NCBI GenBank assembly: GCA_007751475.1
Contig: CP036434.1
Coordinates: 6,143,524-6,207,523, forward strand
Length of the DNA stretch: 64,000 bases
Direction of reading: 5' to 3'
Origin: Saltatorellus ferox
Lineage (GTDB): Bacteria; Planctomycetota; UBA1135; GCA-002686595
Shown here: positions 1-64,000 of the stretch, piece after piece
How the letters are laid out: every line of letters begins with the position of its first letter
How positions within the stretch are numbered: the stretch's first letter is position 1
Position numbers and translations under genes: made by a program
Notes under the pieces: generated by a model
What the model saw: only the letters and a program-made list of their open reading frames with translations
What the model was told of the DNA's origin: nothing
Database searches by the model: none

Positions 1-19
1 TGGGAAACGCGCCGGAGGG

Positions 20-826
20 CTACTTGCCCTGGAAGGCCGCGCGCCGCTTCTCGACGAAGGCGCTCATGCCCTCGCGCATGTCCTCGGTCTCGGCGGCCTT
101 GCCGAAGTACTCGGTCTCGAGCGCCTCACCGGAGGTCTGATCCATGTCCCATCCACGCAGGACGAGTTCCATGCCGAACTTCACGGCGAGCGGCCCCTTG
201 GCGAGGATGCTCTTCAGCATCTTCTGGGTGCCTTCCTCGAGGTCCTCGGGAGCGAACAGGCGGTTGATGACGCCCACCCGGTGGGCTTCTTCGGCCGGGA
301 ACATGTCACCCGTCAGGATCCACTCGCGCGCGACGCCCGGACCTGCGATCCGCGCGAGGCGCTGGCTGCCGCCGTAGCCCGGAATGATCCCGAGGCTCGT
401 CTCGGGGAGGCCGAGCTTCGCGTTCGTCGAGGCGGTGCGCAGCGTGCAGCTGAGCGCCAGCTCGCACCCGCCGCCGAGCGCGAAGCCGTTGACCATCGCG
501 ATGGAGGGCTTGCCGAGATGCTCGAGCTTGCGAAACACGCCTTGGCCGAACGCGGCGAGGTCCGCCGCGCCCTTGGCGTTGCCAGCCTGCGCGAGCAGCT
601 CGGTGATATCCGCACCGGCCACGAAGGCCTTCTCGCCGGAACCCGTGAGGATCACGGCCCGAACGCTTTCATCGGCCTTGGCCGCGTCGAACGCGCTCCC
701 GAGCTCGGTGATCGTCGAAAAGTTCAGCGCGTTCATCTTGTCCGGTCGGTTCACCGTGATGCGCGCGACGCCGCCTTCGACGGCGTACAGGAGGTTCTCG
801 TAGCTCATGGGAGAATCTGGGCTCAT
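20..826 (-). CDS. Enoyl-CoA hydratase (crotonase family)
   Basis: A 268-residue protein that would hydrate trans-2-enoyl-CoA to 3-hydroxyacyl-CoA in beta-oxidation. It has the crotonase signature: AGADI near residue 70 (oxyanion-hole region), GGGCELA with Glu122, and GLPETSLGIIPG with Glu142. These match the two catalytic glutamates of true hydratases, so hydratase is preferred over isomerase or a dead homologue. Length is normal for the family. It is the last gene of a five-gene minus-strand run that also carries thiolase and 3-hydroxyacyl-CoA dehydrogenase, and lies 8 bp after a cyclophilin gene. Two in-frame ATGs (826 and 808) lie in copies of a short direct repeat; 808 would give a protein starting MSYENLL, which fits the family equally well. 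Chain-length preference cannot be read from the sequence. Confidence 0.93.
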   Translation of the reverse strand: MSPDSPMSYENLLYAVEGGVARITVNRPDKMNALNFSTITELGSAFDAAKADESVRAVILTGSGEKAFVAGADITELLAQAGNAKGAADLAAFGQGVFRKLEHLGKPSIAMVNGFALGGGCELALSCTLRTASTNAKLGLPETSLGIIPGYGGSQRLARIAGPGVAREWILTGDMFPAEEAHRVGVINRLFAPEDLEEGTQKMLKSILAKGPLAVKFGMELVLRGWDMDQTSGEALETEYFGKAAETEDMREGMSAFVEKRRAAFQGK

Positions 827-833
827 GGGAGAA
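803..833. repeat. 13-bp direct repeat duplicating a start codon
   Basis: GCTCATGGGAGAA occurs at 803-815 and again at 821-833, an 18-bp period. On the minus strand each copy contains an in-frame ATG of the enoyl-CoA hydratase gene, so the duplication created two possible starts six codons apart. Confidence 0.8.
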
Positions 834-834
834 A

Positions 835-1350
835 TCAGGCTTCCTCGACGATCGCCTTGTGAACCGTGACGGGCTCGAGCGGCTTGGAGTTCTCCCCGCC
901 CGGGCTCTGCATCGTGTCGGCATTGGCGATCGTGTCCAGCACGTCGAAACCATCGACGATGCGACCGAACGCGGTGTACTTACCGTCGAGGAACTCGGCC
1001 TCGCCGTGCATCAGGAAGAACTGGCTGCCCGCCGAGTTCGGATCGGACGAGCGCGCCATCGACACGACGCCGCGCTCGTGGTGCATGTCGTTGAACTCGG
1101 CGTCCACGGTCCAGCCCGGACCGCCCGTCCCCCAGGACCGCTCGTTGCCCGTCTTGGTGTTCGGGTCGCCGCCCTGGATCATGAAGCCCGTCACGACGCG
1201 ATGAAACTTCGTCCCGTCGTAGAAGCCGTCCTGGCTCAGCTTGACGAAGTTCTCGACGTGCTTGGGGGCGATGCTCGGCAGAAGCTCGAGCGTCATGTTT
1301 CCAGCGGAGGTTTCGAGGCGTACGCGGACGCCGTTCTGTGATTCAGTCAT
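835..1350 (-). CDS. Cytoplasmic cyclophilin-type peptidyl-prolyl isomerase
   Basis: A 171-residue single-domain cyclophilin that catalyses cis/trans isomerisation of prolyl bonds. Family landmarks are the FHRV segment near residue 50 (catalytic Arg), FMIQGGDP, SAGSQFF near residue 110 and the FGRIVDG stretch. No signal peptide is visible, so a cytoplasmic location is likely. It lies 8 bp upstream of the enoyl-CoA hydratase gene and 29 bp after a second, exported cyclophilin, all on the minus strand and probably co-transcribed. Its presence in a beta-oxidation operon has no obvious biochemical reason and may be only genomic adjacency. Confidence 0.93.
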   Translation of the reverse strand: MTESQNGVRVRLETSAGNMTLELLPSIAPKHVENFVKLSQDGFYDGTKFHRVVTGFMIQGGDPNTKTGNERSWGTGGPGWTVDAEFNDMHHERGVVSMARSSDPNSAGSQFFLMHGEAEFLDGKYTAFGRIVDGFDVLDTIANADTMQSPGGENSKPLEPVTVHKAIVEEA

Positions 1351-1379
1351 GGTTTCGTGGGTGGACGCGCGGGGACGTG

Positions 1380-2384
1380 CTACTTGCTGCTCGGGCGCGA
1401 CTTGGAGGCCTTGACCACCAGAGCCTGGGTGATCATCTGGGGCGGATTCGGACGGTTCATTTCCTGCTGGAAGAGCGCGTTCTGCGAGTCCATGCGCACC
1501 TGATTCGCCGCGAGACGGTTGATGAGGGAGTAGTTGCCTTCGACTCCCTTCACGATGCTTTCGACGGCGTCCATGCCGATGATGACCTGGCCGAAAGCGC
1601 TGTACTTGCCGTCGAGGCCCGACGACTTCCTGTGGACGATGAAGAACTCGGAAGTGGCCGAGTTGATGTCGTTCGGGAGGCGCGCGGCCGAGAGGACGCC
1701 CGCTTCATGCTTGCGGCTGTTGAACTCTGCATCCAGCTTGCGAGGAGCGACTTCACCGCTGGCGGCCTTGCCGCCCTGGACCATGAACGTCGGGATGACG
1801 CGGTGGAATCCGGAGCCGTCGTAGAACCCCTTCGACGCGAGATCGAGGAAGTTCCTCACGTGATTCGGCGCCACGTCGGGCCACATCTCGAGCCAGATCG
1901 GACCGCCGGTCGTCTGAAGGACGACCTGGTAGTTGCCGAGCTGCTCCTTGGGAAGCTCCTCGAAGTTGATGCCGCGCTCGGGCAGTCCGAGGTAGATCAC
2001 GTCCTTGGGATCGACGCCCGTCTCGGCAAAAGAGAGACGGAAGTCGATGGGATCGCCTTCGAACCGCTCGGTCAAAAAACCCGAGAGGTCCAGCGACACC
2101 GACAGCTTCTGCCCCGGCTGGAGCTCGACGTTGCCCTCGGCCTCGCGGCGCGTGAGCGGCTTGTTGTTCACCAGCCAGGCGGCGGGTGTCATCAGCCAGA
2201 CGGGCATCTGGCACGGTTTCTCGCCCACCGCGAGAAAGTCGACCGTCACGCGGTACGGCTCGTTCTGGATGAAGAGTTCTGGCGCGGTGAAGCTCGCCTG
2301 GTAGTCACCGGCGCGCTTCTGCGCCGCGCCGCCGCCGAAGGTGATCGACGCGACGAGCGCTGGAATGAGGATGGCCTGGATCAT
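1380..2384 (-). CDS. Exported cyclophilin with N-terminal extension
   Basis: A 334-residue protein. Residues 1-21 are a hydrophobic stretch ending GGGAAQ, a likely signal peptide, so it should act in the periplasm. Residues of about 25-145 form a beta-rich region I do not recognise. The cyclophilin domain follows from about 152, with FHRVIPTFMVQGG around 193-205 and a SATSEFFIVH stretch in place of the usual SAGSQFF. The start overlaps the stop of the upstream 3-hydroxyacyl-CoA dehydrogenase gene in an ATGA arrangement, which implies translational coupling. The substitution beside the active-site Gln/Phe motif may change activity. The cyclophilin assignment is firm; the role of the N-terminal region is unknown. 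Confidence 0.88.
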   Translation of the reverse strand: MIQAILIPALVASITFGGGAAQKRAGDYQASFTAPELFIQNEPYRVTVDFLAVGEKPCQMPVWLMTPAAWLVNNKPLTRREAEGNVELQPGQKLSVSLDLSGFLTERFEGDPIDFRLSFAETGVDPKDVIYLGLPERGINFEELPKEQLGNYQVVLQTTGGPIWLEMWPDVAPNHVRNFLDLASKGFYDGSGFHRVIPTFMVQGGKAASGEVAPRKLDAEFNSRKHEAGVLSAARLPNDINSATSEFFIVHRKSSGLDGKYSAFGQVIIGMDAVESIVKGVEGNYSLINRLAANQVRMDSQNALFQQEMNRPNPPQMITQALVVKASKSRPSSK

Positions 2385-3274
2385 GCTTTCTTATCTCCGT
2401 CCCACTTGTAGTACCCCTCACCGGTCTTGCGACCGAACTTCCCTTCGGCGACGAGGCGCTCGAGGGACGCGGGGATCTTGAACGCGGGCTCGTCGGGGTA
2501 GCGCTCGGTCCAGCCCTGAAGAATGGAAAGCGTCGTGTCGAGACCCACGTAGTCCGTCAGCGTGAGCGGACCCATCGGATAGCCGCAGCCGAACTGCATG
2601 GCGGCGTCGATGTCTTCCTTGGAAGCGTCGCCGCGGTCGAGCATGTCGATCGCCTGGACCATGTACGGCACGAGCAGACGGTTGACGACGAAGCCCGGGG
2701 TGTCCTTGCAGGAGACCGGGTGCTTGCCGCAGGCCTTGCCGAACTCCAGCGCGGCTTCGAAGACGGCGCCGTCGGTGTCGTCGGTGCGAACGACCTCGAC
2801 GAGGCGCATCAGCTGAACCGGGTTGAAGAAGTGCAGGCCGACGAAGCGGGAGGGACGCCCGGAGGCTTCCGCCATTTCGCCGATCGGGAACGACGAGGTG
2901 TTCGACGCGAAGACGGTCTCGGGCTTGCAGATGCCACCGAGGTCCTTGAAGAGCTCCTTCTTGACGTCGAGGTTCTCGACGATCGCCTCGATGACGAGAT
3001 CGCAGTCAGCGACGTCGGCGCGCTGGATGGTGCCGGTGATGCGCGCGCGCGTCTCCTTGACCCAGGCATCCGCCGCGGCCTGGTCCATCTTGCCCTTCTC
3101 GACGTTCTTCGACGCGAGCTTCGCCAGGCTCTTGTCGACGCGGGAAAGACCCTTGTCGAGGAAGGCCTGATCGGACTCGAGCGCGATGACTTCGCAGCCG
3201 CCCTGGGCCGCGACCTGAACGATTCCGTGGCCCATGAGGCCACAGCCAACGACGCCGACTTTCTTGATGTTCAT
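2381..3274 (-). CDS. 3-hydroxybutyryl-CoA dehydrogenase
   Basis: A 297-residue NAD-dependent dehydrogenase of the beta-oxidation spiral (3-hydroxyacyl-CoA to 3-ketoacyl-CoA). The Rossmann motif GCGLMG lies at residues 10-15. GLHFFNPVQLMRLVEV carries the active-site His-Asn region, and GYPMGPLTLTDYVGLD marks the C-terminal helical domain. The frame stays open far upstream, but ATG 3274 is chosen because family homology begins exactly there; the upstream extension is low-complexity. It lies 88 bp after the thiolase gene and overlaps the next gene by 4 bp. A second copy is at 58773-59633 with clearly different sequence, so this is not a recent duplicate. Confidence 0.94.
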   Translation of the reverse strand: MNIKKVGVVGCGLMGHGIVQVAAQGGCEVIALESDQAFLDKGLSRVDKSLAKLASKNVEKGKMDQAAADAWVKETRARITGTIQRADVADCDLVIEAIVENLDVKKELFKDLGGICKPETVFASNTSSFPIGEMAEASGRPSRFVGLHFFNPVQLMRLVEVVRTDDTDGAVFEAALEFGKACGKHPVSCKDTPGFVVNRLLVPYMVQAIDMLDRGDASKEDIDAAMQFGCGYPMGPLTLTDYVGLDTTLSILQGWTERYPDEPAFKIPASLERLVAEGKFGRKTGEGYYKWDGDKKA

Positions 3275-3362
3275 GGAAGGATGGGGAAGCGAGTAGAGAG
3301 GGTAAAACAGGAGAGTGAGCGGGAGTGGCGGGGGCTGCGGGGGCGCAGCCCATCTGGAACGA

Positions 3363-4586
3363 TCAGAGGCCCGTCCGGTCGAAGGCGACCGCGAGCCCCA
3401 TACCGCCGGAGATACACAGGGTGGCCAGCGCGTGCTGGCCGCCCCTGCGATGAAGTTCGTGCAGCATCGTCGTGGCGATGCGCGCGCCCGTGGCGCCGAT
3501 CGGGTGGCCGAGGGCGATGGCGCCCCCGTTGACGTTGAGGCGCTCGTGGTCGAGCTTGAGGTCGCGATCACAGGCGAGAACCTGGGCGGCGAAGGCCTCG
3601 TTGAGTTCGACGAGGTCGTAGTCCCGGGCGGCACGCCCGGTGACGGCCTCCAGCTTCGCGGCGGCGGGCACGGGGCCGAGCCCCATGACCGTCGGATCGA
3701 CGCCGGCCTGGCGCGCTTCGCCGACCCATGCGAGCGGCGTCCAGCCGTGCTTCTCACAAGCGGCCTCGGACGCGAGCACGAGCGCACAGGCCCCATCGGT
3801 GATCCCGCTGGCGTTGCCCGGCGTTACCGTTCCGTGGCCGTCGTAGCGCTTGCCGAAAACGGCGGGCAGCTTCGCCATCTGCTCGAGCGTCGCGTCCGGT
3901 CGGACGTGCTCGTCGGCGTCGACGACGAGATCGCCCTTGCGCGTCTTGACCGTCACGGCGACGAGTTCGTCCGCGAAGCGGCCCGCTTCGATCGCGGCAC
4001 CGGCCTTGCGCTGGCTCGCGATCGCGAAGGCATCCTGCATGTCGCGGGTGATGCCGAACTCCTGGGCGAGCTTCTCCGCGGTCTCCCCCATCACCATGTT
4101 CGCGAGGGGACAGTCGAAGCCGTCCTTGTACATCGAGTCCACGACGGGCGCGTGGCCGAGGCGATAACCGCGACGCATCTGGGGCAGGAAGAACGGGAGA
4201 CCGCTCATGGATTCGGTGCCACCGGCGACCGCGACGTCGATCTCGCCGCGGCGGATCGCGTCGGCAGCGAGGACGATGGACTTCAGGCCGGACCCGCACG
4301 CCATGTTGATCGTGGTCGCGCAGGTTTCGACGGGGATCCCGCTGCGAACCGAAATCTGCCGCGCGACGTTGGGTCCGCCGCCGGCCTGGCGGCCATTCCC
4401 GAGGTACACCTCACCGACCAGCTCCGGCGCAACACCTGCGGTCTGGAGCGCAGCCTCGACGGCGATGACACCGAGGTCGGCGGCCGTCAGGTCCGCGAAG
4501 GACCCGAGGTACTTGCCGATCGGCGTCCGCTTCGCCGCGACGACGGCGACGCGGGGGCGGAGGTGGGATGTGTCGGTGGGTGCCAT
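3363..4586 (-). CDS. Acetyl-CoA C-acetyltransferase (thiolase)
   Basis: A 407-residue thiolase that cleaves 3-ketoacyl-CoA or condenses two acetyl-CoA. All catalytic residues are visible: nucleophile Cys97 in [10 protein letters not shown], His361 in GHPIGATG and Cys391 in LCISGGMG, plus the NEAFAAQ motif. It is the first gene of the minus-strand run down to position 20 and probably carries the operon promoter. No Shine-Dalgarno is seen; the leader is C-rich. A second thiolase gene lies at 59681-60862. Sequence alone does not separate biosynthetic from degradative use, but the neighbours (hydratase and dehydrogenase) favour beta-oxidation. Confidence 0.95.
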
Positions 4587-4612
4587 GGGTTACGGTGGGG
4601 CAGGTGGCCCGG

Positions 4613-4626
4613 CCGGAGACCTCCGG
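4613..4626. promoter_or_regulatory. Palindrome upstream of thiolase start
   Basis: CCGGAG-AC-CTCCGG is a perfect 6-bp inverted repeat 27 bp upstream of the thiolase ATG. It could be an operator for the beta-oxidation operon or a small hairpin in its leader; GC-rich palindromes also arise by chance. Confidence 0.25.
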
Positions 4627-4807
4627 AGGGACTTTGAGGGCAAATAGAGTAGTGAGCCCTGTCCCGCGCGGCAATCCGGGAGGGGCAAGCCACCCCGAGC
4701 CAATTGCAACTTCGAAAGAGAGAGGGCTGTCCCGGCGGGATACCGCGGGGAATACCTCCCATCACTGCCTCTGGAGAGGAGGCCCCCGACGAATTCTCCG
4801 CGTACCG

Positions 4808-5755
4808 ATGGACCACTCACCACAGATGGACGACCCCTCTTCCTCCATCGGCGCGTTGATCTCGTTGCTGGCTGATGAATCCCGATCGACCCAAAAGGCT
4901 GCGGTAAAGGCGCTTACAGAGATCGGACCCGCAGCCGAGGCCGCGCTGGAGTGGGCCGCGGCAGGGGATGAGCCCAGGGTCAGAGCAAGGGCCAGACGCG
5001 TCCTGGCGGCGATGGCGCGGGACCGCGGCCAGCGGGCCCTTCGACGGATCCTCGTGGACGACGGGGGGTATTCTTCCGAGGAGGCTCCTCCCGAACCCGG
5101 GCCGCTCATCGAGGGCCTGCTCGCGATCGACGACATCCTGGGGTTCAGGCGCTCGGGGCCGTCTGAATGTACGGGTGGGGACGCGGGCGCGCACGCCGCT
5201 GGCTCGGGCGCAGCCAGCTCGGAGGCAGAGAGGTGGATCGTCGAGCGCGCAGAGGAGCTTGGTTTGGCGGAGGCATGGCGCGAGGGCCCCACGCTCGCGG
5301 TGGCCGGGGCCCTGCGCCGGATCCTGGCCGAACGGGAGGGGCTCCGCGGCCCGGAGCAGGATTTCCATAACCTCCAGCACGTTTCGCTCACCCGGACCAT
5401 CACGAACCGGGAAGGGCTGCCGCTCACCCTCAGCGCGATCTACGCGTCCGTGGCGCGCAGGAACGGCGTGGAAGCCTGGCTCCTTCCGTTCCCCGGCCAA
5501 GTGCTCCTGGCACTCGGGCCGCTCCAGGACCGCGTCATCCTCGACCCGTTCCACGGCGGAGCGCTCGTGTCTCTGGAGACCTGTCGCGCCAGACTGGCGG
5601 CCATGGGAGCCCCTGACTCGACGGTCTGGCTGATGCCCGCGACCGACCGCGACATGCTGGTGCGGCAGGTCCGAAATCTCGGCGCTGCGATGTTGAGGCA
5701 CGGCCGGGATCGCGAGGCGCGCCTCTTCGCGCGACTCGTGGACGACGTCACTTGA
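4808..5755 (+). CDS. SirB1-like transglutaminase-fold protein
   Basis: A 315-residue protein. Residues of about 10-65 resemble one HEAT-like helical repeat pair (alternating Leu/Ala helices). The C-terminal half matches the SirB1/transglutaminase-like core 2 family: FHNLQHVSLTRTI, REGLPLTLSAIYASVARR, FPGQVLLAL and DPFHGG in the expected order. The catalytic Cys of true transglutaminases is not evident, as is common in SirB1 proteins, so no enzymatic activity is claimed. ATG 4808 is chosen because the upstream part of the frame is unlike protein and the region opposite belongs to the thiolase leader. It heads a plus-strand series and is followed by a LON-domain gene 62 bp on. Confidence 0.75.
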   Translation: MDHSPQMDDPSSSIGALISLLADESRSTQKAAVKALTEIGPAAEAALEWAAAGDEPRVRARARRVLAAMARDRGQRALRRILVDDGGYSSEEAPPEPGPLIEGLLAIDDILGFRRSGPSECTGGDAGAHAAGSGAASSEAERWIVERAEELGLAEAWREGPTLAVAGALRRILAEREGLRGPEQDFHNLQHVSLTRTITNREGLPLTLSAIYASVARRNGVEAWLLPFPGQVLLALGPLQDRVILDPFHGGALVSLETCRARLAAMGAPDSTVWLMPATDRDMLVRQVRNLGAAMLRHGRDREARLFARLVDDVT

Positions 5756-5817
5756 CCGATATAACGGACTGAGGCCTTACCCCGCGCCGGGGCACGTCCT
5801 ACCTTCGGAGAACACCC

Positions 5818-6468
5818 ATGGATGAGATTCCTGACGTCTGGCCGCCCGAAGAGGATCCGCGACCCGCGCAAACGATCCCGATGTTTCCGCTGCAGGGAGT
5901 CTTTCTCCTGCCGCGGCAAATCCTGCCCCTGCACGTCTTCGAGCCGCGCTATCGGCAGATGATCGACGACGTTCTCGATGGTCAGGGGCGACTGGCCATG
6001 GGCACGGTCCTGGAGGGGCAGAGCCCCCCGACCGACGAGCTGGAGGGGATTCCGCCGAGGGTCCTGCACGTGGCTGGCGTCGGCGAGATCGCTCGCCACG
6101 AGAAGACGCCGGACGGGCGCTACTTCATCTGGCTCTTCGGCATCGGACGCTTCGACGTCGAGGAAGTGCCCTCGGATCGACTGTATCGCCAGGTGAAGGT
6201 CCGTCCGCTGGAGGAGACCGAGATCGCGCCGGGCTCGGTCACCGCGCTCACCCACTCGCTGCGCGAGGCGCTCGACTCGCGCTCGGAGTCGCCGCTGGAA
6301 CTCCCCGAAGACGTTCCGCCGGAGCTCCTGGCCGACGCGCTGGCCCAGCGGCTTCATCTCCCCCAGAGCGCGATGGAGCCGATCTTCGCGGAGCCCGACG
6401 TGGCCAGGCGGGCGCGGATGACGCTCAAGGCCCACGCGGCGTTCCCAAAACCGGACCTGGACGACTGA
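5818..6468 (+). CDS. LON substrate-binding domain protein (protease-less)
   Basis: A 216-residue protein consisting only of the N-terminal substrate-binding domain of Lon protease: the IPMFPLQGVFLLPRQILPL start, LHVFEPRYRQM, and the GIGRF segment typical of the family. The AAA+ and serine-lysine protease domains are absent, and 216 residues is the usual size of such stand-alone LON proteins. Their role is unsettled; they are thought to bind unfolded or specific protein partners. ATG 5818 follows a CACCC leader that recurs in this window. Domain assignment is strong; function is open. Confidence 0.85.
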   Translation: MDEIPDVWPPEEDPRPAQTIPMFPLQGVFLLPRQILPLHVFEPRYRQMIDDVLDGQGRLAMGTVLEGQSPPTDELEGIPPRVLHVAGVGEIARHEKTPDGRYFIWLFGIGRFDVEEVPSDRLYRQVKVRPLEETEIAPGSVTALTHSLREALDSRSESPLELPEDVPPELLADALAQRLHLPQSAMEPIFAEPDVARRARMTLKAHAAFPKPDLDD

Positions 6469-6574
6469 ACGCGAGAGAGTCGAGACAGGAGACGCCAAAG
6501 GTGACGAATGAGGGAGCGCCCCGGACCTGAACTCCGGATACCCTTCGGCGAAATCAGTCCCCCACCGTCTCCTC

Positions 6575-7432
6575 TTGATCCAGATCCTCAAAGGCCTCGC
6601 GCACAATCGGCATCTCCTGCGCGACTTCGTCGTCCGTGACCTCAAGGCGCGGTACGTGGGGTCGAGCATGGGGTTCTTCTGGTCGGTGGTGTACCCGATC
6701 ATGAACCTGTTCGTGTACCTGTTCGTCTTCCAGATCGTGCTGCAGATGACCTGGTCGCCGGACAAGTCCTCCCAGGAAGTGGTGCTCCTGATGCTGGTGG
6801 GGATCGTGGCCTGGACCGCGTTCTCCGAGACCCTGAGCCGCGCGACGAACACGCTCGTCGACAACGCGAACCTCATCCAGAAGGTCGTGTTCCCCTCGGA
6901 GATCCTGCCGGTCTACATCACGATCTCGGCGCTGATCAACCTCATCATCGCGCTGCCGGTCGTCGGGCTCGCGCTCGTCTACGGGATGATGAATCCGCCC
7001 ACGGATCCCGCCACCGTCGCCGCGGCCCAGGCCTCCGGCAACCTCGGCATCCAGGTGGGAGCGGCGCTCGTGTGGCTGCCGGTGCTCCTCGTCCTCCAGG
7101 GAATCTTCACGGCGGGCATCGCGTACTTCCTCGCGACCTTCAACCTTTTCTGGCGGGACACGATCCACATCATCGGCGTCGTCGTCACGGTCTGGATGTT
7201 CCTCACGCCGATCTTCTATCCGGCCGACCGCATGGTCACCGAGGGATTCGGCTGGATGCTGACCTACAACCCGATGCACTGGCTGCTCGACATGTACCGC
7301 GGCGTGATGGTCAAGAACATCGCGCCGGACCTCCAGCAGCTCGCGCTCTTCGCCGGCGTGGCGCTCGTGTCCCTGTTCCTCGGAGCCACGTTCTTCTCGT
7401 CCCAGCGCGAGCGGTTCCCCGACCTCCTCTGA
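6575..7432 (+). CDS. Polysaccharide ABC exporter permease (Wzm-like)
   Basis: A 285-residue ABC-2 type permease with about six membrane helices. The N-terminal RDLKARYVGSSMGFFWSVVYP segment is the amphipathic/first-helix signature of O-antigen and teichoic-acid exporters. It would form the membrane channel that moves undecaprenyl-linked glycan across the inner membrane, paired with the ATPase 16 bp downstream. The start is TTG 6575, the first start codon available in frame, and it gives the usual short N-terminus. An Ala-rich insert (about residues 140-170) lies between helices. Partner and family are clear; the glycan is unknown, but the nucleotide-sugar genes at 29263-35852 are candidates. 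Confidence 0.92.
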   Translation: MIQILKGLAHNRHLLRDFVVRDLKARYVGSSMGFFWSVVYPIMNLFVYLFVFQIVLQMTWSPDKSSQEVVLLMLVGIVAWTAFSETLSRATNTLVDNANLIQKVVFPSEILPVYITISALINLIIALPVVGLALVYGMMNPPTDPATVAAAQASGNLGIQVGAALVWLPVLLVLQGIFTAGIAYFLATFNLFWRDTIHIIGVVVTVWMFLTPIFYPADRMVTEGFGWMLTYNPMHWLLDMYRGVMVKNIAPDLQQLALFAGVALVSLFLGATFFSSQRERFPDLL

Positions 7433-7448
7433 TCCATCATTCTGAACC

Positions 7449-8747
7449 ATGTACGAGAAGAAGAGCCGTGAGGCATCGACCGCGAGCGCGGCTGGCGGCT
7501 CCGCGATCATCGCGCGAGGCGCGGGCAAGGCGTACCGCATGTACGAGAAGCCGGTCCATCGGCTCTGGGATCTCATCCTTCCGGGCGGACCGCGCGGCAA
7601 GGAGTTCTGGGCCGTGCGCGACGTCTACCTCGATATCCCCCAGGGCGCGACCGTCGGGATCATCGGCGAGAACGGCGCGGGCAAGAGCACGCTGCTCAAG
7701 CTGCTCACCGGCATCACGCGCCCGACCGTGGGCGAGGTCAAGACCAACGGGCGCATCGCGTCGCTTCTGGAGCTCGGCGCGGGCTTCCACCCCGAGTTCT
7801 CGGGACGGGAGAACATCCGCCTCAACTGCTCGATCCTCGGCATGACCGAGGAGGAGACCGAGGAGCGCTTCCATAAAATCGTGGAGTTCTCGGAGCTCGG
7901 TGAGTTCATCGATCGCCCGGTCAAGACCTATAGCTCCGGCATGCACGTGCGCCTCGGCTTCTCCGTTGCGACGACGGTGGACCCGGACATCCTGATCATC
8001 GACGAGGCGCTCTCGGTCGGCGACGAGCACTTCAAGGGCAAGTGCATCAATCGCCTCAACGAGTTCCAGGAGCAGGGCAAGACGACCCTGTTCGTGAGCC
8101 ACGACATGGGCTCGGTGAAGTCCATGTGCAAGCACGTGGTGCTGATGCACGAGGGCCGCGTTCTGGAGCAGGGAACGGCCGAGGATGTCGCCGACGAGTA
8201 CCTGAAGCGCGCCCACGTCCGCGGAAACGAGCGGATGTCCGCGATCAACCGGACCACCGACGAGTACCCCCGCTGGGGTTCGGGTGAGATCCGTACCGGC
8301 CAGGTCGAACTTTTCGGGCCGGATGACAGCGCGACGAACGTCTTCCAGCCCGGATCACCGTTCCGCGCGCGCATCCACTTCGAGGCCAAGGAGACGTGCA
8401 AGCAGCCGGTGTTCGGGCTGGGCGTGTATCGCTCGGACGGCACCTACGTGAACGGCAGCAACCACCTCTGGCGCCGCTCGCCGATCGAGCTGGACGAGGT
8501 GAAGGCCGGCACGAAGGGCTACGTGGAGATGGCGTTCGAGAGCCTGCCGCTGCTGCAGGGCGCGTATTATCTCACCGTGTTCGTGTACGACCACAACAAG
8601 ACGGCGCCGACGCCGATCGACCACCGCGAGCACGCCGTGTCCTTCGAGGTGATGGACGCGAACCACATGCAGCACGGCCTGCTGTTCCTGCCGACCCGCT
8701 GGAGCGTCACGGTGGACGGCGCGGAGGAGCGCGTATCGGCGGAGTAA
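7449..8747 (+). CDS. Polysaccharide ABC exporter ATPase with Wzt C-terminal domain
   Basis: A 432-residue ATP-binding subunit partnered with the preceding permease. Walker A is GENGAGKST (73-81), the ABC signature YSSGMHVRLG (161-170), Walker B ILIIDE (181-186) and the H-loop His218. Residues of about 265-425 form an additional beta-sandwich of the Wzt-C type, which in O-antigen exporters binds the modified non-reducing end of the finished chain. Such exporters act together with a chain-terminating enzyme; the coiled-coil methyltransferase at 27563-29023 is a possible one. ATPase function is certain; carbohydrate recognition by the C-terminus is inferred from family and length. Confidence 0.94.
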   Translation: MYEKKSREASTASAAGGSAIIARGAGKAYRMYEKPVHRLWDLILPGGPRGKEFWAVRDVYLDIPQGATVGIIGENGAGKSTLLKLLTGITRPTVGEVKTNGRIASLLELGAGFHPEFSGRENIRLNCSILGMTEEETEERFHKIVEFSELGEFIDRPVKTYSSGMHVRLGFSVATTVDPDILIIDEALSVGDEHFKGKCINRLNEFQEQGKTTLFVSHDMGSVKSMCKHVVLMHEGRVLEQGTAEDVADEYLKRAHVRGNERMSAINRTTDEYPRWGSGEIRTGQVELFGPDDSATNVFQPGSPFRARIHFEAKETCKQPVFGLGVYRSDGTYVNGSNHLWRRSPIELDEVKAGTKGYVEMAFESLPLLQGAYYLTVFVYDHNKTAPTPIDHREHAVSFEVMDANHMQHGLLFLPTRWSVTVDGAEERVSAE

Positions 8748-8826
8748 GGATCCGAGCTGCATCCGCCGCGCGCGGACCTGCGAAGGCAGGGGGTCAGGCC
8801 ACCCGCCCCATGTCCCTCCGCCAGCC

Positions 8827-9753
8827 ATGATTCTCAGCACCATCCTCTCCGCAGCCTTCTCCCTCACTCCCGCCCCGCCGACCTCTCCAGCGGTGTCTCC
8901 AGCGGTGTCTCCGTCGGGGGCTCCCGCCGCCGTGGCCCGCGACGGTGAGGCCCCCACCCTGCCCGCTGAAGCCAAGGCCGAAGCCGAGCGCCGCTCCGTG
9001 GCCCTCAAGGCACTTCAAAGCCCTCTGCCCGAGGGCCTGAGCGACGAGGACCAGGTCCGCGCCCTCGCCCGCCGCGCCATCGCGGCCACCGTGGCCCTCG
9101 GCAAGGACTCCGAGACCTCTCGCCGATTGCTCGAGGCCTCGAGGAACGCCATGGAGTCCGTGAACGCGAACCCGAAGGCAGCCGCCCTGCTGATCGACCT
9201 CGTGACCGATGCGGCGAAGCGTGACCTGGCGTTCCAGCCGACGATGGAAGCCCCTCTGCCCAAGGGCTTCCCATGGCCTGTCCCGGCCGGTGAGATCCGC
9301 GTCCAGACCTACCCCGGCTATCGCAAGGTCGTCACGGACATGCAGGGCAACGCCCAGAACGGCGCGTTCTTCAAGCTCTTCCGGCACATCACCAGCAACG
9401 ACATCGCGATGACGGCACCGGTGGAGATGACGATGGGCGACAGCCAGGACGAAATGCTCGACATGGCGTTCCTCTACGGCGATCCCGAAATCGGCGAAGC
9501 CGGTGACGCGGGCCGCGTCGAGGTCACCGACATCGAACCGATGAAAGTCGTCTCGATCGGCATCCGCGGCACCTTGCGAAGCTTCCAGGAATCAGGCGCC
9601 ATGGAGGCCCTGAACGCCTGGCTCGAGCGCAACGATGGCGAATGGGAGCGCGCAGGGAACGCGCGCCTCATGGGCTACAACGGGCCGATGGTCCCGCGGA
9701 ACCAGCAGTTCTGCGAGATCCAGATCCCGGTGCGCAAGCGCGCGAAAGACTGA
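8827..9753 (+). CDS. SOUL-family heme-binding protein, exported
   Basis: A 308-residue protein. Residues 1-20 look like a short signal peptide, followed by a Pro/Ser/Ala-rich linker. From about residue 145 it matches SOUL heme-binding proteins: EIRVQTYPGYRKV, FRHITSNDIAMTAPVEMT and, at the C-terminus, LMGYNGPMVPRNQQFCEIQIPV. The helical region 45-130 in between is unrecognised. SOUL proteins bind heme or tetrapyrroles weakly; what this one does is not known. It lies 79 bp after the ABC exporter ATPase gene and 19 bp before the next gene. Confidence 0.8.
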   Translation: MILSTILSAAFSLTPAPPTSPAVSPAVSPSGAPAAVARDGEAPTLPAEAKAEAERRSVALKALQSPLPEGLSDEDQVRALARRAIAATVALGKDSETSRRLLEASRNAMESVNANPKAAALLIDLVTDAAKRDLAFQPTMEAPLPKGFPWPVPAGEIRVQTYPGYRKVVTDMQGNAQNGAFFKLFRHITSNDIAMTAPVEMTMGDSQDEMLDMAFLYGDPEIGEAGDAGRVEVTDIEPMKVVSIGIRGTLRSFQESGAMEALNAWLERNDGEWERAGNARLMGYNGPMVPRNQQFCEIQIPVRKRAKD

Positions 9754-9772
9754 CATCCAGTAGGGTGGGAGG

Positions 9773-10573
9773 ATGGCACTCCGCTTTCTCCCCCTGCTAC
9801 TTCTGATCACCGCCAGCTGCTCCGCCCTGCGCCTCGGCGCGGGCGACGACCCCACTTCCCTGCGGGTCGTGTCCTACAACATCAGGCACGGCGTCGGGAT
9901 GGACGGCGAACTCGACCTCGAGCGCACCGCCGCCGTGCTCGAGGCGCTGCGCGCCGACGTCATCCTTCTCCAGGAAGTCGACGAGCGCTGCGATCGCAGC
10001 GGCGGAGTCGACCAGGCCAGCGCCCTCGGCGAACGGCTCGGCATGGATCCTGCGTTCGCGCCCTTCATGGACTTCGGCGGCGGCCGCTACGGCCTCGCCA
10101 TCCTCTCGCGCCTTCCGATCGACTCGTCGGAGGTCATCACGCTTCCGCCGGGCCAGCGCGAACCCCGTTCCGCGCTCGCCGTGGTGGTACGCAAGGGCCG
10201 GCAGCCCGTCCGCGTGGTGAACGCTCACCTCGACTGGCTGGAGGACGACACCGAACGCTTCGCCCAGGCGACGCACCTGAGCGACGCCATCGCCGCCATG
10301 GATCCCACGATCCCCACCGTCTTCGGCGGCGACCTCAACGACGCGCCGAAGAGCCGAACCGTACTCGCCTTCGAGCGGGCCGAACTCCCCTGGCACGCGC
10401 GCTTCCGCCGGATCGGCCCGTTCGGCTACACGTTCCCCTCCGACGAACCGGCCAGGTCGATCGATCACTTTCTCGTGGCGCCGTCGAACCTCTGGAGCAC
10501 CGCGGAGGTCCAGGTCGTCCGGGAACCGATGGCCTCGGACCATCGCCCCATCGTCGCGGACCTCGTGCCCTAA
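9773..10573 (+). CDS. Endonuclease/exonuclease/phosphatase-family lipoprotein
   Basis: A 266-residue protein. Residues 1-16 are hydrophobic and end in a lipobox-like TASC (Cys16). The rest is a complete EEP-fold metal-dependent phosphoesterase: RVVSYNIRHG, LLQEVDERC (metal-binding Glu), VNAHLDWLED, GGDLNDAPKS, RSIDHFLV and the final SDHRPIVADL. The catalytic Asp/Asn/His set is therefore present. Members cleave nucleic acids, inositol phosphates or sphingomyelin, and substrate cannot be assigned. A GGAGG Shine-Dalgarno lies just upstream of the ATG, one of few in this window. The 3' end overlaps the convergent SDR gene by 4 bp. Confidence 0.85.
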   Translation: MALRFLPLLLLITASCSALRLGAGDDPTSLRVVSYNIRHGVGMDGELDLERTAAVLEALRADVILLQEVDERCDRSGGVDQASALGERLGMDPAFAPFMDFGGGRYGLAILSRLPIDSSEVITLPPGQREPRSALAVVVRKGRQPVRVVNAHLDWLEDDTERFAQATHLSDAIAAMDPTIPTVFGGDLNDAPKSRTVLAFERAELPWHARFRRIGPFGYTFPSDEPARSIDHFLVAPSNLWSTAEVQVVREPMASDHRPIVADLVP

Positions 10574-11592
10574 GAGTCGCCCCGAGCCAGTTCCGCGAAC
10601 CGCCGAAGCGATCGCTCGATCCCGTCCTCCAGCGCCGTCTTCGGCACGCCCGGAAAGCGCTCCCTGATGGCCGTATCGTCGAGGTCGCTGACGAACAGGT
10701 TGGCGCTCGCGTCATCGGCGATCCCGAGGTCGACGAAGTCCCCGAGGCCCATGCCTGCGGCCACGCGCTCGACCTCCCTGAGGAAATCGGACACCTCCAT
10801 CGTCTCACCGCGAACGTTGAACGCTTCGAAACCCGAGAACGGATCGAGCGCCGTCCTCGCGAAGTGCGCGCCCACGTCTTCCACGTAGTGGTAGTTCTCG
10901 CGGCCCTGGTATGGCATGCGGAACGCCACGCGCTCGCCGTTCACCGAACCGTTCGCGATCGCCTTCATGGCGGTCGTCGGAGCCGACGTCATTCCCTGGT
11001 CGCGCCCCGGCCCATAGGTCGAGTTCAGTCGCAGGCAGACCGTCGGCACGCCGGTCCGTTCGTGGAAGAGGCGAGCGAGCTGCTCACCCGCGAGCTTCCA
11101 CACTCCGTAGAGGTTCGGAGGAACGAGCGGATCGCTCTCCCGCACGACCGGTCCCGGGTAGAGCGCGCGCGGGCCGTAGACCGCCGCCGAGCTGGCGAAG
11201 ACGAACCGCTCCAGCGGCTTCGCGAGCCGCTCACACGCCTCCAGGAGCGCCTGCGTCCCGCCGACGTTGATGTGCATGCCGAGCTGGGGATCACGGGCGC
11301 AGTCGGGGCTCTGAAGCGCACCGAGGTGGACCACGTGCGTCGGCTGCTGGGCCTGAACGAGCGCCTCGACCGCCGCCGAATCCCCCACGTCCGCGGCCAC
11401 GAATTCGATGCGCGGGTCCAGCTCGCCGCGGCCCTGCTCGCCGCTGCCCTGCTCGTCCATCCAGAGCCGCAGTCGGCCAGGGTCCGACGAGCGCGTGACG
11501 ATGACCACCCGCTCGACGTCGCCGCGCAGAAGATCCCTGACCGCGACCGCGCCGATGCAGCCGGTGCCGCCCGTGACGAGAACGGAGCTCAT
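10570..11592 (-). CDS. NAD-dependent sugar epimerase/dehydratase (extended SDR)
   Basis: A 340-residue extended short-chain dehydrogenase. The nucleotide-binding motif TGGTGCIG starts at residue 7, the active-site YGVWK (YxxxK) lies in the PNLYGVWKLAGEQ stretch, and ASSAAVYGP carries the catalytic Ser/Thr. ATG 11592 overlaps the stop of the upstream alcohol-dehydrogenase gene in ATGA, and the long open stretch upstream is not protein-like. It is the last of five minus-strand genes for sugar or polyol oxidation, so a role as sugar or sugar-acid dehydrogenase is as plausible as epimerisation of a nucleotide sugar. Confidence 0.85.
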   Translation of the reverse strand: MSSVLVTGGTGCIGAVAVRDLLRGDVERVVIVTRSSDPGRLRLWMDEQGSGEQGRGELDPRIEFVAADVGDSAAVEALVQAQQPTHVVHLGALQSPDCARDPQLGMHINVGGTQALLEACERLAKPLERFVFASSAAVYGPRALYPGPVVRESDPLVPPNLYGVWKLAGEQLARLFHERTGVPTVCLRLNSTYGPGRDQGMTSAPTTAMKAIANGSVNGERVAFRMPYQGRENYHYVEDVGAHFARTALDPFSGFEAFNVRGETMEVSDFLREVERVAAGMGLGDFVDLGIADDASANLFVSDLDDTAIRERFPGVPKTALEDGIERSLRRFAELARGDS

Positions 11593-12722
11593 GGGTTGAT
11601 CGACATCACGGCCTTCGGCGTGCGCGCCTGGATCGAGTCGGACATCGCTTCCATCGCCGAAGCGAACGGATACACCTGGGTGTAGGCCTCGACCGGGAAC
11701 GTGCCGCGCTGCAGCAGGATCTGCGCGTTGTCGAAGTCCTCGCGGCTCGAGCCCATCACGCCCCGCATGGACTGCCCCGAGCGCGTGAACGCCGTCGCGC
11801 CGAACGACACCTCGCACGGGTAGGTCGCGATCACGCAGATCGTTCCCTCGGGCTGAACGCTGAGCCCGGCGTTCGCGAGCGACGGTGGCGCGCCCGAACA
11901 CTCGATCAAGACGTCGCAAAGCCCATCGTCGAAGTCGTCGCCGAAGCGCGTCCCGTCGAGGAAGTCGATGCCCTTCGCCAGCTGCTCGTGCAGCGGCGCG
12001 TCTTCGCTGACGGCGATCGGCAGGAACCCGCGCTCCTCGGCGAGCTTCAGGCGCACCTCGCGATCGCGCTCGACGCCGGTCACCGCCACGCGCGCGCCGG
12101 CGGCCCGCGCCAGCTCGGCCGCCATCAGCCCCATGATCCCGCAGCCGCTCACGACGACGTCCATGCCCGGCTGGATCTCGCACTTGCGCAGGACGCCCTG
12201 GGCCACGACCGAGAGCGGCTCGATCAGCGCGCCCTGGAGCGGCGTGATCCCCGCGCGCAGGGGCAGGCACCGGTCGACCTCGATGATGGTGCGCGTGGAC
12301 AGGCCGCCGTCGCGGTGGAAGCCGAAGATCTGCTTGCGACGGCAGTAGTTCCAGCGCCCGCGCTTGCAGCCGCGGCAGCGCGGATCCCGGCAGCCGCGCA
12401 TCGCGAGGGCGCAGATGTGGTCGCCCACCTTCAGTCCCGCGTAGCCCTCGGCGCCCGGGCCGAAGGCGACGATCCGCGCGCTGAACTCGTGCCCCAAGGT
12501 TCGCGGTCGCTGCACCCAGGAGAAGTTCGCCTTGCCGAGCGAAGCGCTGTTGTCCGAGCCGCAGACGCCGGCGAACAGTGGCTCCACGAGCACCTGGCCG
12601 GGCCCTGGCTCGGCGAGATCGATTTGCTCGATGGCAAGGTTCCGGGTCAGCTCGCCCGCGCCCTGGGCGGGCACGATCAGCTCATCGCCCAGAAGGCGGA
12701 GCGCGGTCACGGTTTCGGTCAT
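11589..12722 (-). CDS. Zinc-dependent medium-chain alcohol/polyol dehydrogenase
   Basis: A 377-residue MDR-family dehydrogenase. The N-terminal domain has catalytic-zinc ligands in GVCGSDN and GHEF. A cysteine cluster (CRDPRCRGCKRGRWNYC) replaces the usual structural-zinc loop with altered spacing. The cofactor motif is GCGIMGLMAAELARAAGA. These features fit sorbitol, glucose or threonine dehydrogenase-like enzymes; the neighbours favour a sugar or polyol. It sits 7 bp after the aldo/keto reductase gene and overlaps the SDR gene by 4 bp, in one operon with a Gfo/Idh/MocA oxidoreductase and a TIM-barrel isomerase. Confidence 0.88.
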   Translation of the reverse strand: MTETVTALRLLGDELIVPAQGAGELTRNLAIEQIDLAEPGPGQVLVEPLFAGVCGSDNSASLGKANFSWVQRPRTLGHEFSARIVAFGPGAEGYAGLKVGDHICALAMRGCRDPRCRGCKRGRWNYCRRKQIFGFHRDGGLSTRTIIEVDRCLPLRAGITPLQGALIEPLSVVAQGVLRKCEIQPGMDVVVSGCGIMGLMAAELARAAGARVAVTGVERDREVRLKLAEERGFLPIAVSEDAPLHEQLAKGIDFLDGTRFGDDFDDGLCDVLIECSGAPPSLANAGLSVQPEGTICVIATYPCEVSFGATAFTRSGQSMRGVMGSSREDFDNAQILLQRGTFPVEAYTQVYPFASAMEAMSDSIQARTPKAVMSINP

Positions 12723-12729
12723 CGGGATC

Positions 12730-13716
12730 TCAGGAGTGAGTCGTGGAGGGAGTCCGGGGCACGTATCGATCCGGATCGGTCGGCGGGAGGTTGTTCTCGG
12801 GACGCCCCTCGAACCACATCATGTTCTTCACCGGCGCGACGAGTTGCTCGATTCGTTCGAAGAGTTCCTCCGGAATATCGAGGGTCATGGCGGCCACGTT
12901 GGCCTCGACCTCGGCGCGGCTGCGCATGCCGACGATCGTCGTCGCGATCGCGGGGCGACGGACGGCGTAGGCGACGGCCACGGCGGCGACGTCGAACCCC
13001 GCCCCGCGGCAGAGCGCGGCCACCCTCGGCGCCATCTCCAGGACGGGCTTCGGGCTGCGGTGCCACGCGGGCGGCTCACGCTCCGTGAGGATCCCCTGCA
13101 GCACGGGCGAGGCATTGATCAGCCCGAAGCCGCGCTCGGCGGCCAGCGGAACGAGCTCCTCCTCCAGCTCGTCCTCCAGGAGGTTGCAGTGCCCCCACGA
13201 CAGCAGCGTGTCGATCTCGGCGACCTCGGCGAGCGACCGCAGATAGCGCACCGGCAAGCCCGTGATGCCGACGAACCGGACCTTCCCGGTTTCCTTCAGC
13301 TTCCGGGCCGCGGGCAGCGCCTCTTCCAGCACCTGGCGTCGCGTCCCGAACTCGACGTCGTGGATCTGCAGGACGTCGATCCGGTCGGTGCCGAGGCGCT
13401 TCAGGGACTCCTCGACGCTAGAGATCACGCGGGCGCCCGAGAAGTCGAACTCCTCGAACCCGTCGCGGCAGCACTTCGTGGCGAGGACGACATCGTCACG
13501 TCGCCCCTTCAGCGCGCGCCCGATGCGCTCTTCCGCGAGCCCGAAACCGTAGAGCGGAGCCGTGTCGAAGTAGTTGATGCCGCCATCGAGGGCCGCATGA
13601 ACGGCATCGAGCGCAGCCGACTCATCCAGCTCCCCGAAGATGTCCCCGAGCGGCGCGCCACCGAAGGCGAGCGTCGAGATCGAAAGGCCGGTCTTCCCGA
13701 GCGTGCGGTACTCCAT
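12730..13716 (-). CDS. Aldo/keto reductase
   Basis: A 328-residue NAD(P)H-linked oxidoreductase. It opens MEYRTLGKTGLSISTLAFGG, and the catalytic Asp-Tyr pair is in YFDTAPLYG, with the Lys in ATKCC and the His in LQIHDVEF. The overall form resembles galactose/L-fucose dehydrogenase-type AKRs. The frame continues upstream into the preceding gene, but family similarity begins at ATG 13716, 8 bp after the Gfo/Idh/MocA stop. It is tightly packed in the 10570-15992 operon, so it probably oxidises or reduces an intermediate in the same pathway. The specific sugar is unknown. Confidence 0.9.
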   Translation of the reverse strand: MEYRTLGKTGLSISTLAFGGAPLGDIFGELDESAALDAVHAALDGGINYFDTAPLYGFGLAEERIGRALKGRRDDVVLATKCCRDGFEEFDFSGARVISSVEESLKRLGTDRIDVLQIHDVEFGTRRQVLEEALPAARKLKETGKVRFVGITGLPVRYLRSLAEVAEIDTLLSWGHCNLLEDELEEELVPLAAERGFGLINASPVLQGILTEREPPAWHRSPKPVLEMAPRVAALCRGAGFDVAAVAVAYAVRRPAIATTIVGMRSRAEVEANVAAMTLDIPEELFERIEQLVAPVKNMMWFEGRPENNLPPTDPDRYVPRTPSTTHS

Positions 13717-13724
13717 CGAAGAGC

Positions 13725-14882
13725 TCAAAGACCCTCGACGTCGTGCCACTGGCCGTCGGCGCCGGATGCGAGGACGGCCTCGCAGACCTCCTGGGTCTCC
13801 TGGGCATCGCGGAACGTGGGCGCAGCGCTCTCTCCGCTGCCCAGCCCGATGAGGAAGTCCGCGAACTGGTGCACGAACGAGTGCTCGTACCCGATCTGGA
13901 GTCCCGGCACCCACCACTTGTCCATGTACGGCATGTCGTGATCCGTCACGTGAACCGAGCGCCAGCCGCGGGTCAGCGAATCATCGCCGTGGTCGAAGTA
14001 GCCGAGCCTGTGCAGGTCATGCAGGTCCCACTTAATCGAGGCCTTCTCGCCGTTGATCTCGAAGGTATAGAGCGCCTTGTGGCCGCGCGCGTAGCGCGTC
14101 GACTCGAAGGTGCCGAGGGAGCCGTTCTCGAAGCGCGCCAGGAACGCGCAGGCGTCGTCGATCTTCACCGGCTCGACCTTCCCGGTGATCTGGTGCATCC
14201 GCTCCTTCACGAAGGTCTCGGTCATCGCCGTGACCTTCTTGACGCTGCCGTTCAGCCACAGCGCCGTGTCGATGCAGTGCGCCAGGAGGTCTCCAGTGAC
14301 GCCGCTGCCTGCCGCCGCCGCGTCGAGGCGCCAGAGCCCGGCGCCGCCCTGGGGCAGCTCGCTGGAGATCGTCCAGTCCTGGAGGAACTGCGCGCGGTAG
14401 TGGTAGATCCGGCCGAGCCTGCCGCTGTCGATGAGCTGCTTCGCCAGCGTCACCGCGGGCACGCGGCGGTAGTTGTACCAGACCATGTTCGCCACGCCGG
14501 CCTTCTCGACGGCCGCCACCATCTCGGCGCCCTCGGCCGCCGTCCGCGCCAGCGGCTTCTCGCAGAGCACCATCTTGCCCGCCTCGGCCGCCGCGATCGC
14601 GATGTCGCGGTGGCTGTCGTTCGGCGTGCAGATATCGATCACATCGATGTCGTCGCGCTCGATCATCCGGCGCCAGTCCGTCTCCGCCGACTCGAAGCCC
14701 CACTGACGAGCGAAAGCCGCGGCCGTCCCCTCGCTGCGGGCGCAGATCGCCTTCAGCACCGGCTCGTAGGGCAGGTCGAAGAAGTTGGGCGCGCGGCGAT
14801 AGGCGTTGGCGTGGGCGCGGCCCATGAAGCCAGCGCCGATGAGACCGATGCGGAGGGGCTTTTTTGGTGTGGGTTGCGTCAT
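13725..14882 (-). CDS. Gfo/Idh/MocA-family oxidoreductase
   Basis: A 385-residue NAD(P)-dependent sugar or inositol oxidoreductase. The Rossmann motif is GAGFMG (16-21), and the family-typical EKPLA loop with the catalytic Lys is present ([13 protein letters not shown]), followed by the alpha/beta C-terminal domain. Length is typical. It is the second gene of the operon, 57 bp after a TIM-barrel isomerase gene, the classic partnership in inositol or keto-sugar catabolism where the oxidised ring is next isomerised or opened. The substrate remains open. Confidence 0.9.
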
Positions 14883-14939
14883 CTGTTCGTGAGAAGTGTG
14901 GGCTTCGGGGAGGGGAGGCTCAGGCGTGCCGCGTGAAGG

Positions 14940-15992
<1,053 letters not shown>

Positions 15993-16404
15993 GGGAGCGT
16001 CTCCTGCCGAGGGTGGTGATCAATCGTGAGGACCACCTTAGGGCGCGTGGTCACGATGCGTAAGTGCTCAGCGGAAACCGCCCCGGAACCGCCGACGCTC
16101 CGACGACCTCTGAGCTACCCGTTTCGAAAGTCGCCTGCCCGATCTGACGAGGCACTCGCACCCACACTCTTCCCTCATGACGTCCACCGAACACAAGGAC
16201 AAGGGCTCCGCTGGCCTCCTCGGCGCCGCGTCCATGGGCACGGGCAGTCCGGTGGAGTTCCTGCGCAAAGGACTCGAGGGCAACATGCTCAGGGCAGGCT
16301 GAACGTGATGCCTTGGTTCAGCTCTCTGGTTGCCCTCAGCGTCGCTATCGAGTGGGCCTACCAGCGATTGGCGAGGGCTCGCCACACGCCTTTCAGGTAG
16401 CCGG
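15993..16404. other. Gene-poor stretch between divergent units
   Basis: About 410 bp between the start of the isomerase gene and the stop of the short PQQ-repeat gene. It should hold the promoter of the 15992-10570 operon near its left edge. The only plausible coding content is a 41-codon plus-strand frame (16177-16302); a second short frame (16308-16400) starting MPWFSSLV lies just after it. No terminator or conserved repeat was seen. Confidence 0.4.
16177..16302 (+). CDS. Possible 41-residue small protein
   Basis: An ATG-initiated frame encoding a small hydrophilic, Gly-rich peptide beginning MTSTEHKDKGS and ending NMLRAG. Most codons end in G or C, as in real genes here, which is the main reason to list it. 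There is no convincing ribosome-binding site and I recognise no family. It could be chance coding in a GC-rich spacer. Confidence 0.3.
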   Translation: MTSTEHKDKGSAGLLGAASMGTGSPVEFLRKGLEGNMLRAG

Positions 16405-16737
16405 TCAGCTGGCAGCCACAGCGGCAGCAGCATCGCTGGTCGCTTGCTCAGCGAGGGTCATCATCCCGCCCTGCTGGCAGGACCGCTCCGTGGCCAGGTA
16501 TACGAGGCCTTTGCCCAACCCGGGCATCTCGTTCTGCCACATGATGCGGCCATCCTCTGGGTCGAGGGCAAAGGTCCTTCCGCCGGAGGCGCAGAAGAGA
16601 AGTCCGTCCTCGAGAAGGATGGAGACCACCGAATAACCGGTGCGCGGCAGGGAGGTGTCCCAGACCTTTTGGCCGTCTCGCTTGTCAATGGCGACGACGT
16701 GTCCGTGGGTCCCCGCGAAGAGGAGATGCTGTGTCAT
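16405..16737 (-). CDS. Short PQQ-like beta-propeller repeat protein
   Basis: A 110-residue protein containing about two PQQ/BamB-type repeats: LLFAGTHGHVVAIDKRDGQKVWDT and LLFCASGGRTFALDPEDGRIMWQN. Each shows the ALDxxxGxxxW blade motif. A full propeller needs six to eight blades, so this must work as an oligomer or as a small stand-alone family; an Ala-rich tail ends it. There is no signal peptide. It lies 55 bp downstream of sthA on the same strand. It may be a degraded remnant, but the clean start, stop and codon use favour an intact small gene. Confidence 0.7.
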   Translation of the reverse strand: MTQHLLFAGTHGHVVAIDKRDGQKVWDTSLPRTGYSVVSILLEDGLLFCASGGRTFALDPEDGRIMWQNEMPGLGKGLVYLATERSCQQGGMMTLAEQATSDAAAAVAAS

Positions 16738-16792
16738 GGCTGGCGTCCGTAGGGGCTGGCTCCCCCTTACTACGCCGAAAGCCCGGGAACAT

Positions 16793-18214
16793 TCAAGCTG
16801 CGACGCGCGGAACCGATCCCCTGGCTGTGCGGGCCTTCGCCAGGAGATCCTGAACCGCGACCCGGTAGGCTTCGGCCATCGTCGGGAAGTTGAACGTCCG
16901 ATCGACGAAGACCTCGGGCTTCAGGCCGCCGAGCATCGCCATCTCGCCGAGATGCACGAGTTCCGCGGAGCCCTCGCCCAGGGCGTGGCAGCCGAGGATC
17001 TTCGTGCCCGTTGGATCCGCGATGATCTTGAGGAAGCCTTCCTCTGCGCCCTGGATCATGCCGCGCGCCAGCTCGACGAACGACGCCCGGCCCACGAGCA
17101 CCTCGCCGTGGGTCTCGCGCGCCTGGGCCTCGGTGAGGCCCACGCTGCCCATCTCCGGGATCGTGTAGACACCCGACGGGACCATGCCGAAGTCCTCGTC
17201 GGGCACCGGCTGCCCGAGGGCGTGACGGGCGGCGCGGCGCCCCTGCTCCATCGAGGTCGAAGCCAGCGCCGGCGGGCCGATCACGTCACCCGCCGCGTAG
17301 ATGCCCGGGACGCTCGTGTGCCCGTGGGCGTCGGCCACCAGGTAGCCGCGCTCGGTCCGCGTGAGACCGGCCTTCTCGACGTCGAGGCGGTCGAGGTTCG
17401 GCAGGCGACCGAGGGCGCAGAGCACCTTCTCGCCCTTCACGACCTCCCCGTCTTCGAGCGTCACGTGGACGGATCCAAGGCCGTCGGCGGCCACGTCCGT
17501 GTACTGGCGTCCCCCGAGGAACCGGCCCCCGCGCGCTTCGAACGCCCGGACGAAGCCGCGCGAGAGGTCCTCGTCCATGAAGCCGACGGGGAGAGTGTTG
17601 CGGTCGATGACCGTGACCTCCACGCCGAGCGAGATGAAGATCGACGCGAACTCGATCGCGATGACCCCCGCGCCCATCACGACGAGGGAACGGGGCAGGT
17701 AGACGAGGGACAGGATCGAATCGCTGTCGAGGACGTTCTCGTGGTCGATCGGCACATCGGCGGGCTTGCGCGGACGCGATCCTGTGGCGATGAACACGGC
17801 GTCGGCGCTCACATCCTCGGACGCACCGGAGGGCGGCTGGAGCAGCAGGGTCTTCGCGCCCGTGAAGCGCGCGCGCGCCTGCCGGAACGTGACGCCCTCG
17901 CGCTCCATCTGGGCCGACAGCGTGTGCGCGTGGGCCTCGCGCACCACGTCGAGGCGCGTCATCAGGCCGGCGAGCTGGACGTCGGGCGTCACCTCCACGG
18001 CCAGCGTATCGGCGGAGCGACGGCGCACCTCGGCGAAGTGCCGCGCGGTCTCGCGGAGTGTCTTGCTCGGGATCGTGCCGCGGTTCACGCACTCGCCGCC
18101 GGGCGCGCGCCCCTGGTCGACGAGCAGAACCCGGCGTCCCTCGCGGGCGCCCTGGAGTGCGGCTTTCTGGCCCGCGGGCCCGCCGCCGATGACGATCCAA
18201 TCGTGGTGCTGCAT
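16793..18214 (-). CDS. sthA: Soluble pyridine nucleotide transhydrogenase
   Basis: A 473-residue FAD flavoprotein that moves hydride between NADPH and NAD+. The FAD motif GGGPAG lies at residues 10-15. The redox-active CxxxxC of dihydrolipoamide dehydrogenase is reduced to Cys42 with Thr47 in the second position (GECVNRGTIPSK), the hallmark separating Si-specific transhydrogenase from disulfide reductases. The NAD motif GAGVIAIEFASIF and the second FAD motif YAAGDVIGPP are present, and the C-terminal dimerisation domain is complete. ATG 18214 is preferred over a start 16 codons upstream because homology begins with QHHDWIVIGGG. It lies 5 bp after an HDOD gene and probably shares its transcript. 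Confidence 0.9.
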   Translation of the reverse strand: MQHHDWIVIGGGPAGQKAALQGAREGRRVLLVDQGRAPGGECVNRGTIPSKTLRETARHFAEVRRRSADTLAVEVTPDVQLAGLMTRLDVVREAHAHTLSAQMEREGVTFRQARARFTGAKTLLLQPPSGASEDVSADAVFIATGSRPRKPADVPIDHENVLDSDSILSLVYLPRSLVVMGAGVIAIEFASIFISLGVEVTVIDRNTLPVGFMDEDLSRGFVRAFEARGGRFLGGRQYTDVAADGLGSVHVTLEDGEVVKGEKVLCALGRLPNLDRLDVEKAGLTRTERGYLVADAHGHTSVPGIYAAGDVIGPPALASTSMEQGRRAARHALGQPVPDEDFGMVPSGVYTIPEMGSVGLTEAQARETHGEVLVGRASFVELARGMIQGAEEGFLKIIADPTGTKILGCHALGEGSAELVHLGEMAMLGGLKPEVFVDRTFNFPTMAEAYRVAVQDLLAKARTARGSVPRVAA

Positions 18215-18219
18215 GCTGG

Positions 18220-19053
18220 TCAAACCGCCGCCTCCTGGGTGATCTCCACGCCCTTTTCGCAAAGGCGGTCGAAGTCGTCCTGGTACAGATCGAGCGGCGG
18301 CAGGTGCTCGAGCCCGGGCGCGTCGCCTTCGCCGCCGTCCTCCAGCAGCCAGTGGGCCAGCGCATCACTCAGGGCGACGGTGTGAACGAGGTCCTGGTGC
18401 GAGGAAGCCGACTGCGGGTCATGGTGGTTCAGCGTCACCTCGTGAACCCAGTCGGGCAGCTTCCAGTCCTGGACGAGCCGCGCGCCGATGGTCGAGTGCA
18501 GGGCCTCGACGGCATCCTCGATCGCCGCTGCGTCGAGCGTCGCGCGGTTCACGCGAGCGAGATCGACGAGTCCCTGCAGGATCACGGGAGCGCCGATGTC
18601 GTGCAGGAGCCCGCACAGGAACGCGGCCTCGACGTTCGAGCGTCGCGTCCGCGCCACTTCCTGGGCGAGCCGCCCCGAAGCATGGGCCCGGCGCCAGAGC
18701 TTCGCCACGTACGCTTCGTGCCCGGGGACGTTGAACACGGCGCCCTTGACGGCGACCGTCAGCGCAATCTCCCGCAGGGTCGCGAGCCCGAGCCGCCCGA
18801 TGGCCTGCGTCAGGGAGACGATGGGCTCGTTCGGCGCAAACCGCGCCGAGTTCGCGACCCGGAGCAGGTTCGCGGCCAGCGAGGGATCCTTCTGGATCAA
18901 CTCGGCGAGCGAGCGAGCGTCGCAGTCTTCCCCATCGATGCAGCTCAGCACCTCGGCCGCGACGGCAGGAAGGACGGGAAGCTGAAGGGAGCCGGACTCC
19001 GCCCGACGGGCGAGTTCCTCGGTGAGCGGCAGGGAGGCTGAAGAGTGAGTCAC
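18220..19053 (-). CDS. HDOD-domain signalling protein
   Basis: A 277-residue protein that is essentially one HDOD domain: LPVLPAVAAEVL at the start, LIQKDPSLAANLLRVANSARF, and FLCGLLHDIGAPVI where a true HD phosphohydrolase motif would be. HDOD proteins are non-catalytic relatives of HD-GYP and act in signalling or stress responses. The neighbouring sthA gene, 5 bp downstream, hints at a role in redox or metabolic state, which is inference only. No receiver, GGDEF or other output domain is fused. Confidence 0.88.
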   Translation of the reverse strand: MTHSSASLPLTEELARRAESGSLQLPVLPAVAAEVLSCIDGEDCDARSLAELIQKDPSLAANLLRVANSARFAPNEPIVSLTQAIGRLGLATLREIALTVAVKGAVFNVPGHEAYVAKLWRRAHASGRLAQEVARTRRSNVEAAFLCGLLHDIGAPVILQGLVDLARVNRATLDAAAIEDAVEALHSTIGARLVQDWKLPDWVHEVTLNHHDPQSASSHQDLVHTVALSDALAHWLLEDGGEGDAPGLEHLPPLDLYQDDFDRLCEKGVEITQEAAV

Positions 19054-19212
19054 GATGGTCGCGGGGCTGAGTGCGGTGGAAGCGCTACCCCCTTTCGATC
19101 GACAAGCGCACGGCCGCCACTAGACCGATTCCCGTATGCATGTTCGGGAGAGCCCGAAGGGCGACGCCGTAGGTACGTCCAGCCGGGAAGAACTTTCCTG
19201 CTGAGACAGTCG

Positions 19213-22182
19213 TCACCTGACGAGCCTCACGCTCGCAGGCTCACCCGGGCGAATCTCGACCAGCGCAGAGGCCACCTCCCCGTCGAAGGTCCCCACATGA
19301 ATGCGGTAGGTCCCCGGTACGGAGTGAACCACCAGCGCGCCGGCTTCGAGATCAGATCGAGACAGATTCTGGCTCCATGCCTGCCTCGAAAGCTCTGGCT
19401 TCTCGGGATGGATCCGGGTCAGCGAGAGGTAGCTGAGCCCCGGCGTCGACTTCACGGCACTCAGGTCCACCTGAACGGCCTGTGGCTCACGGATGACCAT
19501 GGAGAAAGCGGTCACGCCGGGCGGTACGAAGCACTCGTGTTGGACCTGATCCCGCCAAACGGTGAGTCGGACCTCGTCGCCGGAGAGCCCTGCGATCTCG
19601 TATCTGCCGGTCCCCCGTGCGCGCACTCTGGAGCTATCGCGCCACTGGCCTCGGTCGTTGATCTGCTCCGGCCGCACGCCGTCGGCTTTCACCGGTTCGC
19701 CCGTCGAGGAGATCAGCTCGAGGGTCAACTTCCGGATCTCTCCCATGACGATCTCCAATCCGCCGAGCTCTCGAAAATCAGGGTCCGAAGGCGGAGGGAG
19801 AAAAACGGTCTTGACGGGAAAGCCCATCGCCCGGACGTCGATCATCAAGCGCTCCAAGCGCGCGTCGACCTGTACATCGAATCGGCCGTCCGCATCTGTT
19901 CTGGGAGCCATATGGTCGCCGCCGATGATGCTGACCAGGGCGCCAGCGACCGGCTCGCCATCCTTCGTCAACACGCGCCCTCGAAGTGGGACACGCCCCT
20001 GTGGTATCACCGTGAGTTCTCCCCGGAAGACTCCATCAGGACCTGGAAGGACGGTCATCGGGGCCCTTGCCCAGGTTCCGTCAGCCTCCAGGAAGCCGCA
20101 GGTGATACTGGCATCCATCGGAAAGCCGACCAGCGCGACCTGGCCTACCTCGTCCGAGAGCTGCGAGTCACGCTCGGCGTGGTCTGCGCCTGGGTTCATG
20201 ACCAGGTAGTCGACCCGCACTCCGATGGCAGGCTCGCCGGCGGAATCGACCACTCGCAGGTCGATTTCCTGACATCGTTCGAGTTTCAGCTCGAGAGTCT
20301 CCCTCGAGCCCGGAAGCGGAAGATCGAAGTGGCGCCTCGCATGACCCTCGGCGGAAACGCGTAGACGCAACCGACCGTTCGGTGGCCCCCACGCAGTACA
20401 TCTGCCCGCGGAGTTCGTGACGACGCTACTTGGCTCCCAGTCGAACTCGTAACCTACGCTCGCCCCCTCCATTGGATCCCCTTTGGCATCGAGAACCATG
20501 AGATCGGCAGGGATGGCCGACGCGAGCTCTAGATCACCGAGATCTGTCACATGAGCACTCGAGGCATCGATCGGAGAGAGCTCGCGCGCCACAAGCTCGG
20601 GGTTGATGCCGAGTACAAGCTCGGTCCAGACGCCAGGAGTCGCGATCCACTCGAAGCGTCCCTCGCTATCCGTCAGGATGGATGGATACCCGGTGCCAAG
20701 GGAACCATCCTGCTCCATGACGCGAATTCGCGCCATGGGAAGGGGCTCACCAGACTCCGACGACACCAGTCTTCCAACGATGCGCGGCATTCTCTCCACA
20801 CGGAGATGCGACAGCGTCACCGCTTTCGATGTGAATATGCCGGACGTCTCCGACAGCGTGTCGAACCACCACCCGCGATCGAGCTTCAACCAGCCGCGCC
20901 AGTCCTCGGGAAGATCCAGTATCGTGAAGGACCCATCCGAAGCCGTCACGACTTCCATGGGGAGCGGCTCGGCCCTCGTATCCAGAGCCAAGGCCGTCGG
21001 TCTTCCGGACCAGCCGATGTCGCGTCCCAACCTCATGCGGATCGGTTCCCCCGGAGAGCGGCCCTCTTCCAGCAATCGACCGCTCACCGTCCGGCCTGCT
21101 GGCCATGCGAGCGTATGCTCACCCGGGCGAACGGAGGCTTCGAACGTACAGGGCCAGGCGTTCGATCTGCAAACGACGAGGGACGCCCTCGCCTCGTGCG
21201 CCCGTGCGAGTTGCGCTGCGATCTCGTCGTTGACGAGGAGCAGCCCGTCGACAGCAGAGCCAAGCTCCACCCTATGTCCATCGATCTCGGTCAAGGCCTG
21301 CGTCACCGCAAGCGGCTGGCCCTCGGTACCCACGAACCGATAGATCAGCCGGCCGGCACCTTCCATCGTGTTCGTCAGTGTCATCGCGGGAGTACGCTCT
21401 CCGCTCCCGGCAGCAGCGACCTCAAGCATCGGCGGCGCTAGCGCGCTGCTCGGAGCGATCCACTCTGGCGTTGCCGAAGTCTCCGCCTTCGACCACTGGA
21501 TCCGGCTCACCCACGCGAAACCGAGCAGCAAGAGACCAAGAACCATTGCGAGTTTCTTCAAGGCGGCCAAACTGGTAAGAGAAAGAGCGGCAACCGAAGG
21601 CGCCTTGGCGAGCGAAGCTCTGGAACCGAGCAACACCGGTCCCCAGAGAAGCTGGCCCCCGAAGCGCGCGTTCATCCGCTCGCGCAGCTCGTCTAGGCCC
21701 GTCTTGATCCGGCGGCGGACGGTGCCGTCGGGAACCCCCGTTCGGCGCGCGATCTCGGCGGCGCTCAGGCCCGCCTGGAAGCGGAAGAGGAGCGTGCTTC
21801 GGATCGGTTCGCGCAGCGCGAGCAGTTCGGCCACCACGTGGCGCTCCAGCTCGGCGCGTTCCGCGAGTTCATCGGCGGCGCGCGCGTGCAGCGGCGGATC
21901 TCCGTCGAGCGCGTCCGCTGCGTGGATCCTCTCCCGCGCGGATCGCGCGCCGTCCCTCCGATGCCGCCGAAGCGCCATCTTCCGCGCCACGCCGGTGAGC
22001 CATCCGCGGTTCGACGCGATGACCGGACCGCCGCGCCCCTCTGCCTCCAGCGTCTGGAGCCAGACGTCCTGCGCGAGATCGTCGGCGTCGCTGGCACCGA
22101 CGAGGCGGGCGCTCAGGCTTCGGAGCCAGAGGCGCTCGGCGAGGAGTTCTTCGGGGTCGGGTGGCATGGAGGAGGAGGACAT
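19213..22182 (-). CDS. ECF sigma factor fused via a membrane helix to a large extracytoplasmic region
   Basis: A 989-residue protein. Residues of about 17-75 are sigma region 2 (DADDLAQDVWLQTLE, then NRGWLTGVARKMA). Residues of about 118-170 are sigma region 4 with a helix-turn-helix (GLSAAEIARRTGVPDGTVRRRIK). Lys-Lys at 209-210 precedes one hydrophobic helix (about 211-226), predicting the sigma part in the cytoplasm. The remaining 760 residues are beta-rich, with several carboxypeptidase-regulatory-like (CarboxypepD_reg) repeats seen as GRLVSSESGEPL, VLDAKGDPMEG, VDSAGEPAIGV and VLTKDGEPVAGA. The start is ATG 22182; ATG 22167 is also possible. A paralogue lies at 23521-26643 on the same strand. 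A tethered sigma factor must be released, probably by proteolysis, or act at the membrane; neither is shown by the sequence. Confidence 0.88.
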   Translation of the reverse strand: MSSSSMPPDPEELLAERLWLRSLSARLVGASDADDLAQDVWLQTLEAEGRGGPVIASNRGWLTGVARKMALRRHRRDGARSARERIHAADALDGDPPLHARAADELAERAELERHVVAELLALREPIRSTLLFRFQAGLSAAEIARRTGVPDGTVRRRIKTGLDELRERMNARFGGQLLWGPVLLGSRASLAKAPSVAALSLTSLAALKKLAMVLGLLLLGFAWVSRIQWSKAETSATPEWIAPSSALAPPMLEVAAAGSGERTPAMTLTNTMEGAGRLIYRFVGTEGQPLAVTQALTEIDGHRVELGSAVDGLLLVNDEIAAQLARAHEARASLVVCRSNAWPCTFEASVRPGEHTLAWPAGRTVSGRLLEEGRSPGEPIRMRLGRDIGWSGRPTALALDTRAEPLPMEVVTASDGSFTILDLPEDWRGWLKLDRGWWFDTLSETSGIFTSKAVTLSHLRVERMPRIVGRLVSSESGEPLPMARIRVMEQDGSLGTGYPSILTDSEGRFEWIATPGVWTELVLGINPELVARELSPIDASSAHVTDLGDLELASAIPADLMVLDAKGDPMEGASVGYEFDWEPSSVVTNSAGRCTAWGPPNGRLRLRVSAEGHARRHFDLPLPGSRETLELKLERCQEIDLRVVDSAGEPAIGVRVDYLVMNPGADHAERDSQLSDEVGQVALVGFPMDASITCGFLEADGTWARAPMTVLPGPDGVFRGELTVIPQGRVPLRGRVLTKDGEPVAGALVSIIGGDHMAPRTDADGRFDVQVDARLERLMIDVRAMGFPVKTVFLPPPSDPDFRELGGLEIVMGEIRKLTLELISSTGEPVKADGVRPEQINDRGQWRDSSRVRARGTGRYEIAGLSGDEVRLTVWRDQVQHECFVPPGVTAFSMVIREPQAVQVDLSAVKSTPGLSYLSLTRIHPEKPELSRQAWSQNLSRSDLEAGALVVHSVPGTYRIHVGTFDGEVASALVEIRPGEPASVRLVR

Positions 22183-22330
22183 TGGATCCGGGGGACGGGA
22201 GACAGGTCGCGACTGCACTCCGAACCGTTCGCTGGAATGCGTGATTTCGGGGTTCCAGGCGTCTCGGACCGGCGCTCGTTCCTTCCAGTTCCGGGTGAAC
22301 CTTCTCTGGCGAGCCCCGTTTCGGTCGGGC

Positions 22331-23527
22331 ATGAGGTTTCTCCAAAAGGCCCTCGTCCTGAGTGCGGCGGGACTGGTCGGGCTCTACGCCTTCGCGCGGG
22401 CCGTGATTCCGCCGACGGTCTACGTCCTCGTCTCCGTCACGGATGCGGAGGGACGGCCCGTCGAGCTGCCGGATCGCTGGGGATCCACCCTCTTCATGGA
22501 CGACGGAGCCCTGAGACCCGGGCTCTCGATCCGGGGAACGGATGACCTCTCCTCGGAGAGACGGCCGCTGGACATCCGTCGCTGGTCCGTCCAGCTCCCC
22601 GGCCTTTCCAGGGGAGGCTCGGAGTACGCGTCCTTCGGCTGCCGCCCCGGCGCCGAGGCGGCGTTCGCCGCCATGGACGATGCCGGTGGATCGGACGAGG
22701 TTCTCCTGCGGCTACCTGCGGTCACCGAGCTGATCCCGTGGACCATCAAGAGGGTGCGACTGCAGCTCCCGCAGAAGAGCCAAGAGCCCCTCGGAGAGCT
22801 CATGGTGACCGTGCTCGATGCCGACGGCACGTGGCCCGACACCCATCCGGGCCTGAGTCTCTCGTCGCCCGAGGGACGCCTGCCGCTCCTCTACAGCTTT
22901 GGTGAGCCCTTCGGCACGGAGAATCGCTGGGACTGCGGGCCCGTGAGGCATTCTCTTCCAGCGGGTCGGTACAGAGTGGAGATCGATCAGTGGTTCGGAC
23001 TCACGTGCGGGAACATGGCACCGTCGATCGATCGACACCTGCGACCGGATCTCGTCGTCGACATCAAGCCGGGGAAGCTCACCCAGGTCACGCTGGAAAG
23101 GCCGCGCGGCACGCGACTCGACCTCGACCTCAGCTTCACTGGCGACGGAGGAGAATTCGCCGCAGCGCGAGCCGACTTCCTGGAGCAATGGGAGCAGCAA
23201 GCCTTCGGCCATTCCGTGCTGGCCCCACATCGCTGGCGAGCCCAGGCCACGCTGCAGCGGCTCGATTCGCACGGCGTACCGGAGGATCGAGAGGAGCTCT
23301 ACGCCTGCCGCTAGGACGAATGTCGCTACATCGCCGACCGATTCAGCTTCCCCATCAGCGGCAGGATCGAGGGCCTGCGCCAACTCCGCCCGGGCCGCTA
23401 CCGGCTGGAGATCGAAGGCGAAGGCATCGAACCCGTCGCCGAGGAACTCTATCTTCCCGATCTGGACGGCGGGTCCGTCGTGCTCTGCTTCGGACTGCGG
23501 CCCGTGCGCGAACGCGCGCATCAGTAG
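22331..23527 (+). pseudogene. Membrane-anchored extracytoplasmic protein gene interrupted by in-frame TAG
   Basis: The frame opens at ATG 22331 with an N-terminal anchor (FLQKALVLSAAGLVGLYAFA), followed by a beta-rich region whose opening (VSVTDAEGRPVELPD) resembles the repeats of the flanking sigma-factor fusions. It runs 327 codons to a TAG at 23312-23314. The same frame then continues without interruption for 70 more codons of protein-like sequence (DECRYIADRFSFP through LRPGRYRLEIEGEG), with G/C-ending codons, to a TAG at 23525-23527. The natural gene was therefore probably 398 codons. The stop may be a recent nonsense mutation, a sequencing error or a read-through codon. The gene is divergent from the first sigma fusion (148 bp apart) and overlaps the stop of the second by 7 bp. 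No known function. Confidence 0.75.
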
Positions 23528-26500
23528 CCCAACGCGGGCTTCGCGGGGCGTGCTCCATCCGTGCCCGGCAGCTCGACCCGGAGCTGCTCCGCGGCTCGCA
23601 CTTCGATCTCGACCGTCGCCACCACCTTCACCGTTTCCCTCGAGTGGCCGGTGAAGGCGACGACCTCGTACTGGCCAGCCGAGCAGCGAAAGCTGGTGCT
23701 TGTCGGAGCGTGGCTTCCGCTCTGCATGGTGAGGCGGTCGATTCTTTCGCCGTCCGTGGGTCCCTGGCCCGCCAGGAGTGGTCGGCGCAGCAGAATATGA
23801 CTCGGCTCCACTTCTTTCTGGACCAGCGCTGACCAGTCGACCACGACCGTCGCTGGCTCACCGAGCTCGAGGGTCGCCTCGACCGATTCGGCCGGGAGAA
23901 CGCGCTGATAGCTGACGCCGTCGCGCCTCGCGGTCAGGCGGAGCTCCCCTGGTCCGAGCCCCTGGACACGGCAATAGCCCGCGGAGTCGGGGACCTCGGA
24001 CCCGGCGTGGGACCATTGTCCGCCTCCTGAACTCACCGCGACGGACAGCGTGGCGTCGGAGACAGGCGCGCCGTTCGCATCCATGAGCCGCACGGTCAGG
24101 GGGCGCTCCTTCTGAAGCGTCAGGCGAAGCGGCTCCGAGTCCAGCGTTTCTCGCTCTAGAATGTGGCGCAGCTCTGCGAAGCCCGGAGCGGTCACGAGCA
24201 GATGGGATCGCCCCTGGCGCCATTCAGGCTTCACCGCGAAAGCACCTGCCTCGTCCGTTCGGACGTAGTTCGCCATGAGCGACGAGGGGAACTTCACGTT
24301 CGCATCCGAGATCGCGACGCCGTCCGCGGTGGTCACCACACCGGTCACCTCCGGCAAAGGCTCGCGTCGATCGAGGAGCGTCCCTTCCCACCGGCCGCGC
24401 CCGTCGGCACGGATCACGAGCGGTGGCTCGGCCCATTCCCACCCGTCCATGAACCCGACATGGAGGGAGAGGTCGCGCGGAAGACATCCCACCTCGATCC
24501 GGCCCTCTTCGTCGGTGGAGAACCCGAACACCCTGCGTCCATCCGCGAGCCCACCGTGTCGAGTGACTGTCCCGGCCGCCAGCTCGGGCGCCCGCATGCC
24601 GAAGATGTCAGGCGCAGTGGAGGGAGGCCCGATCGGGATGAACGTGACCTGGCAATCCGGGACGGAATTCCCATCGGCGTCCAGCACGCGTACGACGAAG
24701 CGCAGCTCCGGCCGGAGCGCGATCACGGATTCCGTCGCCGCGGATAGCGCCAGCGAGGGATAGATCGCCTGTTCGTGGCCTTCCGCGCGCACCTCGACCG
24801 AGGCCGAATCGAGCGCCTGTACCGGCAGCAGCACCTTCCCATCGACGGAGGACTCCACGAAGTTCTGCGATCCTTGTTCGTAGACTCGGGCGCCGGCAAC
24901 GGGTCGCCCGTCGGAGTCGACGATGCGCAAGGTCGCGAGCTCGATCTCCTCGAGCGCGATGTCGCCGAGGTCGAGGGTGCCCACGAGCGGCGGCTCGAGG
25001 CCCTCGAAACTTCGGGTGCGGAATTCGCTCTCCTTGCCGAACCGAAGCGTGACCGCCGTGGCTCGTGAATCGAGGAAATGGGCGAAGCGTCCGTGCTCGT
25101 CCGTCGTGCCATGGAAGTAGTAACTCGAACCCTCGCCGCGTGTTTCGATGATCTCGATGGAGCGGGCGGCCAGGGCCTCTCCTGTCCTGCCGTCGAGCAC
25201 CCGCCCGATGATTCGGGGCGAGCGCTCGATCGCGAGATCGAATGCGCCGGCACCGCCCGCTTCGATCAGTGCGCTCTGACGCAACCCGCCGTCGAAGCGC
25301 CAGGCTTCCTCGATCATCAGCCATCCGCGCCAGTCCGCTGGCAGGTCCGACAGAAGGAACGTCCCGTCCTCCTCGGCGGCAAGACTTCTGGGAACCGGAT
25401 CGGCCCGCTGGTCGATCTGCGCCGCGTACGGGCGCTCCGACCAGCCCACGTCCCGCTTCAGCGTCAGGCGCACCCGCTCGCCCGGGCGCTGGCCCCGTTC
25501 CAGCAGCCGCCCACGCAACGTCACGCCTTTCGGCCAGACGAGCGTGTGCAAGCCGGCCGAGAGCGGCGCTTCGAACGTGTGCGGCCAGGCTCCGTTCCTG
25601 GAGACCACGAGGGGGAGTGCGGCGAGGCCCTTCGCGAGTTCGGCTGTCTCGTCGTCCAGAACGAAGGCACCGTCCTGGACCGCCTCCAGCGTGCGGCCCG
25701 CATCCCCCGGGACCGCGCTCATCCGTGTCACCGCTACGGGCTCGCCGTCCTCGGTCACCACGCGATAGCGAGGAGAGGAAGCCCCTGGCGCCGGCTTTGC
25801 CAGTGCCTTCCTTGCAGGATCGTCCATCTCCGGTGCCACGACGAGCTCCGCGGGTTCCAGGAAGGCTTTCCGAGGCTCCACGCCGCGCGCCACGATCTCG
25901 ACCTGGCGAGACTCCGGCTCGACCTCCCAGGCGGAACTCGCCAGCCAGCCAGCCCCCGCGAACAACGCCACGACCGCGAGCCACATCAGTTTCTTCATGC
26001 CGAGTAGCGCCGTACCGGCGACGAGGCCTGAACCGGACGAGAGAAGAGACGATTCGAGCGCGCACGGCAGGACGCCCATCAGCGCAGGCGCCCACGCGCT
26101 CCGCCCACCATGGTCCGCGTCCATGCGCTCACGCACGCGATCGAGGCCCTCCTTCAGACGGCGCCGCACCGTGCCCGCGGGATCCCCCGTTCGACGAGCG
26201 ATGTCCGCCGCGCTCAGGCCCGCTTGATAGCGGAGCAGCAGCGTCCCGCGCACGGGCTCCTTCAGCTCGAGCAGAAGCGCTACGACCTCCCGCTGAAGCT
26301 CGGCCTGGGCCGCCAGCTGGTCGACGGCCACCTCTGATTCGAGGCGACCCGAAGCGGCCAGCTCGCCCGCGTACATGTGCTGGTGCCCGAGGCGGCTGGC
26401 TTGCTTGCGACGGCTCGCCAGTGCCAGCCGCCGGGCTGCGCCGGCGAGCCATCCCCGCGGCGCTTCGTGCACGCGCCCCCCACTCTCGCGCCGCTGTCTC

Positions 26501-26643
26501 TCCAGGAGGGCCAGCCATGCATCCTGCGCCAGATCGTCCGCATCGGCCGGTCCCACGAGGGACACGCTCAGACGGCGGAGCCAGGCTCGATCGCCCAGCA
26601 GGCGATCGGGGTCGGGATGCGAGGGCAAAGAATCAGCGGCCAT
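23521..26643 (-). CDS. Second ECF sigma factor fused to a membrane helix and large extracytoplasmic region
   Basis: A 1040-residue paralogue of the protein encoded at 19213-22182. Sigma region 2 is at about 20-80 (DADDLAQDAWLALLE, APRGWLAGAARRLAL). Sigma region 4 is at about 120-172 (GLSAADIARRTGDPAGTVRRRLKEGLDRVRERM). One membrane helix is at about 219-235, after Lys217-Lys218. The outer part has CarboxypepD_reg-like repeats (GRVLDGRTGEAL, IVDSDGRPVAGARV, VLDADGNSVPD, VVTTADGVAISDA, LMDANGAPVSDA). Both paralogues share a stretch of the type GRLLE-G-xPGE-xR-x-LxRDxGWS about 380 residues in, so they diverged after fusion. ATG 26643 is chosen; a GTG at 26658 would add five residues. Confidence 0.88.
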   Translation of the reverse strand: MAADSLPSHPDPDRLLGDRAWLRRLSVSLVGPADADDLAQDAWLALLERQRRESGGRVHEAPRGWLAGAARRLALASRRKQASRLGHQHMYAGELAASGRLESEVAVDQLAAQAELQREVVALLLELKEPVRGTLLLRYQAGLSAADIARRTGDPAGTVRRRLKEGLDRVRERMDADHGGRSAWAPALMGVLPCALESSLLSSGSGLVAGTALLGMKKLMWLAVVALFAGAGWLASSAWEVEPESRQVEIVARGVEPRKAFLEPAELVVAPEMDDPARKALAKPAPGASSPRYRVVTEDGEPVAVTRMSAVPGDAGRTLEAVQDGAFVLDDETAELAKGLAALPLVVSRNGAWPHTFEAPLSAGLHTLVWPKGVTLRGRLLERGQRPGERVRLTLKRDVGWSERPYAAQIDQRADPVPRSLAAEEDGTFLLSDLPADWRGWLMIEEAWRFDGGLRQSALIEAGGAGAFDLAIERSPRIIGRVLDGRTGEALAARSIEIIETRGEGSSYYFHGTTDEHGRFAHFLDSRATAVTLRFGKESEFRTRSFEGLEPPLVGTLDLGDIALEEIELATLRIVDSDGRPVAGARVYEQGSQNFVESSVDGKVLLPVQALDSASVEVRAEGHEQAIYPSLALSAATESVIALRPELRFVVRVLDADGNSVPDCQVTFIPIGPPSTAPDIFGMRAPELAAGTVTRHGGLADGRRVFGFSTDEEGRIEVGCLPRDLSLHVGFMDGWEWAEPPLVIRADGRGRWEGTLLDRREPLPEVTGVVTTADGVAISDANVKFPSSLMANYVRTDEAGAFAVKPEWRQGRSHLLVTAPGFAELRHILERETLDSEPLRLTLQKERPLTVRLMDANGAPVSDATLSVAVSSGGGQWSHAGSEVPDSAGYCRVQGLGPGELRLTARRDGVSYQRVLPAESVEATLELGEPATVVVDWSALVQKEVEPSHILLRRPLLAGQGPTDGERIDRLTMQSGSHAPTSTSFRCSAGQYEVVAFTGHSRETVKVVATVEIEVRAAEQLRVELPGTDGARPAKPALGY

Positions 26644-26699
26644 GACAGGTAATGTCACGGGCCGCTGGGAGTGTTCACGTCAAATCCGAGTTTCTCGGA
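26643..26699. promoter_or_regulatory. Two inverted repeats at and upstream of the second sigma-fusion start
   Basis: TGACA-N5-TGTCA (26643-26657) overlaps the start codon, and TCCGAG-TTT-CTCGGA (26685-26699) lies about 42 bp upstream. Either could be an operator or a leader hairpin. The gene's promoter must lie in the 137 bp between 26644 and 26780. No convincing ECF-type -35/-10 pair was found. Confidence 0.3.
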
Positions 26700-26780
26700 C
26701 ATCGTGGTCGACGCCATCGGCACGGCCTGCTTTCGCAGCGCGCGCACAGTGGCGGCGATTCATGGGCGAGGTGCGCCGGA

Positions 26781-27500
26781 TCAGCTCTCCTTGAGCTGCG
26801 AAAGGAGCGAGTCGAACTCTTCCTTCATCTCCGGGAAGAGGGCGACATCGCCGTCGAAGGACTTCTGGGAGACCTTGAGTTCTCGCAGAGCGCCCTGGAA
26901 TCGCGTGGTGGCGAGCTCCACGTTCGTGCGCTCGTCGCGCACGTCCGCCTCGAAGTCGGCCACGTCGATGCTGTTGGCGTCCTTGCGCTGGAGGCCGCTC
27001 ACGGCTTCCGCCATACGCAGCTGCACGATGGACTGGGCATGATCGACCCGCGCTTTGGCCAGGTCGAGTTCACGCTCGCGCGCCTCGATCATCTGCTCGT
27101 AAACCTTGACGCGATTGCGCGCGGTGCGAAGCTCGGCCTCGCGCTCGTTCGCCATCTCCGCGGAAGCTTCGACGACCTGGTTCCGACTCGCGATTTGCTC
27201 GCGTCGCTCCGCGACGTCGAGCTGCTCCTCGGCCACGTGCTCGCGCTCGTTCACGAGCTCACGCATCTGGCGCGCGTCCTTCAGCTTGAGGCGCACGGCC
27301 TCCAGAGCATCTTTCTCGGCCGCGACTTCGAGACGCGCCTCGCGAACGGCGTCGGTCGCCGACTCGTCGGCATATTGCAGGAGACCGGCATCGACCTCAC
27401 CCGGTCCACTGTCGCGCAGACCGGCCACGGTGGAGCAGCTGGTGGCGAAGCTCAGCAGGGGAAGGGCAAGGGCGGCAGTCAAGAGGTAGGGGTTCTTCAT
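26781..27500 (-). CDS. Coiled-coil lipoprotein of unknown function
   Basis: A 239-residue protein. The signal segment (MKNPYLLTAALALPLLSF) ends in ATSC with Cys22, a plausible lipidation site. Residues of about 50-235 are almost continuous charged heptad-like helix rich in Glu, Arg and Ala, without Pro, as expected for a long coiled coil. ATG 27500 is chosen because it places the signal peptide at the N-terminus; the frame continues 13 codons upstream. Coiled-coil lipoproteins often bridge envelope layers, but no family is recognised. It lies 62 bp downstream of the methyltransferase gene on the same strand. Confidence 0.75.
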   Translation of the reverse strand: MKNPYLLTAALALPLLSFATSCSTVAGLRDSGPGEVDAGLLQYADESATDAVREARLEVAAEKDALEAVRLKLKDARQMRELVNEREHVAEEQLDVAERREQIASRNQVVEASAEMANEREAELRTARNRVKVYEQMIEARERELDLAKARVDHAQSIVQLRMAEAVSGLQRKDANSIDVADFEADVRDERTNVELATTRFQGALRELKVSQKSFDGDVALFPEMKEEFDSLLSQLKES

Positions 27501-27562
27501 GGGGGCCAGAATGCACGCGGGGCCTATGGGCGCACCCAAGCCCGCATCAATTGGTCCTCATG

Positions 27563-29023
27563 TCAGATATCGAAGCGAACCGGGCCGCGCGGCTCGAGCC
27601 AACCGCCGTCCAGCGCTCTGCGCCCGATCGTCCGGCCGATCCGGTTCCAACCCCGGCGCGCATCTTCCGCCAGTGCCTCCGCGCGCGCCCGCTCCTCCAC
27701 CAGGAGCCCGCGTGCCTCGTCCCGCTGGGCGATCAGGGCTTCCCGCTCCTCCAGCAGCACGTTGCGCGCATGGATGATCCGCTCCACCTCCTCGGCAAGC
27801 GAGCGAACGTCGTCCTCGTCGGTCTTCGGCAGTGCGCTCTGGATATGGGAACGCGCTCCCCCGATCACCTCGTTGAGCCGGGTGATCTCCCCGTAGACGT
27901 CCGTGAGCTCCTTGCTCCGCGACTCGAGCTCCGCGAGCTCGGCCGTTCGAAGCCTCGTGAGCTCGGCGATCATCTCCTTGTGGCCCGCGAGGTCCGCCGT
28001 CAACCCGCCGATCTGCTCGTCCTTGACCTTCGCCGTGACCTCTGCGCCCTCGCGCTCCAGGCTCAGCTCCTTGCGGAGCGCTTCAATCGTCTCGCGGTGG
28101 CCCGCAAGGTCGTCCACCACGGTCTTGAGCGACTCCGCCGACTCGCGCGCGTTCTTGGTGGCAGCGGCCACCTCGGCGTGCATTCGCTCGATCTCGGGCT
28201 GGTAGGTGTCGCGGAGCGCGTCGTAGCGCAGCAGCTCCGCCCCCATCTCGATCATCTTCTGCGTCGCCTCCTTCGGCGCCGAACCCGGGGGATCGAGCGC
28301 CGCCTGGAGATTGGGCATCGGCGCGTCGCCGAACACTCCCACGATGGCGTGTCGGTAGACCTCGCCGCCGTGGTCGCTGCGGAAGAGATGCTCGTTGTAG
28401 AAGCGGTAGATCCTCGGCGCGATGCCGTGCAAGAGCCCTTCGTGCTCGACGTAGAGCTCGAGCATCATGAGAAGCAGCCAGCGGTCGAGCGCCCCGTGAC
28501 CGAAGACCTCGACGCGTGCGCCGCGCGAGCGAAGGATGCTGCGGGTTTGGACCGCGTCAGGAAGGCCGTTCTGCCGGTGCTCCGCGAGATAGCGATGCTC
28601 CCAATCGAGCCGCACCTTCAGGAAGTCGAGCAGGTTCTGTTCGGCCTCGGCGACCCGTGGCGAGTCGTAGGGGCCCGCGAGCATGACGTAGCGCCGGGCC
28701 ACGCGACCGCACTCGTCAACAAAAGCGCCTCGCAGTCCAGGCGGGACGTGCTCCAGCGTGTCGAACGCCGCGACCACGTCGAAAGAATCGTCTTTGAAGG
28801 GCAGGTTCGCCCCGCTCCCCAGGATCAGCCCCGGCACGTCGGAGGGGTCCACGTCCACGAGTTCGACCTGGTCGTCCGGCAGAAACTCCCGCAGAAGGGC
28901 GGTCCGGCCGCCAACGTCGAGGACGCGGAAGCGCTCCCCCTCGCCCCGAACGCTCGCGAGAAGGGCCTTCACGAGCCCGTAGCGCTGATACTGGTCGAAG
29001 GGAAGGTCGAGAATGTCAGACAT
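27563..29023 (-). CDS. SAM methyltransferase with long C-terminal coiled coil
   Basis: A 486-residue protein. Residues of about 30-120 are a class I methyltransferase core: RVLDVGGR (motif I, 33-40), VELVDVDP, and FDVVAAFDTLEHVPPG. Residues of about 255-460 are a heptad-rich coiled coil containing a repeated DLAGHRETIEAL / DLAGHKEMIAEL element about 40 residues apart. A basic, amphipathic-looking end (GWNRIGRTIGRR) follows. The architecture recalls WbdD-type chain terminators, in which a terminal-methylating enzyme is joined to a coiled-coil molecular ruler and cooperates with an ABC exporter of the Wzm/Wzt kind. No kinase domain is present. It is divergent from the rfbF operon. Catalytic fold is clear; the chain-length role is a hypothesis. 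Confidence 0.8.
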   Translation of the reverse strand: MSDILDLPFDQYQRYGLVKALLASVRGEGERFRVLDVGGRTALLREFLPDDQVELVDVDPSDVPGLILGSGANLPFKDDSFDVVAAFDTLEHVPPGLRGAFVDECGRVARRYVMLAGPYDSPRVAEAEQNLLDFLKVRLDWEHRYLAEHRQNGLPDAVQTRSILRSRGARVEVFGHGALDRWLLLMMLELYVEHEGLLHGIAPRIYRFYNEHLFRSDHGGEVYRHAIVGVFGDAPMPNLQAALDPPGSAPKEATQKMIEMGAELLRYDALRDTYQPEIERMHAEVAAATKNARESAESLKTVVDDLAGHRETIEALRKELSLEREGAEVTAKVKDEQIGGLTADLAGHKEMIAELTRLRTAELAELESRSKELTDVYGEITRLNEVIGGARSHIQSALPKTDEDDVRSLAEEVERIIHARNVLLEEREALIAQRDEARGLLVEERARAEALAEDARRGWNRIGRTIGRRALDGGWLEPRGPVRFDI

Positions 29024-29127
29024 GACAGGTGGGATCGTGGACACAGGCTGTCTTCTTCGACCGCCCAGGCGAGAGTCTCTTCATCATTATGGGGACTTCA
29101 GCGCGACCCACGCTCGGTCGGTTCTAT

Positions 29128-29149
29128 TCAGGTCGTCGAGCCGACCTGA
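29128..29149. promoter_or_regulatory. 8-bp inverted repeat in divergent promoter region
   Basis: TCAGGTCG and CGACCTGA form perfect 8-bp arms separated by six bases, in the 239-bp gap between the divergent coiled-coil methyltransferase and rfbF. Its placement suits an operator controlling one or both surface-polysaccharide units. No matching copy was noticed elsewhere in the window. Confidence 0.35.
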
Positions 29150-29262
29150 CCGATAGTGGGACATCGGTCGGGCGTCCGCCTGGCCTCAAGCCCGAAACGA
29201 CGCGCGATTCAGGCGATCCAGAACCCATCATCCGCTCCCCAGGCCTCCCCTGCCCCACACCC

Positions 29263-30039
29263 ATGAAGGTTGCCATTCTCGCTGGCGGCGTCGGCTCTCG
29301 CCTCTCGGAAGAGACCGTCGCCAAACCCAAGCCCATGGTGGAAGTGGGCGGGCGCCCGATCCTGTGGCACATCATGAAGAGCTACTCGGGCCAGGGCTTC
29401 CGTGACTTCGTCATTGCCCTCGGCTACAAGGGCGAGGTCATCAAGGAGTGGATGATCAACTACGCGCCGCTCAGCGCGAACCTCACGGTTCACACCCAGA
29501 GCGGCACGGTGGAGCACGAGACGCCCGAGGAGATCGAGGACTGGCGCGTCCAGCTCATCGACACCGGCCAGAGCACCGGCACCGGCGGCCGCGTCAAGCG
29601 CCTCAAGGACTACATCGGCAACGAGACGTTCATGCTCACATGGGGCGACGGGGTCGCCGACATCGACATCAACGAGCTCCTCAAGTTCCACAGAAGCCAC
29701 GGCAAGCTCGCCACGGTCACAGCGGTACGCCCGCCCGCTCGCTTCGGTCTCCTGGAGATCGAAGGCGACGCGGTCAAGAGCTTCACGGAGAAGCCCCAGC
29801 TCGGGGAGGGCTGGATCAACGGCGCCTTCTTCGTGCTGGAGCCCGAGGTGTTCGACTACGTCGACGGAGATGAGACCATGTGGGAGAAGGCCCCCATGGA
29901 GACCCTCGCGCGAACGGGCCAGCTCATGGCGTACAAGCACCCCGGCTTCTGGCAGTGCATGGACACGCTCCGCCATCGCAAGATTCTGGAAGACCTCTGG
30001 GACGGCGGTGACGCTCCCTGGAAGAAGTACTGGCATTAG
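29263..30039 (+). CDS. rfbF: Glucose-1-phosphate cytidylyltransferase
   Basis: A 258-residue sugar nucleotidyltransferase that makes CDP-glucose from glucose-1-phosphate and CTP. It has the family start MKVAILAGGVGSRLSEET with the PKPMVEVGG loop, the LTWGDGVADIDI metal-binding segment and FTEKPQLGEGWINGAFFV. The match is to RfbF rather than to dTDP-glucose enzymes. ATG 29263 follows a CACACCC leader; the upstream open frame is not protein-like. It heads a plus-strand operon of an SDR enzyme, three C-methyltransferases and a glycosyltransferase, so the product is probably a branched CDP-linked deoxysugar. A recognisable CDP-glucose 4,6-dehydratase (RfbG) is not in the window. Confidence 0.93.
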   Translation: MKVAILAGGVGSRLSEETVAKPKPMVEVGGRPILWHIMKSYSGQGFRDFVIALGYKGEVIKEWMINYAPLSANLTVHTQSGTVEHETPEEIEDWRVQLIDTGQSTGTGGRVKRLKDYIGNETFMLTWGDGVADIDINELLKFHRSHGKLATVTAVRPPARFGLLEIEGDAVKSFTEKPQLGEGWINGAFFVLEPEVFDYVDGDETMWEKAPMETLARTGQLMAYKHPGFWQCMDTLRHRKILEDLWDGGDAPWKKYWH

Positions 30040-30115
30040 CCGCTCGACCGGCCACGCCGCTCCCCCCCAAGCTCACACAGCCCCGCCAACGAAACGTCTG
30101 CCCCCCGTCCCACCC

Positions 30116-31150
30116 ATGAAAGTCCTCGTCACCGGCCATGAAGGCTACATCGGCTGCGTCCTCGTCCCGCTCTTCCAGAGCGCCGGCCACGAGGTCGTCG
30201 GCCTCGACAACGGCCTCTTCCGCGGCTGCGACTTCGACCCGCCCGTCCTCGACTGCGAGACGCTGACCCTGGACATCCGCGACGTCGAGCCGAAGCACCT
30301 CCAGGGCTTCGACGCCGTCGTGCACCTCGCGGGCATCTCGAACGATCCGCTCGGCGACCTGAACCCCCGCGGCACCTACGACATCAACCACGAGGCCTCG
30401 GTCCAGGTCGCTCGCGCCGCCAAGGCGGCCGGCGTCCCGCGCTTCATCCACTCGTCGTCCTGCAGCCTCTACGGCGCCGCGGGCGACGCTCCGATCGACG
30501 AGACCGGCGCCTTCAATCCGGTCACGCCCTACGGGGAGTCCAAGGTCTTCGTCGAGCGCGACGTCACGCCCATGGCCGACGACAGCTTCTCGCCGACGTT
30601 CCTCCGGAACTCGACCGCCTACGGCGTCTCGCCGCGCCTGCGCGGCGACCTCGTTGTCAACAACCTCACGGGCTACGCGCTCACGACCGGCGAGGTCCTG
30701 CTCAAGAGCGACGGCACGCCCTGGCGCCCGCTCGTGCACATCCGCGACATCTCCCGCGCCTTCCTGGCGGTCATGGAAGCCGACCGCAGCCTCGTGCACG
30801 GAAAGGCCTACAACGTGGGCGCGACGAAGGAGAACTACCAGATGATCGACGTGGCACGGATCGTCGCCGACGTCGTGCCCGACTCACACATCAAGATCGA
30901 GGAAGGCGCGGGTCCCGACAAGCGCTGCTACCGGGTCGACTGCGACCTCATCACGCGCGAACTCGGCTTCGAGTGCGAATGGACGGTGCGCCAGGGCGTC
31001 GAAGAGCTCTACGAGGCCTACAAGGCCCACGGGCTCACGCTCGACGAGTTCACGAGTTCCCGCTACGTCCGCATCCGCCACGTCAAGAGCCTCATCGACG
31101 GCGGCCAGATCGACACCAACCTGCGCTTCAAGGAGCGAGGCGTCGCATGA
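30116..31150 (+). CDS. NAD-dependent epimerase/dehydratase (nucleotide-sugar SDR)
   Basis: A 344-residue extended SDR enzyme. The cofactor motif GHEGYIG is at 7-13, the catalytic Ser is in HSSSCSLYG, and the YGESK (YxxxK) pair follows in the NPVTPYGESKVFVE stretch. Length and motifs fit nucleotide-sugar epimerases, dehydratases or 4-reductases. It lies between rfbF and three C-methyltransferase genes, so it probably modifies the CDP-sugar at C4 or nearby. It overlaps the next gene by 4 bp (ATGA). The exact reaction cannot be read from the sequence. Confidence 0.9.
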   Translation: MKVLVTGHEGYIGCVLVPLFQSAGHEVVGLDNGLFRGCDFDPPVLDCETLTLDIRDVEPKHLQGFDAVVHLAGISNDPLGDLNPRGTYDINHEASVQVARAAKAAGVPRFIHSSSCSLYGAAGDAPIDETGAFNPVTPYGESKVFVERDVTPMADDSFSPTFLRNSTAYGVSPRLRGDLVVNNLTGYALTTGEVLLKSDGTPWRPLVHIRDISRAFLAVMEADRSLVHGKAYNVGATKENYQMIDVARIVADVVPDSHIKIEEGAGPDKRCYRVDCDLITRELGFECEWTVRQGVEELYEAYKAHGLTLDEFTSSRYVRIRHVKSLIDGGQIDTNLRFKERGVA

Positions 31151-32466
31151 GCCCTTCCCCCCAGAACCGCCCCCGCGTGGAGGCCATCGATGGGTGCCGC
31201 TCGTGCGGCTCCACCGACCTGCACACGTTCCTCGACCTCGGCCTGATGCCGCTCTCGGACGGCCTGAAGAACGCGGACGAGATCGATCAGGAGGACGAGC
31301 GCTTCCCCCTGGAGGTCGCCTTCTGCGCGGCCTGCACGCTCGTACAGATCCGCCACACCGTCGCGCCCGAGGTGCTCTTCGCGGACGACTACCCGTACTA
31401 CTCCTCGTTCTCCGACGCGCTGATCGCGCACTCGAAGAAGAACGTGGACGCGCGCATCGACGAGCTTCGACTCGGCCCCGACGACCTCGCGATCGAACTC
31501 GCCAGCAACGACGGCTACCTGCTTCAGCACTACGTCGCACGCGGCGTCAATGTCCAGGGCATCGACCCGGCCAAGGGCCCCGTGGAAGCCGCGCGCCAGA
31601 AGGGCATCCCGACCCACCACGAGTTCTTCACCGAGGCCTTCGCCGAGCAGCTGGCCGCCGACGGGGTCCGAGCCAGCGTCATCCACGGCAACAACGTCCT
31701 CGCCCACGTCGCCGACACCAACGGCTTCGTGCGCGGCATCAAGGCGCTGCTCGCCCCGGATGGCGTCGCCGTGATCGAGGTCCCCTACCTGCGCGACCTC
31801 ATCGAGCACGCCGAGTTCGACACCATCTACCACGAGCACCTCTGCTACTTCTCCGCGCACGCGCTGGTGGAGCTGTTTCAGCGCTCGGGTCTACACCTCA
31901 ACCGCGTCGAGCGCCTCTCGATCCACGGCGGTTCGCTGCGCCTCTTCGTCGGCCACGAGGACGATGCTGAAAGGTCGATCACCGAGCTGCTCGCCGAGGA
32001 GAAAGCCCTCGGCATGACCGGCCTCGACTACTACCGCTCGTTCACGGACAAGGTCGAAGCCGTCCGCGACGGCCTTCGCGCCATCGTCGCGAGCCTCAGG
32101 GGCGAGGGCAAGCGGATCGCCGGCTACGGCGCCGCCGCCAAGGGCGCGATCATGCTGGAGTACGCGGGACTCGGCACGGGTGACCTCGCCTGGGTCGCCG
32201 ACCGCAACGTGCACAAACAGGGCCGGCACATGCCGGGCAATCACATCCCGATCGTCAGCCCCGACCGGATCCTCCAGGACCGCCCGGACTACCTCCTGAT
32301 CCTGCCCTGGAACTTCAAGGACGAGATCATGTCCCAGCAGGCCGAGTTCGCGGCCGGCGGCGGGCAGTTCATCGTGCCCGTTCCGAAGCCGGAGATCCTC
32401 GCGCCCGCCCCGGCCGCCTCCCCGGCCGCCGCCCCTGAACCTCGAACCACCAAGGAGGCCAGCTGA
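31147..32466 (+). CDS. Sugar C-methyltransferase, zinc-binding N-terminus (copy 1)
   Basis: A 439-residue SAM-dependent methyltransferase of the TylC3/NovU-like C-methyltransferase group. The N-terminal zinc-binding part has CRSCGS and CAACTLVQ cysteine pairs. The central SAM domain contains AIELASNDGYLLQHY and the active-site segment YHEHLCYFS, and the C-terminal Methyltransf_14 domain contains RIAGYGAAAKGAIML. These enzymes add a methyl branch to a ketosugar, usually at C3. The tail after about 405 is Ala/Pro-rich. It overlaps its neighbours by 4 bp upstream and 1 bp (TGATG) downstream. It is the first of three tandem paralogues. Confidence 0.9.
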   Translation: MSPSPQNRPRVEAIDGCRSCGSTDLHTFLDLGLMPLSDGLKNADEIDQEDERFPLEVAFCAACTLVQIRHTVAPEVLFADDYPYYSSFSDALIAHSKKNVDARIDELRLGPDDLAIELASNDGYLLQHYVARGVNVQGIDPAKGPVEAARQKGIPTHHEFFTEAFAEQLAADGVRASVIHGNNVLAHVADTNGFVRGIKALLAPDGVAVIEVPYLRDLIEHAEFDTIYHEHLCYFSAHALVELFQRSGLHLNRVERLSIHGGSLRLFVGHEDDAERSITELLAEEKALGMTGLDYYRSFTDKVEAVRDGLRAIVASLRGEGKRIAGYGAAAKGAIMLEYAGLGTGDLAWVADRNVHKQGRHMPGNHIPIVSPDRILQDRPDYLLILPWNFKDEIMSQQAEFAAGGGQFIVPVPKPEILAPAPAASPAAAPEPRTTKEAS

Positions 32467-33686
32467 TGGCATCCACCGCCTCCACCACCACGAGCTCCGT
32501 GACGCACAAGTCCGCCCTGACCCACTGCCAGGCGTGCGGCTCCGAGTCCCTCGAGTCGTTCTACTCGCTGCCGTCCGTCCCGGTGCACTCGTGCCTGATG
32601 GTCAAGTCCCGCGAGGACGCGCTCGCGTTCCCGAGCGGTGAACTCAACGTCGCCGTCTGCCACGACTGCGGCTTCATCCAGAACCGCAAGTACGACCCGA
32701 CGCTCCAGAACTACTCGCCCGAGTACGAGGAGACCCAGGGCTTCTCCGGCACGTTCCGCAAGTTCCAGACCGAACTCTGCCAGGACCAGGTCGCGCGCTA
32801 CGGGCTCGGCGACAAGCTGGTCCTGGAGATCGGCTGCGGCAAGGGCGAGTTCCTGACCGAACTCTGCGAGATCAGCGGTGGTCGCGGCATCGGCATCGAT
32901 CCCGGCTATCGCCCCGAGCGCAACACCTCGGAGGCCGCCAGCCGCATCGAGTTCCGCAACGAGTTCTACGCGCCCGAGCACGCCTCGCTGCGCGCCGACT
33001 ACATCGCCTGCCGCCACACGCTGGAGCACATCGGCGACGTCAAGGGCTTCATGGAGATCGTCGCGAAGTCCGTCGAGGGCCGCGACGACGCCATCCTCTG
33101 CTTCGAGCTCCCGGGCACCGAGCGCATCCTCGAAGAGCGCGCGTTCTGGGACATCTACTACGAACACTGCTCCTACTTCACCCTCGGCAGCCTCGCGCGG
33201 CTCTTCCGCCGCCACGGCTTCCAGCTGCTCGATCTCTACAAGGGCTACGACGATCAGTACCTCCTGATCGAGGCGCGCACGGGGGATCCGAGCCTCGGGC
33301 GATGCTTCCCGGCCGAGGACGACCTCGCGGAAACGCTGCGCTCGGTCGAGGACTTCAAGTCAGCGATCCAGACCAAGTTCGACTCGCTCCGCGCAGACCT
33401 CGCCGAGGCCGCCGCGCGCGGTCCCGTCTTGCTCTGGGGCTCGGGTTCGAAGGCCGTCAGCTACCTCACGACCCTCGGCATCGGCGACGAGGTGACTGCC
33501 GTCGTCGACATCAATCCGCACAAGCACGGCAAGTTCCTCGCGGGCACGGGTCACGAGATCGTGGCGCCGGATGCCCTGAAGGAAGTCCAGCCCGCGCACG
33601 TGCTCATCATGAACGCCATCTACGTCGACGAGATCACGCGTGATATTCACGCGATGGGCCTCGCCCCCACGATCGCCGCGCTCTGA
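32466..33686 (+). CDS. Sugar C-methyltransferase-like protein (copy 2)
   Basis: A 406-residue paralogue of the previous gene. The N-terminal cysteines are in HCQACGS and CHDCGFIQ, the SAM motif is VLEIGCGKGEFL, the active-site-type segment reads YYEHCSYFT, and the C-terminal VLLWGSGSKAVSYL corresponds to the GYGAAAKG of copy 1. It is closer to copy 3 than to copy 1 (both have EHCSYFT and WG-GSKG-type motifs). This suggests a different sugar position, a different substrate or a scaffold role. It is translationally coupled to copy 1 by TGATG. Confidence 0.87.
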   Translation: MASTASTTTSSVTHKSALTHCQACGSESLESFYSLPSVPVHSCLMVKSREDALAFPSGELNVAVCHDCGFIQNRKYDPTLQNYSPEYEETQGFSGTFRKFQTELCQDQVARYGLGDKLVLEIGCGKGEFLTELCEISGGRGIGIDPGYRPERNTSEAASRIEFRNEFYAPEHASLRADYIACRHTLEHIGDVKGFMEIVAKSVEGRDDAILCFELPGTERILEERAFWDIYYEHCSYFTLGSLARLFRRHGFQLLDLYKGYDDQYLLIEARTGDPSLGRCFPAEDDLAETLRSVEDFKSAIQTKFDSLRADLAEAAARGPVLLWGSGSKAVSYLTTLGIGDEVTAVVDINPHKHGKFLAGTGHEIVAPDALKEVQPAHVLIMNAIYVDEITRDIHAMGLAPTIAAL

Positions 33687-33724
33687 TCCGAGCGTCCTTC
33701 CAGCCGTCCCCCAGGAACCGTTCC

Positions 33725-34891
33725 TTGCGCTGTCTCGTCTGCCAAACCGCTGACCTCGCTGTCTTCTTCGACGCGGGGGAACAGCCCGTCTTCGCCAACG
33801 TCCTGTACGACACCCGCGAAGACGCGCTCGCCGCGCCGCGCGGACGCATTCGCCTCGGCGGCTGCCCCGCGTGCGGCTTCGTGCACAACGTGGACTTCGA
33901 TCCCGAGCTCGTCGCGTACGCGCCGGGCTACGAGAACTCGCTGCACGGCTCGCCCACGTTCCAGGCCTTCGCCGAGGAGCTGGCGCGTGGACTGGTCGAG
34001 CGGCATTCGCTGAAGGGTGGCCGCGCCGTCGAGATCGGCGGCGGTCGCGCGGAGTTCATGGCCCTGCTCATGGAAGCGGGCCTCTCCGAGGGGCTCGTGA
34101 TGGACCCGAGTTCGCCGGACGACGCTCTCGTCACCTCGGACTCGCTGCGGATCGAGCGCAGGCTCTTCGAACCCGCGGACGCGGGCGGAGGCGAGCACGC
34201 GACCCGGCTCCTGCTCACTCGCCACGTCCTCGAACACGTCGAGGCGCCGCGCGACTTCGTGGAACTCCTCGCGAGCGCCGCGCGCGCCGCCGAAGCCGGC
34301 CTCTACGTCGAGGTCCCGAACGGCCTCTGGACGATCCGCGACCTCGGCGTCTGGGACGTCATCTACGAGCACTGCTCCTACTTCACCCCCGGCGCGCTCC
34401 GGGCTCTCCTGGCCGGCGCGGGCGCCGTCACGGAGCCCCGCGAGGCCTTCGGCGGACAGTTTCTGTGCGCCGAGGCCGCGAGCATCGGCGAACCGATTTC
34501 CTTCAGTACGGAGGCTTTCGGAGCCTCTGGGGAAGAGGCCGACCTGCGCGCCGAATTCGGGCGAACGTTCGGCGAGATCCAGGCCCGCTGGGCCGAGCGC
34601 CTGACGGGCGCCAGGGCGGCAGGCGACCGCATGGCCATCTGGGGCGCTGGCTCAAAAGGGGCCACGTTCCTGAACATGACCGGCCAGGAGGATGTCATCT
34701 TCTGCGCGATCGACGTGAATCCTCGCAAGCTGGGCCGCTTCATTCCGGGAACGGGCCACCCGATCGTCGGTCCCGACTCCCTCCGAGACATCGAACTCGC
34801 CGAAATCGTGGTCATGAACCCCCTCTACCGTGATGAGATCGCCTCCATGGCGAAGAGCGCGGGTTCCTCGGCCACCGTCACGGTCGTCTGA
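33725..34891 (+). CDS. Sugar C-methyltransferase-like protein (copy 3)
   Basis: A 388-residue third paralogue. The N-terminal zinc-type cysteines are CLVCQT and CPACGFVH, the SAM region AVEIGGGRAEFM, the active-site-like segment YEHCSYFTPG, and the C-terminal motif IWGAGSKGATFL. The start is TTG 33725, immediately before RCLVC, which is where homology begins; there is no ATG in a better position. It lies 38 bp after copy 2 and 4 bp before the glycosyltransferase gene. Confidence 0.85.
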   Translation: MRCLVCQTADLAVFFDAGEQPVFANVLYDTREDALAAPRGRIRLGGCPACGFVHNVDFDPELVAYAPGYENSLHGSPTFQAFAEELARGLVERHSLKGGRAVEIGGGRAEFMALLMEAGLSEGLVMDPSSPDDALVTSDSLRIERRLFEPADAGGGEHATRLLLTRHVLEHVEAPRDFVELLASAARAAEAGLYVEVPNGLWTIRDLGVWDVIYEHCSYFTPGALRALLAGAGAVTEPREAFGGQFLCAEAASIGEPISFSTEAFGASGEEADLRAEFGRTFGEIQARWAERLTGARAAGDRMAIWGAGSKGATFLNMTGQEDVIFCAIDVNPRKLGRFIPGTGHPIVGPDSLRDIELAEIVVMNPLYRDEIASMAKSAGSSATVTVV

Positions 34892-34895
34892 CCCC

Positions 34896-35852
34896 ATGCA
34901 TTCCACCAGCAAACCGATCCCCCCCGTTTCGATTGGCCTTCCCGTCTACAACGGAGAGGCCTTTCTGGAGGAGGCGATCCGCTCGGCGATGGATCAGACG
35001 TTCGGCGACTTCGAACTCATCCTCTGCGACAACGCCTCGACCGACGGCACCCGCGAGATCTGCGCGGAGTGGGCGGCGCGCGACCAGCGCGTACGCTGGG
35101 CGCGGAGCGAGGTCCACACGGGCGCCGCGGGCAACTTCAATCGCGCATTCGGGCTCGCCCGAGGCCAGTACTTCCGCTGGGCTGCCCACGATGACCTGAC
35201 GGAGCCGACGTACCTGGAGCGATGCGTCGAGCGCCTGCGGGGCGATCACGAGATCGTGCTCGCGCACTCGGAGATGGTCGAGATCGACGAGCAAGGGCGC
35301 GTGACGCGCGAACTCGGCTGGCCGATCCAGAACGCGAACTGTCCGAACCTCGTGGAGCGCTTCGCCGGCGCCATCCACCTCGATCACGGCTGCTTCGACG
35401 TCTTCGGTCTCATCCGCCGGAGCGCGCTCGCGAAGACGCACCTGATCGCGCCGTACCTGGGTTCCGATCGAGTGCTGCTCGCCGAGCTTGCGCTGCAGGG
35501 ACGCCTGGTCCGCGTGGATGAAGTGCTGTTCCAATCGCGCGAGCATCCTCAGCGGTCGATCCGGATGCGCTCGGACGCCGCCCGTGACCAGTGGTTCGCC
35601 TCGGGTCGTCCCGCGGCCAAGTTCCGCCCGGCGTGGCGTCGACTCGGCGCCATCCGCGATGCGGTAAAGCGCGCGGACCTGACGATGGTGGAGCGCCTTC
35701 AGTGCCAGGCTGCCATCACGAAGTGGGCCCTGCGCCAGCGCGGATCGCTCTATCGGGAACTCGTCGGTCAAGGCCGCCCGGGCGACGTCGACGAGAAGAT
35801 CCCGCCGGAGCCCATGGGTGAGACCGCGACGCCTGGGCCCGAGCTGAGCTGA
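34896..35852 (+). CDS. Family 2 glycosyltransferase
   Basis: A 318-residue GT-A fold glycosyltransferase: VSIGLPVYNGEAFLEEAIRS at the N-terminus, ELILCDNASTDGT, and a HDDLTEP segment carrying the metal-binding Asp pair. No membrane helices are visible, so it acts at the cytoplasmic face. Given the preceding genes it probably transfers the CDP-sugar made here onto a lipid-linked glycan. It shares a 1-bp TGATG overlap with the next gene. Confidence 0.9.
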   Translation: MHSTSKPIPPVSIGLPVYNGEAFLEEAIRSAMDQTFGDFELILCDNASTDGTREICAEWAARDQRVRWARSEVHTGAAGNFNRAFGLARGQYFRWAAHDDLTEPTYLERCVERLRGDHEIVLAHSEMVEIDEQGRVTRELGWPIQNANCPNLVERFAGAIHLDHGCFDVFGLIRRSALAKTHLIAPYLGSDRVLLAELALQGRLVRVDEVLFQSREHPQRSIRMRSDAARDQWFASGRPAAKFRPAWRRLGAIRDAVKRADLTMVERLQCQAAITKWALRQRGSLYRELVGQGRPGDVDEKIPPEPMGETATPGPELS

Positions 35853-36889
35853 TGCACACGTTCGGCGTAGCCGAATGGGCCACCGATCCAGCGATGGGGC
35901 CTGGCAGGGCGCGGCGCGGACTGGTTCTGTGGTTTCTGGTCACCACCGCGTTCATGCTCCTGCCGTTTCGGTTCGAGTATCTTGGGCCGCGACGAGTCCA
36001 CAACGGCCTTCGTTCGCTCGACGGCGTCGGAGTTGGGTTCCACGGCCCTTCGGTCCTGCGCACGGCCGGGCCGCCGGCGTGGCTGGCGGCGGCGCTGGAG
36101 TCGCGCGAGCTCGACGTCGCCCTGGAGCTCCGCACCGACCGCGCCGAGCAGAGTGGCCCTGCCCGCATCGTCACGCTCTCGGGGGGCTCGCTGGTTCGCA
36201 ACTTCACGGTCGCCCAGAAGGGCCCGGACCTCGTCGTGAGGGCGCGCCGCGAGGGATCCGATGCGAACGGCATGGCGCCACTGAAGGTCGATGGCGTCTT
36301 CGCGGTGCCGCAGGACCTGCGACTCGAAGTCCGGTTCCGGGAGCATCTGATCGAGATCCTCGTGGATGGCGAGCCCAGGTTCCGGGAGAAGGTCGCGACC
36401 AGCGTCTTCGAGGACTGGGATCCGACGTACCGGCTCGCGCTCGGGGACGAGGTGGACGGCGCACGCGGCTGGGAGGGGGAGCTGCATACCGCCGTCGCCA
36501 CGGTGGCGGGCGTCCCCCACGATCTGCTCGCCGATCCGGAGCTCGAGCGGCCAGAGACGTTCTGGGAGATCCCGGAGCAGACGAGGAGGCTCTGGCGGAT
36601 CGAGACGTCCCACGCGTGGCTGGTCGAGCCCTTGCACACGCTGATCTTCGTCGTGTTCGGCGTGCTTCTGAGCCTCGGCCAGCGGAGGTTCCGCGCTGGA
36701 GGGGTCCTTCGCGCCGCCCTGCTGGCCCTCGTGCTCGGCACGCTGTTCCAGCTGGCAAAGGTCTGCTTTCCGGGCCGTCACCCGTCGCTCATGCATGTGC
36801 CGTTCAACGCCCTGGGAGCGGCCCTGGGCGCCTGGCTCGCGTCACGCGTGGCCGTGCCTCTGAAGCAACCTGGGCCAGCGAGCGAGTGA
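35852..36889 (+). CDS. VanZ-like membrane protein with concanavalin-like insert
   Basis: A 345-residue protein. One membrane helix lies at about 22-38. A soluble beta-rich region (about 70-230) resembles LamG/concanavalin-A-like laminin domains (LDVALELRTDRAEQSGPARI, RLEVRFREHLIEILVDG). C-terminal membrane helices (about 255-335) contain the VanZ pattern HTLIFVVFGVLLSLG and HVPFNALGAALGAW. VanZ homologues affect glycopeptide resistance or envelope properties by an unknown mechanism. The insert should lie outside the membrane and may bind glycan. It is coupled to the glycosyltransferase gene by TGATG, so it is probably part of the polysaccharide unit. Confidence 0.78.
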   Translation: MHTFGVAEWATDPAMGPGRARRGLVLWFLVTTAFMLLPFRFEYLGPRRVHNGLRSLDGVGVGFHGPSVLRTAGPPAWLAAALESRELDVALELRTDRAEQSGPARIVTLSGGSLVRNFTVAQKGPDLVVRARREGSDANGMAPLKVDGVFAVPQDLRLEVRFREHLIEILVDGEPRFREKVATSVFEDWDPTYRLALGDEVDGARGWEGELHTAVATVAGVPHDLLADPELERPETFWEIPEQTRRLWRIETSHAWLVEPLHTLIFVVFGVLLSLGQRRFRAGGVLRAALLALVLGTLFQLAKVCFPGRHPSLMHVPFNALGAALGAWLASRVAVPLKQPGPASE

Positions 36890-37037
36890 GCGTACGTGCA
36901 TGCGTCTGCCTGCCGCGGGGCGGATCGCATGGAGCAGGGAATTTGACCGGGAATGTCGGTCGCCGAAAGGGACGGTCTCGCAGGAGGCGCAGAGGGGCCG
37001 ACTCGGGTCCCCTACCGACTCCCTACCTCTCCTTTCG

Positions 37038-39503
37038 ATGCATTCACTCCAGCGACTCCTGCTCCCGCTTGCGCTCTGCTCTGTCGCGCCAGCGGCTCTC
37101 TCCCAGGGACATCCGTACTCGTTCGAAGACCCCAGCGCGGATCCGTCCGCACGTTTTCCGCGCCCGACCGTTGCGGGAACGGATGACGCCATCCCTGCAC
37201 GGTACGGCCCCTGGTCGCCGGTGATCGGCATGCCGGACGAGGGCGGCGTGCAGCGAAGCGACGAAGAACTGGCGCAGATATTCGCGAGCGGCGGGTCGCA
37301 GGCAGAAGCTCCCGACCCGAGGGCCACCCTCTATTCCGAAACCGTCGACGGGATGACGTGGCTTCGGGCCCGGGCCTTCAAGGCCAGGGTGGCAGCGGAC
37401 GGCTTCCAGTACATCCCGTTCCTCGGATCCGAGGCCCCGCGCAACTTTCCCGTCTCCTTCCGCCTGGAGCGCGCGACGCTCGGAGGGCGCGAGATTCCAC
37501 TGAGTCCTGAAGCGGAGGTCACCCGCGAAGGGGATCGATTCATCCTCGACCGCGGCGCCGTCGACGTGATCTACGACGTCGAACTCGACTCGGTCGAGCA
37601 AAGCTTCGCGCTCGACGTGGCAGGGGCCTCCGGCGATCTCGTCCTGGACATCGACGTCGAAACCGACCTCCGCTTCGAGGTGGCGCCGGACAGTAGCTTC
37701 CGATTCGCCAGCTCCTTCGGTGGCATGAGCTACGGCACGGCGATCGTGCTCGACGGCGCGGGCCGCAGGGCCGACGTTCCCGCGACCTTCGACGGCCACG
37801 CGATTCACCTCACCGTCCCCGCGACCTTCGTGGCAGCAGCCGATGGGCCGATCCTCGTGGACCCCTTGCTGGGCACCTACGTGGTCTCGGCCTACGGCGG
37901 CGATCAGGAACGGCCCGACCTCGCCTACGATCGCAACACGGACTCGTTCATCCACGTCTACGAGGACGACTTCTCGGGCAGCGATGGTGACGTCTTCTTC
38001 CGGCGCTGGGACAGCACCGGCGCCTATATCGATCAGGGCTATGTCGATCTCACGGGCGACAACTGGCGCAGCCCGAGCGTGGCCAACATCGACTTCCTGA
38101 ACCGAAGCCTGATCGTGGCGGAGCGCACGCCCGCCGGGACGACGGATAACGAAGTGGTGGGCCGCTTCTTCCGCTACTCCGTGCAGGCTCTGGAGCCCGT
38201 TCTTCTGATCGGCGAGTCCGCTGCAGGCTGGGACAACTTCATCCCGGACGTGGGTGGAAGCTGGGCACCGAGTACCGACGGAACGTTCTGTGTGGTGTGG
38301 CAGCGGCGCTTCTCGAGCGGGAATCAGCTTCGCTACCGCATCGTTCGTGGGAACAGCACCCTGGAACCGATTCAGTTCGTCAACACCGGCACGAATCTCG
38401 ACGTGTACGAGACGGTCATCTCGAAGTCGAGCGGCAACCCCACGTCGGTCAACACCTGGAACGTGGCGTTCCGAACGGTGAACCAGGCGGACTCCACGGA
38501 GGGGATCTGGAGCATGCAGGTCAACGGCGACGGAACGATCCTGAACGGGCCGGTCGAGGTCTACGGGCAGCCTGCCGGGACGCTGATTCGCGAACTCGAT
38601 GTTTCCGAGGGACTGTCGCTCGACGGCCTCGATCCAACGTACCTCATCACCTACGACCAGTTCTCCTCCAGCCCCGAGAGCAAGCCGATCCTCGTGTGCC
38701 GCGGAAGCGTTCGCGAGCGGATCGTTCAGCTCACGAGCCTCGAGCACAGCTTCGACCTCGGCACGAACTCGACCGGCATCCGATTCGGGACCACGGCGAC
38801 GGACTTCCTGATCAGCTACCTCGAGTCGCGCAACGGCAACCCGTTCCAGGCCTACCTCACGGCCGTCGATCTCCTTCCGTTCGACAACCTCGGCGTGTCC
38901 GAGCGCCGGACCGACCTCGGCTCGGTCAGCACCGTCTCTGTTCGAGGGACCGCCTCCATCGCTTCGCGACAATCGGGTGGCCTGACGAGTTCCTTCAGCC
39001 ACATCAACTGGTCGGGTCTTGGCACGCTGACCGCCTGGGACGTTCGCGCCGCATGGCACTCCGCGTCCAACGGCGACGCGACCGGCCTTCAGTACTGCCA
39101 GAGCGAGCCGAACAGCACCGGCGACTACGGCTTCCTGGCCATGTACGGTGACGTGTTCCTCGGGACCACCAAGCAGCTCGTCGCGACGGCCCTGCCGCCC
39201 AACTCGGTGGGATTCTTCATCACCGGCAACGGATTCAACGTGGTGATGAACCCCGGCGGCAGCGTCGGCAACCTCTGCGTCGCGGGCGGCACGCTGCTCG
39301 GGCGCTACTCCAGCCTCGCGGCCTCGTCGGGTCCGAGCGGCCGTCTCACCCTGAACGTCGACCCGCTCAACATCCCGACGCAGTTCGGTGCGACGGCCGC
39401 CCTGGCCGGACAGTTCTGGCAGTTCCAGTGCTGGCACCGTGACTCGATGGGCGGCGCGGCGGTGTCGAACTTCACCAACGCCGTGACGATTCGGTTCCAG
39501 TAA
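37038..39503 (+). CDS. Large exported protein with shared C-terminal module
   Basis: An 821-residue secreted or surface protein. A signal peptide (HSLQRLLLPLALCSVAPAALS) is cleaved near residue 22. The middle is beta-rich and I recognise no catalytic motif. The last 130 residues contain a module also found in the proteins at 41652-43400 and 45067-46101: LPPNSVGFF, NPGGSVGNLC, GRYSS, FWQFQCWHRD and SNFTNA. Such a common C-terminus on otherwise unrelated exported proteins suggests sorting or anchoring. ATG 37038 is chosen because it places the signal peptide at the start. Confidence 0.8.
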   Translation: MHSLQRLLLPLALCSVAPAALSQGHPYSFEDPSADPSARFPRPTVAGTDDAIPARYGPWSPVIGMPDEGGVQRSDEELAQIFASGGSQAEAPDPRATLYSETVDGMTWLRARAFKARVAADGFQYIPFLGSEAPRNFPVSFRLERATLGGREIPLSPEAEVTREGDRFILDRGAVDVIYDVELDSVEQSFALDVAGASGDLVLDIDVETDLRFEVAPDSSFRFASSFGGMSYGTAIVLDGAGRRADVPATFDGHAIHLTVPATFVAAADGPILVDPLLGTYVVSAYGGDQERPDLAYDRNTDSFIHVYEDDFSGSDGDVFFRRWDSTGAYIDQGYVDLTGDNWRSPSVANIDFLNRSLIVAERTPAGTTDNEVVGRFFRYSVQALEPVLLIGESAAGWDNFIPDVGGSWAPSTDGTFCVVWQRRFSSGNQLRYRIVRGNSTLEPIQFVNTGTNLDVYETVISKSSGNPTSVNTWNVAFRTVNQADSTEGIWSMQVNGDGTILNGPVEVYGQPAGTLIRELDVSEGLSLDGLDPTYLITYDQFSSSPESKPILVCRGSVRERIVQLTSLEHSFDLGTNSTGIRFGTTATDFLISYLESRNGNPFQAYLTAVDLLPFDNLGVSERRTDLGSVSTVSVRGTASIASRQSGGLTSSFSHINWSGLGTLTAWDVRAAWHSASNGDATGLQYCQSEPNSTGDYGFLAMYGDVFLGTTKQLVATALPPNSVGFFITGNGFNVVMNPGGSVGNLCVAGGTLLGRYSSLAASSGPSGRLTLNVDPLNIPTQFGATAALAGQFWQFQCWHRDSMGGAAVSNFTNAVTIRFQ

Positions 39504-39586
39504 GGAGTTCGAGAACGCAGGCCCCGGTACGCTGTTCAGGCCACGGAGACGCCCTTCGTGGATCGCCCCTCCCCTTCGGACTGGAC

Positions 39587-40654
39587 ATGCATACCCCGGA
39601 CTACCGTGCGCTCGTCGCTTCGTCCATCCTCGCCGCGGGGCTCAGCTCCTGCGGCGAGCCGGATCGCCCGGTCGACGTCGAGGTCTGGCACGGCGCCACC
39701 CAGCGGGTCGGGCACCTCGGCGACGCCCAGGACGACTTCAACCTGATGGGCGTCGTGAGCGGCACCGAGTTCGCCTACACCGTGAACGGCGGCCCGCCCG
39801 AACCGCTCGTCGTGTCGTTCGACGACTTCGGCTTCCGAAGGCTCGGCGCCGCGGGTCACTTCAACGTGGACGTGCCGATCACTTCGCTCGACCCCGGCGA
39901 CAACCTGATCGAGATCTCGGTGAAGAGCGACCAGGGTGAACTCACCGCCCGCACGACCGTCCATCGGGCGCTCGAAGGCAGCGCCGAGTTGCCTTACCGG
40001 ATCGACTGGTCGGAAGTCGCCCACCCGCAGGACGTCGGCCAGATCGTCGATGGCCGCTGGCAGCTCGAAGCCGACGGGCTGCGCTCGGAGGAGCCGCTCT
40101 ACGATCGCCTGTTCCTGATCGGCAATCGGACCTGGGAGGACTACCGGATCACGACGACCGTGACCGTGCACCGCGTACCGGAAGTGACCGGCCCCAGGAG
40201 CGGCGGCTCGGGCCTCGGATTCATCTTCCGCTTCACTGGACACACCGTGTCGCCGCCGCGTTTCCCCGAAGCCCGGCCGAAGTGGGGCTACCAGCCGTTC
40301 GGCGCGATCACGTGGCTGCGCTGGTCGAAGGCGCAGCCGGCCGCCGCTCCCGTTCGGCAGTTCTACCGCGGCGACAAGGACGAGTCGAAGGACGCCGGCC
40401 CGCTCTCACCGTTCGAGATCGGCGCCGCGTACGGCATGACGGCGGAGTGCGTGACGAGCGAGAAGGACCCGAACACCACCACCTATCGGCTGCGCGTCTG
40501 GCCGAGCGACCGCACGGAGCCAGCGGGCTGGGACTACGAGATCGAACAGACCTCGGAGACGGCCCTGCGAGCCGGCGGCGTGGCGCTGGTCGCCCACCAT
40601 GTGAACGTGACGTTCGGAGACGTTTCGATCACTCCGATGACAGGGACCCGATAG
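39587..40654 (+). CDS. Predicted lipoprotein with concanavalin-like fold
   Basis: A 355-residue protein with a signal segment ending GLSSC (Cys22), a likely lipobox. Residues of about 45-130 have an Ig-like alternation. Residues of about 150-350 resemble the 3-keto-disaccharide hydrolase/LamG-type jelly roll (EDYRITTTVTVHRV, LRAGGVALVAHHVNVTFGDVSI), a fold common in planctomycete lipoproteins. No catalytic residues can be assigned. It lies 83 bp after the large exported protein gene. Exported lipoprotein is likely; carbohydrate-related function is a guess from fold. Confidence 0.75.
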   Translation: MHTPDYRALVASSILAAGLSSCGEPDRPVDVEVWHGATQRVGHLGDAQDDFNLMGVVSGTEFAYTVNGGPPEPLVVSFDDFGFRRLGAAGHFNVDVPITSLDPGDNLIEISVKSDQGELTARTTVHRALEGSAELPYRIDWSEVAHPQDVGQIVDGRWQLEADGLRSEEPLYDRLFLIGNRTWEDYRITTTVTVHRVPEVTGPRSGGSGLGFIFRFTGHTVSPPRFPEARPKWGYQPFGAITWLRWSKAQPAAAPVRQFYRGDKDESKDAGPLSPFEIGAAYGMTAECVTSEKDPNTTTYRLRVWPSDRTEPAGWDYEIEQTSETALRAGGVALVAHHVNVTFGDVSITPMTGTR

Positions 40655-40838
40655 GCGCCCGACGTCATGGGCTCCGCTCCGGGCGGCACGGCAATAGACT
40701 CGGGCGAGACGGCGATCCGCACGGCTCGCCGCCTCGCATCGACTCACCCCTACTGGATCGCGTGACTCCGGACCACCTGGAGGGTCCGGGGAACCGATAG
40801 CCTTAAGGGCCGCCCCCCATTTCGATAGCGCGTGATCC

Positions 40839-41214
40839 ATGACGAACTCGGGCCCGCCAGGCTGGACCTACCCCGCGTTCGAGGTGCCTGCGGAAGGGCT
40901 GCACGGGCCGCCCGCGACCGATCTCCCCCCGCAACGTCACCTTCGAGATCGTGGGTCCCTCTGGCGATCCCCTGGACGTCGACACGATCATCGTCCACGA
41001 GCAAACCGTGGACGGCCCCATCGCGGTGAGTCCCTTCCGCATGCCCGAAGATACCGGGACGTGGCGCTTCGGCGTTCGAGGTCTGAAGGCAGGCAACAGG
41101 GCCTCCTTCCGGGTCCATGCGGAAGTGAACGACGCACCGGTGGCCGGGACCCTGGTGCTCGAAGCGCTCGGGATGTCGGTCGATGTGGCCGCCGGACAGG
41201 TGACACTGCAGTAG
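40839..41214 (+). pseudogene. Small gene with apparent frameshift in a C-run
   Basis: Frame 1 from ATG 40839 reads MTNSGPPGWTYPAFEVPAEG and continues to ATDLPP at a run of six C (40925-40930). After that the protein-like frame is the one that ends at 41214, reading RNVTFEIVGPSGDPLDVDT onward. Removing one C joins the two into a single protein of about 125 residues resembling an Ig-like or copper-binding-type beta-sandwich (SFRVHAEVNDAPVAGTLVLEA). Alternatively the real gene starts at GTG 40951 (87 residues). No family is recognised, and a sequencing indel is possible. Confidence 0.45.
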
Positions 41215-41393
41215 GAGCCGGGATCCGGAGCTCCACAGCCGGGAGCGACTTCATCCTCACTTCCGGGCTCTTGATCCAACGACTCGACCAAGGCGAGCGG
41301 TCACGTCCCTGTCAACGCGCTCGAAGCCATCGGGGGTTTGGCGCAATGCCGCGGGCGCGGATGCGCCAATGACAAGGTCACCAGGTCGACTAG

Positions 41394-41605
41394 CCCGCAA
41401 AATTCACGAGGTTGTGCCACCAGTGCGTTCAAACCGCGTTGTGGCAAGGAAGATTCGCGCACGGCGCGGAAGCGGGCCCGTAGGCCCGCTGAGCACGCTG
41501 TGAGCGAACCCGCGAAGCGGGCGAAGGCTGTAGGCCTTCGTCTGACGCAGCCACGGCGTGGTTTGGGCGTGCTGGTGGTGCAACCTCGTGAATTTTGGGG
41601 GCGGG
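41394..41605 (+). ncRNA. Putative large structured RNA or REP/BIME-like element
   Basis: Arms 41399-41445 and 41550-41596 pair over 47 consecutive positions with no mismatch on the plus strand: 38 Watson-Crick pairs and 9 G-U wobbles. After a 4-G bulge five more pairs form (41394-41398 with 41601-41605). Inside the 104-nt loop are five short hairpins: 41454-41470, 41471-41490 (8-bp stem, loop CGTA), 41496-41506, 41509-41521 (CCCGC-GAA-GCGGG) and 41522-41540 (7-bp stem, loop TGTAG). Tandem wobbles at 41415-41416 and 41424-41425 are of the stable UG/GU type. Two GTAG tetranucleotides (41480, 41530) recall REP elements served by RAYT transposases, and such a gene lies at 43871-44566. It occupies the gap between convergent genes; no reading frame explains it. 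Confidence 0.55.
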
Positions 41606-41651
41606 GCCGGTGGACGGAGAGTCGGCGTCCCGTGCTGGCAAGTCCGCGCCC

Positions 41652-43400
41652 CTACTGAAAGTCGACCTGGATCGCGCTCGTGAAGTTCGAGGTCGCTTGC
41701 CCCATCACCGAGTCCCGGTGCCAGGCCTGGAAGTAGTAGGTCATGCCTGGCTGGAGAACCACCGTCCCGGCGGAGGAGGGGACCCCGCGGAGTTCTAGCT
41801 GCAGCGATACCGTGCCGCTGGCGTTGGTGAACTGCACCTGCAAGGGCCCGACGTAGCGGCCAATCAGGGGACTCGCTATGCAGAGGTTGCCCTGGGCGTT
41901 GCCCGGGTTCGAGACGAAGCCCGCCGTCGGCGACGCGAGGAAGAGACAGACCGAGTTCACCGGGAGCTGGCTCGCGCGGAGCGTGAGGTTGTTCGCGGCG
42001 ACCTCTGCGGAACCAGCGGCATGGAGTTCGCCGACCTGCCCCGTCGAGTTGGCGAACACCTGCACGCACTGGGTCGCGGAGGGATCCGATGACGGGATCA
42101 CTTTGGCGATTTGCGCAGCGTCGGTGAACCCGTTTCCCACCCGGAGGCTCGCGCCCGCCCACACGTTGCCACGGGAGTCGATCGCAGGCGCCGTCATGCC
42201 GCCGAGCTGCCCCAGAAGCGTGCCGAGCTGAACCAGGTCGCGCTGGTTGCCCGCGGCGTCCAGGTACTCGATCGACGGATCGTATCCGCCGCCGCTCGCG
42301 ATGTTCACCCGCGCGGCCAGAACGACGCCGTCGTCGCCATCGGCGGCGATTCCGGCGTAGTCCCGAATGGGTGCGGGCGCAGCGCGGTCCCAGACGACGT
42401 TTCCGCTTCGGTCGAACCTCGTCACGCTGCCGTTCAGGGGAAAGGGCGCCATGTACACCACGTCGCCCGTCGTCGTGTAGGCGGACGCGCCGGAATTTGC
42501 GATTCCAACCAGCGGCGCGGACCATGCCAGCTGGCCCTGTGGGTCCAGTTCGATCGCCCCGTCTACCTGCTGAGCGAAAAAGAAGCGGCCATCGTCGCTG
42601 ACCGACGCGGCACCGAGGGGCCTCTCGAAGGACTGCAACCCCGCGGCCGAGTAGACGACCTGGCCAGCGCTATCGATGCGCTCCGCCGTCAGAAATCCCC
42701 CGCCGTAGTACGCCATGTAGGCATCGCCTCCGCCGAAGGCGGCGGTCATGGGCATCAGGGAAGGCGCCTCGTGAGTCCAGAGAATGCTGCCCGTCGAGCC
42801 GTCGATCTTGCGCATCGACGCACGTCCCGTGAAGACCGGGAGAGTGAGACTGTCCATCACCGTCGCGACGTAGATGTCGCCGTTCGGAGCTGGCCCGTGC
42901 TCGGCCCGCACGACGGGCGCGAAGGGGACGGTCGAAGGGATCTCCACATCCCAGTTGAGGCTTCCCTGCTCATCGAAGGAGAGCATGCGAAACTCCTCGC
43001 CGATCGACACCAGCACGACGGCATCGCGCGCCGTCGTGACGATGACATCCTGCACGGAGAGGTAGCCCGTGAACGTGGGCGCGATCGGGTAGGTACGGCT
43101 CCAGTCCGGAAAACCATCTTCCGTCCAGCGACGAAGCAGAAGCGCGTCGGACCCTCCGCTGGTCGGGGAGCTGATCCCGAAGGCGGCCACGCAGCCGCCG
43201 CTGGCGACCGGTGCACTGGAGCCCAGGGATTCATAGGTCGCGATCCCGCCGAACTGGACGGTCTGGAAGACAGCCTCGTCGATGGGCTGGATCCAACCGA
43301 GTTCGTACTGGGCTCGCGCGCTGGTCGGGAGGGCCGCGATCGGTGCCAGCAAGAGAGCGAGTCGACCGAGTCCGGGAAGGGGGTTCTTGTCTTGAAACAT
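41652..43400 (-). CDS. Exported PQQ-like beta-propeller protein with shared C-terminal module
   Basis: A 582-residue secreted protein. The signal peptide ends near residue 30 at TSARAQ. Residues of about 50-440 contain blade-like repeats of the PQQ/BamB kind (FDEQGSLNWDVEIP, IDGSTGSILWTHEAP, LDPQGQLAWSAPLV, FDRSGNVVWDRAAP), so a beta-propeller is likely. The last 130 residues are the module shared with the proteins at 37038 and 45067: LPVNSVCLFLAS, NPGNAQGNLC, IGRYVGP, YYFQAWHRD and SNFTSA. Propeller plus C-terminal sorting-type module indicates a surface or extracellular protein; ligand unknown. Confidence 0.8.
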   Translation of the reverse strand: MFQDKNPLPGLGRLALLLAPIAALPTSARAQYELGWIQPIDEAVFQTVQFGGIATYESLGSSAPVASGGCVAAFGISSPTSGGSDALLLRRWTEDGFPDWSRTYPIAPTFTGYLSVQDVIVTTARDAVVLVSIGEEFRMLSFDEQGSLNWDVEIPSTVPFAPVVRAEHGPAPNGDIYVATVMDSLTLPVFTGRASMRKIDGSTGSILWTHEAPSLMPMTAAFGGGDAYMAYYGGGFLTAERIDSAGQVVYSAAGLQSFERPLGAASVSDDGRFFFAQQVDGAIELDPQGQLAWSAPLVGIANSGASAYTTTGDVVYMAPFPLNGSVTRFDRSGNVVWDRAAPAPIRDYAGIAADGDDGVVLAARVNIASGGGYDPSIEYLDAAGNQRDLVQLGTLLGQLGGMTAPAIDSRGNVWAGASLRVGNGFTDAAQIAKVIPSSDPSATQCVQVFANSTGQVGELHAAGSAEVAANNLTLRASQLPVNSVCLFLASPTAGFVSNPGNAQGNLCIASPLIGRYVGPLQVQFTNASGTVSLQLELRGVPSSAGTVVLQPGMTYYFQAWHRDSVMGQATSNFTSAIQVDFQ

Positions 43401-43870
43401 GGCCAGATGGGGGAAGGTGCGAGCGCTGTGTCTGGAGCGGGCATGCCCTTTCCCAGCATAGTCGAAGGGTAAAAATCGGGCTCAACCTCGTCACGAAGCC
43501 CTTGCCTCACTTCCAACGGCGCGATCGAGGAGCCGAGTCGGCGGACCAAATGAAACTTTCGGGTCTTCAGCCGAATTCTATGGGCCTGAAACGCTCCCGT
43601 CCTGCGGCGAACAAGGAGCTCTGCGCCTGGAGTTAACTCCGCTGGACTCCGGAACTCCTGCCAATGCGACCAAAGAAGCGGAGGAGCCGGGAGGATCGAG
43701 GGGGCGTGGCGCCCCTGTGAGGGATGGAGGGATGGAGGGATGGAGGGATGGAAGTACGCGAGCTTGGGCCTGGCCTCCGCCTCGAGAGACGTAGGCAAGA
43801 AGTCGAGTCGCGGAGGCGAAGAGTGGAAGTCGCGAAGCCGTCCCGCAACGGGTCGCCCCGGAGGCGTGAG
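43401..43870. other. Gene-poor stretch with tandem repeat, 3' of the transposase gene
   Basis: About 470 bp between the start of the propeller gene and the stop of the RAYT-type gene. It holds the propeller gene's promoter at its left edge (not resolved), the hairpin at 43701-43715 and the octamer repeat at 43721-43752. No convincing coding frame was found. Confidence 0.45.
43701..43752. repeat. Hairpin followed by four tandem octamers
   Basis: GGGGCG-TGG-CGCCCC (43701-43715) is a perfect 6-bp hairpin. Five bases later GGGATGGA is repeated four times without change (43721-43752). It lies about 120 bp beyond the 3' end of the RAYT-type gene, where REP-like sequences are often found, but no GTAG guide was seen next to the hairpin. 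Confidence 0.6.
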
Positions 43871-44566
43871 CTACGCCTGGAGACGCCCGGTGACACGCGG
43901 GAGGTCGTGGATCGTGAGCAGTCCCTTGGCGCCACCCTTCGTCCAGCCCGTCCGCAGGAGCCAACTCTGCGCCTCCACGCTCACGCAATCGACCTTGTCC
44001 ACACTCTGACGCTCCGCAAAACCGCCAAAGGACATCGCGCTCGAACAAGGATCCAGAATCCCCAACCCGAGCCCGTGGTGCACATCATTTCTCAGCACGT
44101 ACTTCAAAACGTTCCGCATCTGCGTCGGCGACGTGATCACCTCCAGATGAAATCGCTCTGCAAAAACGCTCCCTTGCCTCACCCGACCCCAAAGCCGATT
44201 CAAACGCATCCCCAGCCCGGTATTCAAACTCGCCATCCCCTTCGAAAGGTCACCTGAGTTCTCCGCCTCCACGATCAGGTGCACGTGATTGCTCATCACC
44301 GAGAACTCCACGATCCGAACCAGCCCACCTCGATTCACCCGCGCAATCGCCGCCCTCACCACCGCCATCTCCTCATCCATCCGAAGACACCGAAACCCCT
44401 TCTTCAGCTTGATGGTGACATGGGCCACACCGCCCTTCATCTCCTCCCGGCTCCCGTGGGCTACCCGAGAATCCTTGGTCCTCCTCGGCCCACGCCGCTT
44501 CTTCGGCACCGCAAAACCAAACACCGCCTGCAAAACAACCGACCTCCCCATACGCGCTTTCGCCAT
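43871..44566 (-). CDS. RAYT-type Y1 (HUH) transposase
   Basis: A 231-residue protein of the IS200-like/REP-associated tyrosine transposase group. The metal-binding HUH motif is His94-Val-His96 in MSNHVHLIVE, after the family stretch VRIVEFSV. SLNTGLGMRLNRLWGRVRQGSVFAERFH and LKYVLRNDVHHGLG follow in the expected order, with Tyr156 the likely nucleophile. RAYTs are usually single-copy, non-self-mobile enzymes that act on REP/BIME palindromes. Codon use looks less GC-biased than in neighbours, and the region upstream is comparatively AT-rich, suggesting acquired DNA. No IS ends were found. The structured element at 41394-41605 is a candidate substrate. Confidence 0.87.
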   Translation of the reverse strand: MAKARMGRSVVLQAVFGFAVPKKRRGPRRTKDSRVAHGSREEMKGGVAHVTIKLKKGFRCLRMDEEMAVVRAAIARVNRGGLVRIVEFSVMSNHVHLIVEAENSGDLSKGMASLNTGLGMRLNRLWGRVRQGSVFAERFHLEVITSPTQMRNVLKYVLRNDVHHGLGLGILDPCSSAMSFGGFAERQSVDKVDCVSVEAQSWLLRTGWTKGGAKGLLTIHDLPRVTGRLQA

Positions 44567-44571
44567 GCAGG

Positions 44572-44600
44572 GTCATAGCCCAAACGAGCAAATCAATCAA
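44572..44600 (-). promoter_or_regulatory. Possible sigma70-type promoter of the transposase gene
   Basis: On the minus strand TTGATT (44600-44595) is followed after exactly 17 bases by TATGAC (44577-44572), each matching four of six consensus bases. The -10 box ends 5 bases before the ATG at 44566, so the transcript would be leaderless or nearly so. Confidence 0.35.
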
Positions 44601-44893
44601 CCATGAATAGCCTCCAAACCACGCTTTAAAGCTCAAACTCGGCACTTTAGCCAATTCCACCATCCTCGCTAAAACAGTATACTCGGCAGACCTTTCCCAC
44701 CGGCCGACGCGCACTCCGCGCCCCCAGGTCTCCCAGTCTCGCCTCGCTCTCACAAGGCGTGGGCCAGGGCCAAGCTCGCACCCTGACAACTCCCCATCCC
44801 TCCCAAGGCCGCCGCACCTCTCGGGCCTCCCGCTCCTTCCGCTTCCTTGATTGTCTTGGTAGCCGCCCAGCAGCCCAGCAAACTCCCTCCCCG

Positions 44894-44921
44894 CCAAGCC
44901 CCAAGCCCCAAGCCCCAAGCC
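44894..44921. repeat. Four tandem CCAAGCC heptamers
   Basis: CCAAGCC is repeated four times without interruption. It is intergenic, about 330 bp upstream of the transposase start and 145 bp upstream of the exported-protein gene. No function is evident; replication slippage is a likely origin. Confidence 0.7.
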
Positions 44922-45066
44922 CGCGACAGTCATGTGAATGCGGCGCATCCGTCCCACAGATCTCTCCAAAGACCCGAAATTTCGAAGATCGAGAGGGTGG
45001 CCCGGCTGACTTCTCGCCTTGGGATCGGCCACGATTTCTCGGACCCCTCCCCCTGACCTACCTCCC

Positions 45067-46101
45067 ATGACCTCGCTTCGCCTCTTCACCTGGACCTCTG
45101 TCCTCGTCCTCCTCACCTCCAGCTCGAACGCGCTGGCCCAGACTGGCCCGATCCCGCCGTTCGTCGGCGAACAGTTCGAGGGGTTCGAGACCCAGTTCGT
45201 AGGCGTCGGCGGCCAGCACCCCCCCGGCGGCACGACCTCGCTCATCGGCGGCCTCTTCGACGGGACGGCCTCCCTCTCCACGTCGGGCGGCTCGATCCTG
45301 ATCCAGCTCAGCGGATCGACCTTCAGCACCTGCTCGTCCGTCCATCGAACCGGCAGCTTTCAGCTCGGCTGCTTCCTCGGCGGATGCTCGATCCAGTTCA
45401 CCTCCGATCAGGCGGCCCTCGGCGGGTACTTCGCCACCGACAACAGCACGGCCCAGGATCCGTTCTCGCGGGAATGGGACGTTCGCTTCTTCGACGCGTC
45501 AGGTAATTCGATCGGCATCGAGACCTTCCTCATCTCGAACCAGTGCGGCCAGTACGAGTGGCAGGGCTGGTCACTTCCGAGCGGCACCCGCCGCGTCACC
45601 TTCGAAGGGCGCCTGCCGAACAAGACCTTGCTCATGGATGACCTGATGGTCTCCCCCACGCTGCCGCTCGGACGCGCGCACTGCGTCTCCGAAGAGACGA
45701 GCCTCGAAGAGCGCGGCTACTGCGGCGCGACCGGCTCCAGTAGCGCGGCCAGCAACGCGGTGAGCCTCCACGCCACGCAGCTTCCACCGAACGCCTTCGG
45801 GTTCTTCCTCGCCAGCCGCGACGCGGGCCTCGTCGTCCATCCCGGCGGCAGCGCGGGCACGCTGTGCCTCGGCGGCTCCATCGGTCGCTACGTGGGTCCC
45901 GGTCAGATCCAGAACTCCGGCGCGAGCGGGAGCTTCTCACTCCCCCTCGACCTGACCGCCATCCCCCAGCCCAACGGCGCCGTCCCGGCGCAGGCCGGGG
46001 AAACGTGGCGCTTCCAGGCGTGGTTCCGGGACGTCACGACGACCTCACCGCCGATCCCGACGTCCAACTTCACGAGCGGACTCGAGATCACGTGGGATTG
46101 A
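45067..46101 (+). CDS. Exported protein with shared C-terminal module
   Basis: A 344-residue secreted protein. The signal peptide ends near residue 25 (SSSNALAQ). Residues of about 30-200 form a jelly-roll-like region (GYFATDNSTAQDPFSREWDV, WSLPSGTRRVTFEGRLPN) resembling PEP-CTERM-type exported carbohydrate-associated proteins, without a sorting tail of that type. Residues of about 215-344 are the same C-terminal module as in the proteins at 37038 and 41652: LPPNAFGFFLAS, HPGGSAGTLCLGG, IGRYVGP, WRFQAWFRD and SNFTSG. ATG 45067 places the signal peptide at the start and is preceded by a pyrimidine-rich leader. Confidence 0.8.
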   Translation: MTSLRLFTWTSVLVLLTSSSNALAQTGPIPPFVGEQFEGFETQFVGVGGQHPPGGTTSLIGGLFDGTASLSTSGGSILIQLSGSTFSTCSSVHRTGSFQLGCFLGGCSIQFTSDQAALGGYFATDNSTAQDPFSREWDVRFFDASGNSIGIETFLISNQCGQYEWQGWSLPSGTRRVTFEGRLPNKTLLMDDLMVSPTLPLGRAHCVSEETSLEERGYCGATGSSSAASNAVSLHATQLPPNAFGFFLASRDAGLVVHPGGSAGTLCLGGSIGRYVGPGQIQNSGASGSFSLPLDLTAIPQPNGAVPAQAGETWRFQAWFRDVTTTSPPIPTSNFTSGLEITWD

Positions 46102-46137
46102 CAGATCCCGCCGCCCCGCGCGAACGCCCATCGAAGA

Positions 46138-46905
46138 TCAGTCGATCGTGCAGATCACGGGCGCGTGATCGCTCGGCTTCTCGCCGTCGCGCGCTTCGAG
46201 ATCGACCTCGACGCTCGAGCAAGCGTCGAGAGCTGGCGGCGAGAGCAGGAAGTGATCGATCCGTAGCCCGTTGCCGCGCTTGAAGCCGCGCGTGCGGAAG
46301 TCCCACCACGTGTAGATCCCCGGCTCGTCCGTGTGCTTGCGCAGCGCGTCGCCGAGGCCGGGCTCCATGATCTTCGCGAGGGCGTCGCGCTCCGGCTGAC
46401 TGCAGAGGATCTTGCCTTCCCACTTGGCCGGGTCGTAGACGTCGCGATCGTCGAACGTCACGTTGAAGTCGCCGGTGACCACGACCTTCTCGGTCATGGG
46501 GAAGCTCTCCTTCACGTACTCCGCGACGTCCGCCATCCACTTCAGCTTGTACTCGTACTTGTCGCAGCCGACCTCGCGCCCGTTCACGACGTAGAGATCG
46601 AGCAGCATCACGTCCTCGACCTTCGCCGCGATCACGCGCGCCTCGGGGTGGTGATCCTTGCCCGGGATGCCCATCACCACGTCCTCGATCGGGGCCTTCG
46701 AGAGGATCGCGACGCCGTTGTAGGTCTTCTGCCCGTGGAAGGCGATGCTGTAGCCGAGCCCCTCGATCTCGTCCCTCGGAAAGAGCTCGTCCACGACCTT
46801 GGTCTCCTGGAGGCAGACCACGTCGGGGCTCTGGCGCTCCAGGAACTCGAGGACCCGGGGCATTCGCGCGCGCAGGGAATTGACGTTCCAGGTGACGATT
46901 CTCAT
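46138..46905 (-). CDS. xthA: Exodeoxyribonuclease III
   Basis: A 255-residue AP endonuclease and 3'-5' exonuclease for base-excision repair. It starts MRIVTWNVNSLRAR, with the catalytic set in VVCLQETKV (Glu), VTGDFNV (Asp/Asn), RIDHFLLS (Asp) and the final SDHAPVIC (Asp-His). Length is that of the bacterial Xth family. It is convergent with the exported-protein gene (36 bp apart) and divergent from the helicase gene, so probably transcribed alone. Confidence 0.95.
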   Translation of the reverse strand: MRIVTWNVNSLRARMPRVLEFLERQSPDVVCLQETKVVDELFPRDEIEGLGYSIAFHGQKTYNGVAILSKAPIEDVVMGIPGKDHHPEARVIAAKVEDVMLLDLYVVNGREVGCDKYEYKLKWMADVAEYVKESFPMTEKVVVTGDFNVTFDDRDVYDPAKWEGKILCSQPERDALAKIMEPGLGDALRKHTDEPGIYTWWDFRTRGFKRGNGLRIDHFLLSPPALDACSSVEVDLEARDGEKPSDHAPVICTID

Positions 46906-47362
46906 GAATCCGATTCCTTTGGGGTGAGGGGAGGCGCCGGGGGCCTTCCAGGTCGCCTTCGAGGGCGGCCACCGACCCGGAATTCCTTTCCTGGGGGCCG
47001 TGAGGGCCGAAATAGGCCCCAGGCTGAGGCAGGGCCAACCCGACGCCGGGAGTCTACCGAAAGGCCTGCGGAGGCCCCATCAGAAGCCCGGGAAGGCCCT
47101 TCGGCTCAAGGAATGTCTCCAGAATCCCGATGGACCCCTACGGAGCGGCAGCCTGACGGCTTACCCTTCCGACAACGAAACTGCAGCTCCCGCGCGCCAG
47201 CTGTGCCCGACCCACGAGAACGAACGGTCCCCCGCACACACGCCGAGGTCCAACGTCCGGCCATCGAAACGATATTTTGCCGGCGCCTCCCGCGCGCACC
47301 ATCGACCCTGAGCTGCAACGGGCGTCCTTTTGAAAAAGTAGGAAGCCGGGCGCCCAGAACAC
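46906..47362. other. Divergent intergenic region with leader hairpins
   Basis: About 450 bp between xthA and the DEAD-box helicase. It must contain both promoters, which I could not place. Several palindromes lie here, the best being 46990-47023 (CCTGGGGGCC paired with GGCCCCAGG) and GGCCT-GCGG-AGGCC near 47085. Long folded leaders are typical of cold-regulated helicase genes, so a structured 5' UTR is possible. No coding frame is convincing. Confidence 0.4.
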
Positions 47363-49804
47363 GTGCCTGATAGAACCAGAACCCGAAGCGCCGGTGGATC
47401 GAAATCCCCCCGCGCCTCACGCAGCGGCGGCTCTCGCCGCTCCTCCGGATCGCGCTCAGCCAAGTCTGACTCCTCCGGAAAGGGACCCACGAAGGTCTCG
47501 AACATCAAGCCCCTGACCCCCACCCTCGACCCGCCCGACATCCAGTCGTTCGCGGAGTTCGACCTCGGCGACGAGATCCAGCAAGCGATCCAGGGCATGG
47601 GCATCACCAAGCCCACGCCGATCCAGGCCCTTTCGATCGACCCCGTGCTGAAAGGCAAGGACGTCATCGCCAAGGCCGAGACCGGAACCGGCAAGACGCT
47701 GGCCTTCGGCGCGCCGATGATGGCGAAGATCGACCCGGCCCGCGCCAGCGTGCTCGGGCTCGTCATGTCCCCCACCCGCGAACTCGCGGAACAGGTCCAC
47801 AAGGTCCTGGAGACCCTCGGCAAGGCGCGCGGCATCAAGACCGCGCTCATCGTCGGCGGCGAGCCGCTCGGCCCCCAGGTGAAAGCCCTTCAGGCCGGCG
47901 CCCAGGTCGTGGTCGGAACCCCGGGCCGCGTGCTCGACCTTCTCAACCAGAAGTTCCTGCAGTTCCCGTGGACCGAGTTCGCCATCCTCGACGAGGCGGA
48001 CAAGATGCTCGAGATCGGCTTCATCGACGATATCAAGAAGATCCTCGACGCCTGCAACGAGTACCGCCAGACGCTGCTCTTCTCCGCGACGTTCCCGACG
48101 CCGCTCCTCGAGCTGGCGCGCAGCTACACGACCGATCCTGCGGAGATCGCGACCGCCTCCGGCGTCGCGACCGTCGACACGATCAACCAGTACGTGTTCC
48201 GCTGTGCCCAGGAAGACTACGCGAAGAACCTCGCGTACCTGATCGAGGACTCCGCGCCCGAGGACGTCTTCCTCGTGTTCTGCGAGAGGCGGACCGACGT
48301 CGACATGCTCATGCGTAAGCTCGAGCGGAAGCGCTTCTCCGTGAAGGCGCTGCACGGCGGCTACGACCAGGCGGCGCGCTTCCGCGTGATGACCGCTTTC
48401 CGCACGGGTGACGTCAAGTGTCTCGTGGCGACCGACGTGGCCTCACGCGGCCTCGACGTGGCCCACGTGACGCACGTGGTGAACCTCGGTCTGCCGCGCG
48501 AGTTCTCTGACTACACGCACCGCATCGGCCGGACCGGCCGCGCGGGCCGCCACGGCGCGGCCGTCACGTTCATCTCCGGCCGGAACGAGCGCGACTTCGA
48601 AGGTCTTCTGAAGCATACCGGCTTCGACATCGAAGAACTGGAGCGCCCACGCGACCTCTTCTCCCAGGAGAAGAAGGCGAAGAACGTGCGCGACGCCGAG
48701 GAGCGCGACGGCGAGGTGATCGACGTGGAAGGCGGCGAAGTGAAGCGCGCGGAGCGCAGGCCGCGCCGCGATCGCAAACCGCGTGAAGAGCGCGGTGAAA
48801 GGAGTGGACGCAAGCCACGCGAAGAGCGTGGTGAGGCCAAGCCCCGCGAGGAGCGTGAGCCGCGCGAGGAGCGCAGCGAGCGCAAGCCGCGCGCCCATCG
48901 GGCGGAGCACGAAGAACGCCCCGAACGAGCCGAGCGTCGCCCGCGCCGAGCCAAGAGCACGGAGCGTTCGCGTGACGTGGAGCCGGAGCCGGAGCCTGAG
49001 CTGGACGTCGACATCGACGTGACCGCCGAGGTCGAGGTCGACGAGCGCCCGCGCCGCAAGCGCAGCCCCCGTCGCTCCAGAAGCGCGGAGACCGTCCGCG
49101 ACGAGCCGGAGACGATCGAAGCTCCGAAGGCCGCCGCGGCCGAGGACGTCGAGTCCCGGCCGCGCCGTCCCCGACGTCGCACCACCCGCGGTTCCAGCGA
49201 GGAACCAGCGCTCGAGGCTCCCTCGAGAGCGGAGGCCCCCTCGAGGCGCACCAGAACTTCGGCCACCGCCGAGGAAGAGGAGCCGCGCCCACGGTCGCGC
49301 AGGTCGCGCGAGGAAACCGAGGAGGCGCCCGAGCGCAGCCGCGGCGGCCGACGCCCTCGACGGACGCGCACGGAAGCTCCCGTAGAGGAGGCTGCGGCCG
49401 AACCCGTGGAGGAACGTCCCCGGAGAGCCGCGAGGACTCGAACGGGCGCCAGGCCCGAGAGGACCGCTCCTGAAAGCGCGACTCCTGAAAGCGGCGGTGA
49501 CGCCGAGCCGCGCCGCCCGCGGCGCTCTCGTCGCGCTGCTGCCTCCAAGTCCACCGAGTCCACTGAATCCACTGAGTCCACTGAGTCCACTGAGTCCACT
49601 GAGACGACGGACCGCGCAGAGCGGCGCGAGCGGACAGAACGGGCCGCCAAGGGGCCGACCCGAGATTCCCAGCGGGAATCGACCGGGAAAGAGCGGACGG
49701 AACGTCCCAAGAGAGCCCGTCGAAGCGAAACTGTTCGCGAAGACAAGGAGACCACCCGGCCCGCACGCCCGACCCGACAGGGCGGCTTCGGCGCCGGCGT
49801 CTAG
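47363..49804 (+). CDS. DEAD-box RNA helicase with very long charged tail
   Basis: An 813-residue protein. The helicase core (about 60-435) has every motif: Q-motif region PTPIQ, AETGTGKT (105-112), PTREL (137-141), DEAD (210-213), SAT (241-243), ATDVASRGLD and HRIGRTGRAG. It would unwind RNA duplexes in ribosome assembly or mRNA decay. A short basic Ser/Arg N-terminus (1-45) precedes it. The tail from about 435 to 813 is almost entirely Arg, Glu, Lys, Ser, Ala and Pro, with RRPRR/KPREER-type repeats and an STE repeat. It is probably disordered and RNA-binding. The start is GTG 47363; no nearer start precedes the core. Tails on RhlE/CsdA-type helicases are usually much shorter. Confidence 0.92.
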   Translation: MPDRTRTRSAGGSKSPRASRSGGSRRSSGSRSAKSDSSGKGPTKVSNIKPLTPTLDPPDIQSFAEFDLGDEIQQAIQGMGITKPTPIQALSIDPVLKGKDVIAKAETGTGKTLAFGAPMMAKIDPARASVLGLVMSPTRELAEQVHKVLETLGKARGIKTALIVGGEPLGPQVKALQAGAQVVVGTPGRVLDLLNQKFLQFPWTEFAILDEADKMLEIGFIDDIKKILDACNEYRQTLLFSATFPTPLLELARSYTTDPAEIATASGVATVDTINQYVFRCAQEDYAKNLAYLIEDSAPEDVFLVFCERRTDVDMLMRKLERKRFSVKALHGGYDQAARFRVMTAFRTGDVKCLVATDVASRGLDVAHVTHVVNLGLPREFSDYTHRIGRTGRAGRHGAAVTFISGRNERDFEGLLKHTGFDIEELERPRDLFSQEKKAKNVRDAEERDGEVIDVEGGEVKRAERRPRRDRKPREERGERSGRKPREERGEAKPREEREPREERSERKPRAHRAEHEERPERAERRPRRAKSTERSRDVEPEPEPELDVDIDVTAEVEVDERPRRKRSPRRSRSAETVRDEPETIEAPKAAAAEDVESRPRRPRRRTTRGSSEEPALEAPSRAEAPSRRTRTSATAEEEEPRPRSRRSREETEEAPERSRGGRRPRRTRTEAPVEEAAAEPVEERPRRAARTRTGARPERTAPESATPESGGDAEPRRPRRSRRAAASKSTESTESTESTESTESTETTDRAERRERTERAAKGPTRDSQRESTGKERTERPKRARRSETVREDKETTRPARPTRQGGFGAGV
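49550..49603. repeat. Six 9-bp units encoding Ser-Thr-Glu repeats
   Basis: Six consecutive near-identical 9-mers (consensus TCCACTGAG) encode an STE array in the tail of the DEAD-box helicase. The first two units carry silent differences; the last four are identical, pointing to recent slippage expansion. Confidence 0.8.
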
Positions 49805-49815
49805 ATTGGAAGGGA

Positions 49816-49858
49816 GGCCGCGCCCCTCCGGTCTTACCACCGGCAAGGAACCGCGGCC
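49816..49858. other. Two-part hairpin between helicase and ferredoxin genes
   Basis: GGCCGCG (49816-49822) pairs with CGCGGCC (49852-49858), and inside lies CCGGT...ACCGG (49828-49843). There is no T-run, so it is not a standard intrinsic terminator; it could be an attenuator, an mRNA-processing site or a stabilising 3' end for the helicase message. Confidence 0.35.
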
Positions 49859-49894
49859 CCAATCCGAGGCCCGCCAAGGGCCCCAGCTCCACCC

Positions 49895-50302
49895 ATGGGC
49901 GGAATCAACCCGTACCAGAGCGCGTCTGAAACCGTGCTCCCGACCAAGCCCTACACCATCACCTTCATGCCCTTGGGCAAGAAGGTGACCGTCGACCCGG
50001 CCGCCCTCCCGCTCTCTCGGGAAGGCAAGCCGGGCTCGATCCTCGACATCGCCGACGGCAACGGGATCGAGATCGACCACGCTTGCGGCGGTGTCTGCGC
50101 CTGCTCCACCTGCCACGTGATCGTGCGCGAGGGGTTCGACTCGATCCCCGAGGCGACCGAGGACGAGGAGGACATGCTGGACGAGGCGCCAGGCCTCGAG
50201 CTGAGCTCGCGCCTCGCGTGCCAGGCCGTTCCGGACGGCTCCACCGACCTCGTGGTGGAGATCCCGGCCTGGAACCGGAACCACGCCCAGGAATCGCACT
50301 GA
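49895..50302 (+). CDS. fdx: [2Fe-2S] ferredoxin, ISC/adrenodoxin type
   Basis: A 135-residue vertebrate-type ferredoxin. Cluster ligands are Cys64-x5-Cys70-x2-Cys73 in [17 protein letters not shown] and Cys109 in RLACQA. The acidic [15 protein letters not shown] stretch is the usual partner-binding helix of the ISC ferredoxin. It supplies electrons for iron-sulfur assembly or for reductases. The gene ends in a 1-bp TGATG overlap with ispH, which needs one-electron donors, so it may be the physiological donor for IspH. ATG 49895 follows a CCACCC leader. Confidence 0.9.
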
Positions 50303-51267
50303 TGGCAGGTCCGGAGTTCGCAGCCAGCGGCGTCGAATCCGACGCGCCCGAGGTGCTCCTCGCCAATCCGCGCGGGTTCTGCGCGGGCGTCGACCGGGCG
50401 ATTCAGATCGTGGAACGCGCGCTGGAGATCCACGGCGCGCCCGTCCACGTGCTGCACGAGATCGTGCACAACAAGCACGTCCTCGAGGGGCTCCGCGCCA
50501 AGGGCACCGTGTTCGTGAAGTCGCTCGACGACGTTCCCGAGGGCGGCGTGACGGTCTTCAGTGCGCACGGTGTTTCCGACGCCGTGGTCGAACACGCGAA
50601 GAGCCGTGGACTGCAAATCATCGATGCGACGTGCCCCCTCGTCACCAAGGTGCACCGCCAGGCGATTCGCTACGAGTCCCAGGGCCGCGAGGTCATCCTG
50701 GTCGGCCACCCCGGGCACCCCGAGGTGGAAGGGACGCGAGGGCGGATCCAGGGCGAGGTCTACGTGCTGTCGACGCCGGAAGAGGTCGCCGCTCTGGAGG
50801 TCAAGAACCCCGAGCAGCTCGCCTACGTCACGCAGACCACTCTCTCCGTCGATGACACGCGCGATGTGATCGCGGCGCTGAAGGAGCGCTTCCCTGCCAT
50901 CCAGGGTCCGGACACCAAGGACATCTGCTACGCGACGCAGAACCGCCAGACGGCGGTGAAGGAGATGCTTCCGGGCGTCGACCTGCTGCTCGTCGTTGGC
51001 TCCCAGAACTCGTCCAATTCGAACCGCCTCGCGGAACTCGGAGAACGAGCGGGGATCCCCGCCTACCTCGTCGATCACCCGGACCAGGTCCTGGCCGAAT
51101 GGATGTTCGGCAAGAAGCGCGTCGGCGTCACCGCAGGCGCTTCGGCGCCCGAGGATCTCGTTCAGATGATCCTCGAACGCCTCGAGGGGCTGGGCGTCAC
51201 CGCCGTGACCGAAGCGGACGGCGAGCGGGAGACCGTCGTTTTCCAGATGCCCGTCGAGCTGCAGTAG
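50302..51267 (+). CDS. ispH: 4-hydroxy-3-methylbut-2-enyl diphosphate reductase
   Basis: A 321-residue iron-sulfur enzyme, the last step of the MEP isoprenoid pathway (HMBPP to IPP and DMAPP). The three cluster cysteines are Cys27 (NPRGFCAGV), Cys111 (DATCPLV) and Cys209 ([10 protein letters not shown]). The substrate-binding [13 protein letters not shown] and [11 protein letters not shown] segments, the latter with the catalytic Glu, are present, as is the late GASAPEDLV. Its presence implies the MEP route in this organism. It is coupled to the ferredoxin gene by TGATG and convergent with the next gene 21 bp on. Confidence 0.96.
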
Positions 51268-51288
51268 CGGCCCGACGATCCGTTCGGG

Positions 51289-53499
51289 TCAGTCGGCCGT
51301 CAGAGGAGTCGGACCTCGGCTCAGCAGGAGAACCAGGAGATCCGTATCGGCCGTGATCGAGCTACCGGGCACGCCGTCTCCATTCAGGTCGGGGATCGGC
51401 ATCGGCAAGATCTGGCCACCCTGAAGTTCGCTTCGCTCGCCGACCTCTACACCGAGCTTCGGATCCAACCAGACCAACTGGTAGGTGAATCCGGACTGCC
51501 CGCGGAGGTCGAGACTCCCCATTTGAATGGGCGAGTTGGGCTGATTCTTGAGCGCGGGGTAGTAGATCACGATGCGCTCTCCCTGGGAACTGGACGCGAC
51601 TTCGGGGCGGTCGAATCTCGCCTCCGCCGTCGGGCCGACGAGAATTTCGTCCATATCGGAAAGGGTCCAGATCTTGACGAACTCCATGACCTTGCGGGCG
51701 AAGCTCATCTGCCGAAGCGCCTGATCGCGCGTGCGGAAGTCCTCGCATCGCAGGTCTCCCCCGCCGTTGGAGACGGTGTAGTACCCGAAGTAGTAGCTGA
51801 GCTGACCGCCGGAGAGGAGCACGTCGTAGAGAACGCGGCGGCGCCGGTCGTCCGCGCTCGACGTGCTCGAGGTCAGATCGGAGCTCAATCCCCCGGAGGG
51901 CGACCCTTGCTCGTCGTTGAAGATCGGAAGCCGATGTCCTGCCTGATCGAAGAGGTCCTGGGCCGCTTGCACGACGCCCTCGTATTCGTTGCCTCTTCCG
52001 TTCTCGCCGTGAATCTGCAGAGACGTGGCCGAGAGCCACGACGGATCTTCGGGAAGCGCGAGGAGCTCGCCGTATAGATCGAGGCTATTCGGCTCCGTGT
52101 GAACGCCGATCGGGTGCTCCATGACGTCCCAGGCCCGGATCCAACGCGCCATTTCGTCGAGTTCCTGGGGTGTGAACTGGGTCGTGAGGAGGGTGGCCGG
52201 AGTTCCGCAGCTCGCAGGCCCCGAGCTGCAGCTGGCGACCGACTTGTTCTCCTCACACAGGTTCCAGCGCAGCGCCAGCAGGTGCCCGAACTCCGCCACC
52301 ATCTGCTTCAAGAACAGGCGGCGGTAGAGGCTCATATGGTTGCGCGGGCCTCCATTCGGATCGTGCTCGCCGAACCATCGGATGTTGCAGGCTTCCTGCT
52401 CGGCGAGCATGACCTGAAGCAGGATTCCTTTGCGGTTGGCGTGCTCGAACACCGTCCGCCACTGATCCATGCGCAGGACGTCGTAGTTCAGGGTATGCGC
52501 GGGCGAGAAGCCGCTCCCGGAGGAAGGACAGTCCATCCCGCCTCCGTTCGTCATGAAGGGGTGCGTGTCCTTACCGTCGCCGCCAAGGTTCATGACCATG
52601 AAGTAGAGGCAGTTCGCTCCGACCACGTCACCCAGGTAGTTGAGCGCACCGATGATGCCGCGCCCTTGTTCTGCCTGACCGTTCGCGTTCCAGTCGGGAT
52701 CGCCGGGGTTCCAGTCCGACACGTGCGGGGCGTAGCGGTGCAGGAAGTTCGGCGCCCCATCGCCGGCGTTCGCACAGGTTGACTGCCTGCAGTCGTCGAA
52801 GCAGTTCTGCTTGCAGCAGCAGATCTGACCGTTGGCCGAGGTCCCGTCTTGGGCGCCGGAAAATCCAGCGTAGCCGAGGAAGTTCTCGGGGCTGCCGACG
52901 CCCGCCTGCACGAAGCGCCCTTGACCGCGCTCCGAGTAGCGGAAGTAACTCGATCCCCTCTCCCACGTGACGGCTCCCATGGACTGGAAGCCCGGTGCAG
53001 CGGGATCGACCGGGCCGACTTCGAACATACCGGAATCGACCGGCATGGGGATTCTGTTCCCGCTGGTCTCGGGCGGCGCCGCGTTCAGCAGATCTCCCTG
53101 CTCGAAAGAGGCGAACCAGATCCACTGGCCCGGAAGCGTCGGGGTGAAATGAACGCGCCAGGTCTTCCCGACCCGGAAGCCGACACCATTGCCCGCGAAG
53201 TATCCAGGAACACGGAGCGGCCTCGAAAGCAGCGGATGGTCGAACCAGACGTCCAGCCGCCTGTGGGTCCAAGGATTGGCGTTCGGTGCGTCGCTGGCGC
53301 CCGTATCCGCGCTGCCGTAGGCCCGATCTGCCTCGAAGTCGAGGGTAATCGTCTCGTAGAGCGGCGTGATGCCTCCGCCTCGAGCCATCGGGCCTGGCGA
53401 GGGCGCCGGAGCCGGGCAGGCATGAGAAGGGCCCCCGAGGCACGCGGTAAGGAGTGAGGCTAGGGCGACGCGAACGAACGCGTTGGAGAAAAGGGCCAT
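51289..53499 (-). CDS. DUF5060-type glycosidase-like lipoprotein with dockerin-like end
   Basis: A 736-residue protein. The signal segment ends LLTAC (Cys20), a lipobox. Residues of about 45-165 match the DUF5060 Ig-like domain placed before glycosidase barrels (ITLDFEADRAYGS, VHFTPTLPGQWIWFASFEQG). Residues of about 170-600 look like a TIM barrel (MGAVTWERGSSYFRYSERG, NCLYFMVMNLGGDG, HLLALRWNLCEENK). An odd insert at 226-242 holds six cysteines in 16 residues. The C-terminus has DLNGDGVPGSSITADTDLL, a calcium-loop/dockerin-like motif. It probably hydrolyses or binds a polysaccharide at the surface; substrate unknown. ATG 53499 is chosen for the signal peptide. An Ala/Pro spacer follows the lipobox. 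Confidence 0.78.
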   Translation of the reverse strand: MALFSNAFVRVALASLLTACLGGPSHACPAPAPSPGPMARGGGITPLYETITLDFEADRAYGSADTGASDAPNANPWTHRRLDVWFDHPLLSRPLRVPGYFAGNGVGFRVGKTWRVHFTPTLPGQWIWFASFEQGDLLNAAPPETSGNRIPMPVDSGMFEVGPVDPAAPGFQSMGAVTWERGSSYFRYSERGQGRFVQAGVGSPENFLGYAGFSGAQDGTSANGQICCCKQNCFDDCRQSTCANAGDGAPNFLHRYAPHVSDWNPGDPDWNANGQAEQGRGIIGALNYLGDVVGANCLYFMVMNLGGDGKDTHPFMTNGGGMDCPSSGSGFSPAHTLNYDVLRMDQWRTVFEHANRKGILLQVMLAEQEACNIRWFGEHDPNGGPRNHMSLYRRLFLKQMVAEFGHLLALRWNLCEENKSVASCSSGPASCGTPATLLTTQFTPQELDEMARWIRAWDVMEHPIGVHTEPNSLDLYGELLALPEDPSWLSATSLQIHGENGRGNEYEGVVQAAQDLFDQAGHRLPIFNDEQGSPSGGLSSDLTSSTSSADDRRRRVLYDVLLSGGQLSYYFGYYTVSNGGGDLRCEDFRTRDQALRQMSFARKVMEFVKIWTLSDMDEILVGPTAEARFDRPEVASSSQGERIVIYYPALKNQPNSPIQMGSLDLRGQSGFTYQLVWLDPKLGVEVGERSELQGGQILPMPIPDLNGDGVPGSSITADTDLLVLLLSRGPTPLTAD

Positions 53500-53736
53500 G
53501 GTCGCAGCCGGCGGGTGAGAGGTTGGACGGAACTGCATCCGGTGAGGTGGACGGATGGAGTGGCGGCGAGCCATGGCGACCGCGCCTGGCGAGCGCGGGG
53601 CCGAGTCTGCGAGACCTGGACCTTGAGAGTGTATGCGGCTTCGCATGAGCGATCCTTCAAACGGACGAACAGACATCTCCCCCTTCAGAAGGCAAACCGG
53701 GCAAGACGAGGGGCACCAACCTCGCCTCCTGCTACG
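53500..53736. other. Gap upstream of the DUF5060 lipoprotein
   Basis: No convincing gene. It should contain the promoter of the DUF5060 lipoprotein gene, since a terminator closes the preceding transcription unit just to the right. No clear -35/-10 pair was identified. Confidence 0.35.
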
Positions 53737-53772
53737 AAAAAAGCCGCGCCGCTTCGGTGGAAGCAGCGCGGC
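53737..53772 (-). terminator. Intrinsic terminator after the DUF481 gene
   Basis: On the minus strand a GC stem (GCCGCGC paired with GCGCGGC, then a one-base mismatch and GCTTC/GAAGC closing a GGTG-type loop) is followed immediately by six T (53742-53737). It lies 54 bp past the stop of the DUF481 gene and is the clearest rho-independent terminator in the window. Confidence 0.85.
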
Positions 53773-53825
53773 CTGGGAGTATCACCAGTCGATTACATCG
53801 ATGTCATCGACCGGAGAAAGTCATC

Positions 53826-54632
53826 TCAGAACGTCCAGCCGATGTTCAGCAGGTAGAGGTTGTCGAGGCGCTTGAGGTTGACACCCGGCGAGATCTCGGC
53901 CGGCGTGTTGTCGTAGACCGCGATCCAGGAGAGGCGTGCCGTCATCCGGGCGCTAAGCTGAGCCTCGACGTAGGTCTCGCCGCGACCATAGATGTCGTTG
54001 GCGTCTTCGAGGCTCGGGTAGAGCTCGGCGAAGTGGCCGAAGACGACCGTGTCCGTCAGGCGCTTCCAGATGTCCCACGCGACGCGTGCTGCGAGGTAGT
54101 CGTTCTTGGCACCGGTGTCGAACTTCTCGTTGAAGTAGGCGAGACCGACTTCGGTGTTGATCTTCCACTCCTCGTCGTCGCGCCACTGGTGACCGATACC
54201 GGAGCTGACACTCCACCGAAGGTCGATCGCTGCCTGCTCGTTGGTCTCGCCGAGGGCGTTCACCCAGATGTAGGTCTTCTCGGAGAAGAACTGGTCGTAC
54301 TTGGCGCTACCGAGGGCACGGCGCTGGGTCCGCACGTTGTTCTGAGTGGCGTAGTACCAGAGGCCATCGAGCGTGTAGCGGTGGATGTCCACCGTGCGGA
54401 TCGCCTTGCCCGTGAGAGCGTAGGTCTCGATGTCCGCGTTGCCTTCGGCCTTCGACATTCCGAGGTTGATGCTGCCGTGCCATACGCCCTCTTCGGGCTC
54501 AGCGGCGGGTTCGTCGTGAACGAGCGCCGAAAGGCTGGAGAGAGAGGCAACGGCAGGCAGCGCTGCGGGAGCCGGAGCTTCGGCGTTCGCGGCCGCGAGG
54601 GCCGAACCGAGGAAGAGAGGGAGGAGGATCAT
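53826..54632 (-). CDS. DUF481-family outer-membrane beta-barrel protein
   Basis: A 268-residue protein with an N-terminal signal peptide (ILLPLFLGSALAAANA) and an Ala/Pro-rich linker to about residue 50. From there it is a series of alternating beta-strands (GVWHGSINLGMSKAEGNADIETYALTG, YTLDGLWYYATQNNV, LRWSVSSGIGHQW, NTEVGLAYFNEKFD) ending with the aromatic GWTF expected of an outer-membrane barrel recognised by the Bam machinery. It matches the DUF481/YdiY salt-induced type. This is direct evidence for an outer membrane. ATG 54632 is preceded by GGAGG, a good Shine-Dalgarno. It is followed by a strong terminator and is probably monocistronic. Confidence 0.87.
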   Translation of the reverse strand: MILLPLFLGSALAAANAEAPAPAALPAVASLSSLSALVHDEPAAEPEEGVWHGSINLGMSKAEGNADIETYALTGKAIRTVDIHRYTLDGLWYYATQNNVRTQRRALGSAKYDQFFSEKTYIWVNALGETNEQAAIDLRWSVSSGIGHQWRDDEEWKINTEVGLAYFNEKFDTGAKNDYLAARVAWDIWKRLTDTVVFGHFAELYPSLEDANDIYGRGETYVEAQLSARMTARLSWIAVYDNTPAEISPGVNLKRLDNLYLLNIGWTF

Positions 54633-54953
54633 GAAATTTCGGTGTCCCCGACGTGGGCCGGGGCTGAACGGATTGCGGGAGAGGTACGGATCGCCGACCT
54701 CGGCGGGGGGAGTTGGGTCCTGCGGGAGGCCTGGGGACAAAAAACGCACCCGGGACCGTCGTCTCGACGAAGAGCTGATCGCTCCGGAAGACGTGGAGAC
54801 CCCATGGTTTCCGTACGTCCTCCCTGTGGCGGGGCTCACCGCGACAGAATACGAACAGAAGAGCACGGATTCGAGGGCCCCTGACAGGTTCGTCAGAATG
54901 TCGGGCCCAAGGCCAGAGGCACGTGCTCCCCGTGCTCCCCGGGGCGCCGCCCG
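54633..54953. other. Promoter region of the DUF481 gene
   Basis: About 320 bp without a gene. It contains a run of six A at about 54736-54741 and a small CGTCG-TCT-CGACG hairpin at about 54752-54764, too far apart for a normal terminator. The minus-strand promoter of the DUF481 gene must be here, but no clear boxes were seen. Confidence 0.4.
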
Positions 54954-55879
54954 CTATCGGAGCCTCGCCTCGGACACATCCTCGGCGGCGTACCGCCTTC
55001 CATCCCGCACGAGCCGCGTGAACGCCCGGTCAGGGTCGTGGTACGACATCCCGATAAAGCCCTCGTCGGCGGCCCTGCCCAGCCATTTCGTCCGCATCTC
55101 GAACGACCGCGGCACGTCGATGTCGTAGGCCATGATGTAAGGCGGCTGGATGTGATGCGCGGTCGGGATCAGATCGCCCCAGAAGGCCGCCGTGGCGGAA
55201 TTCGGGTCGTTCTCCCCGAAGAGCACGATCGTCATCCCGCCGGAGTGTCCCCCGACCTCGTGGAGCGTGAGCCCGGGCAGGAGTTCGATATCCCCCTCGG
55301 TGAGGTCGACGAGGCCGGCCGCGATGAGCGGCTCGATGTCGTCGGCCCGATAGCTGGCACGGCGCGGGTGGACGGGCGTCCGCTCCGCCTCGACCTCCGC
55401 TTTCGGGAAGTGATGGCGAGCGCGCGGAAAGCGCGGCACGAGCGCCTCGCCGTCCGCCCTGACGAGCGCCCCGACGTGGTCGAAGTGGCAGTGGGAGCAG
55501 ACCACGTGGTCGATCTCCTCGGGCGCGATGTCGAGCGCGGCGAGGGTCCCCTCCAGAGACGTCTGCTGGGGACGCTCCAGGTGATAGATCCCGCGCATCT
55601 TGTCGTCCCAGCGATCCCCCATGCCCCCTTCCACGAGCACCTTCACGCCGTCGCGCTCGGCGAGATAGGGCCGCGCGCTGAGCCGGATCGTGTTGTCGTC
55701 CGCGGCGGGCGTCATGCGAGCCCAGAGGTTCTTGGGTACGACCCCCCACATCGCGCCGCCGTCGAGGCGGAAGTACGCATCGAACAGGGTCGTGATACGC
55801 CAGCCCCCCGCCTCGATCTCCTGACGAGTCGAGCCGAGGGGCTGGCCTGCGGTTCCTTCCGCTTCGTTCGACGCCGACA

Positions 55880-55880
<1 letters not shown>
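54954..55880 (-). CDS. MBL-fold metallo-hydrolase
   Basis: A 308-residue metallo-beta-lactamase-fold hydrolase. The zinc motif is HCHFDH in VVCSHCHFDHVGAL, later ligands are in HEVGGHSGG and WGDLIPTAHH, and the C-terminal MSYHDPDRAF supplies the last His/Asp. The N-terminal layout (WRITTLFDAYFRLDGGAMWGV) is that of lactonase/hydrolase-type MBL proteins. It is the last gene of the second beta-oxidation operon and shares a 1-bp TGATG overlap with the acyl-CoA dehydrogenase gene, which suggests a thioester or lactone substrate. Exact substrate unknown. Confidence 0.87.
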
Positions 55881-57106
<1,226 letters not shown>

Positions 57107-57179
57107 GGGATCGGTGTCGGAAGAAGTCCGCAGACAGTGGAGACTGCCCGTTGAAGGTGTTCGCGCGAGGAGTCGGCTC

Positions 57180-57422
57180 TCAGGAGCCGTTGCGCTGGGT
57201 GGATTCGGAGAGGCGAGCCCGGTCTTCGCGGTAGAAGTCGCTCGAGCGTCCCCCACCGACCCAGTCGATGAGAGCCTGCCTGGAGAACTTCCACTCGCGG
57301 CCGATCTTTCGGGCCGGGATATCCTCGGAGCGCAGGACCTTGTTGAAGGTCTTGACGCTCACACCCAGAAGCGCGGCGGCTTCCTCGATGTTGAGGATCT
57401 CGATGTCCTGGCTCGCGGTCAT
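57180..57422 (-). CDS. Excisionase-type (HTH_17) DNA-binding protein
   Basis: An 80-residue protein with the helix-turn-helix 17/excisionase pattern: LNIEEAAALLGVSVKTFNKVLRSEDIPARKIGREWKFSRQALIDWV, where the KIGREWKF wing and ALIDWV helix are typical. It has no integrase partner nearby and no phage genes around it, so it is not an excisionase in the phage sense. It sits between two acyl-CoA dehydrogenase genes on the same strand (gaps 30 and 73 bp), so it may regulate the operon, but it could act anywhere. Domain is clear; role inferred only from position. Confidence 0.83.
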   Translation of the reverse strand: MTASQDIEILNIEEAAALLGVSVKTFNKVLRSEDIPARKIGREWKFSRQALIDWVGGGRSSDFYREDRARLSESTQRNGS

Positions 57423-57452
57423 GGTCGTGGAGGGGAACGGCGCTTCGGCGGA

Positions 57453-58637
57453 TCAGCGAAGAAGCGCGCGGGCGATCACGAGACGCTGGATGTCCGTGGC
57501 TCCCTCGTAGATCTCGGTGATGCGGGCGTCCCGGAAGAGGCGCTCGACGTGGAAGTGGTCGGTGTAGCCCGCGCCGCCGTGGATCTGCAGCGCCTCATCG
57601 GCGCAGTAGTTGGACGTTTGCGAGGCGAACAGCTTCGCCTCGGACGCCTGACGGTTGCAGTCCATCCCGCGGTCGCGCATCCACGCGGCCTTCTGAACGA
57701 GGAGCCGCGATGCCTCGAGGCGCGTCGACATATCGGCGATCTTGTGCTGGATCGCCTGGAAGTGGCCGATCGGCTTGCCGAACTGCTCGCGCTCCATGGA
57801 GTACTTGATGGAGGCGTCGAGGCAGGCCTGGCCGATGCCGACGGCCTGACTTGCGATCCCGATGCGACCGCCTGCAAGCGTGTCCATGGCGATCGGGAAG
57901 CCGCGGTTGACCTCGCCGAGGATGTCGGTGTCCTTGAGCCGCAGGTTGTCGAGGATCAGCTCGACCGTGGCCGAGCCGCGGATGCCCGTCTTCTTCTCGT
58001 GCTTGCCGACCTTGAGGCCGGGCGCATCGCCGGGCACGAGGAACGCGGAGATGCCCTTGGCCTTCGGCGCGTCCTGGTCCGTGCGGACGTAGATGAGGAT
58101 GAGGCCAGCGCGATCACCGGACGTGACCCACAGCTTCGTGCCGCTCAGCACCCACTCGTCGCCCTCCTTCGTCGCCGTCGCCGAAAGCGCGGCCGCGTCG
58201 GAGCCGGAGCCCGCCTCGGAGAGCGAGTACGCGCCGATCGCCTCGCCGCTGCTGAGCTTCGGCAGCCAGTACTGCTTCTGGGCCTCCGTGCCGAACTTCA
58301 TCAGCGGCGCGCAGAGCAGCGAGTTGTGCACCGACACCGCCACGCCCGTGGCCGCACACGCTCGGTTCAGCTCTTCGAGCACCACCGCGAGCGCCTGGTT
58401 GTTCATCCCCGCGCCGCCGTATTCCTCGGGAATGGTCAGTCCCCAGAAGCCGAGTTCGCCGATCTGACGGTAGACGTCGTCGGAGATCGCCGCCTCGCGG
58501 TCATGCTTCGTCGCGAGCGGCAGGAGCACGTCGTCGGCGAACTTCTTGGCCTCGTCACGGACCAGGCTGAGTTCTTCACCCAGGTCAAAGTTGAGGCCTT
58601 CGGTGGTCGCGGCTAGCGCGGGATCGGTGACGGTCAT
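57453..58637 (-). CDS. Acyl-CoA dehydrogenase (copy 2)
   Basis: A 394-residue FAD-dependent dehydrogenase, short/medium-chain type. Landmarks are AYSLSEAGSGSDAAAL, LWVTSGDRAGLILIY, the REQFGKPIGHFQAIQHKIADM helix and GYTDHFHVERLFRDARITEIYEGATDIQR, whose Glu in IYEG is the catalytic base position of this class. It is only distantly similar to copy 1, so the two probably handle different acyl chains. It lies 30 bp before the HTH gene and 135 bp after the 3-hydroxyacyl-CoA dehydrogenase gene; a separate promoter in that 135-bp gap is possible. Confidence 0.94.
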   Translation of the reverse strand: MTVTDPALAATTEGLNFDLGEELSLVRDEAKKFADDVLLPLATKHDREAAISDDVYRQIGELGFWGLTIPEEYGGAGMNNQALAVVLEELNRACAATGVAVSVHNSLLCAPLMKFGTEAQKQYWLPKLSSGEAIGAYSLSEAGSGSDAAALSATATKEGDEWVLSGTKLWVTSGDRAGLILIYVRTDQDAPKAKGISAFLVPGDAPGLKVGKHEKKTGIRGSATVELILDNLRLKDTDILGEVNRGFPIAMDTLAGGRIGIASQAVGIGQACLDASIKYSMEREQFGKPIGHFQAIQHKIADMSTRLEASRLLVQKAAWMRDRGMDCNRQASEAKLFASQTSNYCADEALQIHGGAGYTDHFHVERLFRDARITEIYEGATDIQRLVIARALLR

Positions 58638-58772
58638 GGCGTGTCGAAGAGTCGCGGAACGAGGTTGAAGGAAGCGGTTGGCTGCCTACGACTTAGGCCG
58701 TAAACGTGCCGGTTTCAGGTCGGCGGCCCCGGAACTCCTTTCATCGGTCGATCCGGGGCATGCCTGGACCCG

Positions 58773-59633
<861 letters not shown>

Positions 59634-59680
59634 GTTGAATGGCTATTCGTGGGTGGTTGTGCGGTGGATGAACGCCCGCG

Positions 59681-60862
59681 CTACATGCGCTCGACGGAGA
59701 GCGACACGGCGTTACCGCCGCCGAGGCAGAGCGAGGCCATGCCGGTCTTCGCGTCCTTCTGCTGCATCGCGTGCAGGAGCGTGATGAGAATCCGCGCACC
59801 GGAGGCGCCGATCGGGTGCCCCAGCGCCACCGCGCCGCCGTTGACGTTGACCTTCGCGGGATCGAGCTCCAGCTTGCGCGTGAGAGCCACGGCGGCGGCG
59901 GAGAACGCCTCGTTGATCTCGTGCAGATCGAAGTCGCTCGGCTTCATGCCGTTCTTCTCGGAGGCCTTCTTGATCGAGTGCTCCGGCGCCATCATCACCC
60001 ACTCGGGGGCGCATCCGCCGGTGGCGTACTGCGTGACCTTCGCCAGCGGTTTGAGGCCATGCTTCTGCGCGAACTCGAGGCTCGTCACGACCAGCGCCGC
60101 AGCGCCGTCGTTGATCGCCGAGGCGTTCGCCGCCGTGACCGAGCCGTCCTTGGTGAACGCAGGGCGCATGCCCGCGATCGAATCGGCCGTCATCCCAGCG
60201 CGGATCGTCTCGTCCTCGTTGAAGGTGTAGGGGTCGCCCTTGCGCGGCTTGATCTCGATGCCGAACTTCTCGGCGTCGAAGCGGCCCGCGTCCCGCGCGT
60301 CCGCGGCGCGCCGGTGGCTCTCCGCGGCGAACTCGTCCTGCGCCTGACGGCTGACGTCCAGCTCGTTCGCGACCTTCTCACCGGTCATGCCCATGTGGAA
60401 GTCGTTGTAGATGTCCCAAAGGCCGTCGTGGACCATCGAGTCGATGGCCTGGCTGTGGCCGAGGCGCATGCCTGCGCGCGCGTCCGGAAGAAGGTACGGC
60501 GCGTTCGTCATCGACTCGAACCCGCCGGCGACGAGGCAGTGCGCGTCCCCGGCGCGGATCGCCTGGGCGGCGAGCATCACCGACTTCAGGCCGGAGCCGC
60601 AGACCTTGTTGATCGTGACGCTACCGACCGAATCGGGGACGCCCGCAGCGCGCGCCGCCTGGCGCGCGGGGTTCTGGCCGAGGCCCGCCTGGAGCACGTT
60701 GCCGAGGATCACTTCCTCGACATCGGACGACTCGATGCCCGCACGGCGGATGGCCTCGGCGACCGCGAGACCGCCCAGAGCCGGGGCGCGGAAGGACGAC
60801 AGCCCTCCCTGGAACTTGCCGATCGGGGTGCGCGCTGCGCTGACGAGGACGACTTCTTGCAT
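59681..60862 (-). CDS. Acetyl-CoA C-acetyltransferase (second thiolase)
   Basis: A 393-residue thiolase with Cys88 (NKVCGSGLKS), His349 (GHPIGASG) and Cys379 (LCLGGGN). The N-terminus MQEVVLVSAARTPIGKFQG is that of biosynthetic-type acetoacetyl-CoA thiolases. ATG 60862 is chosen; a start 16 codons upstream lacks family similarity. It leads the minus-strand beta-oxidation operon ending at 54954, so the promoter should lie just right of 60862, back to back with the sigma-factor promoter at 61064. Confidence 0.95.
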   Translation of the reverse strand: MQEVVLVSAARTPIGKFQGGLSSFRAPALGGLAVAEAIRRAGIESSDVEEVILGNVLQAGLGQNPARQAARAAGVPDSVGSVTINKVCGSGLKSVMLAAQAIRAGDAHCLVAGGFESMTNAPYLLPDARAGMRLGHSQAIDSMVHDGLWDIYNDFHMGMTGEKVANELDVSRQAQDEFAAESHRRAADARDAGRFDAEKFGIEIKPRKGDPYTFNEDETIRAGMTADSIAGMRPAFTKDGSVTAANASAINDGAAALVVTSLEFAQKHGLKPLAKVTQYATGGCAPEWVMMAPEHSIKKASEKNGMKPSDFDLHEINEAFSAAAVALTRKLELDPAKVNVNGGAVALGHPIGASGARILITLLHAMQQKDAKTGMASLCLGGGNAVSLSVERM

Positions 60863-61063
60863 GGGTATTCCCGGAGGATCGAGACCAATGAAAGGAGGGT
60901 GAGAAGCCATCCTCCTGGCTGTTTGGGCGCAAGAGTCTAAGCCGAACGATCACGGCGGGATAGCCCGGAGGTGCCCCTTCATGGCCGCGCACGGAGGGAC
61001 GGGAAGCTCTGCACTCGCCTCCAGACAGCGCGCAGAGCCGCACCCCCATGAATCCGCAAGTCA

Positions 61064-61092
61064 TTGACATCAAACACTTTACAGCCTCAAAT
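61064..61092 (+). promoter_or_regulatory. Likely sigma70-type promoter of the ECF operon
   Basis: A perfect TTGACA (61064-61069) is followed after 17 bases by TCAAAT (61087-61092, four of six consensus bases), within a locally AT-rich patch. It would start transcription about 100 bp upstream of the ECF sigma gene. The 340-bp gap 60863-61202 otherwise holds no gene. Confidence 0.55.
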
Positions 61093-61202
61093 CTGCTATT
61101 CCCGGGATGCCGGAGCACCGGTATTGCATCGCTCCGCGCCCTTCTTTATTCCTCGGTACGGAGGGGTCCAACGGCATCGGATGAGGGACTCCCCGAACTC
61201 CA

Positions 61203-61787
61203 TTGGACGACCTCACCCTGATCGAAGGGCTGCGCGCACGCCGCGAGCCCGCCGTGACTGCGTTTCTAGAGCGCTACAAGTCACTCCTCCACCACTGCAT
61301 CGGGCACTTCGAGTCGGATGTGGGAGCGCGGGAGGACCGTTACCAGGACCTCGTCCTCTACATGCTTCAGCGCCTCGACAAGGACGCGTTCGACCCCGAG
61401 AAAGGCTCGTTCGGCACCTGGCTCTATCGCGTGGCCTGGTGCCGATGTGTGGACATGAAGCGCCGCGAGTCCGCGAGCGGTCGCCCGTTCCTGCGCACGA
61501 GCGGTGATGACCTCCCGGATCGGGCCGACGAGTCGCCTGGCCCCGAGGAAGTCGCGGGCATCGAAGAGGTCGGCGGCGTGGTCCGCGAAGCCCTGGAGGA
61601 ACTCACCCAGGAAGAGCGCTCGCTCCTCGACCTCCGCTTCGTGCAAGGCGAGACCCTCGGCGAGATCGCGGCGGAGCTCTCCATCTCGCTGGAGCAGGCG
61701 AAGTACCGCTTGCGCCGCGCCACCATCAGCCTGCGCCGCGTTCTCGTGCACAACTTCGCGCACGAAGAAGCTCTGACCGAAATCTGA
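61203..61787 (+). CDS. ECF-type RNA polymerase sigma factor
   Basis: A 194-residue soluble sigma factor. Region 2 is at about 20-90 (EDRYQDLVLYMLQRLDKDAF, FGTWLYRVAWCRCVDMKRR) and region 4 at about 130-180 (LTQEERSLLDLRFVQGETLGEIAAELSISLEQAKYRLRRATISLRR). It would direct RNA polymerase to a stress or envelope regulon. The start is TTG 61203, giving the usual short N-terminus; no ATG is available. The following gene encodes a membrane protein in the position of an anti-sigma factor. Unlike the two sigma factors at 19213-26643 it has no C-terminal extension. Confidence 0.9.
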   Translation: MDDLTLIEGLRARREPAVTAFLERYKSLLHHCIGHFESDVGAREDRYQDLVLYMLQRLDKDAFDPEKGSFGTWLYRVAWCRCVDMKRRESASGRPFLRTSGDDLPDRADESPGPEEVAGIEEVGGVVREALEELTQEERSLLDLRFVQGETLGEIAAELSISLEQAKYRLRRATISLRRVLVHNFAHEEALTEI

Positions 61788-61890
61788 CGTGACCTGCGGT
61801 GCACCAGTGCGCTGCGCGGCGATAGGGAACTCCCCGAAAGCTCTTCGTTCCGTCGTCTTCGCTCGCCAACATGGTGACGAGCTACCACCC

Positions 61891-63153
61891 ATGACGTCGA
61901 CGCCCTTCCCCACCGATGCTGAACCCGACTCCGCTCCCCAGGGCGCGTCGGATTCACCGCGCCTCGCGAGTCATCGCTCCGCGGGTTCCCTGAGTCCTTC
62001 CACCATCGAGACGCTGGTCCGCTTCGACGAACTGGACAGCGACGCGATCGCACGACTCAGCGGAGACCCATCGACGAGCCGTGTTTTGCAGCAGCTGCGC
62101 GCGGCGGACGACTACCTCCACAGCCAGCTGTTCCGCGACCGGTTCTCGGGCTCCAGGAAGGAGCTGCGCGCTGTTCCTGCGTCCGTGCCCGCGGAGTCGC
62201 TCTTCGCGTTCGGGCGCGGAGAACTCGATGCCACCGAAGCGGGCGTCGTGCGCGAACACCTCGAGCAGGTGCCGGAGGAGAAGTCCTGGGTCGAGTCGCT
62301 GCGCGAATCGCCGCCCCCCGCGACTCTCACGTGGGACGCCATCGATCCGCAGGAAGAAATCGAGGTCTCCTCCCCCATCCTGGCCGGACCGGGTTCGAAC
62401 GCTGGCATCGACCTGCTGACGACGTCCGAGAACGAGACCCCTTACGCCAGGGTCGGCTATACCACGGGCGAGAAGCGTCGCTCCATTCCCGGATGGGTCA
62501 CCTGGACGCCGCTCGCCGCCGCAGCCCTGGTCCTCGCCATGGCCATCGGTGGCAACGAGCGACGAAGCGTCCTGGACGGTGGCCTGCCGAACTCTCCGAT
62601 CTTCCGCAGCGCGGGCACCGAGGCACTTCTCTTCCCGCGGGGCCGCGTCATCGACAGCACCACGGCGGTCACGACCTACGCCAGCGAGCCTCTCTTCGAG
62701 GTGACCCCGGTGAAGGGCGCCTCGCAGTACCGCTTCGAGCTGCGTGATGTCACCCGTCAAGGTGCATTTGCCGAAGGCGAAGTCCTCTGGGAAGGCGTCG
62801 CCCCGACGCACCAGGCCACCGCGCCCCCCATCCACGCAGGCAGCTACGTATGGCGGGCTTCGGCGACCGTCAACGGCATCGACCGCGACCTGGGCTCGCT
62901 TTCGTTCACCGTCGTGCCAGCCACGGCCGTCGATCGCTCCCTCGTGGTCCGCGCGGCCCTGTCTCCGAAGGAAGCGGCCCTGTCTCCGAAGGAAGGAGCG
63001 TCGGAAGAGCAGGCCACGATGCCGCGCATCCTCCGGGAGGACATTCGTCGACTGCACGCCTCGGGCTTCCTGACGGACGCGCGCGCGAAAGCGCGCGCCC
63101 TACCACCTGGCAAGGATCGAGACGAGTACCTCGCCGTCCCGGGCGATCGCTGA
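61891..63153 (+). CDS. Single-pass membrane protein, putative anti-sigma factor
   Basis: A 420-residue protein with a cytoplasmic-type N-terminal half, one membrane helix at about 202-220 (WVTWTPLAAAALVLAMAIG) and an outer beta-rich part (FEVTPVKGASQYRFELRDV, HAGSYVWRASATVNG) resembling a fibronectin-like fold. Residues of about 104-138 (FAFGRGELDATEAGVVREHLEQVPEEKSWVESL) look like the anti-sigma zf-HC2 helix pair but without the Cys/His ligands. Position directly after an ECF sigma gene, topology and this helix pair suggest an anti-sigma factor; the missing zinc ligands keep this provisional. ATG 61891 follows CCACCC. Confidence 0.6.
   Translation: MTSTPFPTDAEPDSAPQGASDSPRLASHRSAGSLSPSTIETLVRFDELDSDAIARLSGDPSTSRVLQQLRAADDYLHSQLFRDRFSGSRKELRAVPASVPAESLFAFGRGELDATEAGVVREHLEQVPEEKSWVESLRESPPPATLTWDAIDPQEEIEVSSPILAGPGSNAGIDLLTTSENETPYARVGYTTGEKRRSIPGWVTWTPLAAAALVLAMAIGGNERRSVLDGGLPNSPIFRSAGTEALLFPRGRVIDSTTAVTTYASEPLFEVTPVKGASQYRFELRDVTRQGAFAEGEVLWEGVAPTHQATAPPIHAGSYVWRASATVNGIDRDLGSLSFTVVPATAVDRSLVVRAALSPKEAALSPKEGASEEQATMPRILREDIRRLHASGFLTDARAKARALPPGKDRDEYLAVPGDR
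62953..62994. repeat. 21-bp perfect tandem duplication
   Basis: A 21-bp unit (62953-62973) is repeated exactly at 62974-62994, duplicating AALSPKE in frame in the outer part of the putative anti-sigma protein. Identity at the DNA level indicates a recent event. Confidence 0.85.
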
Positions 63154-63154
63154 C

Positions 63155-64000
63155 ATGCGGCGTGGTTCGCAGTGTGCGCTGGCGCTGATCTTCAGCGCAC
63201 TTCTCCACGCGACTCACGCCAGCGGCCACGGGACGCCGCTCAGCGATCCACCTTCGACGACCACCGCGGAGAGGGACGGCGCCGCCGACCTGACGGTCGC
63301 GGCCACCCGCTTCATCGAATCACTCGACGCCTACAGGCGCGGTGATCTCTCCGCTCGCACGGCGCTCCTGGCCGCTGCTGAAGAGCTCAGAAGACGGCAC
63401 CAGCGCGCCGACCCTGCCGAGATCGCGGCGTTCTACCAGGGGCTGAATGCCGCCGCGCTCGCCCGGGGAATCGCGCTGGAAGACGAACTCGATCTTCTTC
63501 GCGAGGAGGCAGCGGAACTCAGTACCGACGATCTCGAACGTTTGCCGATCGTGCGCCAGAAACTGGAGGGCTTCCTTCTTCGATGCGAGGGGCTCGAGGA
63601 TGTCCCGGTGCACGCGCACGCGCTCACTCTGGACGCACGCCTCGGCGTCAGGCCGCTCGAGCAGGGGCGCGGGCCGGAGGGGCCCGCCTTCCGCGCGGAA
63701 CTCCGCGCCCTCGAAGAGAAGGCCGCGAGATCGCTCGAACTCTTTCGTCGCGCAGGCCAGGTGACGCCGACGCTGGAACCGCTCTGGATTCTGGCGCGCT
63801 GCGCCCTTCTCCGCGCGGACCTCGACACCGCGGAGGACCGCTTCATGGAGATGGACGTCGTCGCCGAACGGGTGCATCAGCTGGCATGGAGAGAGCGCGG
63901 ATTGCTCGGGTTGATCGGCCTCGCGCGTGAGCGCGGTTCACTCTTCATCGCCGAGGATCTACTCGACCAGCTGGCCACCTTCCGCGCTCCCGAGAGCTGC
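63155..64000 (+). CDS. Exported helical-repeat protein, cut by window end
   Basis: An open frame from ATG 63155, one base after the previous stop, continuing past the window edge (282 codons visible). A signal peptide (QCALALIFSALLHATHAS) is followed by helix pairs rich in Ala, Leu, Glu and Arg (ARTALLAAAEELRRRHQR, AFRAELRALEEKAARSLELF, LWILARCALLRADLDTAED) reminiscent of TPR-like repeats. It is probably co-transcribed with the sigma and anti-sigma genes. In planctomycetes such trios often encode a TPR/CHAT-domain protein here; whether a CHAT domain follows cannot be seen. Confidence 0.7.
   Translation, partial: MRRGSQCALALIFSALLHATHASGHGTPLSDPPSTTTAERDGAADLTVAATRFIESLDAYRRGDLSARTALLAAAEELRRRHQRADPAEIAAFYQGLNAAALARGIALEDELDLLREEAAELSTDDLERLPIVRQKLEGFLLRCEGLEDVPVHAHALTLDARLGVRPLEQGRGPEGPAFRAELRALEEKAARSLELFRRAGQVTPTLEPLWILARCALLRADLDTAEDRFMEMDVVAERVHQLAWRERGLLGLIGLARERGSLFIAEDLLDQLATFRAPESC

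Follow-up and report, generated by a model that had tools for sequence, protein, structure and literature searches.

A dispersed, MITE-like hairpin repeat of Planctomycetota whose fold appears to be selected on one strand

The window, i.e., the whole 64,000-nt stretch of the Saltatorellus ferox genome (G000; a single contig of 7.72 Mb) analysed here, carries at positions 41390..41605 (+) one copy of a dispersed, transposon-like repeat, and the pairing of its arms across copies and relatives supports selection on the fold of one particular strand. On balance, and with some reserve, we favour the view that this element is an old MITE (non-autonomous DNA transposon) mobilised by an IS1380-family transposase, that its plus-strand fold is selected, and that it acts as a plus-strand RNA, perhaps together with a host factor.

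The window element and its fold

On the plus strand, positions 41398-41445 pair with 41550-41597 in 48 contiguous pairs, 39 of them Watson-Crick and nine G-U, with no A-C apposition, transversion or gap. The initial annotation, made from the letters of the sequence, had described a mismatch-free 47-bp stem in which all nine departures from Watson-Crick pairing were G-U on the plus strand; our pair count confirms the contiguity and the one-way departures and lengthens the stem by one pair. Its estimate that such an outcome would arise by chance about once in 512 presumes nine independent wobbles and is weakened because several of the nine are shared within the repeat family. The plus strand reaches a minimum free energy of −157.3 kcal/mol; shuffled sequences average −91.4, and none of 200 folds as well (z −14.8). 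The minus strand, at −124.0 kcal/mol, is weaker by ~33 kcal/mol.

The homologous unit (216 bp) starts at CTAG and is slightly longer than the element first annotated. It extends from the left-hand target-site copy CTAG (41390..41393) to a decayed right-hand YTAG (CGGG), as judged from the flanks of 25 copies, and scores 218.5 bits with a covariance model that was built with this copy included. The window copy has diverged to ~83% identity with the common form of its type (type 1, below). Bases 41394..41410 (+) constitute a terminal inverted repeat (TIR) like that of IS1380-family insertion sequences (IS) of the same genome, 13 of the 17 bases matching the IS left end when compared by eye. By fold and pair count, the long stem has its 5′ arm at 41394..41445 (+) and its 3′ arm at 41550..41601 (+; contiguous pairing 41550-41597).

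Inside these arms, the fold shared by 22 aligned copies has a core arm, interrupted by internal loops and capped by an apical hairpin, and beside it two small hairpins; the five inner hairpins proposed initially were only partly right. The core covariance model (id R2, not to be confused with the R2 element below) matches 41436..41526 (+; E 3.5e-7). Within the copy, the 5′ core motif GCAAGGAAG lies at 41444..41452 (+), the apical hairpin GCGGAAGCGGGCC..GGCCCGCTGAGCACG with a purine-rich internal loop at 41466..41497 (+), and the 3′ core motif CTGACGCAGCC at 41542..41552 (+). Small hairpins at 41509..41522 (+; CCCGCGAAGCGGGC) and 41521..41542 (+) are present in type 1 and absent from type 2; the latter shows a compensatory change among copies, read from columns 137-153 of alignment A2. 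A fragment of the R2 element adjoins upstream (41323..41362, +; 87.5% identity over 40 nt).

A dispersed family with IS1380-type ends

DNA and covariance-model searches found 25 full-length copies of ~216 bp (type 1) in the window genome, of which six are identical along all 216 bp; shorter and more diverged matches were also found. The initial annotation had suggested a covariance-model search of the genome and its relatives, which yielded both copies and covariation; it had overlooked that the element is one of 25 full-length dispersed copies with IS1380-type ends and a 4-bp YTAG duplication. The model used here (id R1) was built from 22 oriented copies, 20 from the window genome and two from G006. 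These near-palindromic copies score with R1 on their opposite strand too (up to 98 bits), so an R1 match alone is no proof of orientation. Type-1 elements carry no transposase gene, and the GC content of the own-genome copies examined is 0.63-0.70. Short forms, with outer arms and little or no interior, occur at G000:2967593-2967696, 7584187-7584290 and 3707334-3707432, and G025 has short forms with end pairs ~68-114 bp apart. Since these lack most of the interior, the core is dispensable for some insertions.

The common type-1 form reads CTAG followed by CCTGCATTATTCACGAG ... CTCGTGAATAATGCAGG and a second CTAG. The same 4-mer stands on both sides of 16 of the 25 copies (14 CTAG, two TTAG), and because TTAG is non-palindromic, its pairs read as a direct duplication. 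Three IS1380-family transposons (PF13701) in the same genome have 467-aa open frames, ends CCCGGATTATTCACGAA and CCTGGACTATTCACGAG, and CTAG on both sides in three of three cases. Their left end matches the CCCG form of type 1 at 15 of 17 bases; past these terminal 17 bp, the subterminal sequence looks unrelated by eye. The IS are thus like type 1 in their terminal 17 bp and YTAG sites and unlike it in carrying a transposase gene. In another genus (G084), two IS1380 copies each have one end equal to CTAG followed by CCCGGATAATTCACGAG. A broken IS1380-family gene in G020 (L214) lies between CTAG sites with a different end, CCCTGGAGTAAGCGC.., and CTAG targeting seems wider than type-1 ends. Type 1 is best read as a MITE, being short, devoid of a transposase gene and present in multiple near-identical copies with IS-like TIRs and a target-site duplication. 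From the shared ends, the duplications and the identical copies we infer that a DDE transposase moves it. Given IS1380-type ends and a 4-bp YTAG duplication, long complementary arms alone are no surprise.

Other hairpin repeats accompany type 1. Two of them, the R2 element (167 bp; ends GAGTCTGCGCC; 16 full copies used) and R3 (168 bp; ends TGCCCTGAATC; end pairs give 25 full copies, of which 23 were aligned), adjoin many type-1 copies. Type 2, with ends CAGCCCGTTGAAAAAG, is abundant in G020 (at least 102 end matches with up to three mismatches) and in G025, G084 and G026 (70, 54 and 13, respectively). By eye, the ends of R2, R3 and type 2 resemble neither type 1 nor each other. Limited searches found no autonomous partner for these three; for type 2, they covered PF13701 in ten carriers (six loci inspected) and PF01609 in six carriers (four further loci inspected) and gave no partner, for G020 among the end matches listed. 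In R2 and R3 elements, the GCAAGG / ACGC loop and the spacing agree with type 1; the apical motif does not, which makes their kinship weaker. Group B (G028, G021, G065, G067) resembles type 1 in its ends and apical motif and has no AAG loop.

These repeats form arrays. In G000, 35 of 66 full elements have their YTAG in common with a neighbour, be it another element, a partial one or the IS; CTAG itself occurs ~252 times per Mb (101 in 400 kb). R3 forms tandem pairs around one shared CTAG at G000:1530305-1530636, 4799535-4799866 and 7446121-7446452. At 1020331, 2624202, 6815450 and 7315340, type 1 comes after a full R2 element and both fold strands point the same way; it stands beside a partial R2 at 1993308, 6888491 and 7583975, and is arranged otherwise at 578318 and 1163754.

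The shared core and its strand bias

The 91-nt core, GCAAGGAA..GCGGARGCGG..CCGYYGAGCA..GACGCMGC, was modelled from 19 core sequences, none from the window genome or its genus. Invariant bases cluster in and around the internal loops (GC(A/T)AG-GA, GCG-GA-GCGG, CCG-GAGCA and GACG-GC, in which not every base is invariant). Both partners have changed in 13 of 22 core pairs and in 32 of 82 across the full fold; none of 500 shuffles attains any covariation measure, a significance inflated by related rows. The core is found with unrelated ends. In 20 of 27 elements anchored by the core motifs, the paired arms extend to 52-57 nt from the 5′ motif, counting YTAG; 16 of the 27 sequences had been trimmed at the element ends, and seven of the 11 untrimmed ones also fall within 52-57 nt.

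Core model matches occurred in 16 of 392 genomes drawn from the phylum, the own genome included (E ≤0.001 per genome; provided that the rough E-values are correct, fewer than one of the 392 genomes should be a false match). Ten of these 16 belong to other orders, their best matches scoring 38-51 bits. Fourteen of 15 inspected stretches are long hairpins around the core, L284 being interrupted by a contig end; YTAG stands at one or both hairpin ends in ten stretches (by eye) and is absent in L273, L278, L280 and L281. The full-length model matched 16 of 101 relatives, again including the own genome; among the genomes compared, G025 belongs to the same family as the window genome, and G091 and G085 to the same order. 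One exact pattern run against 84,980 species genomes gave 13 stretches (Planctomycetota MAG ARS90, eight; HKST-UBA81, two; MAG-21, one; other MAGs, two), and the same pattern gave none in viral contigs. In these searches, of which those with covariance models were confined to Planctomycetota, the core was met only in planctomycetes.

Covariation would arise in inverted-repeat DNA as well; what singles out one strand is the strand bias. The plus strand folds better in 22 of 22 aligned copies with RNA and DNA parameters alike, and in 43 of 44 matches in relatives, where the model had picked the strand (two of them, L087 and L103, coincide with L032 and L035 of the 22-copy set); the exception is L155, which folds better on the other strand. 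All 15 stretches inspected in the phylum-wide search fold better on the given strand, flanks included. Because fold programs favour G-U by construction and a model may choose the G-U-rich strand, arms were aligned with G-T and A-C scored alike. In this alignment, 15 cluster representatives of 67 copies have 84 G-T vs 10 A-C pairs (13 G-T-rich, one A-C-rich, one tied), and all 67 copies have 264 vs 37 (55 G-T-rich, three A-C-rich). A looser version, which ran past the stem and was replaced by this stricter one, had given 424 vs 227 (50 G-T-rich, 10 A-C-rich, seven tied).

When the core motifs were required to set the strand, they could be placed in 27 of the 37 elements chosen, in every case on the given strand and never on the opposite one; these 27 show 94 G-T vs 11 A-C pairs (20 G-T-rich, none A-C-rich, seven tied). 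The 37 comprise 33 hand-chosen representatives, six of them without anchored arms, and four group-B additions (L088, L095, L098, L099), none of which was anchored. When all 67 copies were treated in this way, the motifs anchored 39 copies on the given strand and no copy on the opposite one, and 28 remained unanchored. Of the 27 elements, the eleven from the phylum-wide search, three of them from the same family, gave 29 vs 8 (six G-T-rich, none A-C-rich, five tied). Several elements share ancestry, and all these counts overstate independence. Type 2 has little G-T excess (cluster mean 1.4 vs 0.5), and its representative is the single A-C-rich cluster (0 vs 1).

Pairing is not one-way in every copy: at least one A-C pair is present in the stem of eight of the 22 aligned copies, and private one-sided changes of Watson-Crick pairs among near-identical copies amount to 23 G-T, 14 A-C and 14 transversions. 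The strictly one-way pattern noted initially returns as a strand bias in homologues, with A-C pairs among copies and recent changes. As these recent changes are far less biased than 94:11, the bias seems to sit in the propagating lineages; individual copies apparently drift, and those from which new copies arise apparently keep the fold. The excesses of 84:10 and 94:11 reject plain decay of a DNA inverted repeat as the whole story. Selection on the plus-strand fold, as the initial annotation had it, is supported for one strand by the 94:11 ratio and covariation, a bias that cannot separate RNA from folded single-stranded DNA.

Readings of the fold and comparison with known systems

According to the explanation we favour, the window element would be an old, partly decayed, 216-bp MITE-like transposon whose insertion into YTAG sites, with 4 bp duplicated, probably depended on an IS1380-family DDE transposase acting in trans. 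Its arms of ~52 bp would enclose a core domain whose internal loops are conserved, and selection among propagating copies would keep the whole plus strand foldable, as the G-T/A-C asymmetry and covariation suggest. The most likely working form is a plus-strand RNA transcribed from or through the element. This RNA might, speculatively, bind a host factor common to planctomycetes that helps the element persist or spread, a guess prompted by the occurrence of the core with unrelated ends and, so far as searched, only in planctomycetes. Counted against this explanation are the fork-opposed fold strand (below), the weak G-T excess of type 2, L155, the short forms and the lack of a partner found for R2, R3 and type 2. 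As a more tentative extension, which we consider possible, several unrelated end sets throughout Planctomycetota could carry one RNA core ~50-57 nt inside both ends, its fold being selected in each propagation round; an RNA step in the life cycle would then make this a new class of mobile structured RNA.

The functional fold could instead be that of the plus strand as single-stranded DNA, a substrate for some nuclease, recombinase or transposase, in the manner of IS200/IS605, REPIN/RAYT or integron attC systems, a reading we regard as unlikely. DNA energy parameters favour the plus strand as well (22 of 22), the sharing of YTAG by 35 of 66 elements despite ~252 CTAG per Mb is reminiscent of cassette arrays, and a Y1_Tnp (IS200-like) transposase gene lies 2.3 kb from the window element (43871-44566, −), without relatives in a tblastn search of the genome contigs. 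IS200/IS605 elements are not known to make a target duplication, and their fold strand is tied to the lagging-strand template. Here, 4-bp direct duplications include the non-palindromic TTAG and the ends are common with a DDE transposon, which points to duplex DNA transposition for type 1. The fold strand is also not enriched on the lagging-strand template: it runs with the fork in 22-23 of 66 elements in G000 and against it in 43-44 (p ~0.01-0.02, uncorrected, with arrays that are not independent; GC skew places the origin near the contig start and the terminus near 3.9-4.4 Mb). Lagging-strand single-strand transposition is therefore not favoured, and type 1 is of neither the IS200/IS605 nor the REPIN type. 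We prefer, with moderate confidence, a predicted RNA serving the element over single-stranded DNA.

Less probable still is a host-level function in cis, in which the hairpin would act within mRNAs (RNase III processing, stabilisation or termination, cf. Correia/NEMIS and ERIC) and copies would be retained by the host. Copies do lie close to genes, several of them within 20 bases of a coding-like frame, and Correia TIRs are described as cleaved by RNase III in the accessible parts of the reports cited below. However, among 24 copies the upstream gene is on the same strand in 14 cases and on the opposite strand in 10, and the downstream gene in 11 and 10, respectively (no called gene in three); this lack of a clear orientation bias suggests that the fold probably serves the element rather than the adjacent gene. 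Individual copies also drift, with A-C as well as G-T changes.

Bacterial MITEs are usually viewed as passive DNA whose transcripts happen to fold, and an ordinary MITE with plain long inverted repeats, its G-T excess due to shared ancestry or mutation bias, would agree with the plainly transposon-like family, the wobbles shared within families, the lean of recent changes to G-T (23:14) and the looser alignment (424:227); it is already disfavoured and very improbable, as G-T pairs also prevail in unlike stems from other genera and families whose strand is set by sequence (29:8 in the 11 phylum-wide elements), and a strand mutation bias should cancel because elements lie in both orientations on both replichores.

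If the preferred RNA reading is true, a selfish RNA that is widespread in one phylum has escaped notice, and finding the host partner of its core becomes an obvious aim. A fold of one strand is apparently under selection in the copies that spread, and the core with its invariant loops outlives the ends that move it. The count of G-T vs A-C, with the strand set by an independent motif, offers a simple general test for RNA-level selection in repeats.

The initial statement that the element matches no known RNA class holds at Rfam thresholds: no family passed for the window and 13 loci of copies or relatives, the sole pass being RNase P elsewhere on L096. Long hairpins attract sub-threshold miRNA-type matches, e.g., MIR7125 on the third element type beside L009; membership in a known RNA class was rejected. 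A literature search, with most subscription journals outside its coverage, found no published description of the repeat family.

By its mobility, the family fits the small-MITE kind, and it departs from that kind in having a core common to several families of one phylum, different ends and a strand bias. Among described repeats, bcr1-bcr18 of the Bacillus cereus group are, in the accessible parts of the sources, dispersed mobile repeats of 100-400 bp, of which bcr1-3 are MITE-like and bcr10 and bcr18 have conserved secondary structure, with many copies in transcripts (PMC6542083, PMC3446304). In size, dispersal, mobility and MITE-like or structured nature they resemble the planctomycete element; they differ in phylum and in their TTTAT motif, and those parts of the two papers describe neither a shared core on unrelated ends nor a one-way G-U excess. 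Membership in the bcr repeats, known only from the Bacillus cereus group, was rejected on the YTAG sites and planctomycete hosts. Correia/NEMIS, ERIC, RUP, BOX and other small MITEs are presented, in what is accessible of the reports, as ~100-200 bp long with TIRs and target duplication, often with TA at the termini, their transcripts folding as long stem-loops and Correia elements being cleaved by RNase III at the TIRs (PMC2229807, PMC10969869, PMC3049150). As characterised there, such MITEs are typically AT-rich, whereas the planctomycete copies are GC-rich, span several families of one phylum and have an internal-loop core and a strand-specific stem. REP/BIME/REPIN sequences with RAYT (Y1), reported in Planctomycetes too, are likewise palindromic and form arrays of units (PMC3733652, accessible part). 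By that account, REPs measure 20-40 bp and are tagged by GTAG/CGTC, in contrast to ~160-220 bp, YTAG duplications and IS1380-type ends here.

HEARO/omega RNAs are structured RNAs belonging to mobile elements. The planctomycete repeat is like them in this respect and unlike them in that no protein gene is common to the neighbourhoods of its copies (within 1.5 kb, 24 copies) and that no Rfam family matches at threshold. Recurrent neighbours are a 260-aa gene in a segmental duplication (L004/L006/L007) and one pair (L013/L019), and C-terminal protein stretches are common to neighbours of L001, L008, L014, L022 and L023. In the window, positions 41652-43400 (−) encode a protein with a PQQ_2-type match, whose C-terminal part, possibly a sorting domain, recurs beside L008, L014, L022 and L023.
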